Source: an uncultured Granulosicoccaceae bacterium (GTDB lineage Bacteria; Pseudomonadota; Gammaproteobacteria; CALCKW01). From it: a DNA stretch of 53,163 bases. Below the pieces are notes generated by a model. The model saw nothing but the letters and a program-made list of their open reading frames with translations. It had not been told where the DNA came from and searched no databases. The translations under genes were made by a program, and so were the position numbers. The DNA is taken from positions 1 through 53,163 of the forward strand of contig CALAMQ010000132.1 in the NCBI GenBank assembly GCA_937925815.1, read 5' to 3'. This document shows, piece after piece, positions 1 to 53,163 of this stretch. Position 1 is the first letter of the stretch; every line of letters begins with the position of its first letter.

Positions 1-73
1 GAAGCTGTAGTCACTTAAAACAGATTTTTGTCAAAGCGACAAGCCAAATCGATACAACCGCCAACGCAAGTCA

Positions 74-991
74 TCAATATCGCAAGCCTGCCACAACCGC
101 TTCAAGCGCGGGATGCGCAGTCAAACGCTCCTGTGACGCGAACCCTCGCCAGCCTTGCAGGCCACCGGTGTGCAGCAGGTGCAAGCCGTCTCGGTGATGC
201 TGGTCGCACCAGTAGGCAGCCTTGCCGTTGTAGAGCGGATCAAACAACACGCCTGTTTCGGCGTAGACCCGCGCTAGCCAACGCAGTAACGCATCCGGCA
301 CCCGTCCATAACCGCCAAAGCGCGCGTCGCTTTGCTCCGGAGCGCCGTCTGGTTTCGGCGCAGCAGTGTTATCACCGACAACATCCGCCGCCATCACCGT
401 GATGGCGCTTGGCAATCCGCGCGCGAGGCCGGCGGCGGTGGCTCCAGTGCCAGAGGGCACAACCAACGTGCACCCGTCTTCAATTGCGAGGTTCTGGGCA
501 AAGTCGAAACAGGCAGCCTCCCCGTCTGCGTCATTGCCACCCTCTTGCACAAAGGCGAATCCCGGAAACTGCTCCTCGAGCCTGTCGCGAAACGCCGGGT
601 CATATCGGGTTGCGTAAGTCTTGCGGTCCACGGTATGTACGCGCATTCCCCAGCGTCGCGCATCACTCAACGTCGGGTTGCAAAGCTTCGCGTCAGTGCC
701 GCGAATTACCGCCGCCGTGTCTAAACCATGCGATGCGCCAAGCGCGGCGAGCGCATGAACGTGGTTTGAAAACGCGCCGCCAATGGTCACGACACCGGCC
801 ACGCCGTTAGCCTTCAACGTCTCGAGCCGTGGGATGAGTTTTGGGCCTTTGTTGCCACAGCCTACCGGGTAACAGCGGTCGAGCCGGTGCACCACAATGA
901 CCTTCCCACTTGGCAGTCTGATGCGCTCGTGCGGGATACATGCGGCGGTCGTCTGGTTCTCTTGGCTGCTACTATTCACGGCACGTGGCAT
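74..991 (-). CDS. PLP-dependent D-cysteine desulfhydrase / ACC deaminase family protein
   Basis: 305-residue fold-type II PLP enzyme. The family eliminates sulfide and ammonia from D-cysteine or deaminates 1-aminocyclopropane-1-carboxylate; which substrate is used here cannot be told. Lys48 in GNKGPKL is the expected Schiff-base lysine. GAFSNHVHALA follows as the Ser-Asn substrate loop, then a glycine-rich phosphate-binding stretch PSGTGATAAG, and LHTGGLQGW near the C-terminus, all in family order. The first ATG (991) lies 12 nt from the divergent lptE start at 1003; a start a few codons further in is possible because the first ~20 residues look unconserved. The 73 bases downstream hold nothing recognisable. 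Family call firm, substrate open. Confidence 0.85.
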   Translation of the reverse strand: MPRAVNSSSQENQTTAACIPHERIRLPSGKVIVVHRLDRCYPVGCGNKGPKLIPRLETLKANGVAGVVTIGGAFSNHVHALAALGASHGLDTAAVIRGTDAKLCNPTLSDARRWGMRVHTVDRKTYATRYDPAFRDRLEEQFPGFAFVQEGGNDADGEAACFDFAQNLAIEDGCTLVVPSGTGATAAGLARGLPSAITVMAADVVGDNTAAPKPDGAPEQSDARFGGYGRVPDALLRWLARVYAETGVLFDPLYNGKAAYWCDQHHRDGLHLLHTGGLQGWRGFASQERLTAHPALEAVVAGLRY

Positions 992-1002
992 CGATTGACG
1001 TT

Positions 1003-1512
1003 ATGAGAACTGCATGGGTTTTGTGCGCCTGCCTAGGCTTGAGCGCCTGCGGGTACCAGTTGGTGCAACCCAGCCCTGCGCAGCCGTCACTAACCGTGGC
1101 TGTGCGGGACAATGGTGCGCCATTGCTTGCCGCGGCGCTGCGCAGCCGGCTGCGCCTGCGTGGCCTCGCACCGCAAGACACCGCCACCGCCGAGCGCATC
1201 ATCAATGTGCGCAGTGAAGCGACTGACCGCCGGTTGCTCGCCATCGACAGCGACGGCCGCGCCGCGGAGTACCGCGAGGAACACCAAGTGCAGGCGCGCG
1301 CGCGCTGGACTGACGGCGACGCCACACCGTGGCAAGCATACCGGGTTACCCGCGATTACGCCTATGACGCGTCTGTTGTGCTCGGCAAGAGCCAGGAGCG
1401 TCAGCTGATTTTGCGAGAGATGCGCATTGAGCTCGCCGATCGCATCATCGCGAGCACTGTCTACGAGGCCGTTGACACACGTGATGAGGCACAGCCATCT
1501 GACGCCGACTGA
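1003..1512 (+). CDS. lptE: LPS-assembly lipoprotein LptE
   Basis: 169-residue lipoprotein. The signal peptide ends in lipobox LSAC with the lipidated Cys at residue 16, followed by GYQL. LptE plugs the LptD barrel and helps insert lipopolysaccharide into the outer leaflet. Typical LptE features are visible: an LRSRLRLRGL helix, a DSDGRAAEY strand, the RDYAYDASVVLGK segment and a C-terminal EMRIELADRI helix. ATG 1003 is chosen because it starts the signal peptide; the frame is open upstream but reads as non-coding. lptE usually sits between leuS and holA, while here it stands alone between a divergent PLP enzyme and a convergent P450. Confidence 0.83.
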   Translation: MRTAWVLCACLGLSACGYQLVQPSPAQPSLTVAVRDNGAPLLAAALRSRLRLRGLAPQDTATAERIINVRSEATDRRLLAIDSDGRAAEYREEHQVQARARWTDGDATPWQAYRVTRDYAYDASVVLGKSQERQLILREMRIELADRIIASTVYEAVDTRDEAQPSDAD

Positions 1513-1530
1513 CGTCAGTCCAATACCGGC

Positions 1531-2787
1531 TCAACCCTCCGTGCGGCCCACTGCAATGCGGTAGTGCTCTGGGAAGGGTCCACCGCATTTGTCCGGCTCA
1601 CCAATCGGGCGCGGGTCGTTCAAACGCAAGACCGCTCGCACAATCTCAGGCAGTTGCACCGCCGTGATGTGATCACCCAGGCAGCGGTGATGCCCAAAGC
1701 CAAAGTGCATGTAATGGTGATCAGGGCGGTCCAGCGCGAATGCCGACGGCAGCTCCAGCTGCCGACCGTCACGCATTGCCGAGCGCGTACACACCAACAC
1801 GGTTTTGCCTTTGCGAATTTTGCGGCGCCGCAAATTGCCTTTGGCTACCACAAAGTCCTCGGCGCAACGCCGAACAACCAGCGGGTTGATGGGGTCAAAG
1901 CGCAGCGCTTCGCGGCACAATTGCAACAACTGCGCGCGGTCGTCGTCAGAGTCTGTGTCGCTGCGCGCAATCTCACGCGCCATCGCCAGAGGACGCGGGC
2001 GCTTGAACAGTTGTGCCAGTGTTTGAATCGCCGCCTGGGAGGTAGTCTCTATGCCACCAACCAAAGTGCCCATGACGTTGGTCACAATCCGCGACTCATC
2101 AAACTCCACCGCGTCGTTGAATTGAATGCGCAATAGGCGGGAAAGAATGTCATCTCGAGCGTCACCGGCTTCAATGGCGCGCTTGGCATCGGGGATCAGA
2201 ACATCATTGAGGTGGGTGCGCATCTCGGCGACCGCCTGGCGGTTGTTCTCGCGCACCCGCTCCTTGCGCACCGGGTCTTTCTCAAAGCTGTTGTGGAACA
2301 TGTCGAGCTGTGTCGCCAAAGACCAGCGCAAAATGTCTGGAACAGACGCTGTGCGAAAACCGAAATATTCTTGCGTGAAGCGCGCTGGCACGATGCGCGT
2401 AAGCTGCGGCACCAAGTCGATGTGGTCACGCTCACAAGCCGCCAAGCTCTCCTCGGCGATCTGCCGCACCGTGCTGCGGATGCGGTCGAAGTCACCGCGC
2501 TGCATGACCGAGCGCATGATGCCTTTGTCGCGGTCGTTAAATTCCGTGAGGTCACGGCCGAGCATAAACGGCCCGACCGAGTCGTCCATGGATTCATCAT
2601 AAGTGACCCGAAACACACCGGGGTTATCGAGCACTTCTTTGACATCGCTGTATCGCGTTATTGCGACGAAGTCACGGATTGGCAAATTCGGAACCGTGTT
2701 GCGCAACACCATGAAGATGGTGTCAGCGTGCTTGCGCATGAAATTGGCGAGTTTGTTTTCGTCTTTGTCTGACGGCGTCTCGGTCAT
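1531..2787 (-). CDS. cytochrome P450
   Basis: 418-residue soluble bacterial P450, a heme-thiolate monooxygenase. The heme loop FGFGHHRCLG has its thiolate ligand near Cys369. The I-helix oxygen-activation motif is GGIETTSQ, and the K-helix ExxR is EALR. Length matches bacterial class I P450s, so separate ferredoxin and reductase partners are expected; none is encoded nearby. It lies 81 bp downstream of, and in the same direction as, a RoxA-like di-heme cytochrome c, so the two may be co-transcribed and act on one hydrophobic substrate (inference). Substrate unknown; the CYP family cannot be set by eye. Confidence 0.93.
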   Translation of the reverse strand: MTETPSDKDENKLANFMRKHADTIFMVLRNTVPNLPIRDFVAITRYSDVKEVLDNPGVFRVTYDESMDDSVGPFMLGRDLTEFNDRDKGIMRSVMQRGDFDRIRSTVRQIAEESLAACERDHIDLVPQLTRIVPARFTQEYFGFRTASVPDILRWSLATQLDMFHNSFEKDPVRKERVRENNRQAVAEMRTHLNDVLIPDAKRAIEAGDARDDILSRLLRIQFNDAVEFDESRIVTNVMGTLVGGIETTSQAAIQTLAQLFKRPRPLAMAREIARSDTDSDDDRAQLLQLCREALRFDPINPLVVRRCAEDFVVAKGNLRRRKIRKGKTVLVCTRSAMRDGRQLELPSAFALDRPDHHYMHFGFGHHRCLGDHITAVQLPEIVRAVLRLNDPRPIGEPDKCGGPFPEHYRIAVGRTEG

Positions 2788-2868
2788 GTCTCTAGCCCCA
2801 ACAGGTCTCTGATTGATGTCATCCGGTCCGGTTGCGTCTTGCCGTCCACTGGCAGGCGCTGGCCGTTT

Positions 2869-5085
2869 TTACAACGTTTTGAGAAAAGCGATTAATTGCC
2901 GGCGTTCTGTCTCGTCAAGCGCCTCACCGATCACGCCGCCCTGCGGCGCGTATTTCAAACTTTTGTCGTAGGCATCGGAGAATTCATGACCACGGTTGCT
3001 GTTGCCCGGCAACCGTGTGTCGAGCACAAAGCGGCCGCGTTTGTCGTAGTTCGACCCCTCCGGCACGCGCACTGAACTTGGCTGCATCACACCGACTTTC
3101 TCGGTGTCGAATTCAGGCTTGCCAAGTACAACCTGCACCGGGCGTTTATCAGCCGGCCCGAGCAAGTCATCGAGTGTTGGCACAGACCCGTTATGCAGGA
3201 ACGGTCCGGTTGCCCAAACGCCATTCAGTGGGCGCGCTTTGTATCCCGCACCAGTGCGGAAACAGTTCGGCCGGTCTGTCCAATATTCAGCCTGCTTGTC
3301 TGGCGACGTCAGCGTGCTTGCAAAGGTGGCTTCAATTGCAGCGGTAGTGGCCGCACCCAGCGCAATACCAAAGGTGGTGTTGGGCGAATCTTCAACATCA
3401 GAAAATTGATAACGTTTACGGTAGGTGGGTTTGCTGTAACCGGAGTTGTCATAATCTCCGTCGGGCTTCTTTGTGTAATACGGTGCGCACAGATGGGCAT
3501 TGGCACCCAGCGCAGCTTCCGCCGGCGCGTCTGCGTGCTCCACACGCGACGCGGTGTCGAGCATGCGTGAATCGAGCAAACTCGCTTGCAACGGATCAGT
3601 GCCAATCTGGCCGAGGCTCACCGTCTTCAAACGCAGCAGCGGCTTGTCGTATTGCCGCTCGACGCCGTCAGCATCAAACCATTTGAAAGGTCGCCACTGG
3701 TAGGGCATTTTCCCGTTGGTCAATTCACGCGACCAGAAAGCGTCGCTGCCATAGGCCGGTAAATGGCAGGACGCACAGTGTGTGTCATACAACTCTCTGC
3801 CCGCCATGACGTCGTCTTGGTCGATCTCACCAAACGCAGCCTCGTCCCATGTTGGCGCTTGCAATCCGCCCTGCTTCTCGGCGTTAAATTCCTCACCGCG
3901 AAGCGCGTCCTCCACCCACGCGAGCTTATCGAGCGGGATCCCGGTGGCCAGCCGCGCCTCGCCCTCTTCTGCACTGGTGTTCATGGTGGCGCCGACACCG
4001 AGCGCTTCACCGGCGTTGCGCACCAAGGGGTTCATGATTGAGCCGTCGTACTGCACCCAGTCAAACCAGCTCGCGGTCCAGATGTGCGGGTAACTGACGG
4101 GCGCGTTGATCGGCGCGTAGTTGTCTGGGCGATCCATATTGCGGGAGAAGACGCGGTTGCCAATTCGAGACAAAGCGTCAAGCCGACCACTGCCCTCCGC
4201 GACTTCAAAGCGGTGCTGGTATTTTTTCAGCACATCCACCGCGCTGTTCATGTCTTCGCGCAGCTGTTCACGCGTGCCGGCGCTGTTGGCGTCACCGAGG
4301 ACACGCTCAGCGAAACCCTCGAAGCGGTGGTCCAACAGCGGCAATTTTGACGACATCAGCGTCTGGCCGATGGCGGCGGCGAGGGTTTTAGAGAAAAGCC
4401 CAAAATCCGCGTTGCCAGACCCGCCTTCGACCACAAACTGCGTACCGTTGTGCATCAGACTGCCGGTGTGACATGCGGCACAGGTCAGGCCAATGGCTGT
4501 GCGCCGCCCTGGGATCCCGTCGAGCGGCTGTTCTCCAGACAGGCTAAAACCAACTGGCACTGGCGGATCATCCGCACGACGTGGGTTGCCGTCGATTTCG
4601 GCCGCTCGGTACGCTGGCAGTTTGTCTTCATCGCAACCTGAACTCTCTGGATGCGACTGCCCCGTGTGCGCCCGCCAACTCGCGTAACTGCCGGCGTCGC
4701 AGCCGGTGTGATCAATCAAGAAGCCAAAGCGCGCGAGGTAATCGGGGTCAGCGAATAAATCGTCTGAGCCGATCAAAGAGCCAAGCGCCCAGGTGGACGG
4801 CTGTGGCAGCGCCGCGAACCAGCGATACGGCACCGGCAAGGTGCGGCTGCCCTGGGAAATGTGGTGATACGTTTGGCGGGTGTCCTCATCCCAGCCCTGT
4901 GCCATCACCACTTGCGCTTCCACTCTGGGCGCCTTGGGCAGCTCAGGGGAGCGAAGCGCCTCGATGATGAGTTGAGTTGGGTCAGAGACGAGCTTGATCA
5001 AGCCAAACGCGAGAACCCCGACAACCAGCCCCATTTTGGCTTTGCGCCAGCGCGCCTCCCACCTAGCCTGCTGTAACGTGCTCAT
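2869..5085 (-). CDS. membrane-anchored di-heme cytochrome c, RoxA/MauG-like
   Basis: 738-residue exported c-type cytochrome. The N-terminus has a basic stretch and a hydrophobic helix (about residues 18-33) that would act as an uncleaved anchor or signal. Two heme-binding CxxCH motifs are present: CAACH at 202-206 and CASCH at 437-441. The C-terminal segment with GPFLHNGSVPTL is common in di-heme peroxidase-like proteins. Size, heme spacing and this segment resemble the rubber oxygenase RoxA and its many uncharacterised relatives, which are larger than BCCP peroxidases. Activity could be dioxygenase, peroxidase or electron transfer. It is followed after 81 bp by a P450. The family resemblance is visible; the function is inferred. 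Confidence 0.75.
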   Translation of the reverse strand: MSTLQQARWEARWRKAKMGLVVGVLAFGLIKLVSDPTQLIIEALRSPELPKAPRVEAQVVMAQGWDEDTRQTYHHISQGSRTLPVPYRWFAALPQPSTWALGSLIGSDDLFADPDYLARFGFLIDHTGCDAGSYASWRAHTGQSHPESSGCDEDKLPAYRAAEIDGNPRRADDPPVPVGFSLSGEQPLDGIPGRRTAIGLTCAACHTGSLMHNGTQFVVEGGSGNADFGLFSKTLAAAIGQTLMSSKLPLLDHRFEGFAERVLGDANSAGTREQLREDMNSAVDVLKKYQHRFEVAEGSGRLDALSRIGNRVFSRNMDRPDNYAPINAPVSYPHIWTASWFDWVQYDGSIMNPLVRNAGEALGVGATMNTSAEEGEARLATGIPLDKLAWVEDALRGEEFNAEKQGGLQAPTWDEAAFGEIDQDDVMAGRELYDTHCASCHLPAYGSDAFWSRELTNGKMPYQWRPFKWFDADGVERQYDKPLLRLKTVSLGQIGTDPLQASLLDSRMLDTASRVEHADAPAEAALGANAHLCAPYYTKKPDGDYDNSGYSKPTYRKRYQFSDVEDSPNTTFGIALGAATTAAIEATFASTLTSPDKQAEYWTDRPNCFRTGAGYKARPLNGVWATGPFLHNGSVPTLDDLLGPADKRPVQVVLGKPEFDTEKVGVMQPSSVRVPEGSNYDKRGRFVLDTRLPGNSNRGHEFSDAYDKSLKYAPQGGVIGEALDETERRQLIAFLKTL

Positions 5086-5125
5086 CGTGGCCTCCTCACT
5101 GTGGCGTACCGGCAGTCACATCAGT

Positions 5126-5157
5126 GCGCTGTTGCGCTGTTGCGCTGTTGCGCTGCA
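5126..5157. repeat. tandem octamer repeat (GCGCTGTT)x4
   Basis: Four consecutive copies of GCGCTGTT, the last imperfect (GCGCTGCA), in the non-coding gap upstream of the di-heme cytochrome gene (start 5085). A repeat of this kind can change copy number by slippage and would alter promoter spacing or leader length of the cytochrome gene. Seen directly; effect is inference. Confidence 0.85.
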
Positions 5158-5248
5158 ACCGCCTAGCAACAAATCATCAATACCACAGCCTATCCCGAAA
5201 AAACCCCGGCGGGAATGCTCGGATTGAGTCAGATTTGAGCCAATGACA

Positions 5249-5285
5249 GCAAAACACAGCGCGCCGGAGGCTGGCGCGTTGTGTT
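5249..5285 (-). terminator. terminator of the oadGAB operon
   Basis: Inverted repeat with arms 5253-5265 and 5273-5285 (13 bp, one G-U in RNA) around a 7-nt loop, about 30 bp after the oadB stop. On the minus strand the stem is followed by TTTT then GC, a short U-run. Placement and strength fit an intrinsic terminator, though the U-tract is brief. Confidence 0.65.
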
Positions 5286-5314
5286 GAGGGAGAGGATTTA
5301 ACCGAGGTGGAAGC

Positions 5315-6448
5315 TTAGCCGAGTACCGCGAGCAGAATGCCAGCCGCCACCGCTGATCCAATCACGCCCGCGACATTGGGCCCCATCGCGTGCATTAACA
5401 GGAAGTTCTGCGAGTTGGCCTCAAGCCCAACTTTGTTGGCGACGCGCGCGGCCATCGGCACCGCCGAGACCCCCGCTGCACCGATCAACGGGTTGACCGG
5501 GTCTTTGCTGAGCTTGTTCATCAGCTTGGCCATCATCACGCCAGCGGCCGTGCCAACCGAGAAGGCGACCGCACCCAGTGCCAAGATGCCAAGCGTCTCA
5601 ACGGTCAGAAATTTGTCTGCCGAGAGTTTTGAGCCAACAGCCAGACCGAGAAAAATCGTGACGATATTGATGATCTCGTTCTGGGCTGCGTTGCTCAGGC
5701 GATCGACAACACCACTTACGCGCAGCAAGTTGCCAAAGCACAACATGCCGATCAGCGGCGTCGCATCCGGCAATACCAGCGCGGAAAGCGCAAGCACCAG
5801 CAGCGGGAAGGCAACCTGCTCGCGCTTGCTGACCACGCGCAACTGCGCCATCGGCAATGCACGCTCTGTTTTGGTTGTGAGCGCCCGCATGATTGGCGGC
5901 TGAATGATGGGCACCAGCGCCATGTACGAATACGCGGCGACCGCAATCGCACCGAGCAGCTCTGGCGCAAGTCTGGCGCTGACAAAGATCGCGGTCGGGC
6001 CATCTGCCCCGCCGATGATCGCAATGGCAGCAGCCTCTTCAATGCCGAAATCGAATCCCGGCAAACCGTTTAGCGCCAGCGCACCGAGCAGCGTGCCGAA
6101 AATACCGAACTGCGCCGCCGCGCCCAGCATCAACATGCTCGGGCGTGCGATCAACGCTGAGAAGTCAGTCAGGGCGCCGACTCCCATAAAAATGAGCAGC
6201 GGGAACACCCCGGTTTCAAGCCCAATGGTGTAGAGCATGCCGAGCAGCCCATCCGGACCGCCGATGCCGGCCACCGGGATGTTGCTCAGCACGCAGCCAA
6301 ATCCAATTGGCACCAGCAGGAGTGGTTCAAATTGTTTGGCGACCGCGAGGTACAACAAGCCGCCACCGACCAGAATCATCGCGATTTGTGGCAGCGTGAT
6401 ATTGGCAATCCCAGAGGACTGCCACAGCATCAAGAGAGCATCTGTCAT
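5315..6448 (-). CDS. oadB: sodium-pumping oxaloacetate decarboxylase, beta subunit
   Basis: 377-residue, very hydrophobic inner-membrane protein of the OadB/GcdB/MmdB family. The beta subunit takes carboxybiotin from the alpha subunit, decarboxylates it and exports Na+. Family segments seen include GGGLLYLAV near the start, [11 protein letters not shown] in the middle, carrying the conserved Asp needed for Na+ transport, and [14 protein letters not shown] near the C-terminus. It overlaps oadA by 4 nt (ATGA), so translation is coupled. Last gene of the operon, followed by a hairpin terminator. Confidence 0.95.
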
Positions 6449-8250
6449 TCGCTGATAAAGACCAACGGCGCACCCTGCGCCACGGCCTCTCCTTCACGCA
6501 CCGCTACACGGGTCACGGTGCCCGCTTTGAGCGAGCGAATCTCAGTTTCCATTTTCATCGCTTCAAGCACGATAAGCACATCGTCAACCGCCACTTTCTG
6601 ACCCTCAGAGACCAACACCTTAAAGACGTTGCCCGCGAGCGGCGACGGCATGGCCTCGCCACCTGTGGGTGCAGCAGGTGCCGCAGCAGCCGGCGACGCA
6701 CCGCTGTCCGCCGCCGCGACCGGCGCGATGTAGTGCACTTCTCCGCCCGTGCTGACCGAAACTTCGTAGGTGTTGCCGTTGACGTTGACGCGGTACATCT
6801 CTGGCACGGTGTTGCCATCAGAGTCGGTTGGGGTCTCGCTTGGCAATTCGATTTCAGTGCCCGTTGGCGCGGGCTCAAAGGCCGACGCGTCGCCTCGGTT
6901 TTCAAGAAACTTCATGCCGACCTGCGGGAACAGCAGGTGGATCAGCGCGTCTTCGTCGGTGTTCTCGCCGAGTTTGATGCCTTTGACTTTGGCGATGCCT
7001 TCGAGCTCGTCGATCAGGCTCTGCATTTCGTTCGGCAAGTGGTCCGCCGGACGGCCGTCGATGACTTCGTGATCCGCGCCCTCGAGCACCTTGGCCTGCA
7101 CATCGGTGTCAACTGGCGCCGGCGTGGCACCGTACTCGCCGAGCAGTACCCCAGTGGTCTCTTTTGTGATGGTCTTGTAGCGTTCGCCGGTCATCACGTT
7201 GAGCACCGATTGGGTGCCGACAATCTGCGATGTCGGTGTGACCAGAGGCACATACCCCAAGTCTTTGCGCACGCGCGGGACTTCTTCGAGCACTTCCTGC
7301 ATGCGGTCGCTCATGCCCTGCTCACGCAGCTGGTTTTCCATGTTGGTCAACATGCCACCGGGCACTTGGGCTGCGAGTATGCGCGCGTCCACACCGCGCA
7401 ATTCGCCCTCGAATTTTGCGTACTTCTTGCGCACCTCGCGAAAGTGCTCGGCGATGGGCGTGAGCGCATCTTGCGAAAAGCCAGTGTCATGCTCGGTGCC
7501 GGCAAAAATCGCAACCAGTGACTCGGTTGGCGAGTTGCCGTAGGTCATGCTCATTGAGGAGATGGCGCCGTCGGCCATGTCCAGACCCGCCTCGACCGCC
7601 TTGACCACGGCGCTGGTTGAGAGCCCGGTGGTCGCGTGTGTGTGCAGCGCAATCGGCACGCTCACCGTCTCTTTGAGGCGTGAGACCAAGTCGTAAGCCA
7701 TGTACGGCGTGATCAGGCCAGCCATGTCTTTAATACAGATGGAGTGGCAGCCGAGGTCCTCGAGGCGCTTGCCCATATCGACCCAGGTGTCGAGCGTGTG
7801 CACCGGGCTCACGGTGTAACTCATGGCACCCTGTGCGTGCGCGCCATTCTCTATTGTGGCGCGGATGGCGGTCTGCAAGTTGCGCACGTCGTTGAGCGCA
7901 TCAAAGATGCGAAACACGTCCATGCCGTTTGACACTGCTCGCTCGACAAAGCGTTCTACAACGTCGTCGGCGTAGTGGCGGTAGCCGAGCAAATTCTGCC
8001 CGCGCAACAGCATCTGCTGGCGCGTATTGGGCATGGCGGCCTTGAGCTGACGCAAGCGGTCCCACGGGTCTTCACCCAGATAGCGGATGCACGCGTCGAA
8101 GGTCGCACCGCCCCAACTTTCAACAGACCAGTAACCGGCTTTGTCGATAGCCTCGCACGCAGGCAGCATGTCTTCGAGGCGCAATCGGGTGGCAAATAAA
8201 GACTGGTGCGCATCCCGCAGAACCAGCTCGGTCAGTTTTAAACCGGCCAT
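6445..8250 (-). CDS. oadA: oxaloacetate decarboxylase alpha subunit (biotinylated)
   Basis: 601-residue cytoplasmic carboxyltransferase subunit. The N-terminal TIM barrel starts with [13 protein letters not shown] and holds the FRIFDALND stretch. A conserved carboxylase region (about 300-460) follows, then an Ala/Pro-rich flexible linker (about 510-530) and a biotinyl domain with EAMKMETE, biotin lysine near residue 566. The enzyme moves the oxaloacetate carboxyl group to biotin. Middle gene of oadGAB: 27 bp after oadG and overlapping oadB by 4 nt. With the membrane subunits present, decarboxylase is favoured over pyruvate carboxylase subunit B. Confidence 0.96.
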
Positions 8251-8277
8251 AAGGGGTATTCCAAAGTTGTGGTGCGT

Positions 8278-8529
8278 TTAGGAACGCTCGTTACGAAAAC
8301 GGTGGACCGCCGCGACAATCGCCGAAATCAATTCCGGGTCGTCGATGCCCTCGGCTTGGAGGCTGGCGGCATCGCCTGCGGGCTCGGTCGCCGCGGCGTC
8401 AGCTGCAGCGTCACCGGCGAGCAACCAGCTCATCAGCGTCATAGCGCCGACCAGCAAGCTCAAAAAGCCAAACACGGTGCCCATGCCAAGCGCCATCAAC
8501 AACAGCCCTTGATCCAACGCTTCAGTCAT
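8278..8529 (-). CDS. oadG: oxaloacetate decarboxylase gamma subunit
   Basis: 83-residue small membrane protein with one N-terminal transmembrane helix (about 8-38), then an Ala-rich stretch and a short cytoplasmic tail ending in VAAVHRFRNERS. OadG joins the alpha and beta subunits and in characterised enzymes binds Zn2+. Sequence alone is weakly conserved; size, topology and position as first gene before oadA make the call. The 263 bp upstream, to the next gene end at 8793, is relatively AT-rich and should hold the operon promoter, but no clear -35/-10 pair is claimed. Confidence 0.88.
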   Translation of the reverse strand: MTEALDQGLLLMALGMGTVFGFLSLLVGAMTLMSWLLAGDAAADAAATEPAGDAASLQAEGIDDPELISAIVAAVHRFRNERS

Positions 8530-8792
8530 GGTTTCGCCCCAACGCAGCGGTCAAACCACCATGATAACGCAAAAATCAGACAAATCCGTGACCGCACCCC
8601 TATACAAACCATTGTATTAACTAATTTCACAGGAAAGCATTTGCGTGTGATTTGCATTTTTGGCGTCTGGCCTTTCAAAAGACGCGTGGCTCGGCACCAG
8701 TCCAAACTGTTGATTGCCTGCCTCCCACAGCATTGGCATCCCTAATGCGCGCGACCCGCGCCGCACAATGCAGGCCACCTTGGGGTCTCTCG

Positions 8793-9551
8793 CTAACCCA
8801 CTGGAATGCTTGGGAAGCGCGCTGAGCGCGTGCCCGGAATTGGCAGGTTTTGGCTGCCGTGGTAAGTGAACACACACGCGAGCTTGGCTTGATCTGTGGT
8901 GTTGCGACCGGCCGCGTGGAAGGTTCTGCAGTGAAACAGCAGAACGTCGCCAGCCTTGAGTTCACAGTCAACTGATGAGGCCATCAGCGCCGTATTGACC
9001 TCGAGGTCTTGGCGTAAAAAGAGTTTGGCATCGAGCCGGCCTGGATCAAACTCCATGCAGTGTGTGCCGGGCATCAAGCGCAGCGCGCCGTTCTCAACGC
9101 GTTCATCGCCCAGCGCCACCCACACGCTGACCAGCTCTGGTCGGTCAAAACGCCAGTAGCGGATGTCCTGGTGCCAGTGTGTCTCACTCGAAAACCCTGG
9201 CATTTTGGTCATCACACAATTGTGGTGATTCTGAGAGACGCAGACATCGCCCTCAGGCAACACAGAGCGCAACGCAGCGACGATGTCTCGATCGCGTGCC
9301 AGCGCACGGAACACCGCGTCGCGGCCGTAGGCGTGAAGCAAGCGGCGCGGTGTCTGGCCGCCTGTTGCGAGCTGGCTCTCGGGCGAGCCTGGGTAGGCGA
9401 CATCCGCTTCGAATTCTATTGGTGCAAGCGGCGGGTCAATGCTCTCCTCGACCACACGGCGCAAGTCAGCCAAGCGCGAACCCGACAGCACGCCGCGCAG
9501 CACGCCAAATCCGTCGCGGTTGAACTGTGTTGTAAACGCATCACGATTCAC
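8793..9551 (-). CDS. phytanoyl-CoA dioxygenase (PhyH) family protein
   Basis: 252-residue Fe(II)/2-oxoglutarate-dependent oxygenase of the PhyH superfamily. The metal site is visible as HxD in THWHQDIRYW and a distal His in LLFHCRTFHAAGRN, with the following Arg positioned for 2-oxoglutarate. Start chosen as GTG 9551: on the minus strand AAGGGAGGAG precedes it with 9 nt between GGAGG and GTG, whereas the upstream GTG at 9572 would place that ribosome site inside the gene. It follows the M50 protease gene by 30 bp in the lapB-pyrF transcription direction. Substrate unknown; relatives hydroxylate lipids, ectoine or small metabolites. Confidence 0.85.
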   Translation of the reverse strand: MNRDAFTTQFNRDGFGVLRGVLSGSRLADLRRVVEESIDPPLAPIEFEADVAYPGSPESQLATGGQTPRRLLHAYGRDAVFRALARDRDIVAALRSVLPEGDVCVSQNHHNCVMTKMPGFSSETHWHQDIRYWRFDRPELVSVWVALGDERVENGALRLMPGTHCMEFDPGRLDAKLFLRQDLEVNTALMASSVDCELKAGDVLLFHCRTFHAAGRNTTDQAKLACVFTYHGSQNLPIPGTRSARFPSIPVG

Positions 9552-9581
9552 GGCCAATCTCCTCCCTTGCACACAAGCGCG

Positions 9582-10241
9582 TCAGTTCGCGCCGATCAAT
9601 GCCCCGAGCAGCAGCGTCCACTGCGTTGCCGTTGCAACCAGCAGCTTGCCGGCAAAGCCGCTGAACACCAAGAACAACACCACCGCGAAGCCCGCCACAT
9701 TGTGCCACCGCCACACGGCGCGCAACCACCGACCGGGCAAGAGCGCCATCACGACCCGACCGCCATCGAGTGGCGGCACCGGTATCAAATTAAACACCAT
9801 TAACGCGAGGTTCGCGATCACGCCAACATGGCTTGCAATGGTCAACGCGCCAAGCAGCGGTGACTCCACAGCGCGCGAGGACACGGCCAGCAGCACCGCA
9901 CTCCAGCCAAGCAACATCAACAGGTTTGAAGCGGGGCCGGCGAGTGCGACCACAACCATCGCCAGCCGCGGGCGCTTGAGCCCTGCGAGATTCACAGGCA
10001 CTGGCCTCGCCCATCCAAAGGCAATGCCACTCAAGAAAATCGCGGCGGCCGGCACCAGTACCGTGCCCACAGGTGAGATGTGTGGCAGCGGGTTTAGCGT
10101 TACACGTCCACCGTCGCGCGCCGTGTTGTCACCCAGGCGCCACGCGGCAAACGCGTGCGCCGCCTCGTGCACGGTGATCGCAAAGACAACTGGGATGGCC
10201 CATGCCAGCACTTCAAGGGCGTTGGCTACGAGTGGGTTCAC
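9582..10241 (-). CDS. site-2 protease family (M50) integral membrane metalloprotease
   Basis: 219-residue polytopic membrane protein. The zinc site HEAAH is at residues 25-29 inside the first membrane helix, and the third-ligand motif appears as NLIPVPPLDGGRV. Gly/Ser-rich helices lie between. It is the compact rhomboid-sized form without a PDZ domain, so it is not RseP. Such proteins cleave membrane-embedded substrates; substrate unknown. GTG start at 10241 overlaps the preceding phosphoribosyltransferase stop as GTGA, showing translational coupling. Confidence 0.9.
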   Translation of the reverse strand: MNPLVANALEVLAWAIPVVFAITVHEAAHAFAAWRLGDNTARDGGRVTLNPLPHISPVGTVLVPAAAIFLSGIAFGWARPVPVNLAGLKRPRLAMVVVALAGPASNLLMLLGWSAVLLAVSSRAVESPLLGALTIASHVGVIANLALMVFNLIPVPPLDGGRVVMALLPGRWLRAVWRWHNVAGFAVVLFLVFSGFAGKLLVATATQWTLLLGALIGAN

Positions 10242-10834
10242 TCGGGGACCTCAAGACCCTGCTGCTTGAGATGCTCGTCTAGCGGGCTCAGGATGTCACC
10301 AATCCACGGCCTCCCGGTGGCAACCTCTGCACGCGACAGCCCAGACATTTCGTGGGGAAACACCAGCCAGTCTTCGGTTTCGTGCACATAGTATTCCGGC
10401 ACACAGCCGCTCGCATTTCGCTCAGGCTTGTAATATGCCGTGGCAACTCGCATGTCCTCTGGGGTGTTCTTGCGCGCTTTTCGCTGTAACGTTTCTTTGA
10501 TTGCCATGATGCTGCGGCCGGAATCGTAAACATCATCCACAATCAACAGCGAATCATCCGAGTTGACGTTTTTGATGATGTAGTCAAGGCCGTGCACACG
10601 CACTGTTTTGTCAGCTTGATCAATGCCGTAATAGGAGCTTGTGCGAATCGCAATGTGATCACAATGCAAGCCGTAGTAATCAAACAGCTCTTGCACCGCG
10701 ATGCCAACAGGTGTGCCACCACGCCACACACCGACAATGAAATTGGGTCTAAAGCCACTCGAAATGACCTGTGCCGCCAGGCGGTAGCTGTCGTACAACA
10801 GCGACTCTGGGCTGATAAACGTTTTGTCGCTCAT
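10238..10834 (-). CDS. phosphoribosyltransferase domain protein
   Basis: 198-residue type I phosphoribosyltransferase. The PRPP-binding loop LLIVDDVYDSGRS is clear, with acidic pair and Gly-Arg-Ser as in hypoxanthine/xanthine-guanine enzymes, preceded by FIVGVWRGGTPVG. Base specificity cannot be read. ATG 10834 is chosen: it lies 7 nt after the pyrF stop, while the upstream in-frame ATG at 10873 would sit well inside pyrF. The location between pyrF (UMP synthesis) and a membrane protease suggests a salvage role, which is inference. Confidence 0.85.
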   Translation of the reverse strand: MSDKTFISPESLLYDSYRLAAQVISSGFRPNFIVGVWRGGTPVGIAVQELFDYYGLHCDHIAIRTSSYYGIDQADKTVRVHGLDYIIKNVNSDDSLLIVDDVYDSGRSIMAIKETLQRKARKNTPEDMRVATAYYKPERNASGCVPEYYVHETEDWLVFPHEMSGLSRAEVATGRPWIGDILSPLDEHLKQQGLEVPE

Positions 10835-10841
10835 TGGAGAA

Positions 10842-11549
10842 CTACGAAACCTCAAGTGATTGGATAATGTCATCGAGTGCGCGCGCTGGATCCGACGCTT
10901 GGGTGATCGCTCGACCTACAACCAGATAGCTCGCGCCAGCTGCCACTGCGCGCGCCGGCGTCATCACGCGTGCCTGATCACCGGCGTCCACACCAGCGGG
11001 GCGAATGCCGGGCGTGACCAGCAGTGGCGCTGGACCCAGTGCTGCACGCAGGCGTTCAGCTTCGTGCGCCGAACACACGACACCGTCTAGACCCGCATGG
11101 CAGGCATCTGCTGCGAGCGCTGACACCTGCGCCTCCAGCGGGCGCTCGACACCGGTCGCGCGCAGCGCCTCGGCGTCCAGGCTTGTCAAAACCGTCACAC
11201 CGACCAAGTTCACATCCTCTCCCACCGCCTCGCGCGCGGCCTGCATCATGGCGCGGCCACCGCTTGCATGCACTGTCAGCATCCACACGCCGAGCGCACG
11301 CACCACGCGACACGCACCGGCCACAGTGTTCGGGATGTCGTGAAATTTGAGGTCCAGGAAGACCTCAAATTGCTTGGCCTGTAACGCCTCAACCACAGCT
11401 GGACCTGCGGCTGTGAACAGTTCTTTGCCCACCTTGAGCCGGCACCGACTGGGGTCAAGCGTGTCGGCAAGCGCCAGCGCCTGGCGCTGATCGGCCGCGT
11501 CCAGCGCGACAATTACGGTTTTCTCGTGCAACGATTTACTCTCCTTCAT
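10842..11549 (-). CDS. pyrF: orotidine-5'-phosphate decarboxylase
   Basis: Last step of UMP synthesis: OMP to UMP plus CO2. About 235 residues, TIM barrel, group I bacterial type. Catalytic Lys/Asp array is [10 protein letters not shown] (Asp66, Lys68, Asp71 from this start), and the phosphate-binding end is TPGIRP and VVGRAIT. ATG 11549 overlaps the end of lapB by 14 nt. An alternative TTG at 11531 is served by a better ribosome site, AAGGAGA 8 nt upstream, overlapping the lapB stop; either start leaves the catalytic domain whole. lapB-pyrF adjacency is conserved in gammaproteobacteria. Confidence 0.95.
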
Positions 11550-12690
11550 CGCCCATGATCGGTCTAATTGCATCCCAACTGTGGCAGCCCGGACACAACC
11601 AATAGAGTTGGTGCCCGCGGTAGGCGCACACACTGCAACTGTGGGTCGGGCGCTTGGCCTTGAGGCGTTCGAGCATGTCGACGATCACCCCAACCTGGGC
11701 GCGCGTCTCAGTGCTACTGCTCTCCATTTCAAGCCGCGCCCAGTGCGCCAGACCCGGCAGTGAGGGACGCTTCAACAGTTGGTCTTTGAAAAATTGCCTT
11801 GCCGAGCCTTTGTTCTCGAGCTTGGCAATCAGCCCCGCCGCCGTGCTGACCATGGTGTAGGTGTTGGGCTGGTGGCGCAGCTTTTTGAGGTAGGCGCGAA
11901 TCTGGCGCTCGTCACCCGTGGCGGTCAGTGCCTCGAGCAACGCCTCAGCCACCTCCGGCACCATGGTTTCATCAAATGACACGACCCGTTCGTAGTGCAT
12001 GACCGCGTCGCGCAAGTCACCACGGCGGCGTGCAGCTTCGGCGAGCAGACACCCCACACGTGCGGCGCGTGGCGCAATTTCTGTTGCAACACCAAGGTGT
12101 TGTTCAGCGGTTTCACGGTCATTCGCGCGCAGCGCCTGCTCGTGCAGTTCGCAGTGAAACTGCACTTCACGCAATGACAAATCTGCATCAGTCAGGGTGC
12201 GGCAGTCACGCGCAGCGTCGAGCGCCTGTTGCCACTCTTTCTCACGCTCGTAGATGCCGATCAGGACTTCGTAGGCTGCCTCAACCAACACGCCGTCGTC
12301 GATCAATTCCTTCAACGCCTCTTCCGCCCAATCGAGCAGTCCAGAGGCGAAGTAGTCTCGCGCCAGCTCCAGGCGCGATTCGTCCCGCGTGCGTTTGCGC
12401 AATCCGGGCCTGTCGATGAGGTCTTTATGGATGCGGATGGCACGTTCGACGTCGCCGCGCTGGCGGAACAATGAACCCAGCGCGAGATGAGTCTCGGCGG
12501 CGTCATCGTCGAGCTCTGCTTGTCGCAGAAACACGTCAATGGCTTTGTCGTCCTGCTGATTGAGCAGGTAGTTGATGCCTTGGTAATACTCACTCGGGGG
12601 TTCGATATCAAAGCGCGAACCGCTTCTGCGCGCACTGATCCACCCCGATGCCGCCGCGACAGGCAGTAACAACCAAAGAGCTTCAAACAC
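11536..12690 (-). CDS. lapB: lipopolysaccharide assembly protein B (LapB/YciM)
   Basis: 384-residue protein close to the E. coli length. It has an N-terminal membrane helix (about 4-17), a run of tetratricopeptide repeats (about 35-330), and a C-terminal rubredoxin-like metal-binding knuckle with Cys352, Cys355, Cys366 and Cys369 (CSVC and CPGC). LapB is an inner-membrane adaptor that presents LpxC to FtsH and so restrains lipid A synthesis. Starts with GTG at 12690. The usual upstream partner lapA is absent: the 160 bp between ihfB and lapB is too short for it and encodes no membrane helix. Confidence 0.94.
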
Positions 12691-12850
12691 GGGCGCACCG
12701 GGAGGACGGATATGGGAGCGTATTCTACCGGGCTTTAGCGCACACTGGCGGCGGGATGGGCTTTATTGAGGTTTGAACGCGTCCATTCCGACTGCGTTCA
12801 GGTCGGGTGTGGCCTTGGCCTTCGACCGGCGACGGTAACTGACGCCTGTG

Positions 12851-13207
12851 TCAGTCTTCGTCGTTTGCTTTGCCCGCGTCTTCTGCGTGCGGCCGGGGCG
12901 AGCCTGCCGAGGCGTTGACACGCTCGCGCAGTTCTTTTCCAGGCTTAAAATGCGGTACGTACTTGCCGTGCAGGGCCACGGTGTCACCGGACTTGGGATT
13001 GCGCCCAATGCGTGGTGGGCGAAAGTGCAAGCTGAAACTGCCAAATCCGCGCACTTCAATGCGGTCGCCGCCGGCGAGTGCCTGACTCATCGACTCGAGC
13101 ATCACCTTGACGGCGAGCTCCACATCCTTTTGCGCGAGGTGTCCTTGCTCGCGCGCCAAGTCTTCGATCAACTCGGACTTGGTCATGGGGTTATCACGTG
13201 TCGACAT
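12851..13207 (-). CDS. ihfB: integration host factor beta subunit
   Basis: 118-residue HU/IHF-family DNA-bending protein. The core begins [11 protein letters not shown]; the DNA-intercalating arm carries [12 protein letters not shown] with the key proline, and [12 protein letters not shown] closes the domain. An extra charged tail (about 20 residues, ending KANDED) follows the usual end. ATG 13207 is supported by GAGG with 9-nt spacing; the canonical-looking MTKSEL start at 13186 has no ribosome site. Lies downstream of rpsA, the usual gammaproteobacterial order. Confidence 0.93.
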
Positions 13208-13264
13208 CGTCAGCGTCCTCAAATCCCGTTGGCGCGGCTCTCCGCTACCAGACTAGCAGTTCTC

Positions 13265-13291
13265 GCACCACCGCCCGATTGGCGGCGGTGC
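13265..13291 (-). terminator. hairpin between rpsA and ihfB
   Basis: Eleven-bp stem (arms 13265-13275 and 13281-13291) with a 5-nt loop; the single mismatch becomes a U-G pair only in minus-strand RNA, matching the transcription direction. There is no U-run after it, so it is more likely a partial terminator, processing site or mRNA stabiliser that sets the ratio of rpsA to ihfB mRNA than a full stop. Confidence 0.5.
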
Positions 13292-13344
13292 AAGTACAGG
13301 GTGCTCAACTCATTACCGCTTCAGGCTGTACGCCTAAAACCGGA

Positions 13345-15018
<1,674 letters not shown>

Positions 15019-15108
15019 TAACGTATCCTGTGACTGGTTAGTTGAGCAGCGCGATCAGTCACATCGCACCACCGTTCATTCGCCGCGCCGGCGGGACCGA
15101 CGGGGCAC

Positions 15109-15804
15109 TCATTGCGGGTATTGCGCCACCCGCTTGGCGTAGTACGCGAGCACCTGCTCACACACTGACTCGATAGGCAGACTGGTCGAATCGATACTCA
15201 ATGCGTCGTCTGCCGGCCGCAGCGGAGCGATTTCGCGACCCATATCGCGCGCGTCTCTCGCCCTGATGCTCGAAGTCAAGTCGTCGAGTGTAACACGAAG
15301 CCCCTGATCAGTCAGCTGCTGGTAGCGCCGGCGTGCTCTCTCCTCGACACTGGCGGTCAGATAGACCTTGCACAGCGCGTCCGCAAACACCACCGTCCCC
15401 ATGTCTCGCCCGTCCGCCACCAGACCGGGCGCACGCCGAAATCGACGCTGCAATCCGAGCACCGCGTCGCGAACCTCGCCGTGCTTAGCGACTTGAGATG
15501 CGAGTGAACCGGTACTCTCGAGCGGCACTTCATCACTGACGTCAACGCCACCCAGGGCCACCCCTGTGCGATCTCCAAGCACTTCAAAACTCACTTGCAT
15601 GGTTGACGCCACCTCGGCCGCGGCCGCGACATCGTCAAGCGCCACCCCCTGGCGCACGCAGGCGAGCGCAGCCACCCGGTAGATCGCGCCACTGTCGAGC
15701 AGATGGAAGCCGAGCGCGGCGGCAACGCGCCTGGAGACAGTGCCCTTGCCAGAACCACCGGGGCCGTCAATGGTAATCACGGGTGTGACAGCGGGCGCGC
15801 TCAT
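15109..15804 (-). CDS. cmk: cytidylate kinase
   Basis: 231-residue P-loop kinase that phosphorylates CMP and dCMP. Walker A is [19 protein letters not shown] and the [13 protein letters not shown] lid segment are characteristic of bacterial CMP kinase. The start at 15804 overlaps the aroA stop as ATGA, so translation is coupled; a longer reading frame upstream lies inside aroA. Gene order aroA-cmk-rpsA is conserved. Confidence 0.96.
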
Positions 15805-17102
15805 GCCGGCTGCCGGAGTGAGGCAAAGGCGTCGAAGTAGCCCGGAAAAGTCTTCGCAACACAGCCTGGGTCCAAGATGGTCACCGGCACCCCGGCGCAG
15901 CTGACCAGGGAGAAGCACATTGCGATGCGGTGGTCGTCGTAGGTTTCAACTTCAACATTCTGTGCGGGCTCCGGACACGGCCAGACCCGCAACCAGTCCT
16001 CGCCCTGCTCCACTCGCGCACCGAACTTCTGGAGCTCGGTTGCCATGGCGTCGATCCGGTCGGTCTCCTTCACGCGCCAGCTCGCAATATTGCACAGGGT
16101 GCAGGGGCCGTCGGCAAAAAGCGCCACCACGGCAAAGGTCATGGCGGCGTCGGGGATGTCGTTGAAATCTTGATCAAAGGCCCTGACTGGCCCGCTGCGC
16201 TCCACGTGAATGCAGGTTGCGTCTTTCTCGACCAACGCGCCGAGCTGCGCGAGGTGGTCGGCAAAGGCCACATCGCCTTGCAGTGATGCCGTGCCCACGC
16301 CCTCGACCGTGACCGGCCCACCACCGAGCAAACCGGCGGCGAGGAAGTAACTGGCAGAGGACGCGTCGCCCTCGACCTGACACTCGCCCGGCGACTGATA
16401 GCCCGCTCCGGCTGGTACCGTAAACCGGGCGCCATCGCGTTGTACCGTCACACCAAATGACGCCATCAACGACACAGTCATGTCCACGTAGGGCTTTGAA
16501 ATCAGCTCGCCGTCGATATCGATGTTCAGTCCTTGCCCAAGCAGTACCGCCGCTTGCAGCAAGCCCGTTGTGAACTGACTTGAGACGGTGCCCTTTATGC
16601 GCACGGTGTCGGTATCGACTTGCGTGCGCGGCCCAATGGCGAGCGGTGGGTAGCCGTCCTCGCCGAGGTAGCGCACCGAGGCCCCGAGCGCACGCAAGGC
16701 GTCGACGAGATCGCCGATGGGCCGCTCGTGCATTCGCGCGATACCGCCGATCACAATTTCCTCACCCGAGTCCGCGCCGTGCAACGCAAGGGCGGCGGCG
16801 AGGGTCCGCACTGCCGTGCCAGCGTTGCCGAGAAAAAGCTCACCCGACACACGGGGAAAGCGCCCAGCGCAACCCTGAACCGTCACACTGCCATCCTCAG
16901 CGCGTGACCAGCTGACCCCGAGATCAGTCATGGCCTTGAGCATGTGGCGTGTGTCGTCAGAGTCGAGCAAGCCAATCAACGTGGTCTCACCCTGTGCCAA
17001 CGCGGCGAGCAAGACGGCTCGGTTAGACAAGCTCTTTGAACCCGGCACACGAACACAGCCAGACAAAGCTGAGACGGGCTCAAGGTGAAGTGCGGGCGTC
17101 AT
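15801..17102 (-). CDS. aroA: 3-phosphoshikimate 1-carboxyvinyltransferase (EPSP synthase)
   Basis: 433-residue enzyme of the shikimate pathway joining phosphoenolpyruvate to shikimate-3-phosphate. [10 protein letters not shown] near the N-terminus binds both substrates, LGNAGTAVR is the PEP loop, and DHRIAMCFS lies near the C-terminus. Two-domain alpha/beta repeats fit the length. It overlaps tyrA by 4 nt upstream and cmk by 4 nt downstream. In pseudomonads tyrA and aroA are fused; here they remain separate but coupled. Confidence 0.97.
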
Positions 17103-18007
17103 GTTGCAGAATCCTCTGGGTCTTCGAGCTCACTGAGCCAGGCGTTGCGCGTCTCTCGCGCGGTGATGAACTTAGCCTCGAGTGCCTGCCCGTCGCCACG
17201 GGCAACCTGCTCTCGCATGTGTTGCAGCGCCGCGACGTAGGCATCGAGTTCTGCGAGCACCGCGTCAGTGTTGCAAAGCGCGATGTCGCGCCACATCACA
17301 GGGTCTGATGACGCGACGCGGGTGAAATCGCGAAAGCCGCCGGCGGCAAACTCGAAAATACGGTCCTGTTCGGGGCGCTCTGAAAGCATGTGCACCAAGG
17401 CAAAGGCCGCGAAGTGCGGCAAGTGACTGGTGGCCGCAAGCAACGCGTCGTGGCGTGCGATATCAAGCTCCACCACTTCGCCGCCGCAGCGTTGCCACAG
17501 CGCCCGCACCAGCGCGGTTGCCGTCGAATCGGTTTCAGCCAATGGCGTCAAAATCACGCGGTGGTTTTGGAACAGTGTTGCGTCGCCTGCGGCGACACCA
17601 CTGTGTTCACGCCCGGCGATGGGGTGACCGGGCACGACGCGGTCGAGTGAATCACCGAAATGAACACGCGCAGCTTCGACAAAACTCGCTTTGACACTGC
17701 CGCCATCGGTGATGACGGTGCCGCGGGCAACGTGCGCGGCGAGCGTTTTGAGTATGTCGGGCATCGCCAACATAGGGGTGGTGATAAGCACCACATCCGC
17801 ACCGACCACGGCCTTGGCAAGTTCGGGTTCTGCGCGGTCGATCACGCCGAGCGCCAAGGCGGTATTAAGTGTGTCGTGGGTGCGCGCGTAACCAATAATT
17901 TCACCGCGGAACCCAGACGCCTTGAGCGCCAGGCCAAATGACGCGCCAATCAACCCGACACCGACAATAAGAATCGTCTGATCAGTCACATCCGCATAGT
18001 CGGTCAT
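17099..18007 (-). CDS. tyrA: prephenate (or arogenate) dehydrogenase
   Basis: 302-residue NAD(P)-dependent dehydrogenase of tyrosine synthesis. The Rossmann loop is [14 protein letters not shown] near the N-terminus; [11 protein letters not shown] carries the active-site His, and [13 protein letters not shown] is the conserved helix. No chorismate mutase or ACT domain is attached. Whether prephenate, arogenate or both are used cannot be told. It overlaps pheA and aroA by 4 nt on either side, so the aromatic genes are translated as a coupled set. Confidence 0.93.
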
Positions 18008-19089
18008 GCGCCCATTGCCCTCGGGTAAGAGCCCGCAACTTTAAAATTCAATACTTCGGCTTCAATTGCGCTCAACACCTCGGCCACAGCGGCATCCGAT
18101 GCGTGACCACCGATGTCGAGGAAAAAGACATCGCGCCACGCGCTCGAGGCGACACACCGTGAATTGATATTGATCATATCGAGACCGCTCTTGGCGAGCG
18201 GCGTGAGCACACGGTGTAGCGCGCCGGGGCGATTGTCAAAAGACAAAATCACGGACGTGACGTCGTTGCCGCTGGCCTCGATCTCCTGCTGCCCAATGAC
18301 GAGGTAGCGCGCTTGTTCGGGGGTGGTGTCGTCGATGTCGCGCGCGAGCACGGCGAGACCTGTGCTTGTTGCGGCAGCCTCAGGCGCAACTGCCGCGCTG
18401 TCCGCGTGCTGCGCCGCGTGCTCAACCGCAAGGCCGGTACTCGCCATCGGCACGCGCTGCGCCGAGGGCAGATTCAGATCCAAATACCGACGGCAGGCTG
18501 CGAGCGACTGCGGATGACCGACAACGCGCTGGACCGCATCCAGTGCTTGGTCGGAGGCAATCAAGCTGTGTTTCAAGGGCTGCACAATCTCACCGCAAAT
18601 CGTGACCGACGACTCGCAGAGGTAATCGACAACGTGACTTCCACCGCCGTCCCGCGTGTCTTCAACTGGCACCACGCCGTAGCGCGCCTTGCCACTTTCG
18701 ACCTGCCGAAACACGTCGGCGATGGACGCCAGTGGTTGCAACTGAGGCCCGTGGCCAAAATGGCGGCGCGCGGCGATGTCATTGAAACCACCGGCCGGCC
18801 CGAGACACGCCACTTGCAAAATTTCCTCGAGCGCAAGGCAAGATGAAATGATCTCTTTGTAGATGGCCTGCACAGACCGATCAGGCAAAGGGCCAGGGTT
18901 GTTTTTTGCAATGCGTGCGAGAATTTGTGCCTCGCGCTCAGGGCGGTAAAAAACGGCGCTCGCGTCGCTCGCAAGCTTGATTTCAGCCACACGCTCCGCA
19001 CAGCGCGCGCGTTCACCGAGCAGCTCGAGGATGGTTTTGTCGATGCGATCAATAGCGACGCGTACGTCGGCGAGAGGGTCAGTTGCCAT
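18004..19089 (-). CDS. pheA: bifunctional chorismate mutase / prephenate dehydratase
   Basis: About 361 residues. The AroQ-type chorismate mutase domain (about 1-90) begins VRVAIDRIDKTILELLGER. The prephenate dehydratase domain (about 100-275) starts CLGPAGGFNDIAARRHFG and has GVVPVEDTRDGG. The C-terminal ACT domain (about 278-355) contains the ESRP-like phenylalanine-binding region, here NINSRCV. Feedback inhibition by phenylalanine is expected. ATG 19089 lies 5 nt after the serC stop; a TTG at 19098 would overlap serC as TTGA and cannot be excluded. hisC2, usually next in pseudomonads, is missing. Confidence 0.95.
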   Translation of the reverse strand: MATDPLADVRVAIDRIDKTILELLGERARCAERVAEIKLASDASAVFYRPEREAQILARIAKNNPGPLPDRSVQAIYKEIISSCLALEEILQVACLGPAGGFNDIAARRHFGHGPQLQPLASIADVFRQVESGKARYGVVPVEDTRDGGGSHVVDYLCESSVTICGEIVQPLKHSLIASDQALDAVQRVVGHPQSLAACRRYLDLNLPSAQRVPMASTGLAVEHAAQHADSAAVAPEAAATSTGLAVLARDIDDTTPEQARYLVIGQQEIEASGNDVTSVILSFDNRPGALHRVLTPLAKSGLDMININSRCVASSAWRDVFFLDIGGHASDAAVAEVLSAIEAEVLNFKVAGSYPRAMGA

Positions 19090-19094
19090 GTTGT

Positions 19095-20180
19095 TCAACC
19101 GCGAGTTCGTTCAAATTCAGCCATGAAAGCCACGAGATCATCCACCGCCTGTTGGGATACCGCGTTATACAGTGACGCGCGCAAGCCGCCGACCGCGCTG
19201 TGACCCTTGAGCGCAAGCAATCCAGCATCCTGGGCCGCACCTGCAAAATCGGCGGTCGCCGATGATTCGGCGAGATCAAAAGTCACGTTGACGCGCGAGC
19301 GGCTATCACGTTCGACGCGGTTGGAGTAGTAGTTGCTGCTGTCGATGGCGCGGTACAAGGCGTCCGACTTGCCGTCGTTGAGCGCCGCCATTGCCGCCGC
19401 ACCGCCCTGCTCTTCTAGCCACTCCAGCACGAGCCCGAGCAGGTACCAAGCAAAAGTGGGCGGCGTGTTGAGCATGGATTCACGACCCGCTTGGCCGCGG
19501 TAGCTCAGCACCGGCGGCGTGCCCGCACGCGGCTCGTCTATCAAATCGCGGCGCACAATCACCACTGTGATGCCGGCAGGACCAAGGTTTTTCTGCGCGC
19601 CCGCGTAGAGCAGTCCAAAGCGCGAGACGTCGATCGGCCGCGACAAGATGCAGGACGAGACGTCAGCGACCAACGGCACATCACCGCTCTCGGGGATGTA
19701 GGGGAACTCGATGCCGTGAACAGTTTCATTCGGGCAGTAGTGCAACCACGCGGCGTGCGGGTCGAGGTCGAGTTCAGACTGCTTGGGCGCGCGCGCGAAC
19801 TGGCCTTGGGTGTCAGCGCTGCTCGCGGCCACTCGCGCGGCGCAGAGATCGCGGCCAATGGCGTGAGCTTTCTCAGACCACAATCCGCTGAGCAGGTAGT
19901 CGCCGCCGGCGCGATCACCGATCAGGTTCCACACCAGCGCTGAGAACTGCAAGGTTGCCCCACCCTGGAAGAACAGCACAGCGTAGTCGTCTGGCACGCG
20001 CATCAAGCGCCGCAGACGCGCTTCGATTTCTTCGGCCAACTGCATAAAGACCGGGCCGCGGTGACTGAGCTCCATGACCGAGGCACCACTGCCCCGGAAG
20101 TCCAGCATTTCATCTCGCGCCCGGCACAGCACCGACTCTGGCAGTCCCGCAGGTCCCGCGCTGAAGTTGTGCGGGCGCAC
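19095..20180 (-). CDS. serC: phosphoserine aminotransferase
   Basis: 361-residue class V PLP aminotransferase converting 3-phosphohydroxypyruvate to phosphoserine; also used in pyridoxine synthesis. RPHNFSAGPAGLP opens the protein, as in E. coli SerC (362 residues). The cofactor lysine is in LLYAGAQKNLGPAG. GTG 20180 is chosen: GAGG lies 9 nt upstream at the gyrA end, and only this start gives the family N-terminus. The frame stays open 44 codons further into gyrA, but that part is Pro/Arg-rich shadow. Gap to gyrA is 4 nt. Confidence 0.95.
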   Translation of the reverse strand: MRPHNFSAGPAGLPESVLCRARDEMLDFRGSGASVMELSHRGPVFMQLAEEIEARLRRLMRVPDDYAVLFFQGGATLQFSALVWNLIGDRAGGDYLLSGLWSEKAHAIGRDLCAARVAASSADTQGQFARAPKQSELDLDPHAAWLHYCPNETVHGIEFPYIPESGDVPLVADVSSCILSRPIDVSRFGLLYAGAQKNLGPAGITVVIVRRDLIDEPRAGTPPVLSYRGQAGRESMLNTPPTFAWYLLGLVLEWLEEQGGAAAMAALNDGKSDALYRAIDSSNYYSNRVERDSRSRVNVTFDLAESSATADFAGAAQDAGLLALKGHSAVGGLRASLYNAVSQQAVDDLVAFMAEFERTRG

Positions 20181-20184
20181 AGAC

Positions 20185-22896
20185 TCAGTCCTCGGTGTCA
20201 GCCGACGACCCGTCCCCAGCTGCGCCATCCGGGGCAGCCCCGTCCTGGGCGGCCCCGTCCTGGGCATCACTACCCTCGGCGGCTGCGTCGCCGCTGGCAG
20301 ACGGATTCTCATCTGACTGTTCGGTGGCTTGTTCGTCTACGTCAACAATATCCTCAGCTTCGAGCGCGTCCACGCGCTCAACCTGCGCGAGCGTGTCGCC
20401 CTCGTCGAGGCGGATCAACCGCACACCCTGGGTGTTGCGGCCAAGCGTTGAAATCTCAGCAACCGAGGTTCGCACCAAGGTGCCACCGTTGGAGATCAAC
20501 ATAATTTCGTCGTCGTCAGACACCAGCTGGGCGCCGATGACTTCGCCGTTGCGCTCGCTGGTTTTGATGTCGATAACGCCCTGGCCAGCCCGACCCTTAG
20601 TTGGGTAATCGTCAACGGACGTGCGCTTGCCGTAACCGTTGTCGGTAGCGGTCAGCACTTGTTTGCCGTCTTCCATCACCAGCAGTGCAACCACGCGCTG
20701 CGTCTCTGGAATGCGGATGCCGCGAACACCAGCCGCTGTGCGGCCCATTTCACGCACGGTGCTCTCGTTGAAACGCATCGCGCGACCGCCAGAGGCGATC
20801 AACATGACATCGCGCTGGCCATCGGTCAGTGCAACGTCCACGAGTTCGTCGTCAACGCGCAAGTCGATGGCGATGATCCCAGCAGTACGAGGCCGCGAAA
20901 AGGCGTCCAATCGGGTCTTCTTGACCACGCCATTGCGCGTACAGAAAAACACGCACTGGTCTTCGCCGTATTCGCGCACCGGCAGTACTGCGTTGATGCG
21001 TTCGCCCTCTTCGAGCGGCAACAGGTTCACGATAGGGCGACCACGCGAACCGCGGCTCGCCATCGGCAGTTCGTAGACCTTCTTCCAGTACACCTTGCCA
21101 CGGCTGGTGAAACACAGCAGCGTGTCGTGGGTGCTCGCGACAAACAATTTGTCGACGAAGTCTTCTTCTTTCATTTGGGTCGCGGACTTGCCGCGGCCAC
21201 CCCGACGCTGAGTCGCGTAGTCGGACAACGGCTGCGACTTGGCGTAACCGGCGTGGGACAAGGTCACCACCAGGTCTTCTTCGTCGATGAGGTCTTCAAC
21301 GCCGAGGTCTTCATAACTGGTCTGAATGACCGTGCGTCGCTCGTCGGCGTATTGTTCCCGAATGGCCTCGAGCTCTTCGCGAATCACTTCACGCAAGCGG
21401 TCGGGGTTTGTGAGGATCAGCATGAGCTCGGCGATGCGGTCGAGAATCTCGCTGTACTCGTTGACAATTTTCTCTTGCTCGAGGCCCGTCAAGCGGTGCA
21501 ACTGCATGTCGAGAATAGCGCGCGCCTGCGCCTCGGAAAGGTGGTAGTGGCTGTCGATCAGCCCAAGCTCAGCACCCAGGCCGTCGGGGCGAGAGGCTGT
21601 GGCGCCGGCACGCTCCAGCATGCCGACCACCGCGCCAGGCCGCCACGCCTTGGCCACCAGCGCTTCGCGAGCAGCGGCGGCGTTTGAAGACGCCTTGATC
21701 AGCGCAATGATTTCGTCGATGTTCTCGAGCGCAACCGTCAAGCCTTCGAGCACATGGGCGCGTTCACGCGCCTTGCGCAATTCGTAGACCGTGCGGCGGG
21801 TGACCACCTCGCGGCGGTGGCGCACAAAGGCATCCAGTATTTGCTTGAGGTTCATCAACCGTGGCTGGCCATCCTCTAGCGCAACCATGTTGATGCCGAA
21901 AACAGACTGCAACTGCGTCTGTTTGTAAAGGTTGTTGATCATCACGTCTGCGGATTCACCGCGGCGCAGATCAATCACCACCCGCATGCCGTCTTTGTCC
22001 GACTCATCGCGCAGACCGTCAGAGGCGATGCCGTCGATTTTCTTCTCTTTGACCAGCTCGGCGATCTTCTCGATCAAGCGCGCCTTGTTCACCTGATACG
22101 GCAGCTCGGTGATGATGATCGACTCGCGACCGGTCTTTTTATCGACCTCGATCTCGGTGGTACCGCGCATGTAAATCCGGCCGCGCCCGGTGAGGTAGGC
22201 CTGGCGGATACCAGCGGCGCCGTTGATGATGCCGGCAGTCGGGAAATCCGGGCCCGGCAGGTGCTCTTTCATGAGCTCAATGACGTCGATGTCGGGCTGA
22301 TCGAGCACCGCCAAAGTCGCGTCCACCACCTCTCCGAGATTGTGCGGTGGGATGTTGGTGGCCATGCCAACGGCGATACCGGCTGAACCGTTGACCAGCA
22401 GGTTCGGCACCCGCGCCGGCAGTACCGTTGGCTCGGATTCGGTTTCGTCGTAGTTGGCTGCGAAATCGACGGTTTCTTTGTCGATGTCGGCGAGCATCTC
22501 ATGCGCGATGCGGGTCATGCGCACTTCGGTGTAACGCATGGCGGCGGGATTGTCGCCGTCAACCGAGCCGAAGTTACCCTGACCGTCAATCAGCAAGGCG
22601 CGCATCGCAAAGGGCTGCGCCATGCGCACCATGGTGTCGTAGATCGCGGAGTCGCCGTGCGGGTGATATTTACCCATGACGTCACCGACCACGCGCGCTG
22701 ACTTGCGGTAGGGTTTATTGTAATCGTTGCCCTGCTCGTGCATTGAATAGAGCACGCGGCGGTGCACCGGCTTGAGTCCATCGCGCACATCGGGCAGTGC
22801 CCGACCAACGATTACGCTCATGGCGTAGTCGAGATAGGACGTGCGCATCTCGTCCTCGAGATTTACGGGGAGGACTTCCTTTGCAAAATCAACCAT
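20185..22896 (-). CDS. gyrA: DNA gyrase subunit A
   Basis: 903-residue breakage-reunion subunit of DNA gyrase. Catalytic Tyr122 in [10 protein letters not shown] matches E. coli numbering. The quinolone-determining region reads HGDSAIYDT with Ser83 and Asp87, the drug-sensitive residues. A GyrA-box QRRGGRGK begins the C-terminal DNA-wrapping beta-pinwheel. The tail after the pinwheel (about last 50 residues) is acidic and contains repeated [10 protein letters not shown] units. ATG 22896 gives the standard MVDFAKE start; the frame upstream reads into a non-coding region with a palindrome. First gene of the gyrA-serC-pheA-tyrA-aroA-cmk series. Confidence 0.98.
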
Positions 22897-23228
22897 GTGG
22901 AGCCGGATTCCAATTTCGGTGCACTGAGGGGCCAAACGCCCAGTGGCGCGATGTGCCAAACGGTTTGAACCCGTTCAAACACCCAACGCCAAGCAGCCCA
23001 TTCTACCACGTTTGTGCACGCGCCCCGACACCACGACACAGCCGCGCGAACCGACCGAGACCATCGTCATTCAGCGGCTCGGCCTGAAGGCAACACATCC
23101 GCGTGTGATCCGCTTTGCGAGCCCACCGAGAGACGCCGTTAGAGCCCTCATTATCTCGTCGGTACTTGCCCAGGGACACGCCTCACGCCACACTGATATC
23201 AAGCTACCCATTCCAATGCCAACCCGTC
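22897..23228. other. intergenic region between divergent gyrA and ubiG
   Basis: 332 bp without a credible gene. It contains a minus-strand TAGAAT (23000-23005) usable as a -10 for gyrA, and a perfect 8-bp inverted repeat with 2-bp spacer at 22963-22980 just downstream of it. No clear promoter was recognised for ubiG. In pseudomonads mtnA and a TRZ/ATZ hydrolase gene lie between gyrA and ubiG; neither is here. Confidence 0.6.
22963..22980. promoter_or_regulatory. palindrome GTTTGAAC-CC-GTTCAAAC upstream of gyrA
   Basis: Perfect inverted repeat 67 bp before the gyrA ATG and about 20 bp after the candidate -10 hexamer on the minus strand (23000-23005). It could be a repressor operator or a short hairpin in the gyrA leader (7-bp stem, 4-nt loop). 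Sequence seen directly, role inferred. Confidence 0.5.
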
Positions 23229-23930
23229 ATGCACCACAACGCCGATCCCGACGAACTCGCCAAATTTGATGCCCCAGCAGGCGACTGGTGGGCGAGAGAC
23301 GGCGAGTTCAAACCGCTACATGACATCAACCCGCTGCGCTTGGAGTTCATCACGACCCGCGCTGAGATCGCAGGCAAGCGCGTGCTCGACATCGGCTGCG
23401 GCGGCGGGATTTTCGCCGAGGCGCTGAGCCGCGCGGGAGCCGACGTCACAGCCATTGATCTGGCTGCCAACGCACTCGCTGTGGCACGTGACCACGCCAC
23501 GCAAAGCGGCCTGTCAATCGACTATCGAGCAGTATCAGCCGAAGCGCTCGCGTCTGAGATGACAGGCCATTTTGATGTCGTCACCTGCCTCGAGATGCTC
23601 GAGCACGTGCCCGACCCCGCCTCAGTGGTGCGCGCAGTTGGCCAGCTGGTTGCACCCGGCGGCGACGCGTTCTTTTCAACGTTTAACCGCAACCCGAAAT
23701 CCTATCTCTTCGGGATAGTGGCAGCCGAGCAGGTGCTCAAATTGTTGCCTGCAGGCACCCACGACCACGCCAAATTCATCACACCGGCGGAACTCGCTGG
23801 CCACTGCCGCGCCGCTGGCTTGCGGGTCTCGGACTTCGGCGGCATGTCCTACAACCCCGTGACCAAGCGCTACGGCTTGAACACCGATGTCTCGGTCAAC
23901 TACCTCGCGCACGCTAGGCTGCCCGCGTGA
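23229..23930 (+). CDS. ubiG: ubiquinone biosynthesis O-methyltransferase
   Basis: 233-residue SAM-dependent methyltransferase performing both O-methylations of ubiquinone synthesis. N-terminal KFDAPAGDWWARDGEFKPLHDINPLRL is the UbiG signature region (residues about 12-38). SAM motif I is VLDIGCGGG at 52-60, followed by an acidic loop AIDLAANAL. HDHAKFITPAEL and the C-terminal SYNPVTKRYGL segment fit the membrane-associated family. ATG 23229 begins the conserved part. Its stop overlaps the next gene's GTG (GTGA). Confidence 0.96.
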   Translation: MHHNADPDELAKFDAPAGDWWARDGEFKPLHDINPLRLEFITTRAEIAGKRVLDIGCGGGIFAEALSRAGADVTAIDLAANALAVARDHATQSGLSIDYRAVSAEALASEMTGHFDVVTCLEMLEHVPDPASVVRAVGQLVAPGGDAFFSTFNRNPKSYLFGIVAAEQVLKLLPAGTHDHAKFITPAELAGHCRAAGLRVSDFGGMSYNPVTKRYGLNTDVSVNYLAHARLPA

Positions 23931-24595
23931 CGTCAATGCGGCACACGCAAGCTGTGTTTTTTGATCTCGACGGTACGTTGATAGACACGGCACCCGATAT
24001 GGGTGGCGCACTCAATCTGATGTTGCGCGCCCACGGGCGCAACCCAATCGCACAGAGCGACTACCGGCACTTAGTGTCCGACGGTTCGCGCGCGCTCACG
24101 CGACTCGGTTTTGGCGAGCCCGCGAATGACGACGAGCACGCTGCGCGTGTTGCAGAATTTCTGAACCACTACAGCCAGTGTCTCGCGGATGCATCCGCGC
24201 TCTTTGCGGGCGTCGAGTCACTGCTCAACACCCTCTCAGATCGTGGCATCGCCGTTGGCATTGTGACCAATAAGCCCGGCGCGTTCACCGAGCCATTGTT
24301 GCAAAAAATGGGACTGAGAGACCGCTTTGCGAGCGTCGTCAGCGGCGACACGATAGCGAAACGCAAACCCGATCCAGAACCGATTCTGCACGCAGCGCTC
24401 GAGGCAAGAGTTGACCCCGAATGTTGTCTGTATGTCGGCGATGCCGAGCGAGACATCGTGGCGGGCAACGCTGCCGGAATGCGGACGCTGGCAGTCGAAT
24501 GGGGTTACTTCCCAGCCGACACAGTGCTCAGCGCCTGGCAACCAGATGGTGTGGTCTCAACCCCAGCTGAGATCCTCAACTGGGTCAACACCTAA
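23927..24595 (+). CDS. HAD-family phosphatase, MupP/Gph type
   Basis: 222-residue haloacid dehalogenase-like phosphatase. Motif I FFDLDGTLIDT supplies nucleophile Asp13 and acid Asp15; GIVTNKPG is motif II; KRKPDPEP and YVGDAERD are motifs III and IV. Generic annotation is phosphoglycolate phosphatase. The order ubiG - this gene - yciK-like SDR matches the Pseudomonas locus where the middle gene is MupP, an N-acetylmuramic acid 6-phosphate phosphatase of peptidoglycan recycling, so MupP is the preferred reading (synteny-based inference). GTG start overlaps ubiG by 4 nt; ATG 23936 is an alternative. Confidence 0.88.
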   Translation: MTSMRHTQAVFFDLDGTLIDTAPDMGGALNLMLRAHGRNPIAQSDYRHLVSDGSRALTRLGFGEPANDDEHAARVAEFLNHYSQCLADASALFAGVESLLNTLSDRGIAVGIVTNKPGAFTEPLLQKMGLRDRFASVVSGDTIAKRKPDPEPILHAALEARVDPECCLYVGDAERDIVAGNAAGMRTLAVEWGYFPADTVLSAWQPDGVVSTPAEILNWVNT

Positions 24596-24601
24596 ACCCA
24601 C

Positions 24602-24635
24602 AGCGTCTTTTGTGAGGCCGATCTCACAAAGCGCT
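24602..24635. terminator. hairpin between convergent genes
   Basis: An 8-bp perfect stem (24609-24616 with 24623-24630) and an outer AGCG/CGCT pairing sit between the HAD phosphatase and the convergent small membrane protein gene. No U-run follows on either strand, so termination would be weak or Rho-assisted. Confidence 0.4.
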
Positions 24636-24642
24636 GAGCGTG

Positions 24643-24810
24643 TCAGCTCAGGTTTTCAAACAGGACAGGCAAGCTTGAGGTCTGGTCACCACCGGTCAGC
24701 GTGTTGTCACGCAGCGGGTTGTCGTAGAACACCCGGTCTTTGCCTATGTTGATGCCAAACCAAATGCCAACTAGGAAACCAATTAGCAATCCAAAGCAGA
24801 GTCTTTTCAC
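24643..24810 (-). CDS. small single-pass membrane protein, uncharacterised
   Basis: 55 residues (60 if started at GTG 24825). Starts with basic KR, then one glycine-rich membrane helix (FGLLIGFLVGIWFGINIG), then a polar segment KDRVFYDNPLRDNTLTG and a short tail. Not a family I can name. The helix has GxxxG-type spacing that often drives helix packing. GTG 24810 is preferred because a GGTGA sits upstream and the product then begins like typical small membrane proteins. Gene reality supported by protein-like composition and isolated position, not by homology. Confidence 0.55.
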   Translation of the reverse strand: MKRLCFGLLIGFLVGIWFGINIGKDRVFYDNPLRDNTLTGGDQTSSLPVLFENLS

Positions 24811-24990
24811 GGCGGATTCACCCACAATCTCAATGTGAACATGCTACCACGCGCCCGCCGCCTGGCCCACGCCAAGACCCTACCTGTCCAAGCTGCAAAG
24901 TTAGCACTCACCCTGTTACCACCGCCTGAGGCGAGACGCCGCGTTCCATGCCAGATACACTTCGCGTTCTATTGTTGACGTGCCGCACTC

Positions 24991-25725
24991 ATGACCGACC
25001 AACTTCGCCCCCTTCAAAACCGTCACATCGTGATCACTGGCGCGAGCGGCGGCCTGGGGCGTGCGGTGGCTGTCGCGTGCAGCGCGGCCGGCGCGACCGT
25101 GATCCTGACCGGGCGCAAAGTCCCGGAGCTCGAAAAGACCTATGACCTCGCCGAGGCCGCCGGGGTCGCACAACCGGCGATCATCCCACTCGATTTGCTC
25201 TCAGCCACCGTGGCGGACTACACCGCTCTTGCCGAACAACTCGAACAGACCTTTGGTGCGCTGCATGGCGTGGTGCACTGCGCCGGGGTGCTCGGTGCGC
25301 TGACGCCACTGGCGCAATACCCCCAGTCGACCTGGTCCGAGGTGTTCACAACCAATTTGCACGCGCCGCTGGTGCTCACGCAAATGCTCTTGCCGCTGCT
25401 GCAGCAGAGCGCGCCGGCAAGCGTTGTGTTCACGCTGGACAAGCGCCTGTCAGCCTATTGGGGCGCTTACGGCCTGAGCAAAGCGGCGCTTGACGGCGCG
25501 GTGCAGATGCTGGCGGACGAGTGCGACGGCAGTCGCCTCGACAGCGGCCGGCCTCGGGTCTGCGTGAACGGTGTTCAACCCGGGCCGATGCGCACGCGGT
25601 TGCGCCAGCTTGCTTTTCCAGGCGAGCTCTCCGAATCCAACCCCCTGCCCGAGACGCGCACGCAACCTTACATAGAGTTGCTGCAATCAACGGATCACCG
25701 CAACGGTGAGACGCTGCTGGCTTGA
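24991..25725 (+). CDS. SDR-family oxidoreductase, YciK-like
   Basis: 244-residue short-chain dehydrogenase. NAD(P) loop GASGGLGR at 17-24, HCAGVLG and TNLHAP (Asn122) as in the family, and the catalytic YxxxK as YGLSK (Tyr160, Lys164). Position after ubiG and a MupP-like gene matches yciK in pseudomonads. The loop that normally carries the catalytic serine 13 residues before the Tyr reads VFTLDKRLSAYWGAY: Phe falls there, and the loop looks about 3 residues shorter than in YciK. Catalysis may be altered. Substrate unknown. Confidence 0.85.
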   Translation: MTDQLRPLQNRHIVITGASGGLGRAVAVACSAAGATVILTGRKVPELEKTYDLAEAAGVAQPAIIPLDLLSATVADYTALAEQLEQTFGALHGVVHCAGVLGALTPLAQYPQSTWSEVFTTNLHAPLVLTQMLLPLLQQSAPASVVFTLDKRLSAYWGAYGLSKAALDGAVQMLADECDGSRLDSGRPRVCVNGVQPGPMRTRLRQLAFPGELSESNPLPETRTQPYIELLQSTDHRNGETLLA

Positions 25726-25819
25726 TAGGCGTAGTACGACCCGATCACATCTTGCAAATCCGAGCCGTGCACTCAACCAGTGTCTATGCTTCGCCGATGC
25801 TTACAAGGTTCTGACCACA

Positions 25820-26689
25820 ATGCCGCAGGCCGTACCCCTCATTTTCGTGCTGATCGGATGCCTGCTGGGTTCAACACGCGCGCTCGCCTCTGAGCCCGTT
25901 TGGGAAATCGGTGTCGCCTCGGTGGCCGTCAACGGTCAGGACTACCCCGCATCCGATCAAGCAAACAACACCGTCATCACCGCGCCATACGGCGTCTATC
26001 GTGGCGAGCGCTTCCGCCTCGGTGAGGGCGGCATTCAGGCCAACGCAGTCACCAACCCGCGCTACCGCATCGATCTCTCGGCCAGCGGCTCTTTGAGCGC
26101 CAATTCCGAGGGCAATCCGCTGCGCGCTGGCATGCCAGACCTCGACTTCCTGTTTGAAATCGGCCCGCAGCTCATCGTCAATTTGGACAACCGACAGCTC
26201 GCCGATCAGAGCGAACTCACCACTGAGCTGGCGTTGCAACTGCGCGCAGCCTTCTCAACGGACTTCCGCGGGATTGACAGCCTCGGCCCGGTTGCGAGTG
26301 TCGCGCTTGAGACAACCCGAGATGGCTTGCTCGACGGGCGGCTGAGTGTGGGTGTTGAATTCAATGCGGTGTTTGCCAGCGAAGACATGCACGACCTCTT
26401 CTACCAAGTCGACAACGACTTTGCGACCGCATCCCGGCCGGTTTACGACGCGAGCGCGGGCTACCTCGGCAGCGATGTGAACCTCAGTGGCTCGATGGCC
26501 GTCACGCCGTCGGTGCTGATTTTTGCCGGCATCTCATGGAACAGCTACAGCGGGGCTGCCAACGAGAACAGTCCGCTGTTCGAGACTGACAGCAGCGTAA
26601 ATTCATGGTTCGGGCTGGTCTGGCGACTGCGCGAGAGCGAGCGGCGCGTGAAAACGACGGCTCTAGACGGCAGTTCGCCTGCTCAGTGA
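25820..26689 (+). CDS. MipA/OmpV family outer-membrane protein
   Basis: 289-residue predicted outer-membrane beta-barrel. Signal peptide about 1-24 (hydrophobic core VPLIFVLIGCLLG, cleavage near ALAS-EP). The mature part has WEIGVASVAVNGQDYPASDQ, RYRIDLSASGSLS and repeated alternating polar/apolar strands, and ends with FGLVWRLRESERRV, in line with MipA/OmpV proteins (MltA-interacting scaffold in E. coli). ATG 25820 begins the signal peptide. Its end overlaps the convergent prmB stop by 7 bp. Role in murein scaffolding or as a porin is not decidable. Confidence 0.8.
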   Translation: MPQAVPLIFVLIGCLLGSTRALASEPVWEIGVASVAVNGQDYPASDQANNTVITAPYGVYRGERFRLGEGGIQANAVTNPRYRIDLSASGSLSANSEGNPLRAGMPDLDFLFEIGPQLIVNLDNRQLADQSELTTELALQLRAAFSTDFRGIDSLGPVASVALETTRDGLLDGRLSVGVEFNAVFASEDMHDLFYQVDNDFATASRPVYDASAGYLGSDVNLSGSMAVTPSVLIFAGISWNSYSGAANENSPLFETDSSVNSWFGLVWRLRESERRVKTTALDGSSPAQ

Positions 26690-27561
26690 GCGTGTTGCGC
26701 GGCCTCGAGGTCGGCCGCATTGATCACGAACACCCCTTCCCCACCCAGAGACAAGTCGATCCAGGTCAGCGGCAGATCGGCAAAGGCCGCCTCGGCGTCC
26801 GCCATACTCGCCCCCACCTCGACAACCAACAAGCCCTCTGGGGTGAGCTGCGACGTGGCCTGCGCCAGAATGCGGCGTGTGATGTCGAGCCCGTCCTGGC
26901 CTGAACCCAAGCCCATCGCGGGCTCGGCCAAGTATTCATCTGGCATCAAAGCGAGATCACCTGCGTTGACGTAGGGTGGGTTGCTGACGATCAGGTCGTA
27001 GCGCTGCCCTTTAACGGGTGAAAAAAGATCTCCTTCAAAGAGATTCACCCGCCCCTGCAACCCGTGAAGTGCCACGTTTTCGGTGGCGAGTTCAAGTGCC
27101 TCGGGGCTGAGGTCGGTCGCATCCACGACGCAGTGCTCGAAATGGTGTGCGAGCGAAATTGCGATGCAACCGCCACCCGTACACAAATCCAGTGCGCGGC
27201 CCACGCGCGGATCATCCAGCCACGGCGAGAAGTCCGCCTGTATCAATTCCGCCAGCGGCGAGCGCGGCACCAACGCACGCGCGTCACTTTTAAAAGCGTG
27301 ACCACAGAACCACGCTGTGCCAGTGAGATAAGCCGCCGGCACGCGCTTGGCAATGCGTTCCTCGATCAAACCGCGCGCCAGTGCGAGCTCGCGCTGACCA
27401 ACCCATTGGGCGTAATCCGGCGCTTGATCGGGTGGCAAACCCAGCGCGTGCAGCACCAGCCAAGCGGCCTCGTCGAGCACGTTGTCTGTGCCGTGCCCAC
27501 ACCACACGCCCGCCTCATCAAGTCGGGCGGCCGATTCACGGATCACATTTTCAAGCGACAT
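26683..27561 (-). CDS. prmB: 50S ribosomal protein L3 N5-glutamine methyltransferase
   Basis: 292-residue class I methyltransferase of the HemK/PrmB family that methylates a glutamine of L3. An N-terminal helical domain (about 1-85) binds the substrate; the SAM site is LDLCTGGGCIAISLA (about 125-137), and NPPY at 194-197 holds the substrate glutamine. GSGQDGLD and an N-terminal RIAKRVPAAYLTG segment favour PrmB over PrmC. ATG 27561 gives the typical N-terminus; the open frame extends 90 codons upstream without family similarity. Starts back-to-back with the Sco-like gene. Confidence 0.9.
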   Translation of the reverse strand: MSLENVIRESAARLDEAGVWCGHGTDNVLDEAAWLVLHALGLPPDQAPDYAQWVGQRELALARGLIEERIAKRVPAAYLTGTAWFCGHAFKSDARALVPRSPLAELIQADFSPWLDDPRVGRALDLCTGGGCIAISLAHHFEHCVVDATDLSPEALELATENVALHGLQGRVNLFEGDLFSPVKGQRYDLIVSNPPYVNAGDLALMPDEYLAEPAMGLGSGQDGLDITRRILAQATSQLTPEGLLVVEVGASMADAEAAFADLPLTWIDLSLGGEGVFVINAADLEAAQHAH

Positions 27562-27675
27562 CTGTTGATTCACGGCAACGCTATACTCAGGCCCCACAGC
27601 GCGCGCAGGATACCACCCTTGGCTGACGACAAGGCCCAAGCCACCGCGAAACGCCCCTGCCGGTTTTGCCAGGTG

Positions 27676-28254
27676 ATGCGATACATCGCGATTGTCATTG
27701 CGATTTTCGTCTGGTACGCCACGGTGCGAGAACCGATCGGCTCCAACACCGCGATGCCAACCGAGATCCAAGCCGCAATCCCGGTTCCCGCTGGCGCGCG
27801 CACGCTGCCAGCTTTCGAGCTCAGCACCCACACCGGCGACACCTTCTCAAACGACGACCTCACCGAGCGCTGGGCGGTGGTCATGCTGGGATACAGCGCC
27901 TGTGAGTCAGCCTGCCCCGAGTCGCTCGCCGCTGTTGCCGCAGCGCGCCAAACCTTGCTCGACCGCGACGCCAAACACGCCAACGGACACTGGCTAATGA
28001 TCACGCTCGACCCGGAAACCGATACCGCCGCCGCACTGACTAGCTATCTCAGCGGCTTCAGTGACGCGATGACCGGATTGACTGGCGACGTTGAGACCTT
28101 GACCCGGGTTGTCTCTGTTCTAACCGGTGGCGCCACACCAATACCGGGCCAAGTGTGGTTGCTCGCGCCCGGAGGCGAGGTGCGGGCGCGAATTGACCCG
28201 CCGGTCGACCCAGACGCGCTACCATTCGACCTCAGGCTCTTGCGTGCTCGCTGA
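27676..28254 (+). CDS. Sco1/SenC-like thioredoxin-fold protein
   Basis: 192-residue membrane-anchored periplasmic protein: N-terminal helix (about 2-15), then a thioredoxin-like fold. The copper-binding CxxxC pair is CESAC (Cys76, Cys80), followed by the LMITLDPETDT segment of Sco proteins. The third ligand, a His usually in a VDHS-type stretch before the last strands, is not seen; the matching place reads TPIPGQVWLL. It may therefore be a redox or weakly copper-binding variant rather than a cytochrome oxidase copper chaperone. No oxidase genes are nearby. Confidence 0.8.
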   Translation: MRYIAIVIAIFVWYATVREPIGSNTAMPTEIQAAIPVPAGARTLPAFELSTHTGDTFSNDDLTERWAVVMLGYSACESACPESLAAVAAARQTLLDRDAKHANGHWLMITLDPETDTAAALTSYLSGFSDAMTGLTGDVETLTRVVSVLTGGATPIPGQVWLLAPGGEVRARIDPPVDPDALPFDLRLLRAR

Positions 28255-28277
28255 GCCACCGTTGCCCGGTAATTTTC

Positions 28278-29123
28278 GTGACAGAATATCTCTTCGCAGC
28301 GCTTCAACGCGTCCTGCCGCACCACGCGCTGTCGCGCGTGATCTATTGGCTCACCCGTCGCCAGACCCAATTGGCGCAACCGGTGATGCGCTGGTTTTGC
28401 CGACAATACAAGGTTGACTTGCACGAGGCGGCCAACACCGACCTCAGCACTTACCCAGACTTCAACGCTTTTTTCACGCGTGAACTCAAAACCGGTGCTC
28501 GCCCAATCGAAGGCGACGGCAACACCTTTGTGTCTCCGGCTGATGGACGGGTGTCGGCCTTTGGCAAGATCGACGGCGACCGCATCTTCCAAGCCAAAGG
28601 CCAGCACTACACCGCCTCGGCGCTGCTCGCTGACGAGGCGTCTGCGGCGCGCTTTGCCGGCGGCGAATTTATCACGGTGTACTTGAGCCCGCGAGATTAC
28701 CACCGCGTGCACATGCCAACCGCGGGACAGTTGACCGCACAACGGCACGTGCCCGGCAGGCTGTTCAGCGTCGCGCCGCACACCGTCGCCCACATCCCGG
28801 CATTGTTTGCCAGGAATGAACGACTGGTCTGCGAATTTGACACGGACTTCGGTCCGCTGGCTCTGGTGTTGGTCGGCGCGATAAACGTCGCGGCCATCGA
28901 GACCACTTGGGCGGGCTTGGTGACACCACCGGCTGGCAAGACGGTCTCAACCACCCACTACAATGACGCCGGTATCCAAGTTGCACGCGGCGAGGAGATG
29001 GGCCGCTTCAACATGGGCTCAACCGTCATTGCCTTGCTGCCACCGGGCTTGCAATGGCGCGCCGGCCTCAGCGTTGGCGAGCCCCTGAAAATGGGCCAGT
29101 GGCTGGGCCACTTTCCGCGCTGA
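28278..29123 (+). CDS. psd: phosphatidylserine decarboxylase proenzyme
   Basis: 281-residue inner-membrane enzyme making phosphatidylethanolamine. The self-cleavage site is GST at 247-249 in RFNMGSTVI, where Ser248 becomes the pyruvoyl group of the alpha chain. YLSPRDYHRVHMP and VSPADGRVSAFG are family hallmarks. GTG start at 28278. The last 56 bp overlap the convergent HExxH gene. psd near epmA is a known gammaproteobacterial arrangement. Confidence 0.96.
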   Translation: MTEYLFAALQRVLPHHALSRVIYWLTRRQTQLAQPVMRWFCRQYKVDLHEAANTDLSTYPDFNAFFTRELKTGARPIEGDGNTFVSPADGRVSAFGKIDGDRIFQAKGQHYTASALLADEASAARFAGGEFITVYLSPRDYHRVHMPTAGQLTAQRHVPGRLFSVAPHTVAHIPALFARNERLVCEFDTDFGPLALVLVGAINVAAIETTWAGLVTPPAGKTVSTTHYNDAGIQVARGEEMGRFNMGSTVIALLPPGLQWRAGLSVGEPLKMGQWLGHFPR

Positions 29124-29592
29124 TCAGACCGCGCGCGCTGAGCCACGCGCGCGCGTCCTCGGCGTCTTGCTCAAACCACGCCGCAGCACTGCCAAGGCGG
29201 AAGCTGTAACCCCAGCGGTCCATGTCTTCGAACATGCGCGCGCGGCCCACGCCCGGCAAGGTGGCGGCGAGCAAAATTTGCAAGTAACAGGTCGCGCACT
29301 CTTCAACCGCGCTGCCGCCAACATCCGTGTGCAAGCTCGCGCGCCGCTCGGGCGTCATGCACACCCAGTGACAGCCCTCGTGCGCGGCGGACTGAACCGG
29401 TGTGTCGTCGCGAACGTGCAGTCCATCTGCGATCAAACCAGCTTCTGGCTCGCCCCAAAAGCTGCCCGGAATCGCGGCACCGTCCGGGTGGTAATGCCAA
29501 CGCAGCCCATGCCCCAGGAACCAGGCTTGCAATGGCGCGGTGTCGATATCGCGCAACAATAACACGCCCGCCGGCACACCGCTCTGACTCAT
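29068..29592 (-). CDS. uncharacterised HExxH protein coupled to epmA
   Basis: 174-residue soluble protein. A HExxH metal motif (HEGCH, residues 71-75) is followed by WVCMTPERRASLHTD and, about 22 residues on, VEECATCYLQ with two acidic residues that could supply a third ligand. GSFWGEPEAGLI precedes it. No signal peptide or membrane helix. ATG 29592 overlaps the epmA stop as ATGA, so it is translated with the EF-P lysyl-transferase. E. coli EpmC, the EF-P hydroxylase, also has an HE-HW-RR pattern; a related role is possible but unproven. It may equally be a small zinc peptidase. The last 18 codons overlap psd on the other strand. Confidence 0.8.
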   Translation of the reverse strand: MSQSGVPAGVLLLRDIDTAPLQAWFLGHGLRWHYHPDGAAIPGSFWGEPEAGLIADGLHVRDDTPVQSAAHEGCHWVCMTPERRASLHTDVGGSAVEECATCYLQILLAATLPGVGRARMFEDMDRWGYSFRLGSAAAWFEQDAEDARAWLSARGLISAESGPATGPFSGARQR

Positions 29593-30548
29593 GCTCGCCC
29601 CCACGGGAAATTCAGTACCGATTCAATGTGCGCCTCGCCGAGCGCCACCATCAGCACCCGGTCGAGTCCGACCGCCATGCCGGAACACGCGGGCAAGCCG
29701 TGCGCGAGTGCTGAAATGAGGTGGTCGTCGCGCGGCGGCGCAGTGTGTCCAAGCGACGCGCGGCGCGCGCGCTCTGCGTCAAAGCGAGCACGTTGTTCTG
29801 TTGCGTCGCGCAACTCCTCGAATCCGTTAGCGAGTTCCAAACCGCCGACATAGGCCTCAACCCGCAAAGCGACTGGCCCATCGTCGCTCTCGCCAATGGC
29901 CGCGAGCGACGCCTGACTCGGCGGATAGGCATTGACGAGGGTCACGTGCGCGGGATCAAAGCGCGGCGCAACGAGTGTGCTGAAGGCATAGTCAAGCCAA
30001 CCGTCTACGTCGTCATTGTCGAGACCAATTGGCAGAGGCACGTTTGCGTCTTGCAGCTTGCGCACAATCTGATTCACCTCGACGTTGCGGGCATCAAAGC
30101 CGCCTAGCTGCTTGCAGGCTGATTCAAAAGACCAGCAGTCGCAGATCAGCTCACGGTCGAGTGCCACAGCGAGCACCGCAACTAAATCCGCGCTGATCGC
30201 GGCGAGATCAAAACCGAGTCGGTACCACTCGAGCAACGTGAACTCGGGGTTGTGGCGGTGGCCGGATTCGCCGGCTCTAAAAACCCTGGCGATCTGATAA
30301 CAATCCCCGCATCCGTCTGCGAGCAAACGCTTCATCGCAAATTCAGGCGACGTGTGCAGGTAGCCAGACGCGCTCCCGCAGGTGACGGTGGCGCTGTCGA
30401 TATGGGGGTCAGTTGTGCCCGATGCGCTGAGCATTGGGGTTTCCACTTCGAGCACATGCTCGCTTGAGAAATGTGCGCGCAAGCGCGCGAGCATCTGCGC
30501 GCGCGCGACGCGTGCCGCTTGCGACGCGGTGGGCCGCCAGGCAGCCAT
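29589..30548 (-). CDS. epmA: elongation factor P--(R)-beta-lysine ligase
   Basis: 319-residue class II lysyl-tRNA-synthetase-like protein lacking the anticodon domain (also GenX/PoxA). It activates (R)-beta-lysine and joins it to Lys34 of EF-P. Class II motif 2 is RVFRAGESGHRHNPEFTLLEWY and motif 3 is SGMAVGLDRVLM. VETPMLSASGTTDPHI near the N-terminus is typical. It lies 5 bp after efp in the same direction, a direct functional pairing. epmB is not in the window. Confidence 0.95.
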   Translation of the reverse strand: MAAWRPTASQAARVARAQMLARLRAHFSSEHVLEVETPMLSASGTTDPHIDSATVTCGSASGYLHTSPEFAMKRLLADGCGDCYQIARVFRAGESGHRHNPEFTLLEWYRLGFDLAAISADLVAVLAVALDRELICDCWSFESACKQLGGFDARNVEVNQIVRKLQDANVPLPIGLDNDDVDGWLDYAFSTLVAPRFDPAHVTLVNAYPPSQASLAAIGESDDGPVALRVEAYVGGLELANGFEELRDATEQRARFDAERARRASLGHTAPPRDDHLISALAHGLPACSGMAVGLDRVLMVALGEAHIESVLNFPWGRA

Positions 30549-30553
30549 GCGGG

Positions 30554-31120
30554 CTACTTGACCCTGGAGACGTACTCGCCGGTGCGGGTATCGCAGCGCA
30601 CCACTTCGCCCTGCTCAATGAAGAGCGGCACCTTAACCGTGGCGCCAGTCTCCAAATGCGCGGGCTTGGTGCCGCCATTGGCGGTGTCACCGCGCAGACC
30701 GGGGTCTGTTTCGACGATGGTCAGCTCAACGAAATTTGGCGCCTGAACAATCAGAGGCGAGCCATTCCATAAGGTCACCTGACACATGTCTTCTTCTTTC
30801 AACCACATCTTTGAATTGGCAACTGCCGATGCGTCGGCACCGAGCTGCTCAAAGGTTGTGGTGTTCATGAAGTGCCAGAATTCGCCGTCCGTGTAGAGGT
30901 ACTGCAGCTCGACGTCCATCACGTCCGCCGCTTCCACAGACTCACCGGACTTGAAGGTTTTCTCCACCACGCGAGCGGTCTTGAGGTTACGCACCCGCAC
31001 GCGGCTGAAGGCCTGACCCTTGCCGGGTTTAACAAACTCGTTCTCAACAATCACATGGGGATCGTTGTCGAGCATGATGCGCAAACCGCTTTTAAATTCG
31101 TTCGTGCTGTAGGTGGCCAC
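30554..31120 (-). CDS. efp: elongation factor P
   Basis: 188-residue translation factor that relieves ribosome stalling at polyproline. Three beta-barrel domains by length. The modified loop is [10 protein letters not shown] with Lys at position 34, the type acted on by EpmA (not the Arg32 type). GTG 31120 gives the family start [15 protein letters not shown] on the minus strand at 31154-31159 places transcription start about 27 nt upstream. Followed after 5 bp by epmA. Confidence 0.97.
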
Positions 31121-31153
31121 CGCGGAGTCTCTGCTGTTTGGGAGCAACCGAAC

Positions 31154-31159
31154 ATTATA
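31154..31159 (-). promoter_or_regulatory. -10 element of the efp promoter
   Basis: Perfect TATAAT on the minus strand about 34 bp before the efp GTG. No good -35 is seen at 16-18 bp upstream, so activator help or a weak core promoter is possible. Confidence 0.55.
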
Positions 31160-31293
31160 CGCGCATTCACCCCGCGAGCGGTGAGCCGCATGACATGTAC
31201 GACCGGTTTGCCATTCGACTACCGGCCACCACCCGCTTTAGCGGATAATGCCCGCATGAGCACCCAGGCCACTTTTCCAGGACGGGTCACCGC

Positions 31294-33186
31294 ATGACAC
31301 CCGGAAACCGCATGTTGCTGTTGATCGTCGATACCGACAGCGAGCGCGCTGCGAACATCGAAGCCCAACTGCGACACCTCGGCAGCGCAGTACACGCAAC
31401 ACAATGCGATCACTTGAGTGCACTGGATGCGGCCGCGCCACGATTTGATCTCTGCGTGCTCGCGCTCGACGGCGCGCATTCGCTAGCGAGCCTCGGCCTG
31501 CCGGCACTGCGCGAGCGCGGCCAGGATTGTCCAGTGCTGGTGCTCGGACAGCCGGCCTTCGATTGCCCGCTCGGCGCCATTCTCGCGCACGGCTTTGCCG
31601 ATTGGGTTGGCACGGATGACCCCCTGCACCTGCGCGAGTCGGCGCGTCGAGAGCTCACGACCGTGCGCGCAAAACGCCAGTCGGCGGCGCTAAGGGATGC
31701 GCTGCTGGACAGCGAACGGCGGGTCGAACGCATCATGCACAACACCCGTGACGCGCACGCCGTGATCATCGACGGCGTGCACGCCAACGCCAACAACCCC
31801 TACCTGCGTTTGCTTGACCTGGACCCCGAACACGCCACCGCCACGCCCTTTCTAGACTGCGTTGCAGACCAAGACCGCGACGCCGTGCGCGATTTGATCC
31901 GCCGCTTCTCGCGCGGTGAAGCGACTGATGAGCGCCGCACCATCGCGTTCCGCACATCGGACGGCGACGCACAATCGCTGCACACCCATTTGTCCGCCTG
32001 GGTAGGCGACGGTGAACGCGGGGTACTGGTCAGTCCACAGGCCGTGGAGCCACCCAAGGCTGACACCCCATCGCAGCAGGCAACCAAACGTAAACACGAA
32101 CCGATTGTCACAGCGCCTGTTGCATCAGCCCCGGACACGGCCGCGCCCGACGCGACGGCGCCCGACACAGCGGCGCCCGACACAGCCACACAGCGCGTGC
32201 ATGCGCCTGACGCAGCAGCGCCAGAACCCGTAACACCAGAGTCCGTAACGCCGGCCGCCATCGCCAACCCTCCTGCGCCTCCAGAGCCCAAGGAGCCGGC
32301 GGCGACTCAGAAGACTGAGCCAGTCATTAACAAGCCGCATCCCGTCGGTGGCCTCGCGGCTGAACTTGATGACACCAACACCGGGCCGGTCACAGACGCG
32401 CAAGAGACGCGCGCCACCTCACACCTCAGCCTGTCAGAGCACCGCCGCAGGCTGCGGCACGCAATCAGACACAACCATCTGCGGGTGACGCTGGAGCCAC
32501 TGACCTGCGTAGAAGACTCTTCGACACATCTTTACATCGACACGGCAGCAGATGACAGCCTGCCCGGCATCGACAGCGGCACGGCACTACGCCGCTTGGC
32601 GGACCGCGTCAGCCTCGCGCCGGCATTGGACAGGTGGCAGTTATTTGTCGCAAGCCGGCAAGCAGCCCAACAGTTTGCAGCCAAATCAACAGCCGGCAAA
32701 CGACGTCCCGCGGCACAGGCCACGGTCACGCTGCACGTGCCAATGACCCATCGCGCAATGCATGACCCCGCTCTGCCAGATTGGCTGGCGCAACTGGCTG
32801 GCCAGTACCCAACTATCCGTCACACCCTGTGGTTACCCTTGCGCAGCGCGCGCACCGCACAAACGGAAACAATCTCCCTGCGCGCACAACTCGACGACAT
32901 TGGCATGCGCCTGTGTCTGTACGACGCCTTCCAACACGCCGGCGACCTGCCCGATTTGCGAGCGCTGGCACCGCATGACATCTGCATGCATGCCGGCGTA
33001 CTCGAGGCATGGGCCAACGGCAAGTTCTCCGATGAAAACGTGCAAAGACTGGTCACATTGCTACGCTCACAGGGGACACGCAGCATCAGCTCGACAAGGC
33101 ATGTGGAATTAAGCGAAGAGATAGCGACGCGGCTCGGCTTTTGCATTGTTTCCTCTGCAAAAGCCATCGAATCCGTCGGCGTCTGA
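31294..33186 (+). CDS. degenerate receiver-PAS-EAL signalling protein (FimX-like architecture)
   Basis: 630 residues. Residues about 6-125 look like a response-regulator receiver (LLLIVDTDSERAANIEAQL), but the phospho-acceptor Asp is not in its usual place. About 140-235 resembles a PAS domain (MHNTRDAHAVIIDG...). About 240-345 is a Pro/Ala-rich linker with repeated APDTAAPD units. About 370-625 follows the EAL-domain helix/strand pattern (LRVTLEPLTCVEDSS, VTLHVPMTHRAMHDP, LRAQLDDIGMRLCLYD) without the EAL motif or most metal ligands. It is thus a probable c-di-GMP sensor or protein-protein platform rather than an enzyme. ATG 31294 or 31312 may start it. Divergent from efp. Confidence 0.7.
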   Translation: MTPGNRMLLLIVDTDSERAANIEAQLRHLGSAVHATQCDHLSALDAAAPRFDLCVLALDGAHSLASLGLPALRERGQDCPVLVLGQPAFDCPLGAILAHGFADWVGTDDPLHLRESARRELTTVRAKRQSAALRDALLDSERRVERIMHNTRDAHAVIIDGVHANANNPYLRLLDLDPEHATATPFLDCVADQDRDAVRDLIRRFSRGEATDERRTIAFRTSDGDAQSLHTHLSAWVGDGERGVLVSPQAVEPPKADTPSQQATKRKHEPIVTAPVASAPDTAAPDATAPDTAAPDTATQRVHAPDAAAPEPVTPESVTPAAIANPPAPPEPKEPAATQKTEPVINKPHPVGGLAAELDDTNTGPVTDAQETRATSHLSLSEHRRRLRHAIRHNHLRVTLEPLTCVEDSSTHLYIDTAADDSLPGIDSGTALRRLADRVSLAPALDRWQLFVASRQAAQQFAAKSTAGKRRPAAQATVTLHVPMTHRAMHDPALPDWLAQLAGQYPTIRHTLWLPLRSARTAQTETISLRAQLDDIGMRLCLYDAFQHAGDLPDLRALAPHDICMHAGVLEAWANGKFSDENVQRLVTLLRSQGTRSISSTRHVELSEEIATRLGFCIVSSAKAIESVGV

Positions 33187-33192
33187 GTCAAG

Positions 33193-33208
33193 CGAATTTC
33201 CGAATTTC
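33193..33208. repeat. two tandem copies of CGAATTTC
   Basis: Back-to-back octamers just after the stop of the EAL-like gene, in the AT-rich stretch ahead of the Cas6-like gene. Could be a protein-binding site; no known operator recognised. Confidence 0.5.
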
Positions 33209-33261
33209 GCCACTTGACAATACGGATAATTTGGCATAGCTTAAATCTTGATCGTTCGTTC

Positions 33262-33267
33262 TATAAT
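33262..33267 (+). promoter_or_regulatory. -10 element upstream of the Cas6-like gene
   Basis: Perfect TATAAT about 99 bp before the ATG at 33366, in a locally AT-rich stretch that contrasts with the GC-rich surroundings. No consensus -35 at 17 bp; a TTGACA at 33214-33219 lies too far upstream for this -10 but could pair with TAGCTT at 33237. At least one sigma-70-type promoter is likely. Confidence 0.55.
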
Positions 33268-33294
33268 TAAGTCGAACCATTTTGATGCACATTA

Positions 33295-33345
33295 CGCCCG
33301 ACCTCTCTCAATGCGAGGATTGCAAAGAGAGAATTAGCAAGGGCG
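33295..33345 (+). other. structured leader (nested hairpin) of the Cas6-like gene
   Basis: CGCCC (33295-33299) pairs with GGGCG (33341-33345); inside, CTCTCT (33303-33308) pairs with AGAGAG (33326-33331) and CAAT (33309-33312) with ATTG (33319-33322). It lies in the predicted 5' untranslated RNA between the -10 and the ribosome site AAGGGA (33355-33360). A Cas6-type protein could bind or cleave such a hairpin, giving self-regulation; this is speculation from position only. Confidence 0.4.
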
Positions 33346-33365
33346 TCTGACCACAAGGGACTCTC

Positions 33366-35045
33366 ATGGACGATGATTTCCGGACCGATGAACCAGCACT
33401 GCCGATTGCGCAGCTTCTGCCAATTCGCTCGACAACAGTAACTCTGCAGTTCACCGGCGCGTCGCAGCCAAAATTCTTTCACCAAGCCAGCTTGGCGGCC
33501 TTTGTGCGCCACTTGCTGCGTGAACCCCCAGAATTTGACACCCTGCTCCGAATTCAATGCCTAGAAACGGGCCGCACACAATTTGCGCCCGGCGATCACT
33601 ACAGCTTTTCTATTGTCAGCCTCGCTGGCGGTGAAAACCTGCTCGATGAGCTGATTCGAAGCCTCCAAATGCTTCCTGATTCAGCACTTCGGCGTGAACG
33701 GCGAATTTGCTTCCGCGACAACTTGCGCTTTATCTCGGTCCGCGATGATTTCACCGGCCAACCGGTCAGCGGCATAGAAGAATTATCAGTACTCGACGCC
33801 GATTCGCTGGTCACTATGGCCAGCGACTTGGCGAGTCAAAACGCGAACGGCTTGCGTGTGTCATTGCAATCACCCGTGCGGCTGCTCAAAGACAAGAGCC
33901 AGCGGCTGAATTCGCGCGGTGAATCGCGCTACTGCCACAATGCCGAGGACCTTGAGCCGGCACTGTTGATCAACCGGGTGCGCGACAGCTTTGCAGATTT
34001 GTTGCGCCGACGCGGCTGTGACTACCTGCCGCCGCGCGCGGCAGCGCCGGAAGTGAGTTATCAAAAATCAGACGTCTTCTGGCTGGACGGCATTTACAAC
34101 GACCCAGGTGCACGCGACCGCGGCATGGGCGGCCTGTGTGGTCAGCTCACCATCGACGGCGTTGCGCAGCTCTCTGAAGATTGGTGGCAGCTGCTCACTC
34201 TTGGGCAGTTCACCGGCATCGGCCAACGCACCTCACAAGGCTGGGGTCGCTACTCGCTTGGGGAAGCCGGCACGAATTGGGCAGTGCGCGATGACGTTAC
34301 ACGCAGCACCAGCCCGATTCGGCAAATCGTTGCAGACAAGAATTTGCTCACGGCCTACTACCACTGCCTGTTTGAGCAAGAGCAGCTCGGCCGCGCGGGT
34401 GACTTGAACCCGCCGGAACCGGAACCCGCTATTGCAGACCCCGTGACGGTGTTACGCGAACAGTTCGACGCGCTTGAAGCGAAGCAATACACAGTGCCTC
34501 GCCCGCAGCAATTCACCGCCAGAGACCAACAACCTGTCTCCATTCCGCAATTGATTGATCGCGTGATGCAGCAAGCAACGTTGCAGGTGTTACTGCCGGC
34601 ACTGACGCATTTGCAAGCCTCCGGTCGCGTTCAATCCAACGTGAATGAGCTCGCGCAATCCTTTATTGATTCGCAAGCGCTGCACCGGCGGCTCGAGGCG
34701 ACAGAACCGTTTGCGTCCAGTCGCAGTGCTGCGGCAATTTGTGATGCAAGGCAAGTGGCTACCCATCTCAGTGCCGTTTTTGGCGACGACCCGGTCATGG
34801 AATACATCGAATCGTGGCTCGCGGCCGACGAAAACAATCCAGGCGTGACCCTCGGATCACCCCTTGTGTCATTGGTTGGCCAAGCCATTGGCATGGAGCC
34901 CATCGCCGCTGAAGCGTGGCAGGAGTTGTCTGGACCAGTTCAGCGGCAGCACCACGGGTCTCACCGCGCGAACAAAGGCGTGCGCATTCGGTCGCGCTCA
35001 CCCTACCGCCAATACAACACCAACGCACCAAAGACCGGCACCTGA
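33366..35045 (+). CDS. orphan Cas6-like protein fused to a degenerate reverse-transcriptase-like region
   Basis: 559 residues. Residues about 1-300 read as a Cas6/RAMP domain: FHQASLAAFVRHLL near the start, SPVRLLKDK in the middle, GMGGLCGQLTIDG and the glycine-rich loop LGQFTGIGQRTSQGWGRY (279-296) at the end. Residues about 365-415 resemble RT motifs 0/1: QYTVPRPQ, then IPQLIDRVMQQATLQVLLPAL. ICDAR (458-462) sits where motif A would fall, and GVTLGSPLVSLVGQAIGM (493-510) resembles motif B (GxPQGSPLSPLL). No YxDD follows; a basic tail ends the protein. Cas6-RT-Cas1 fusions are known (Marinomonas type III). Here Cas1, Cas2 and any array are missing. AAGGGA precedes ATG. The Cas6 part is fairly clear; the RT part is less certain. 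Confidence 0.7.
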   Translation: MDDDFRTDEPALPIAQLLPIRSTTVTLQFTGASQPKFFHQASLAAFVRHLLREPPEFDTLLRIQCLETGRTQFAPGDHYSFSIVSLAGGENLLDELIRSLQMLPDSALRRERRICFRDNLRFISVRDDFTGQPVSGIEELSVLDADSLVTMASDLASQNANGLRVSLQSPVRLLKDKSQRLNSRGESRYCHNAEDLEPALLINRVRDSFADLLRRRGCDYLPPRAAAPEVSYQKSDVFWLDGIYNDPGARDRGMGGLCGQLTIDGVAQLSEDWWQLLTLGQFTGIGQRTSQGWGRYSLGEAGTNWAVRDDVTRSTSPIRQIVADKNLLTAYYHCLFEQEQLGRAGDLNPPEPEPAIADPVTVLREQFDALEAKQYTVPRPQQFTARDQQPVSIPQLIDRVMQQATLQVLLPALTHLQASGRVQSNVNELAQSFIDSQALHRRLEATEPFASSRSAAAICDARQVATHLSAVFGDDPVMEYIESWLAADENNPGVTLGSPLVSLVGQAIGMEPIAAEAWQELSGPVQRQHHGSHRANKGVRIRSRSPYRQYNTNAPKTGT

Positions 35046-35135
35046 CAGACAAGATGACGCCTCGAACGCAGCGACACCACACGTGCGCTGCGCGCTGGGA
35101 TATGCTCGGCAGACAGTCAAACCGATACGCCTTGC

Positions 35136-36125
35136 ATGCACGCCATCCTCTGTGACAATTACGGCCCTGTCGACACCTTGCGCTACGCAGAAATCGCCAG
35201 CCCCTCTCCGGACACCGGTGAGGTACTGGTCAAAATACACGCAGCGGGCGTGAATTTTCCGGACGCACTGTTGGTACAGGGCTTGTATCAGGCCAAACCC
35301 CAATTGCCCTTCGTGCCTGGCATGGAGTTCTGCGGTGAAGTTGTCGCACTGGGTGAAGGCGTCAATTCGCCTGCCATCGGGCAGCGCGTCATCGGATTCA
35401 ATCCACATTTCGGGGCCTTTGCTGAGTACACGGTTGCGCCCGTGCAATGCCTCTACCCTGTTGACAGTGCAATCAGCGACAGCCAGGCGGCAAACCTCTT
35501 GTGCGCCCATGGCACGGCGCAACACGCGCTAACGCAGCGCGCACATCTGCAACCGGGTGAACAGGTTCTCGTGCTCGGCGCCGCGGGTGGCACCGGACTC
35601 GCAGCCGTGCAAATTGCCAAGGCTATGGGCGCGAGCGTCATTGCCGCTGCATCCACGCCGGGGAAATGTGAACTCGCGAAAACGCAGGGTGCAGACCACG
35701 TCATCAATTACGCGCGCGAAGACCTCAAAGATCGCGTTCGCGAGATCACGCACGGCGCAGGCGTGAATGTCGTCTACGACCCAGTCGGCGGTGACGCTTT
35801 TGACACCAGCTGCCGCGTGATGGCCCGCGGCGGTCGCCTACTCGTGATTGGATTTGCCAGCGGCCGTATCCCAAGCCTACCGGTGAACCTCGCACTGGTA
35901 AAAGAATTCAGTGTGGTTGGGGTCTTCTGGGGCAACTTCGTCGCAAACGACGCCGCGCAATCAGCAGCGAATGTCGCCGAACTATTGCAATGGCACCGTG
36001 AAGGCAAGATCACGGTATCGGTCGAGCGCAGCTACCCGCTGGCCGAGACCGCAGCGGCACTCAATCACGTTGTGTCGCGGCGGGTGACGGGCAAAGTGGC
36101 GATCACAGTCTCCCGAGCTGACTGA
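35136..36125 (+). CDS. NADPH:quinone oxidoreductase family protein
   Basis: 329-residue zinc-free medium-chain dehydrogenase. An N-terminal GroES-like domain (AGVNFPDALLVQGLYQ, FVPGMEFCGEV) is followed by a Rossmann domain with LGAAGGTGLAAVQIAK. No structural-zinc cysteine cluster is present. Close to the QOR/Qor-like group acting on quinones, enones or acyl thioesters; substrate not readable. It starts 90 bp after the Cas6-like gene in the same direction and ends 10 bp from the convergent AEC transporter. Confidence 0.9.
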   Translation: MHAILCDNYGPVDTLRYAEIASPSPDTGEVLVKIHAAGVNFPDALLVQGLYQAKPQLPFVPGMEFCGEVVALGEGVNSPAIGQRVIGFNPHFGAFAEYTVAPVQCLYPVDSAISDSQAANLLCAHGTAQHALTQRAHLQPGEQVLVLGAAGGTGLAAVQIAKAMGASVIAAASTPGKCELAKTQGADHVINYAREDLKDRVREITHGAGVNVVYDPVGGDAFDTSCRVMARGGRLLVIGFASGRIPSLPVNLALVKEFSVVGVFWGNFVANDAAQSAANVAELLQWHREGKITVSVERSYPLAETAAALNHVVSRRVTGKVAITVSRAD

Positions 36126-36135
36126 GCGCTAACCC

Positions 36136-37086
36136 TCATACCCACCCTGCCAGACGGAAACCCATCAGGCCCAAGCTCGTGAAGACAATAGACGCAAGCG
36201 TGCTGACTACGATGATGTTTGACGCAAGGCTGTCATTGCCGCCAAACGCCCTGACCATGATATAGCTCGCGCTGGCGGTCGGAGCGGACACCATCAGAAA
36301 CACCAACACCAACTCCATACCTTCGAGCCCCACCATCAACGCGAGTCCCACGACAATGACCGGTGACAGGATGGCCTTTCCAAGGGTGGCGAGTACGGTA
36401 TTGTGCGGAGCCGCGTGCAAAGCACCAAAATTCAGTGCAGCGCCTGCACACAGAAGTGCAAGCGGCAAAACCATCTGCCCAAGGTAGTCGAAAGTGGTGA
36501 GCAAGACAGTCGGCACTGGCAAACCAACGCCACGCGTAACACCACCTGCGAGAATGCCGAGAATCAGCGGATTGCGCGCCACACCGACCAACCCCGAACG
36601 CCAATCGCTGCGGCCATTGATGTAGTGGTTGAGCACCACCACCGCGATAACGTTATACAAGATCGTCACCACACCCAAATACAACACCACCGCTGCAACC
36701 CCAGCCTCGCCAAAGGCGTTTAAGCAATAAGCGAGGCCAACCACACCCATGTTCGCGCGGTACGCACCCTGCACAACCACGCCGCGTTCGCCTTGGTCGC
36801 TGACCAACACGCGCACTATCGCGATCATTAACGCGCACACCAAGACGGTGCCGATCACGCCGACAAACAGCATCCGCGCACTGCTGCCAGCGCCATCGGG
36901 CGACGTCACCATTTTCTCAAACAGCATCGCGGGCAGCGCCACGTTGAACACCAGCCACGAGGCGCGCCCCAAGAATGCGTCGTCCACTCGCCCCGCGCGC
37001 ATGAGCAACGCACCGAGCACCATGAGAATCAATATCGGCGCGGTGACAGCGAGAGCGAAGAGCGACAGCGAGAGGACATCAGACAC
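36136..37086 (-). CDS. AEC (auxin efflux carrier) family transporter
   Basis: 316-residue inner-membrane protein with about ten hydrophobic helices in two five-helix halves. FNVALPAMLFEKM in the first half and GLPVPTVLLTTFDYLGQMVLPLALLCAGAAL at the repeat boundary are typical of AEC permeases. Bacterial members export or import malate, malonate or other organic anions. Starts at GTG 37086. The upstream 318 bp holds a hairpin cluster and tRNA terminator. Confidence 0.9.
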   Translation of the reverse strand: MSDVLSLSLFALAVTAPILILMVLGALLMRAGRVDDAFLGRASWLVFNVALPAMLFEKMVTSPDGAGSSARMLFVGVIGTVLVCALMIAIVRVLVSDQGERGVVVQGAYRANMGVVGLAYCLNAFGEAGVAAVVLYLGVVTILYNVIAVVVLNHYINGRSDWRSGLVGVARNPLILGILAGGVTRGVGLPVPTVLLTTFDYLGQMVLPLALLCAGAALNFGALHAAPHNTVLATLGKAILSPVIVVGLALMVGLEGMELVLVFLMVSAPTASASYIMVRAFGGNDSLASNIIVVSTLASIVFTSLGLMGFRLAGWV

Positions 37087-37209
37087 AGGAGGGACCAGAG
37101 AATGGAATAGGCACGCGCCTCGACGTGTCGTGCCGCCGAGGGAGGCCCGCCATCATAGCGTGCAGTGGTATGGCAGTGGAGGTCACAGTTTGGCGAATTC
37201 TCACCCTTC

Positions 37210-37349
37210 GGACTGCCTGTGGCAGTCCTAAACGGCGTTGCCGTTTGGTGACTGCTGGATAGGTAAGGACGATCCCCAGCCCTGCGGGCAGCCTGCGGCT
37301 GTCTCAACTGGCTTTGCCAGTTGATCGAACCTATCGGAGGTTCTCGTCC
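37210..37349. repeat. cluster of short triloop hairpins between AEC gene and tRNA-Arg
   Basis: Five small perfect palindromes with 3-nt loops: arms 37210-37217/37221-37228 (GGACTGCC), 37230-37236/37240-37246 (AAACGGC), 37279-37282/37286-37289, 37290-37293/37297-37300, and 37305-37312/37316-37323 (CAACTGGC). Two longer pairings span them: GATAGGT 37258-37264 with 37329-37335, and GGACGA 37267-37272 with 37344-37349. The whole can fold as a branched RNA on either strand. The region 37087-37404 holds no gene; an apparent reading frame through it joins the tRNA and hairpins and is rejected. Confidence 0.7.
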
Positions 37350-37368
37350 AACCGGACACCCCATAACC

Positions 37369-37394
37369 AAAAACGGCCACCCTTTGGGTGACCG
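37369..37394 (-). terminator. intrinsic terminator of tRNA-Arg
   Basis: Nine-bp stem (arms 37374-37382 and 37386-37394, one U-G pair in minus-strand RNA) with a 3-nt loop, followed on the minus strand by TTTTT (37369-37373). About 10 nt after the tRNA 3' end. Confidence 0.85.
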
Positions 37395-37404
37395 GTTTTG
37401 GTTA

Positions 37405-37481
37405 TGGCGCGCCCGGAAGGATTCGAACCTCCGACCACCTGGTTCGTAGCCAGGTACTCTATCCAGCTGAGCTACGGGCGC
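37405..37481 (-). tRNA. tRNA-Arg (anticodon ACG)
   Basis: 77 nt including an encoded CCA (TGG at 37405-37407 on the plus strand). Acceptor stem GCGCCCG/CGGGCGC, D-arm GCTCAGCTGGATAGAGT, anticodon stem CCTGG/CCAGG with loop CTACGAA giving ACG (wobble-modified to ICG for CGN codons), and T-arm with GGTTCGAATCC. Own promoter and terminator flank it. Confidence 0.98.
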
Positions 37482-37493
37482 GCTGAGCCGACA

Positions 37494-37523
37494 ATTGTAG
37501 CAGGTTATTTTCACAGCTCTCAA
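37494..37523 (-). promoter_or_regulatory. sigma-70 promoter of tRNA-Arg
   Basis: Minus strand: TTGAGA (37518-37523), 18-bp spacer, TACAAT (37494-37499), ending 12 nt before the mature tRNA 5' end. A good match to a housekeeping promoter. Confidence 0.8.
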
Positions 37524-37776
37524 GTGTTGAATGTTTTCAGTTGTTCGACTGGCTGCGGGCTGTGCATCAGAGCGCGGCGCGCGCTGCCATGAACTCCCCT
37601 GTTCCGGTACAAAACAGCAACTCTTGCTGATCTATTGCCTCTCTGTCTGGGCACCGACTCGTCTGCCATCAGACCCTTTGAATCCTTGGCCTTACGCCGA
37701 ACGCGCAGCGGACGCGGGGCTGTGGCAACATGCCCGACGACTTTCCCAACGCCCTGTCCCCGCGAGACTGTCCGGT

Positions 37777-39435
37777 ATGAGCACACACTATGACTTCATC
37801 ATCATTGGCGCAGGCAGCGCGGGTTCGGTGCTGGCCAATCGGCTGAGCGAGAACCCGGACGCTCGCGTGTTGTTGCTAGAGGCCGGTCGTCCAGATCACC
37901 GCTGGGATTTCCGCTTGCACATGCCAGCCGCTCTCGCCTTTCCGTTGCAGAGCAAAACGTACAACTGGTGGTATGACTCTGAGCCAGAGCCACACATGAA
38001 TGGCCGGCGCATTTACCACCCGCGCGGCAAGGTGCTCGGTGGGTCGAGCAGTATCAACGGCATGATTTACATCCGTGGCAACCCCATGGACTACGAGCGC
38101 TGGTCCGAAGACCAAGCACTCGCACACTGGAGTTATGCGCACTGTCTGCCCTACTTCAAAAAGGCCGAGACCCGGGTCAAAGGTGGGGACAGCTACCGCG
38201 GTGACAGCGGCCCGCTGACCACCACCACATCGGCGTGCGAGAACCCGCTGTTCCACGCTTTTTTTGAAGCTGGCCAGCAGGCCGGGCACCCGTTCACAGA
38301 CGACGTGAACGGCTACCAGCAAGAAGGCGTTGGGCACTTCGATATGACCGTGCGCGACGGCAAGCGCTGCAACACCTCGCGCGGCCACTTGGACCCAGCC
38401 CGTACGCGGCCAAATTTGCACATTGAAACCCACGCGCTCGTGACCAAAATCCACATCGAGGGCGAACGCGCCACCGGTGTTGATTACCAACAACGCGGAA
38501 ACGCGAAGCGGGCAACAGCCAATGAAGTCATCCTCAGCGGTGGCGCCATCAATTCACCGCAGCTGCTCGAACTCTCAGGCATCGGCCAGCCCGCGCGACT
38601 CGAACAGCACGGCATCGCGGTCAAACACGCGTTGCCAGGCGTTGGTGAGAATTTGCAAGATCACCTTGAAGTCTATGTGCAGCAAGCTTGCAGCCAGCCG
38701 ATCTCACTCTATTCATCGCTCAAGTGGTACAACCAAGCGCTCATCGGGCTGAAATGGTATTTGTTCAATTCGGGAATCGGTGCGAGCAACCAGTTCGAGG
38801 CCGGCGGGTTTATTCGAAGCAATGAAGACGTTGCATACCCTAACTTGCAATACCACTTCTTGCCGATCGCCATAAAATACGACGGCACCGCGCCCAAAGA
38901 CACGCACGGCTATCAACTGCACGTCGGCCCAATGAACTCAGATTCGCGCGGTCACGTGCACATAAAGAGCGCCAACCCACAAGACAAGCCTGAAATCCTG
39001 TTCAACTACCTCTCAACTGAAAAAGACCGTCGTGAATGGGTTGAGGCCATTCGCAAAACCCGCGAAATTTTCGCCCAACCAGCGTTCGACGCGCTGCGTG
39101 CTGAGGAATTGCAACCTGGTCCAGATGTGCAAAGCGACCAAGAGATTTTGGAGTTTGTGCGTAATCACGGAGAGAGTGCCTACCACCCAAGTTGCACCTG
39201 CGCGATGGGCAGTTCAGAGGCGGCCGTGGTCGATGGCGACCTCAAAGTGCATGGTGTTGAAAATTTGCGTGTGGTCGATGCGAGCGTGATGCCGACAATC
39301 ACCAATGGCAATCTCAACGCGCCGACGATCATGATCGCTGAAAAAGCGGCCGATATTATCCTCGGCAACACCCCACTCGACGCCGAGACGGTGCCGTGGC
39401 ATCGCCACGGCGAAAGCGAGTCATCAAACCGCTGA
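37777..39435 (+). CDS. betA: choline dehydrogenase / GMC oxidoreductase
   Basis: 552-residue FAD-dependent glucose-methanol-choline oxidoreductase, near E. coli BetA length (556). The FAD loop is IIGAGSAGSVLANRL; GMC signature 1 lies in GKVLGGSSSINGMIYIRG and signature 2 in GAINSPQLLELSGIG. The active-site His is in YHPSCTCAMG, with the second (Asn/His pair) in TNGNLNAPT. It oxidises choline to betaine aldehyde at the membrane. ATG 37777 starts the Rossmann fold; an open frame further upstream is non-coding. betB is about 5 kb away rather than adjacent, and no betI is seen. Confidence 0.9.
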   Translation: MSTHYDFIIIGAGSAGSVLANRLSENPDARVLLLEAGRPDHRWDFRLHMPAALAFPLQSKTYNWWYDSEPEPHMNGRRIYHPRGKVLGGSSSINGMIYIRGNPMDYERWSEDQALAHWSYAHCLPYFKKAETRVKGGDSYRGDSGPLTTTTSACENPLFHAFFEAGQQAGHPFTDDVNGYQQEGVGHFDMTVRDGKRCNTSRGHLDPARTRPNLHIETHALVTKIHIEGERATGVDYQQRGNAKRATANEVILSGGAINSPQLLELSGIGQPARLEQHGIAVKHALPGVGENLQDHLEVYVQQACSQPISLYSSLKWYNQALIGLKWYLFNSGIGASNQFEAGGFIRSNEDVAYPNLQYHFLPIAIKYDGTAPKDTHGYQLHVGPMNSDSRGHVHIKSANPQDKPEILFNYLSTEKDRREWVEAIRKTREIFAQPAFDALRAEELQPGPDVQSDQEILEFVRNHGESAYHPSCTCAMGSSEAAVVDGDLKVHGVENLRVVDASVMPTITNGNLNAPTIMIAEKAADIILGNTPLDAETVPWHRHGESESSNR

Positions 39436-39882
39436 TTGCGGCTCGAGGGTGACGCCCGAAACCTGTGCACCAACGCGCAGGTACTCGCCCACCGCCACCG
39501 TGTCAGATTCGACAGTCAACGGCAGCGGCGCGCTCAGCGGGTAGAAGTTCACACTCGCCGCCTCGTGCGCCGTGATACGACCTTGCCAGGCCGGCACAAC
39601 GTAATAATGGATTCGCTGCAATTCAATTGACGTTGGATGGTGGAGCGTGCACAGAAACCACGCCTCAAGCGCAGTCACGCCAAGCTCTTCGTGCATTTCC
39701 CGATGCAAGGTTTGCAACGGGGTCTCGGCTGCCTCCATATGGCCGCCGGGAATGGCGATACCACCTGGATCACTCGGTTTGTCCAAGCGGCGTGATTCGA
39801 GCAACACACGGCCGTTGTCTACCAACAAAAAGGACACACAAGGCCAGACTTTCAGCCCCTGCTCCTCAATCACTAGCGCCAC
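39424..39882 (-). CDS. Nudix hydrolase
   Basis: 152-residue hydrolase of nucleoside diphosphate-linked compounds. The Nudix box is GGHMEAAETPLQ..REMHEELG with the catalytic REMHEE glutamates intact. GTG 39882 is supported by GGAGG 9 nt upstream. Substrate not readable. The last 12 bp overlap the convergent betA end. Confidence 0.9.
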   Translation of the reverse strand: MALVIEEQGLKVWPCVSFLLVDNGRVLLESRRLDKPSDPGGIAIPGGHMEAAETPLQTLHREMHEELGVTALEAWFLCTLHHPTSIELQRIHYYVVPAWQGRITAHEAASVNFYPLSAPLPLTVESDTVAVGEYLRVGAQVSGVTLEPQSAV

Positions 39883-39936
39883 CCAACTGTTCCTCCGTGT
39901 TCACCACGTCATGTCACTGTGCACTCAAACGCGCCG

Positions 39937-41097
39937 TCACCGCTGGGAGCAGAACCACACCGTCGCGAGTGCCGGCAACACTATGATCAGCATAGCAAGC
40001 CCCACACTGTTCAGTTTGTCAGCGAGCATACCCACAACAAATGGTATGAGCAGCGCACCGAATCGCGTGCCAGCGGTCATCGCCCCAAGTGCAGCGGCTG
40101 GCGCATTCGCGCGCCGCGCCGCGGCGTCATAGAGCGCTGGGAACAACACCGAGACGCCAACACCTGAGACCGCAAATCCCACAGTCGATACCACTGGATT
40201 GGGCACCAGCGCCTGCAACAGGCATCCCAATACCGCAAGCACGCACGCGCCGTCGAGAGTGCGACGCGCACCAAACCGCAACAGCACAAAATCGCCCGCC
40301 ATGCGCGCGGCGACCATGCCGCAAGTGAAGGCGACAAATCCCACACTTGCCGGACCGAGCGACACGCCGAGGTCGTCGTGTAAGCGAAACGAAGACCAGT
40401 CTGTGGCAACCATTTCTGGCACCAGTGCCACGCAGCCGAGCAAGGCGAAGAGCCAGAGCGGGCGACCTGAGGCTTTAGCCTCGTGTTTGTCCGTCGACTG
40501 CGCTACCGGCGCATCAACCCGCAACAGTTGCCCAGCGGTCCACATCACTGTCGCGGCGAGCACCAACGTCGCCGCGATCAAGTGCCAGAGCAACGGCACG
40601 GCCATGGCGGCCATGGCAGCAGCCACCGCGCCACTGACCAAGGTGCCGACACTCCACATGCCGTGAAGCCGATTCATCACCGGCGTTGCGCGCCGCGCGC
40701 TGAGTGCCGAGCCTTGCATGTTCATGGCGATATCAATCACCACATCGAGCAGCGCAAGCGTCGCCAGCACCGCCATCAAAAACAGCAGTCCCGGTGCCAA
40801 CGCGATTGCGGGCAACACCAGCACCAGCGCCACCGAACCGATGACCATGACACGCCGCGTGCCAAAGCGTTGGATCACGCGGTGTCCAAGGGCGCTGCCA
40901 AGCAGCCCGCCAAGTCCCGCCACCATGATCGCCTGCCCGATAATTGTCAGGCTCACATCGAGGCTATCTCGGATCTCGGGCAGCCGAGGCAACCAAGAGG
41001 CGAGCACCGCGCCATTGACCAAAAAATGCAACCCGACGGCACGCACAGCACGGTCATCTGACGCCGTCCAGTTGGCCTGTGACACCTTGTCAGTCAT
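39937..41097 (-). CDS. MFS transporter
   Basis: 386-residue permease with about 12 hydrophobic helices. WLPRLPEIRDSL follows the first helix, and the loop 2-3 region reads GHRVIQRFGTRRV, resembling the YbjJ/FucP-like branch of MFS. ATG 41097 overlaps the ridA-like gene by 8 nt, so the two are co-translated. Substrate unknown; the RidA link suggests an amino acid-related compound (inference). Confidence 0.85.
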   Translation of the reverse strand: MTDKVSQANWTASDDRAVRAVGLHFLVNGAVLASWLPRLPEIRDSLDVSLTIIGQAIMVAGLGGLLGSALGHRVIQRFGTRRVMVIGSVALVLVLPAIALAPGLLFLMAVLATLALLDVVIDIAMNMQGSALSARRATPVMNRLHGMWSVGTLVSGAVAAAMAAMAVPLLWHLIAATLVLAATVMWTAGQLLRVDAPVAQSTDKHEAKASGRPLWLFALLGCVALVPEMVATDWSSFRLHDDLGVSLGPASVGFVAFTCGMVAARMAGDFVLLRFGARRTLDGACVLAVLGCLLQALVPNPVVSTVGFAVSGVGVSVLFPALYDAAARRANAPAAALGAMTAGTRFGALLIPFVVGMLADKLNSVGLAMLIIVLPALATVWFCSQR

Positions 41098-41434
41098 CGC
41101 AGGCCGCAATCACAATCACTTCCACCTTGAACTTGGGCAGTGCGAGTTTTGCTTCGCCACTGGCACGCGCCGGTGCCGCACCACTTGGGACCCACGCGTC
41201 CCAGACAGTGTTCATCTCGGCAAAATCGTCCATGCTATCGAGCCAGATTACCGTCTGCAGTATGCGGTCGCGACTCGACCCACCTTGCGACAACAAAGCG
41301 TCGACTTTATCCAGACACCCTTGCGTCTGCTCGGCGACTGTCGCGCCGTCGGCGACCTGCCCGGCCAAGTACAGTGTGTTGTTGTGTTTAACGAGTTGGC
41401 TCATGCGGTCATTGGTGTCAAATCGGGTGATCAC
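41090..41434 (-). CDS. RidA family protein (enamine/imine deaminase)
   Basis: 114-residue YjgF/YER057c/UK114-family protein. LYLAGQVADG, the VIWLDSMDDFAEMN helix and the end GEAKLALPKFKVEVIVIAA fit the trimeric fold. RidA removes reactive enamines formed by PLP enzymes. The usual catalytic Arg near the C-terminus is represented by APARASGEAKLA. GTG start with GGAGC upstream. First gene of a two-gene unit with an MFS transporter. Confidence 0.9.
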   Translation of the reverse strand: MITRFDTNDRMSQLVKHNNTLYLAGQVADGATVAEQTQGCLDKVDALLSQGGSSRDRILQTVIWLDSMDDFAEMNTVWDAWVPSGAAPARASGEAKLALPKFKVEVIVIAACDD

Positions 41435-41706
41435 GGGACGCTCCAGTGGTGTGTGACTAGATGACTGTAGAGCGTTTTTGCCATGGCTGAAACCAAGCTG
41501 TCAGAACCCGCTGCGCAAGCTGTCCGATTTATCACTTGTCTAGAGACTCCGTGATACGACACCGCATGCTGTGCCGACACCGCAGATAGCATATGCTCTG
41601 CTCAGACCAAGCCGTATTTGACACCCGCGCGCCCTGCCACTGAGGCGCCCTCCCTCAAGGTGACTTCCCGTGCGACGCGCGGAGAACACCCAACGCGACA
41701 GACCAC

Positions 41707-42927
41707 ATGCCTCCACAAGCCCGGTTTCTTGACCGCCGCAGCCCGCCCCATATCGCAACCTTGACGCTTCTCGCTGGTGTCGGTGCAATCGGCATGAACG
41801 TGTTCTTGCCTTCGTTGCCAAGCATTGCGCGCCACTTTGAATCCGACTATGCGGTGGCCGGTCTCGCAGTCTCCGTGTACCTCGCCGCAACCGCAGTGTT
41901 GCAGTTGGTGTACGGGCCTTTGAGCGATCGCTTTGGACGGCGCCCAGCGCTGCTGGCAGGCTTCGCGCTGATGCTCGTGGGCAGCTTGGTGTGCCTGCAC
42001 GCGCCGAGCATCGAGTGGTTTCTCGCCGGTCGCGTGATTCAAGGCAGCGCCATAGTCGGTCTGGTGGTCAGCCGCGCCGCCATCAGAGACTTGTACGGCC
42101 AGAACGACGCTGCGAGCATGATTGGCTATGTCACGATGGGCATGGCCCTCGCGCCGATGCTGGCACCCGCGGTCGGCGGATTTCTGGAAGAGGCCTACGG
42201 CTGGCAGGCGAGCTTTTGGCTTATGGCCGTGGCCGCGATGGTCGCCTTTGGCTTGTGCTTTTTCGACGCTGGTGAAACCAACCAACACAAGAGCCGAAGT
42301 ATTGGCGATCAATTTCGGGGCTACCCAGAATTGTTCAGAAGCCGCAGATTTTGGGGTTATTGCGCAGTCATGGCATTCGCATCGGGTGGTTTTTTTGCCT
42401 TCCTCGGCGGCGCGCCCTACGTCTCCGAGGTCCATCTCAAACTCGCACCCTCTGTCTACGGCTTGTATTTTGGCATCACTGCCATCGGCTACATGCTCGG
42501 CAACTTCCTGACCGGTCGCTACGCAAAAACCGCAGGTGTCGAAACCATGCTGCAATTGGGCACGGCCGCAGTGATCGCAGGTCCCGCGATCGCGCTCGCC
42601 TTTCACTACGCCGGGGTCAACCACCCAGCGGCTTATTTTGGACCGTTAATTTTTCTCGGCCTTGGTAACGGCATGACGCTGCCAAGCGCGAGCGCCGCAA
42701 TTCTCAGCGTGCGCCCAAAGCTCGCCGGTTCCGCCGCAGGTCTCGGTGGCAGCTTGCAAATTGGCGGGGGCGCTGCCCTGTCGGTACTGGCCGGCGTGAT
42801 ACTCGGCCCTGACACGGGCCCAACGCCGCTGTTGTGGTTGATGCTTGCAACCGCGTTGGCCGCGCGCCTCGCCATGCGCTACACACTGCACGTCGAGCGC
42901 GAGCTGCAACCCGACGACAACACCTGA
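41707..42927 (+). CDS. Bcr/CflA-type multidrug efflux MFS transporter
   Basis: 406-residue 12-helix drug:H+ antiporter (DHA1). The motif A loop GPLSDRFGRRPALLAG is intact, and GMNVFLPSLPSIARHF in helix 1 is typical of Bcr/CflA proteins. SRAAIRDLYG fits motif D2-like regions. The 272-bp gap to divergent ridA has a 10-bp palindrome AGCATATGCT (41588-41597) that could hold an operator. ArfB gene follows 22 bp later. Confidence 0.92.
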   Translation: MPPQARFLDRRSPPHIATLTLLAGVGAIGMNVFLPSLPSIARHFESDYAVAGLAVSVYLAATAVLQLVYGPLSDRFGRRPALLAGFALMLVGSLVCLHAPSIEWFLAGRVIQGSAIVGLVVSRAAIRDLYGQNDAASMIGYVTMGMALAPMLAPAVGGFLEEAYGWQASFWLMAVAAMVAFGLCFFDAGETNQHKSRSIGDQFRGYPELFRSRRFWGYCAVMAFASGGFFAFLGGAPYVSEVHLKLAPSVYGLYFGITAIGYMLGNFLTGRYAKTAGVETMLQLGTAAVIAGPAIALAFHYAGVNHPAAYFGPLIFLGLGNGMTLPSASAAILSVRPKLAGSAAGLGGSLQIGGGAALSVLAGVILGPDTGPTPLLWLMLATALAARLAMRYTLHVERELQPDDNT

Positions 42928-42949
42928 CACGCCATCCCGGAGACACCGT

Positions 42950-43369
42950 GTGCCGCTGAGGATCACAGACAGCATCGAGATTGCAGACTGGGAATTGGTC
43001 GAGCGGTTCCAGCGCGCAAGTGGCCCCGGCGGTCAGCATGTCAACAAAGTCTCAACAGCTGTTGAGCTTAGATTTGCCGCTGCAAACTCGCCAAACCTGC
43101 CAGCCTATGCCAAATCCCGCCTACAACGCCTGGCCGGCCACCGCTGGACGCAGCACGGCGAGGTCGTTGTCGTCGCCGACGGCCACCGCAGCCAGCTTCG
43201 CAACCGCGAGGACGCGCGCGAGCGTTTGAGTGCCCTCATTCGCGAGGCGCTGGAGCGGCCAAAGCCGCGCAAGAAAACGCGGCCCACCCGCGCGAGCAAA
43301 GAGCGGCGCCTCAAAGCCAAATCTGTGCGCAGCAAGATCAAGGCAAACCGCCGCAACACCGAAGACTGA
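42950..43369 (+). CDS. arfB: alternative ribosome-rescue factor, peptidyl-tRNA hydrolase ArfB
   Basis: 139-residue YaeJ/ArfB-type rescue factor. The catalytic GGQ is in ASGPGGQHVNKVST, and the C-terminal tail is highly basic (PKPRKKTRPTRASKERRLKAKS split by short gaps), which enters the empty mRNA channel of stalled ribosomes. GTG 42950 is chosen: GGAG ends 7 nt before it and it gives the family start PLRITDSI. Downstream of a drug efflux gene with a 22-bp gap. Confidence 0.93.
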   Translation: MPLRITDSIEIADWELVERFQRASGPGGQHVNKVSTAVELRFAAANSPNLPAYAKSRLQRLAGHRWTQHGEVVVVADGHRSQLRNREDARERLSALIREALERPKPRKKTRPTRASKERRLKAKSVRSKIKANRRNTED

Positions 43370-43375
43370 GCCCAA

Positions 43376-43603
43376 CTAGGCGCAGCGCCGCAGGTAGGCC
43401 GACGGTTCATCGGCTTCCGCCTCCTGTTCAGCACGCCGGGAGGGGATGGCCACGACTTGGCCAGTTGATGGGCTCGGCAGTCTCAGTCGAAGCCAGCGAT
43501 TCACCGCTTCACTGCGCAATCTCCGCGCACGTGAAACATGAGAATTTATTGTCTCAGCATTGAGACTGGGCAAACCCTGAAAATCATCTCGTCGCATACT
43601 CAT
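43376..43603 (-). CDS. small basic protein, uncharacterised, divergent to GcvA-type regulator
   Basis: 75 residues, Arg-rich. NAETINSHVSRARRLRSEAVNRWLRLRL (middle, in two halves) predicts an amphipathic helix with the ARRLRSEAV pattern seen in small RSP_7527-like proteins; I offer that resemblance only tentatively. ATG 43603 is supported by GAGGAG 6 nt upstream; a TTG 12 codons earlier is unlikely. No signal or membrane helix. Divergent from, and sharing inverted CTAAT sites with, the LysR-type gene, so it may be its target. Ends 6 bp from convergent arfB. Confidence 0.65.
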   Translation of the reverse strand: MSMRRDDFQGLPSLNAETINSHVSRARRLRSEAVNRWLRLRLPSPSTGQVVAIPSRRAEQEAEADEPSAYLRRCA

Positions 43604-43645
43604 TCGTTTCTCCTCATTTTTATCGGCGTTAACGCCCAATGAGAG

Positions 43646-43703
43646 CTAATCTGGGGCTTGAGCCCGGCCCAGACAAACGCGTAATGTTGATGCTTCAGAT
43701 TAG
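43646..43703. promoter_or_regulatory. inverted CTAATCTG sites between small ORF and LysR regulator
   Basis: CTAATCTG (43646-43653) and its exact inverse CAGATTAG (43696-43703), 50 bp apart centre to centre. CTAAT is the reported core of GcvA sites in E. coli. Position between two divergent genes, one a GcvA-type regulator, supports autoregulation and control of the small gene. Confidence 0.5.
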
Positions 43704-43712
43704 TTTTATTTG

Positions 43713-44627
43713 ATGAAGAATCCTGTGTCCAAACCGTCGTTGAACGCCCTTCGTGCCTTTGAAGCCGCCGCGAGACACCTGAGCTTCCAGGCCGCCGCCC
43801 GCGAGCTCAACGTCACCCCAGCGGCATTGATCCACCAAGTGCGCCAGCTCGAGTCGCATCTGTCGCTCAAATTGTTTCATCGCCACAACCGCGCAGTCAG
43901 CCTGACCCCGGAGGGCGCGCGCTTACAGCCATCGTTGCAGCAGGGCTTTGACGTGATCGACAGCGCGGTGCAGCAACTCCAGCGCCGACACAGTGCGCCC
44001 ACCCTCACGGTCGCAAGCGGCCCGTCGTTCACGGCAAAATGGCTTTCGCCAAATTTGCGCGACTTTCTCGAGCGCGCGCCGGGAACGGACTTCCGCATTT
44101 CATCCAGCCTGACGCTGGTCGACCTTCACCGCGACGGAATCGATGTCGCCATCCGATTTGGCAAAGGTGAATACCCCGGTTGCCAGAGCATCCATCTCGC
44201 CGACGACTACCTGCAACCGATGTGCAGCGCCAGCTGGCTGGAACGCAACCCCCTGGCTACACCCGCCGACCTGCTGCAGCACACCTTGATTGATGACCGC
44301 ACCGATCTCGGCAGGGAGGTGGTGTCGCCGTCATGGGAAGACTGGCTAAAGGCCGCGGGCGTGGAGCAAGCGCCCACCAATCGCGTGGCCTTCAACGTCG
44401 CCGACCACACCCTCGACGCCGCCTCAAGCGGCAGCGGTGTCGCGCTGGGGCGCACGGTGTTGGCAAAATTAGACCTCGAGGCTGGTCGCCTAGTGTGCCC
44501 TTTTCCACTGCGCATCCCGAGCGGCTTTGCGTTCTACGCGGTGACGCCTGATGACCGAGAGAACGAAGCGCTCGTCGAGGCCTTCATAGCCTGGCTCAAG
44601 ACCCATTTCCCAGACCCCGGCGCCTGA
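43713..44627 (+). CDS. LysR-type transcriptional regulator, GcvA group
   Basis: 304-residue LTTR. Winged-helix domain at residues about 10-65 ([38 protein letters not shown] split over the helix-turn-helix), followed by a type 2 periplasmic-binding effector domain with [15 protein letters not shown], typical of the GcvA branch. ATG 43713; a TTG just before it is ignored. It lies 80 bp upstream of betB in the same direction and divergent to a small basic protein. It may regulate betaine or amino acid metabolism in place of BetI (inference). Confidence 0.92.
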
Positions 44628-44707
44628 ACCCAGCCGCCCCATTGACGAGCCAACACCCCAGTTGGCAGATGCTATACAGTGCTCGGCAACACCACAGGAC
44701 ACCGCCC

Positions 44708-46162
44708 ATGCACCCCGCCCAGCCCACCGCCAGCCACTTCATCAACGGCGAGTACATCGAAGACAGTTCCGGCGCACCGATTGACCTAATCTACCCCGCA
44801 ACGGGTGAGTCGTTGGGACGTGTACACGCTGCCACCCCCGAGATCGTCGAGCAGGCCCTCGCGAGCGCCAAGGCGGCACAGCGCGCCTGGGCTGCAACCT
44901 CAGGCACAGAACGCGGCCGGGTGCTCAGACGTGCAGCGGATTTGATCCGCGAGCGCAACCGCGAACTCTCCGTGCTCGAGACCTATGACACCGGCAAGCC
45001 CTTATCCGAGACACTTTATGTCGACGCGACCAGCGGCGCGGACGCGCTCGAGTATTTTGGTGGCCTCGCGGGAAGCTTGACCGGTGAACACATTCAGCTC
45101 GGCGACGACTGGGTGTACACCCGCCGTGAAGCGCTCGGTCTGTGCGTGGGCATTGGCGCGTGGAACTACCCAACCCAAATCGCGTGCTGGAAAGGCGCGC
45201 CCGCCCTCGCCTGCGGTAACAGCATGGTGTTCAAACCGTCGGAGACAACGCCGATTTGCGCGCTCAAAGTGGCCGAGATCCTTTGCGAGGCTGGCCTGCC
45301 ACCGGGCTTGTATAACGTGATTCAAGGCCGTGGCGATGTCGGTGCAAGCTTGGTCTCAGATGCACGCGTGGACAAGGTCTCACTCACCGGCAGTGTGCCG
45401 ACCGGGCGCAAGGTGTACGCCGCCGCAGCCGAGGGCATCAAGCACGTGACAATGGAACTCGGCGGCAAGTCTCCGCTGATTATCTTTGACGATGCCGATC
45501 TCGAGAACGCCGTCGGTGGCGCGGTGCTCGCCAATTTTTATTCAAGTGGCCAAGTGTGCTCAAACGGCACGCGGGTGTTTGTGCAATCCGGTATCAAAGC
45601 GCGGTTTCTCGAGCGCCTCGCTGAACGCATGGCCACCGCGCGTATCGGCGACCCGCAAGACGAAGCGGTCAACTTCGGGCCGATGGTGTCCCAGAGGCAA
45701 CTGGATATCGTGCTCGGGTACATCGAGCAAGGCAAGGCCGAGGGCGCGCGCTTGGTGTACGGCGGCACTCGCCTCGATCAACCGGGCTTCTACCTCGAAC
45801 CAACGCTCTTTGCCGACGTGCACGACGACATGACCATCGCGCGCGAGGAGATTTTTGGACCGGTGATGTCGGTGCTCGATTTCGACGATGAAGACGACGT
45901 GATCGAACGTGCCAACCGCACAGAATTCGGTTTGTCAGCTGGCGTCTTCACGCAGGAGGTCACGCGCGCACACCGCGTGATTGCATCTCTGGAGGCCGGC
46001 AGTTGTTTCATCAACTCCTACAATGACGCACCAGTCGAGGCACCGTTCGGCGGTGCCAAGCTCTCTGGTGTGGGCCGGGAGAATTCAAAGAACGCAATCA
46101 ACCACTACAGCCAGATGAAATCTGTGTACGTGCGCATGGGTGACGTTGAGGCGCCTTTCTAG
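44708..46162 (+). CDS. betB: betaine-aldehyde dehydrogenase
   Basis: 484-residue NAD(P)+-dependent aldehyde dehydrogenase making glycine betaine. Catalytic Cys in [14 protein letters not shown], with the SNGTR context characteristic of BetB; general base Glu in [10 protein letters not shown]; cofactor loop [12 protein letters not shown]-terminal [18 protein letters not shown] 44708. The order regulator-betB without betA next to it is unusual; betA lies about 5.3 kb upstream. Confidence 0.93.
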
Positions 46163-46163
46163 C

Positions 46164-46682
46164 GTGGCACAGTCCTCGCGCATGCCGCATCGCGCCGTGA
46201 CTGTTGCCATCGGGCTGTTGTTTGTGGCGTTGGCCGCGTTTGTCGCGCGGCCGGTCTGGTTTGAGGCCCGGGAGTCCGACCCGAACCTGCAAAGCACAAC
46301 CCCGGTGAGCGACACAACGCCGGCCCAAGAAGCCGACCCTGCGACAGCGTTCTCACGCCCGCTAAACGCAACAGCAGCCGTGGCAGACAGCCGCGGTGCG
46401 GGCGTTGGTGAGGCGCGTGCTCTTGGCGCGGTGGACTCACCTTTTGGCGAGCGCACGGACACCTCACTGGTAGAGCCGCTCACACAATCGACAGAAAATT
46501 CGACGGTGCCCGCCGCGCGGTGGTGGCGCCAGATAGAGACTTTGCTAGCCTTCGGTCACAACGACAAAGCGAAGCGCGAGTTTTCACTGTTGCTTGTGCA
46601 ACACCCAGAGTTTGCACCGCCCGCGGATGCACCGGTGAACGCCCTGCAAACCTTGGGATTGAACACTGACACCAGCGACTGA
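46164..46682 (+). CDS. membrane-anchored protein of unknown function
   Basis: About 172 residues. A single N-terminal helix (AVTVAIGLLFVALAAFVA) is followed by a low-complexity, Ser/Thr/Ala-rich periplasmic stretch and a short folded end with RWWRQIETLLAFGHNDKAKREFSLLLVQHPEF, a helix-turn-helix layout like a single TPR-type unit. GTG 46164 lies directly after the betB stop; ATG 46182 and GTG 46140 are alternatives. Similar C-terminal patterns occur in anti-sigma-like or envelope proteins, but no family can be named. Confidence 0.6.
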   Translation: MAQSSRMPHRAVTVAIGLLFVALAAFVARPVWFEARESDPNLQSTTPVSDTTPAQEADPATAFSRPLNATAAVADSRGAGVGEARALGAVDSPFGERTDTSLVEPLTQSTENSTVPAARWWRQIETLLAFGHNDKAKREFSLLLVQHPEFAPPADAPVNALQTLGLNTDTSD

Positions 46683-46700
46683 AACTCCCTAGCCGCGCGC

Positions 46701-47369
46701 TTACTCTGCTGAGAAGTAGCTGTCGCCAAACCACGCGCGTGCGCTGCCACGCTGATTGTCTGTGTCGCTCATCAGCACAAGCACATCGGCGTGATCGATT
46801 TCGACACCGAGCAACGCCCGGAAGTCCTCGCGTACATTGCGCGATTCGCTGAACCACTGACCGCGCTCGTCCTTGGCGCCGCGCACTGCAACCATGATCG
46901 AGTGCTCCGGCAGCCACGCATTGGGCCAGCTTGCATCGCGTGGCTGACTGCCAGACCACACGTAATTGATGGCATAAGGTTTACGCAGTACGCCCCGTTT
47001 GTGCAACACATAGATTCTCGCAGCGTAGTCGTCGCCATCGCGCGCCTGTTCATCGAGACCCGACGGACCGTGATCCACGCGCCAGCGCCAGTGCAACACC
47101 GGTGTTTGCGTCAGATCGACCTGGGATTCTTTGTAAAACGCCGACGCCGTGCCCTGGCTGACCGCCTGCAGCGCGGTGCCTGAGCCATCATCGATCAAGC
47201 GGTACTGGGTTTGTCCACTGAAGCTGTGCTCAGCCCAACCCCGTGTATCAGACTGAGAGAACCGCCCAAACCAGTGTGGCGCCGCCGAACCGGCGCACAC
47301 AACTGCGGCTAACGTGGCCACTAGCCACAACCGCGCGGACCGTTGATTCAGCAATTTTTGATTGGCCAT
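46701..47369 (-). CDS. DUF3047 domain-containing exported protein
   Basis: 222 residues. Signal peptide about 1-30 (LWLVATLAAVVCAGSAA). The mature part carries LHWRWRVDHGPSG, GDDYAARIYVLHK, AINYVWSG, ESRNVREDFRALLG and MSDTDNQRGSARAWFGDSYF, the conserved blocks of DUF3047, a periplasmic jelly-roll-like family of unknown role. ATG 47369 has AGGA upstream. Divergent from the sigma-factor operon with 91 bp between starts, so it could share its control. Confidence 0.88.
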   Translation of the reverse strand: MANQKLLNQRSARLWLVATLAAVVCAGSAAPHWFGRFSQSDTRGWAEHSFSGQTQYRLIDDGSGTALQAVSQGTASAFYKESQVDLTQTPVLHWRWRVDHGPSGLDEQARDGDDYAARIYVLHKRGVLRKPYAINYVWSGSQPRDASWPNAWLPEHSIMVAVRGAKDERGQWFSESRNVREDFRALLGVEIDHADVLVLMSDTDNQRGSARAWFGDSYFSAE

Positions 47370-47460
47370 CGTACATCCTGTCAACCGAACAGCGTCCTAC
47401 GCGTTGAAGCATAGACAGGTCAGCGACCTGTGTGCCAACCACCATTTCAAGGATCATTCC

Positions 47461-48210
47461 ATGCCACCGGTTTCAGCGGACACTGTCGTGGTCAGACCGC
47501 AGGCTAACCACACCCGCCCGCACACTGAGAACCGGACCCAAGCCGCCGCGGTGCGTGATGCCGGCGAGCCGCACGCGCTACACTTGCGCTCTCGACCCTT
47601 AACCATTTCGACGAGTGCGCAAACAGTGGCGCTACCGGCCAACGCCATGAACGAGTCCATTGGCGCCGCGGCACCACCGCAGCCTGCACCAATCACCCTT
47701 GACGGTTTTCTCGCGTCAGTCGAGAAGCGTGCCTTCGTGATGGCAAAATACGCAACCGGCGACGCTGACGCGGCTCTCGACATTGTGCAGGAGTCGATGT
47801 ACCGATTGGTCGAACGCTACCGAGACCGCGAGCCCACAGAGTGGGCACCGCTTTTCTTCACCATTGTCCAAAGACAGATTGCCGACCACCACAGGCCACG
47901 GGGTATCACCGGTCGGCTCAAACGTTGGTTTGGCGACGCGGGTAACGAAATCGAGGCAACCGAACAATTGGCGGCATCGAATGCCGACCCGGGCGATGTG
48001 GCAGATGCTGATGCGCTGGGCAATCACCTTGTTCACGCACTCGAGCGATTGCCTGAGCGCCAACGCCAAGTGTTCATGCTTCGCCAGTGGCAGGGACTGA
48101 GTGTTGAGCAAACCGCTTCAGCACTTGGCATCTCCGTTGGCAGTGTCAAAACCCATCTTTCACGCGCGCTTGCACACTTGCGACAAAGGCTCCCGGAGGA
48201 CCTGACATGA
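47461..48210 (+). CDS. RNA polymerase sigma factor, sigma-70 (ECF-like) family
   Basis: 249 residues from ATG 47461, which has AAGGA with 7-nt spacing. Region 2 is ATGDADAALDIVQESMYRLVERY with RQIADHHRPRG; region 4 is LERLPERQRQVFMLRQWQGLSVEQTASALGIS followed by VGSVKTHLSRALAHLRQRL (one helix-turn-helix). Regions 1 and 3 are absent. A 62-residue N-terminal extension with no recognised motif precedes the usual start MNESIG (ATG 47647, no ribosome site). It overlaps the next gene by 4 nt. Likely controls envelope or stress genes; target unknown. Confidence 0.88.
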   Translation: MPPVSADTVVVRPQANHTRPHTENRTQAAAVRDAGEPHALHLRSRPLTISTSAQTVALPANAMNESIGAAAPPQPAPITLDGFLASVEKRAFVMAKYATGDADAALDIVQESMYRLVERYRDREPTEWAPLFFTIVQRQIADHHRPRGITGRLKRWFGDAGNEIEATEQLAASNADPGDVADADALGNHLVHALERLPERQRQVFMLRQWQGLSVEQTASALGISVGSVKTHLSRALAHLRQRLPEDLT

Positions 48211-48611
48211 GCGATGCCCCACTCAGCGAACCGGACCACCGCACCGCCGCACGCGTCACGGCGCAGTTACAGCGCGAGGCTGACTCACTCAATGACATCG
48301 AGTGCGCCAAACTGGCCGCCGCGCGCCGGCGCGCACTCAGTCGGCCGGTCAGTGAGCCCACTCGCTGGGCGGCCCTCACACCGCCCCGATTGAGCATGGC
48401 AGCGGCAGCGGTGCTCGCGCTTGCTGTCGCGGTGCCACTGTTGACGACAAACGGATCTCTGCAAGAGACCACAACGGCGGTTGCCGAAGCGAACACCACA
48501 GGTGACATGCTCGGCGACCTGCCCCTGCTCGCCAACAGTGACGATGTGGAATTTCTGCAGGACCTGGAATTTCTTATGTGGTTAGAGACCCAGGAAGACA
48601 ATGCAACTTAG
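48207..48611 (+). CDS. DUF3619-like membrane protein, probable anti-sigma factor
   Basis: 134 residues: N-terminal cytoplasmic helices (about 1-55, acidic/basic mixed), a single membrane helix (SMAAAAVLALAVAVPLL, about 67-83), and a short acidic end with EFLQDLEFLMWLE. The layout matches anti-sigma partners of small sigma factors, including DUF3619 proteins, and the ATGA overlap with the sigma gene plus GGAGG supports coupled expression. Anti-sigma role is inferred. Confidence 0.75.
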   Translation: MSDAPLSEPDHRTAARVTAQLQREADSLNDIECAKLAAARRRALSRPVSEPTRWAALTPPRLSMAAAAVLALAVAVPLLTTNGSLQETTTAVAEANTTGDMLGDLPLLANSDDVEFLQDLEFLMWLETQEDNAT

Positions 48612-48810
48612 GATATTGGCCTGCGTCGCCGTCGCACTAGTGGGCGCAGCTCGGGCCAGCGACGATATGCCCAGCCTGGAACTCTTGGAACTGCTTGGGC
48701 AGTGGCAGGCGTTGGCTGAATACGGTGTCGATATTGACCGCATGTTGAACAATCAGGTCGAACCAGAAGCCAGCACCGAAACCGACGACAACGAGGCATC
48801 CCAACCGTGA
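48601..48810 (+). CDS. small exported protein in sigma-factor cluster
   Basis: 69 residues: signal peptide (LRILACVAVALVGAARA), then an acidic mature part with SLELLELLGQWQALAEYGVDID. Overlaps both neighbours (11 nt with the anti-sigma-like gene, GTGA with the DUF3106 gene), so it is part of one coupled translation series. GGAAG precedes the ATG. No family named; found in the usual place between the anti-sigma-like and DUF3106 genes. Confidence 0.7.
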   Translation: MQLRILACVAVALVGAARASDDMPSLELLELLGQWQALAEYGVDIDRMLNNQVEPEASTETDDNEASQP

Positions 48811-49373
48811 AACGATTCACTTTGAGCATTCTGGCTGCGCTGTTCGTCAACGTGGCTGTGGCAGCCGTCCCCGACTGGGACCAACTCAGCACAGCAGAAC
48901 AGCAATCACTCAGCGCACTTGAGGCAACGTGGGATACGCTTGACGAGCAACGCCGCAGCAATATTCTGCGCGGGCTAGCGGCATGGCAGTCTTTGGACAC
49001 AGGTGGGCGTGAGCGTGTGCAAGCACGCTTTGGCCAGTGGCGCGCGCTCGGCGATTCAGAACAGCGCCGACTACGCGGTGAATTCACACGTTTTCAGGCG
49101 ATGGACGAACAGACCAAGACGCGGCTGCGCGACTTGCACACGAAATTCAAAAACCTCTCGCCTGAACAACAGCGCGCACTACGCGACCGTTTCAGCGAGG
49201 ACCGCCGTGACCGGGACGCCACTGACGCCAACCACGCTGACACGGCGCGCGATGACAACGCAGACGGTCAACGCGACGACAACCGGAACGGTGGTGACCG
49301 CAATGACAACCGTTCAGATTCGCGTGATTCGCGCAGCGGTGGGGGGGATCGCAGTTCGCGCGGCAACGAGTGA
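48807..49373 (+). CDS. DUF3106 domain-containing exported protein
   Basis: 188 residues: signal peptide (about 1-19), then a helical DUF3106 part (about 23-133) with repeated Trp/Leu/Gln motifs WDQLSTAEQQSLSALEATW, WQSLDTGGRERVQARFGQW and FKNLSPEQQRALRDRF, each about 22-24 residues, resembling heptad-poor periplasmic stress proteins of the CpxP/Spy style. The last 55 residues are low-complexity Asp/Arg/Asn/Ser. GTG start overlaps the previous gene. Probably exported sensor or chaperone for the sigma system (inference). Confidence 0.85.
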   Translation: MKRFTLSILAALFVNVAVAAVPDWDQLSTAEQQSLSALEATWDTLDEQRRSNILRGLAAWQSLDTGGRERVQARFGQWRALGDSEQRRLRGEFTRFQAMDEQTKTRLRDLHTKFKNLSPEQQRALRDRFSEDRRDRDATDANHADTARDDNADGQRDDNRNGGDRNDNRSDSRDSRSGGGDRSSRGNE

Positions 49374-49386
49374 CGCTCAGCCGCAG

Positions 49387-50697
49387 TCAGAACCCCAATC
49401 TGTCTCTGAGGCTGTACCACGTCATTGCCGCGACCAGCAATGGCCAGCGCAGCGCGCTGCCGCCTGGGAAAGGCGTGCACGGCACTCGCGCCAACGCATC
49501 AAACTGCGCTGACTCCCCGCACAGTGCATCGGACAGCAACTGACCACTGTAGGTCGCAAGTGCAACCCCATGCCCGCTGTAACCAGAGGCCGTCAGCGTG
49601 TGGTCACCGACGCGCGCAAAATACGGCGCGCGCCGCGCGGTGATACCGAGCGTGCCACCCCAGGCGTAGTCGATGCGGGTGTCGGCGAGCTGCGGGAAGA
49701 TGTCGAGCATTGGGCGTCGAACGAAGGCTTTGATGTCCGACGGAAAGCGGTAGCTGTAGTTTTCACCGCCGCCAAACAGCAGCCGGTTATCCGCCGACAG
49801 ACGGAAATAATTGATCACAAACTTGGCGTCCGCCACCGCAACCCGATCGCGGATTAACTGCGCGGCGGCCTCCGCACCCAGCGGCTCGGTTGCGGCAATG
49901 AAATTGTTAATCGGCATCACGCGCGCGCTGACTGAGCGCTGTAAGTTGCCAAGGTACCCGTTACAGGCCAACACCAATTTGCGCGCCCTGATCTGCCCAC
50001 GCGCAGTGTCCAGCACCACACCCTGCTTGTGCCCTGACAACGAGTTCACCCGGCATTGCTCGCGCACGGTGACCCCGGCTGCCGCCGCCGCTCTCGCCAA
50101 ACCAAAGGCCAACTTCAGAGGGTGTAAATGACCTGCACCCCAATCGACATAGCCGCCGGCGTAGCGCGGGGAATCAACCCACTGGCGCGAGGCCGTGTTG
50201 TCGACTGGCTCGATAGCGTCGTAGTTGTATTCAGTGCGCAGCTTCTCCGCGTAAGCATGCGATGAGGGTGTGTCACGCGCGCTCATCTCGGTGTAGAGAA
50301 TGCCTGGCACGTAGTCGCAATCGATAGCGTGCTCGGCGATCAACGCGTGCACTTTGGCCTTGGCGTCCTCCGCGATCTGCCAAAGCACACGGGCGTGCTC
50401 CAGGCCCAACCAATCCTCTAGCTCGTCTTGATCACGGCGTTGCCCACTGCCGAGCTGACCGCCGTTGCGCCCGGATGCGCCCCAACCGACACGGTGGGCG
50501 TCGAGTAACAGCACCTCTCGGCCGGCCTTAGCCAGGTGCAAAGCCGTTGAGAGCCCTGTGAAGCCCCCGCCCACAATCGCAACGTCGACGTCACAGTCAC
50601 CCTCGGTCGGGGCAAACTGGGGCGGCGCCCCGGCGCTCGCGGCATACCAAGATTCAGGGTATTCACCGGCCTTGTCATTTGCAGTCAGGATGTCCAT
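49387..50697 (-). CDS. puuB: FAD-dependent oxidoreductase, gamma-glutamylputrescine oxidase-like
   Basis: 436-residue DAO-family flavoenzyme. FAD loop VAIVGGGFTGLSTALHLAKAG; GWGASGRNGGQLGSGQ is characteristic of PuuB-type oxidases; the C-terminal ASGYSGHGVALATYSGQLL binds FAD. It oxidises gamma-glutamylputrescine to the aldehyde. Third gene of a minus-strand set after puuA-like and spuC-like genes (43-bp gap). Convergent with the DUF3106 gene. Confidence 0.88.
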   Translation of the reverse strand: MDILTANDKAGEYPESWYAASAGAPPQFAPTEGDCDVDVAIVGGGFTGLSTALHLAKAGREVLLLDAHRVGWGASGRNGGQLGSGQRRDQDELEDWLGLEHARVLWQIAEDAKAKVHALIAEHAIDCDYVPGILYTEMSARDTPSSHAYAEKLRTEYNYDAIEPVDNTASRQWVDSPRYAGGYVDWGAGHLHPLKLAFGLARAAAAAGVTVREQCRVNSLSGHKQGVVLDTARGQIRARKLVLACNGYLGNLQRSVSARVMPINNFIAATEPLGAEAAAQLIRDRVAVADAKFVINYFRLSADNRLLFGGGENYSYRFPSDIKAFVRRPMLDIFPQLADTRIDYAWGGTLGITARRAPYFARVGDHTLTASGYSGHGVALATYSGQLLSDALCGESAQFDALARVPCTPFPGGSALRWPLLVAAMTWYSLRDRLGF

Positions 50698-50740
50698 CTA
50701 GACCCTTTACAACCACGGCGATACCTGCCGGTCCGTGTGT

Positions 50741-52120
50741 TCAGAGTAAACCCGCCGTGTGCAAGCTCGCCAACGCATCATCCAAGCCCTGCCGTGCGCG
50801 CTCGACCAAGAGATCGATTTCACTGTGTGAAATCACAAGTGGTGGCGAAACAATCATGGTGTCACCAACCGCGCGCATCATCAGACCGTGGGACAGGCAA
50901 TGGTCGCGCACGATGGCGCCGGCCGCGCCACGTTCGCCCGCAAAGGGCGCTCGCGTAGCGGGGTTCGGACTGAGTTCCAGTGCACCGAGCAACCCGCGGC
51001 TGCGCGTCTCACCAATCAACGCGTGATCACCCAGCGTTGCCCAACGTGATGCGAGGTATGGCGCGATGTCGTCGCGCACGCGGGGAATCATACCCTCTTC
51101 GTCGATGATGCGCAGGTTCTCCAGCGCAACGGCACAGGCAACCGGGTGGCCTGAGTAGGTGTACCCGTGCGCAAGTTCGGTGGTGGCGAGCACCTCGGCG
51201 ACACGGTCATGGTAGAGGGATGCACCAATTGGGATGTAACCCGAGCTCAAGCCCTTGGCCGTGGTCATGATGTCAGCGTCAATGTTCATTGACTCACACG
51301 CAAACCACTCACCGGTGCGCCCATATCCGGTGATCACTTCATCGGCGATCAACAAAATATTGTGTTCTTTACAGATGCGTTGAATTTCTGGCCAATAGCT
51401 CTCTGCAGGGATGATGACGCCACCTGCCCCCTGGATGGGTTCTGCGATAAAGGCCGCAACGCGGTCGGCGCCGAGTTCAAGAATTTTGGCTTCGAGCAGG
51501 CGGGCCCGCTCGAGACCAAAGGCCTCGGGGTCGCTCTCGCCGCCCTCGCCATACCAGTAGGGCTGATCAATGTGCACGATGTCAGCGATGGGCAAACCGC
51601 CTTGCGCGTGCATCGGTTTCATACCACCGAGACTCGCCGCCGCCATAGTCGAGCCGTGGTAGGCATTCTTACGCGCAATCACGACCGTCTTCTGCGGTTT
51701 ACCAAGAGTGGCCCAATAGTGCCGTGCCAAACGCAAATTGGTGTCATTGGCATCAGAACCGGACCCGTTGAAAAAGACCTGGTTAAAACCCTCAGGTGCA
51801 ATTTCCGCAAGCCGCGCCGCAAGCGCCACCACGGGCGGGTGGGTGGTTTGAAAGAAGGTGTTGTAGTAAGGCAGCTCGCGCATCTGTCGCTCGGCGACGC
51901 TCGCAAGTTCGTGACGACCGTAACCAATGTTGACGCACCACAAGCCCGCCATCGCATCGAGGATCTGCTCGCCCTCGCTGTCCCAGACAAAGACGCCGTC
52001 GGCGCGCGTGATCACACGCGCGCCTTTCGCGCCGAGTTCCTGACCCTTGGTAAAGGGGTGCATGTGGTGTGCAGCGTCAAGCGCCTGCATCTGCTCGGTC
52101 GGTGGGTGATTGGTCAACAT
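50741..52120 (-). CDS. spuC: class III aminotransferase, putrescine-pyruvate type (SpuC-like)
   Basis: 459-residue PLP omega-aminotransferase. Cofactor lysine in TTAKGLSSGYIPIGA, the VFFNGSGSDANDTNLRLAR phosphate loop, and LIADEVITGYGRTG with the PLP-ring Asp. SpuC moves an amino group from putrescine or spermidine to pyruvate. ATG 52120 has GGAG 8 nt upstream; an ATG/GTG eight codons earlier lacks support. Lies between puuA-like and puuB-like genes, all on the minus strand. Confidence 0.9.
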   Translation of the reverse strand: MLTNHPPTEQMQALDAAHHMHPFTKGQELGAKGARVITRADGVFVWDSEGEQILDAMAGLWCVNIGYGRHELASVAERQMRELPYYNTFFQTTHPPVVALAARLAEIAPEGFNQVFFNGSGSDANDTNLRLARHYWATLGKPQKTVVIARKNAYHGSTMAAASLGGMKPMHAQGGLPIADIVHIDQPYWYGEGGESDPEAFGLERARLLEAKILELGADRVAAFIAEPIQGAGGVIIPAESYWPEIQRICKEHNILLIADEVITGYGRTGEWFACESMNIDADIMTTAKGLSSGYIPIGASLYHDRVAEVLATTELAHGYTYSGHPVACAVALENLRIIDEEGMIPRVRDDIAPYLASRWATLGDHALIGETRSRGLLGALELSPNPATRAPFAGERGAAGAIVRDHCLSHGLMMRAVGDTMIVSPPLVISHSEIDLLVERARQGLDDALASLHTAGLL

Positions 52121-52166
52121 GGGGGGTTCTCCAGATTCGGGCAAGCCACGGGCAATGGGCGGTTGG

Positions 52167-53163
52167 TCACACGTTCAGCAGCAAATGCTGTCGTTCCCAA
52201 GGGCTGATGACTTGTTGAAATTCGTCTATCTCAAAGCGCTTGATGATTTTGTACACATCGCAAAATTCAGCACCGAGCGCATCGGTAATATCTGTGGCCT
52301 CTTCAAACAGATCGAGCGCCGAGCTCAAATCCCAAGGCAAGGTGCGCGAGCTCATGCGGTCGTGCGCGCTCGGGCTCATTGCCATCGTGGGTTCGCTGTT
52401 ATTGACCATGCCCAAGTAACCACAGGCGAGGCTCGCTGCGATTGCGAGATACGGATTTGCGTCCATGCCGACAACGCGGTTCTCAATGCGGCGCGCGGCG
52501 GCGGTGGAATTGGGAATGCGCAGACCCGCGGCGCGGTTGTCCAAGCCCCACTCAAGATTCACCGGCGCCGACTCACCGGCGACAAAGCGCCGATACGAGT
52601 TCACATAGGGCGCGAGAATGCACACCACCGAAGGCAAATGTTGTTGTTGGCCTGCAAGAAAACCGTTAAACAGTTGTGTCGGATTGCCACTGGCATCGGT
52701 GAAGACATTTTGTCCGGTGACCGAATCGACCACACTCTGGTGAATGTGCATCGCGCTGCCGGGCTCATTCTGCATCGGCTTTGCCATGAAAGTGGCGTAG
52801 CAATCGTGTTGCAGCGCCGCCTCTCGAATAGTGCGTTTGAGCAAGAAGACTTGGTCGGCGAGCTTGAGCGGATCACCGTGTTGCAAATTGATCTCAATTT
52901 GCCCGGCCCCACCCTCTTGAATGATGGTGTCGAGTTCAAAACCCTGCGCTTCGGCAAAGTCATAGATGTGGTCGATGACCACGCCGTACTCGTCAACCGC
53001 ACTCATGCTATACGCCTGGCGACTCACACCGCTGCGCCCGGTCCGGCCGACCGGTGGTTCGATGGGCATATCGGGGTCAGGGTTGGGTTTTGTGAGATAG
53101 AACTCCATTTCCGGTGCCACCACGGGCATCCAATTTCGCTCAGCGTATTTAGCAAGCACACGC
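52167..53163 (-). CDS. puuA: gamma-glutamylputrescine synthetase-like glutamine synthetase, partial
   Basis: C-terminal about 330 residues of a glutamine-synthetase-family enzyme; the 5' end lies beyond the window. Ligands of the active site are visible: APEMEFYL, GGAGQIEIN, GSAMHIHQS with the metal His, and the RRFVAGESAPVN/NRAAGLRIP ATP-glutamate stretch. Context (spuC-like and puuB-like genes 46 bp and further downstream) favours glutamylation of putrescine over glutamine synthesis. The adenylylation Tyr of GlnA is not evident. Confidence 0.9.
   Translation of the reverse strand, partial: RVLAKYAERNWMPVVAPEMEFYLTKPNPDPDMPIEPPVGRTGRSGVSRQAYSMSAVDEYGVVIDHIYDFAEAQGFELDTIIQEGGAGQIEINLQHGDPLKLADQVFLLKRTIREAALQHDCYATFMAKPMQNEPGSAMHIHQSVVDSVTGQNVFTDASGNPTQLFNGFLAGQQQHLPSVVCILAPYVNSYRRFVAGESAPVNLEWGLDNRAAGLRIPNSTAAARRIENRVVGMDANPYLAIAASLACGYLGMVNNSEPTMAMSPSAHDRMSSRTLPWDLSSALDLFEEATDITDALGAEFCDVYKIIKRFEIDEFQQVISPWERQHLLLNV

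Follow-up and report, generated by a model that had tools for sequence, protein, structure and literature searches.

A Cas6-pseudoRT orphan descended from a Cas6-RT-Cas1 fusion is a candidate CRISPR-free RNA-processing factor

A gene that joins a Cas6 domain to an inactive reverse transcriptase (RT) remnant, in a housekeeping setting of an uncultured Granulosicoccaceae bacterium, raises the question of what became of this CRISPR protein and what it does there. The gene lies at 33366..35045 (+) of the window (the whole 53,163-nt stretch of DNA analyzed). As an earlier note on this DNA had stated, the frame is intact over 559 codons with a good ribosome site: the ORF encodes 559 aa from an ATG start without internal stops, behind the ribosome-binding site AAGGGA (33355..33360, +; CACAAGGGACTCTCATGGACGATG, identical in G001), and full-length orthologues are present in all four genomes sampled for the genus (G000, the window genome, and G001, G002, and G003; all fragmented, 79–99% complete). 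A putative promoter of its own (TTGACA-17-TAGCTT; 33214..33242, +) is conserved in G001 by alignment, and was not called by a consensus promoter scan. The upstream neighbor (31294..33186, +), the same in G001 and G003, encodes an EAL-domain protein that is FimX-like by context. A leader hairpin at 33294–33346 (ACGCCC/GGGCGT plus CTCTCT/AGAGAG) was rejected as an autoregulatory substrate: neither G001 nor G003 conserves it, and its stability does not clearly exceed that of shuffled sequences (z −1.2), so simple autoregulation via this hairpin is unsupported.

The N-terminal ~300 residues, previously assigned to Cas6 with its glycine-rich loop, do carry a Cas6 domain (residues 12–300; 33399..34265, +), recognized by Pfam, PADLOC, sequence matches to 6dd5 and 7kft, and Foldseek. 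The Pfam match (PF10040) scores 25.6 bits, barely over the threshold of 25, and PADLOC calls Cas6 on the N-terminal half with E 3.3e-13. In phmmer searches against the PDB, residues 15–301 match the Cas6 of the Marinomonas MMB-1 Cas6-RT-Cas1 protein (6dd5, E 3.1e-41), and residues 21–490 match Thiomicrospira Cas6-RT-Cas1 (7kft, E 5e-32), so that homology extends past Cas6 into the RT. An AlphaFold model built from three sequences, of low confidence (mean pLDDT 48), was used via its Foldseek hits only; all 28 hits at E ≤ 0.001 are Cas6 or Cas6-RT-Cas1 structures, and the top hits of this weak model, 6dd5 and 7kft, agree with the sequence search. The glycine-rich loop (LGQFTGIGQRTSQGWGRY, residues 279–296; 34200..34253, +), shared by all 20 relatives compared, is kept in the orphans, and the active-site His and Arg of this branch are present: the candidate catalytic residue His39 (33480..33482, +) is histidine, and Arg48 (33507..33509, +) arginine, in 20 of 20 relatives. 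By alignment, Arg48 is the equivalent of active-site R37 in Thiomicrospira Cas6-RT-Cas1, a mapping that depends on a 3-residue shift in the numbering of the PDB chain, inferred from the 7kft alignment; mutation of R37 brings repeat processing down to 12% (PMC8102632). The family profile, the C-terminal loop, and the active-site residues place the orphan protein in the Cas6 family on grounds of both descent and sequence. An Arg-rich block (PDSALRRERRICFRDNLR, residues 104–121; 33675..33728, +) is specific to the orphans, being identical in all four and variable among non-orphan relatives.

Cas6 is followed by a linker (34266..34466, +) containing an orphan-specific conserved stretch (KNLLTAYYHCLFEQ, residues 325–338), which aligns with the beginning of the RT region of the relatives in a profile alignment. 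Within the RT remnant proper (residues 368–510; 34467..34895, +), residues 368–420 retain the fingers motif as DRVxQQAxxQxL (DRVxQRAxxQxL in intact fusions), and residues 461–487 retain the block preceding motif B, as aligned with intact fusions. An RT profile from which the orphan clade was left out, made solely from the RT regions of the other relatives, matches the C-termini of all four orphans (E 2.6e-9 to 4.4e-6, Z = 10,000; best of 100 shuffles, E 86), and the RT-motif-1-like stretch DRVMQQATLQVL pointed out in the earlier note is confirmed. The motif-B-like stretch reported alongside it stands in part: GVTLGSPLVSLVGQAIG (residues 493–509; 34842..34892, +) includes GVTLGSPLVSL, which lines up with the GLPQGSPLSPL of intact RTs; as it falls outside the significant profile alignment, it is only plausible as a motif-B remnant. 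YxDD, already noted as missing, is absent from all four orphans, as is everything downstream including Cas1, and none of the four orphans retains the motif-A Asp, which intact proteins carry within FESD. To judge from these comparisons, the RT-like part is a real descendant of a fused group-II-type RT that has lost all of its catalytic aspartates.

The RT palm/thumb and Cas1 are replaced in the orphans by a C-terminal tail (residues 511–559; 34896..35042, +), basic in character and containing KGVRIRSRSPYR; the last 45 residues of the orphans have a net charge of +6 to +9. The tail includes a basic RS box, GVRIRSRSPYR (residues 538–548; 34977..35009, +), identical in the window, G001, and G002, and represented by VRVRSRG in G003. 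Together with the Arg-rich block and the linker stretch, the conserved RS tail may be a sign of new function.

A decaying Cas6-RT-Cas1 remnant, open by chance, could also have lost its RT active site and Cas1, and could show the divergence seen against G003, to which the RT remnant is 38% and the tail 31% identical, vs. 64% for Cas6. However, each of the four species has a single full-length copy of the gene without stops, at 76, 77, and 51% identity to the window protein in the three sister genomes (range 51–77%), and the tail is conserved. Signs of a pseudogene (relaxed selection, stops, frameshifts) were not found among the four orthologues. The comparison of dN/dS across homologues suggested in the earlier note gives NG86 values of 0.10–0.15 for the whole gene among the three close species, reported for pairs with measurable dS because dS is saturated against G003. 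In these close pairs, RT remnant plus linker (0.08–0.15) and Cas6 (0.10–0.15) are equally constrained, the faster divergence of the RT remnant appearing against G003 only. Differences are in excess at third codon positions in Cas6, linker, and RT remnant, and none of 2000 genes simulated under neutral substitution at 29% divergence kept an open frame. Genuine decay in the same family looks different: fragments in G545 and G565 (L072, L073, and L074) have several stops, and a Cas6 fragment in G179 (L053 7723–8067) is cut to 114 aa. The substitution pattern demonstrates purifying selection, by which decay is already refuted at the genus level, and chance survival of the frame is regarded as very improbable; the gene appears to be vertically inherited within the genus.

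Its setting among housekeeping genes, as first described, is one of conserved synteny. An upstream block with genes for the EAL-domain protein, elongation factor P (efp), an EpmA-like synthetase (epmA), and phosphatidylserine decarboxylase (psd) is common to G000, G001, and G003, and a downstream oxidoreductase to G000, G001, and G002. In its behavior the gene resembles the core genome rather than a mobile defense island. An origin in a defense system, and the occurrence of CRISPR-associated relatives on plasmids, might suggest a guide-free defense protein, that is, a Cas6-type RNase directed against invader RNA. This is scarcely credible for a gene with core-genome synteny that is present in all four genomes of the genus, unlike patchy defense genes, and no relatives were found in phages or viral contigs.

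The earlier note had seen no CRISPR array, cas1, or cas2; there is no array in the window, and neither cas1 nor cas2 was detected in the whole window genome. Whole-genome searches of G000 and G001 with a set comprising Cas1, Cas2, Cas5, RAMP, and Cas10 palm found none of these, and the positive controls worked, with matches in the control genomes plus G050 or G305. RAMP and Cas10 effector genes are absent from all four genus genomes (G050 is positive for both, and G305 for Cas10 palm), and the orphan appears not to be part of a type III system. In G001 and G003, the 18–20 kb surrounding the gene revealed no array. In the relatives G050, Vibrio aerogenes, Thiodictyon, G305, G228, G410, G414, G417, G486, and G568, an array is near the gene. 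A CRISPR-repeat-like element near the window gene was rejected, the best match to the 35-nt repeats of the relatives covering 20–23 of 35 positions with no array, and the window has no dispersed repeat family of note. Local truncation, which the earlier note had considered for the case that homologues are always followed by an intact RT-Cas1 gene, does not explain the orphan: its homologues in the four genus genomes have no RT-Cas1 gene after them, and the Cas6 match is strong. Because the architecture is full-length in all four genomes, dN/dS is 0.10–0.15, synteny is conserved, and no CRISPR partner genes were found in G000, exaptation as an RNA-binding or RNA-processing protein is favored over a decaying fragment, in keeping with the preference first expressed.

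The CRISPR signals of the sister genomes are not type III. G002 has Cas5d, and G003 has a separate compact type II-C-like locus (L017 615–4962) encoding Cas9 (1016 aa), Cas1, and Cas2, without an array on its short contig. Type II-C and Cas5d systems normally do not require Cas6. These signals, the lack of RAMP and Cas10 in all four genomes, and the placement of the gene within a syntenically conserved run of housekeeping genes all speak against the protein being a crRNA maturase that acts in trans on an array and class 1 effector either missed by the drafts or moving horizontally. Such a role is nonetheless suggested by G305, in which the two arrays of a type III (Cas10/RAMP) locus flank a 495-aa truncated Cas6-RT (L049 9591–11078), so that the Cas6 half can apparently suffice; moreover, most type III systems apparently rely on Cas6 supplied in trans (PMC12669027). 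The G305 locus (L049 8731–18817) has no adjacent cas1, and Cas2 and Cas5 of that genome are on another contig. The four orphans form one clade, with support of 100/100 for Cas6 plus RT and 94/95 for Cas6 alone (20 rows), and the G305 protein is sister to the intact G410 fusion (100/100). A truncation shared by the orphans and G305 was rejected with 20 rows (AU p 1.4e-7) and not rejected with 12 rows (AU p 0.41). The G305 truncation evidently arose independently of the orphans, which further weakens the case for crRNA maturation in trans, a role considered distinctly unlikely.

Two further relatives, G414 (L080 6865–9858) and G417 (L078 7580–10228, −), encode Cas6-RT-Cas1 fusions with a degenerate RT active site: YxDD is replaced by TQDK in G414 and the palm is partly deleted in G417, with Cas6 and Cas1 kept in both. 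These fusions adjoin large arrays with the repeat GTCTCACAGCCTAAACGGCATCCCGCCCCTGCAAC. The truncated RT of G305, the degenerate RTs of G414 and G417, and the remnant in the orphans indicate that the RT has repeatedly been expendable while Cas6 was retained; the genus of the window has advanced beyond this stage and lost the type III context too. G420 encodes a Cas2-Cas6 fusion (L079 9641–10927, −; Pfam Cas2 E 1.9e-13, Cas6 E 2.1e-6) with a Cas6 of the same branch and without RT or Cas1; it has metabolic neighbors and no array within 19 kb, and is a second isolated Cas6 derivative.

The orphan has as its ancestor a Cas6-RT-Cas1 fusion from a type III CRISPR adaptation module. It is strongly supported that in the genus ancestor the Cas1 part and the RT catalytic palm/thumb were lost, a short basic RS-containing tail taking their place, and that the type III system disappeared. 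The Cas6 domain would then have turned into a vertically inherited host protein, most likely binding one particular RNA of the cell, unrelated to CRISPR, through a hairpin or short motif in the way of Cas6. Going by its conserved residues, this RNA would be cut in the metal-independent Cas6 manner using His39 and Arg48, with the fingers remnant of the RT and the basic tail possibly serving as a platform for binding RNA or a partner. Its role would lie outside immunity, in the dedicated maturation of RNA or in post-transcriptional regulation. We infer that the protein is probably a domesticated, core-genome, CRISPR-free descendant of Cas6-RT-Cas1 that acts as a site-specific maturase or regulator of host RNA.

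Cleavage may not be needed for such a role. Many Cas6 proteins remain bound to their product RNA, and the Cas6 fold might have been retained as a pseudo-nuclease that recognizes RNA sequence-specifically, the RT remnant and RS tail providing a scaffold. A dead RT site alongside a conserved Arg-rich block and basic tail is in line with RNA binding alone; but His39 and Arg48 are as invariant in the orphans as in the CRISPR-associated relatives, and the Arg-rich block would suit an active enzyme just as well. Binding without cleavage is accordingly judged possible, if somewhat unlikely, beside the proposed domesticated maturase or regulator.

Compared with known systems, the orphan shares with the Cas6-RT-Cas1 proteins of Marinomonas MMB-1 (6dd5) and Thiomicrospira (7kft/7kfu) the Cas6 residues His39 and Arg48, the glycine loop, the linker, and the RT fingers, in the same order. 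Unlike them, it is ~560 rather than ~1000 aa in length, lacks the RT catalytic Asp, YxDD, palm/thumb, and Cas1, has no cas2, array, or effector nearby, and adds the basic RS tail, Arg-rich block, and core-genome synteny. It shares descent with this class and, lacking an RT active site and Cas1, falls outside it. The type III Cas6-RT of G305 resembles the orphan in combining Cas6 with a truncated RT and no Cas1 in ~500 aa, but differs in lying between two arrays with Cas10/RAMP genes, in keeping the motif-A Asp, and in its independent origin. Stand-alone Cas6 enzymes (Sulfolobus, Thermus, Pyrococcus, and Streptococcus) share with it the tandem RRM-like fold and the glycine loop, according to Foldseek with the weak model, but process CRISPR repeats in array-bearing genomes and have no RT remnant. 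Components outside adaptive immunity, or without arrays, are known from HRAMP/ARAMP, the dev operon, CRISPR-associated transposons, and isolated cas loci (PMC8730458; PMC12669027; PMC5294841). These are mostly multi-gene effector derivatives, whereas the orphan is a single Cas6-pseudoRT with no effector subunit found. No precedent for an orphan, domesticated, or solo Cas6 was found in the literature searched, coverage of which mostly excluded subscription journals.

Documented exaptation of CRISPR parts mostly concerns effector complexes and repeats, in transposons, plasmids, and the dev operon. The case here is a single Cas6 under strong purifying selection, with a dead RT and no type III partner detected. 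The states represented among the relatives form a series, from intact fusion, through RT-dead fusion (G414 and G417) and truncated protein beside arrays (G305), to CRISPR-free orphan, in which the RT half is expendable and Cas6 is kept. Whether an enzyme that processes CRISPR RNA can take up everyday RNA processing is a question for which the orphan provides a clean test; if the proposed role is true, one CRISPR processing enzyme would have been converted to normal RNA metabolism.
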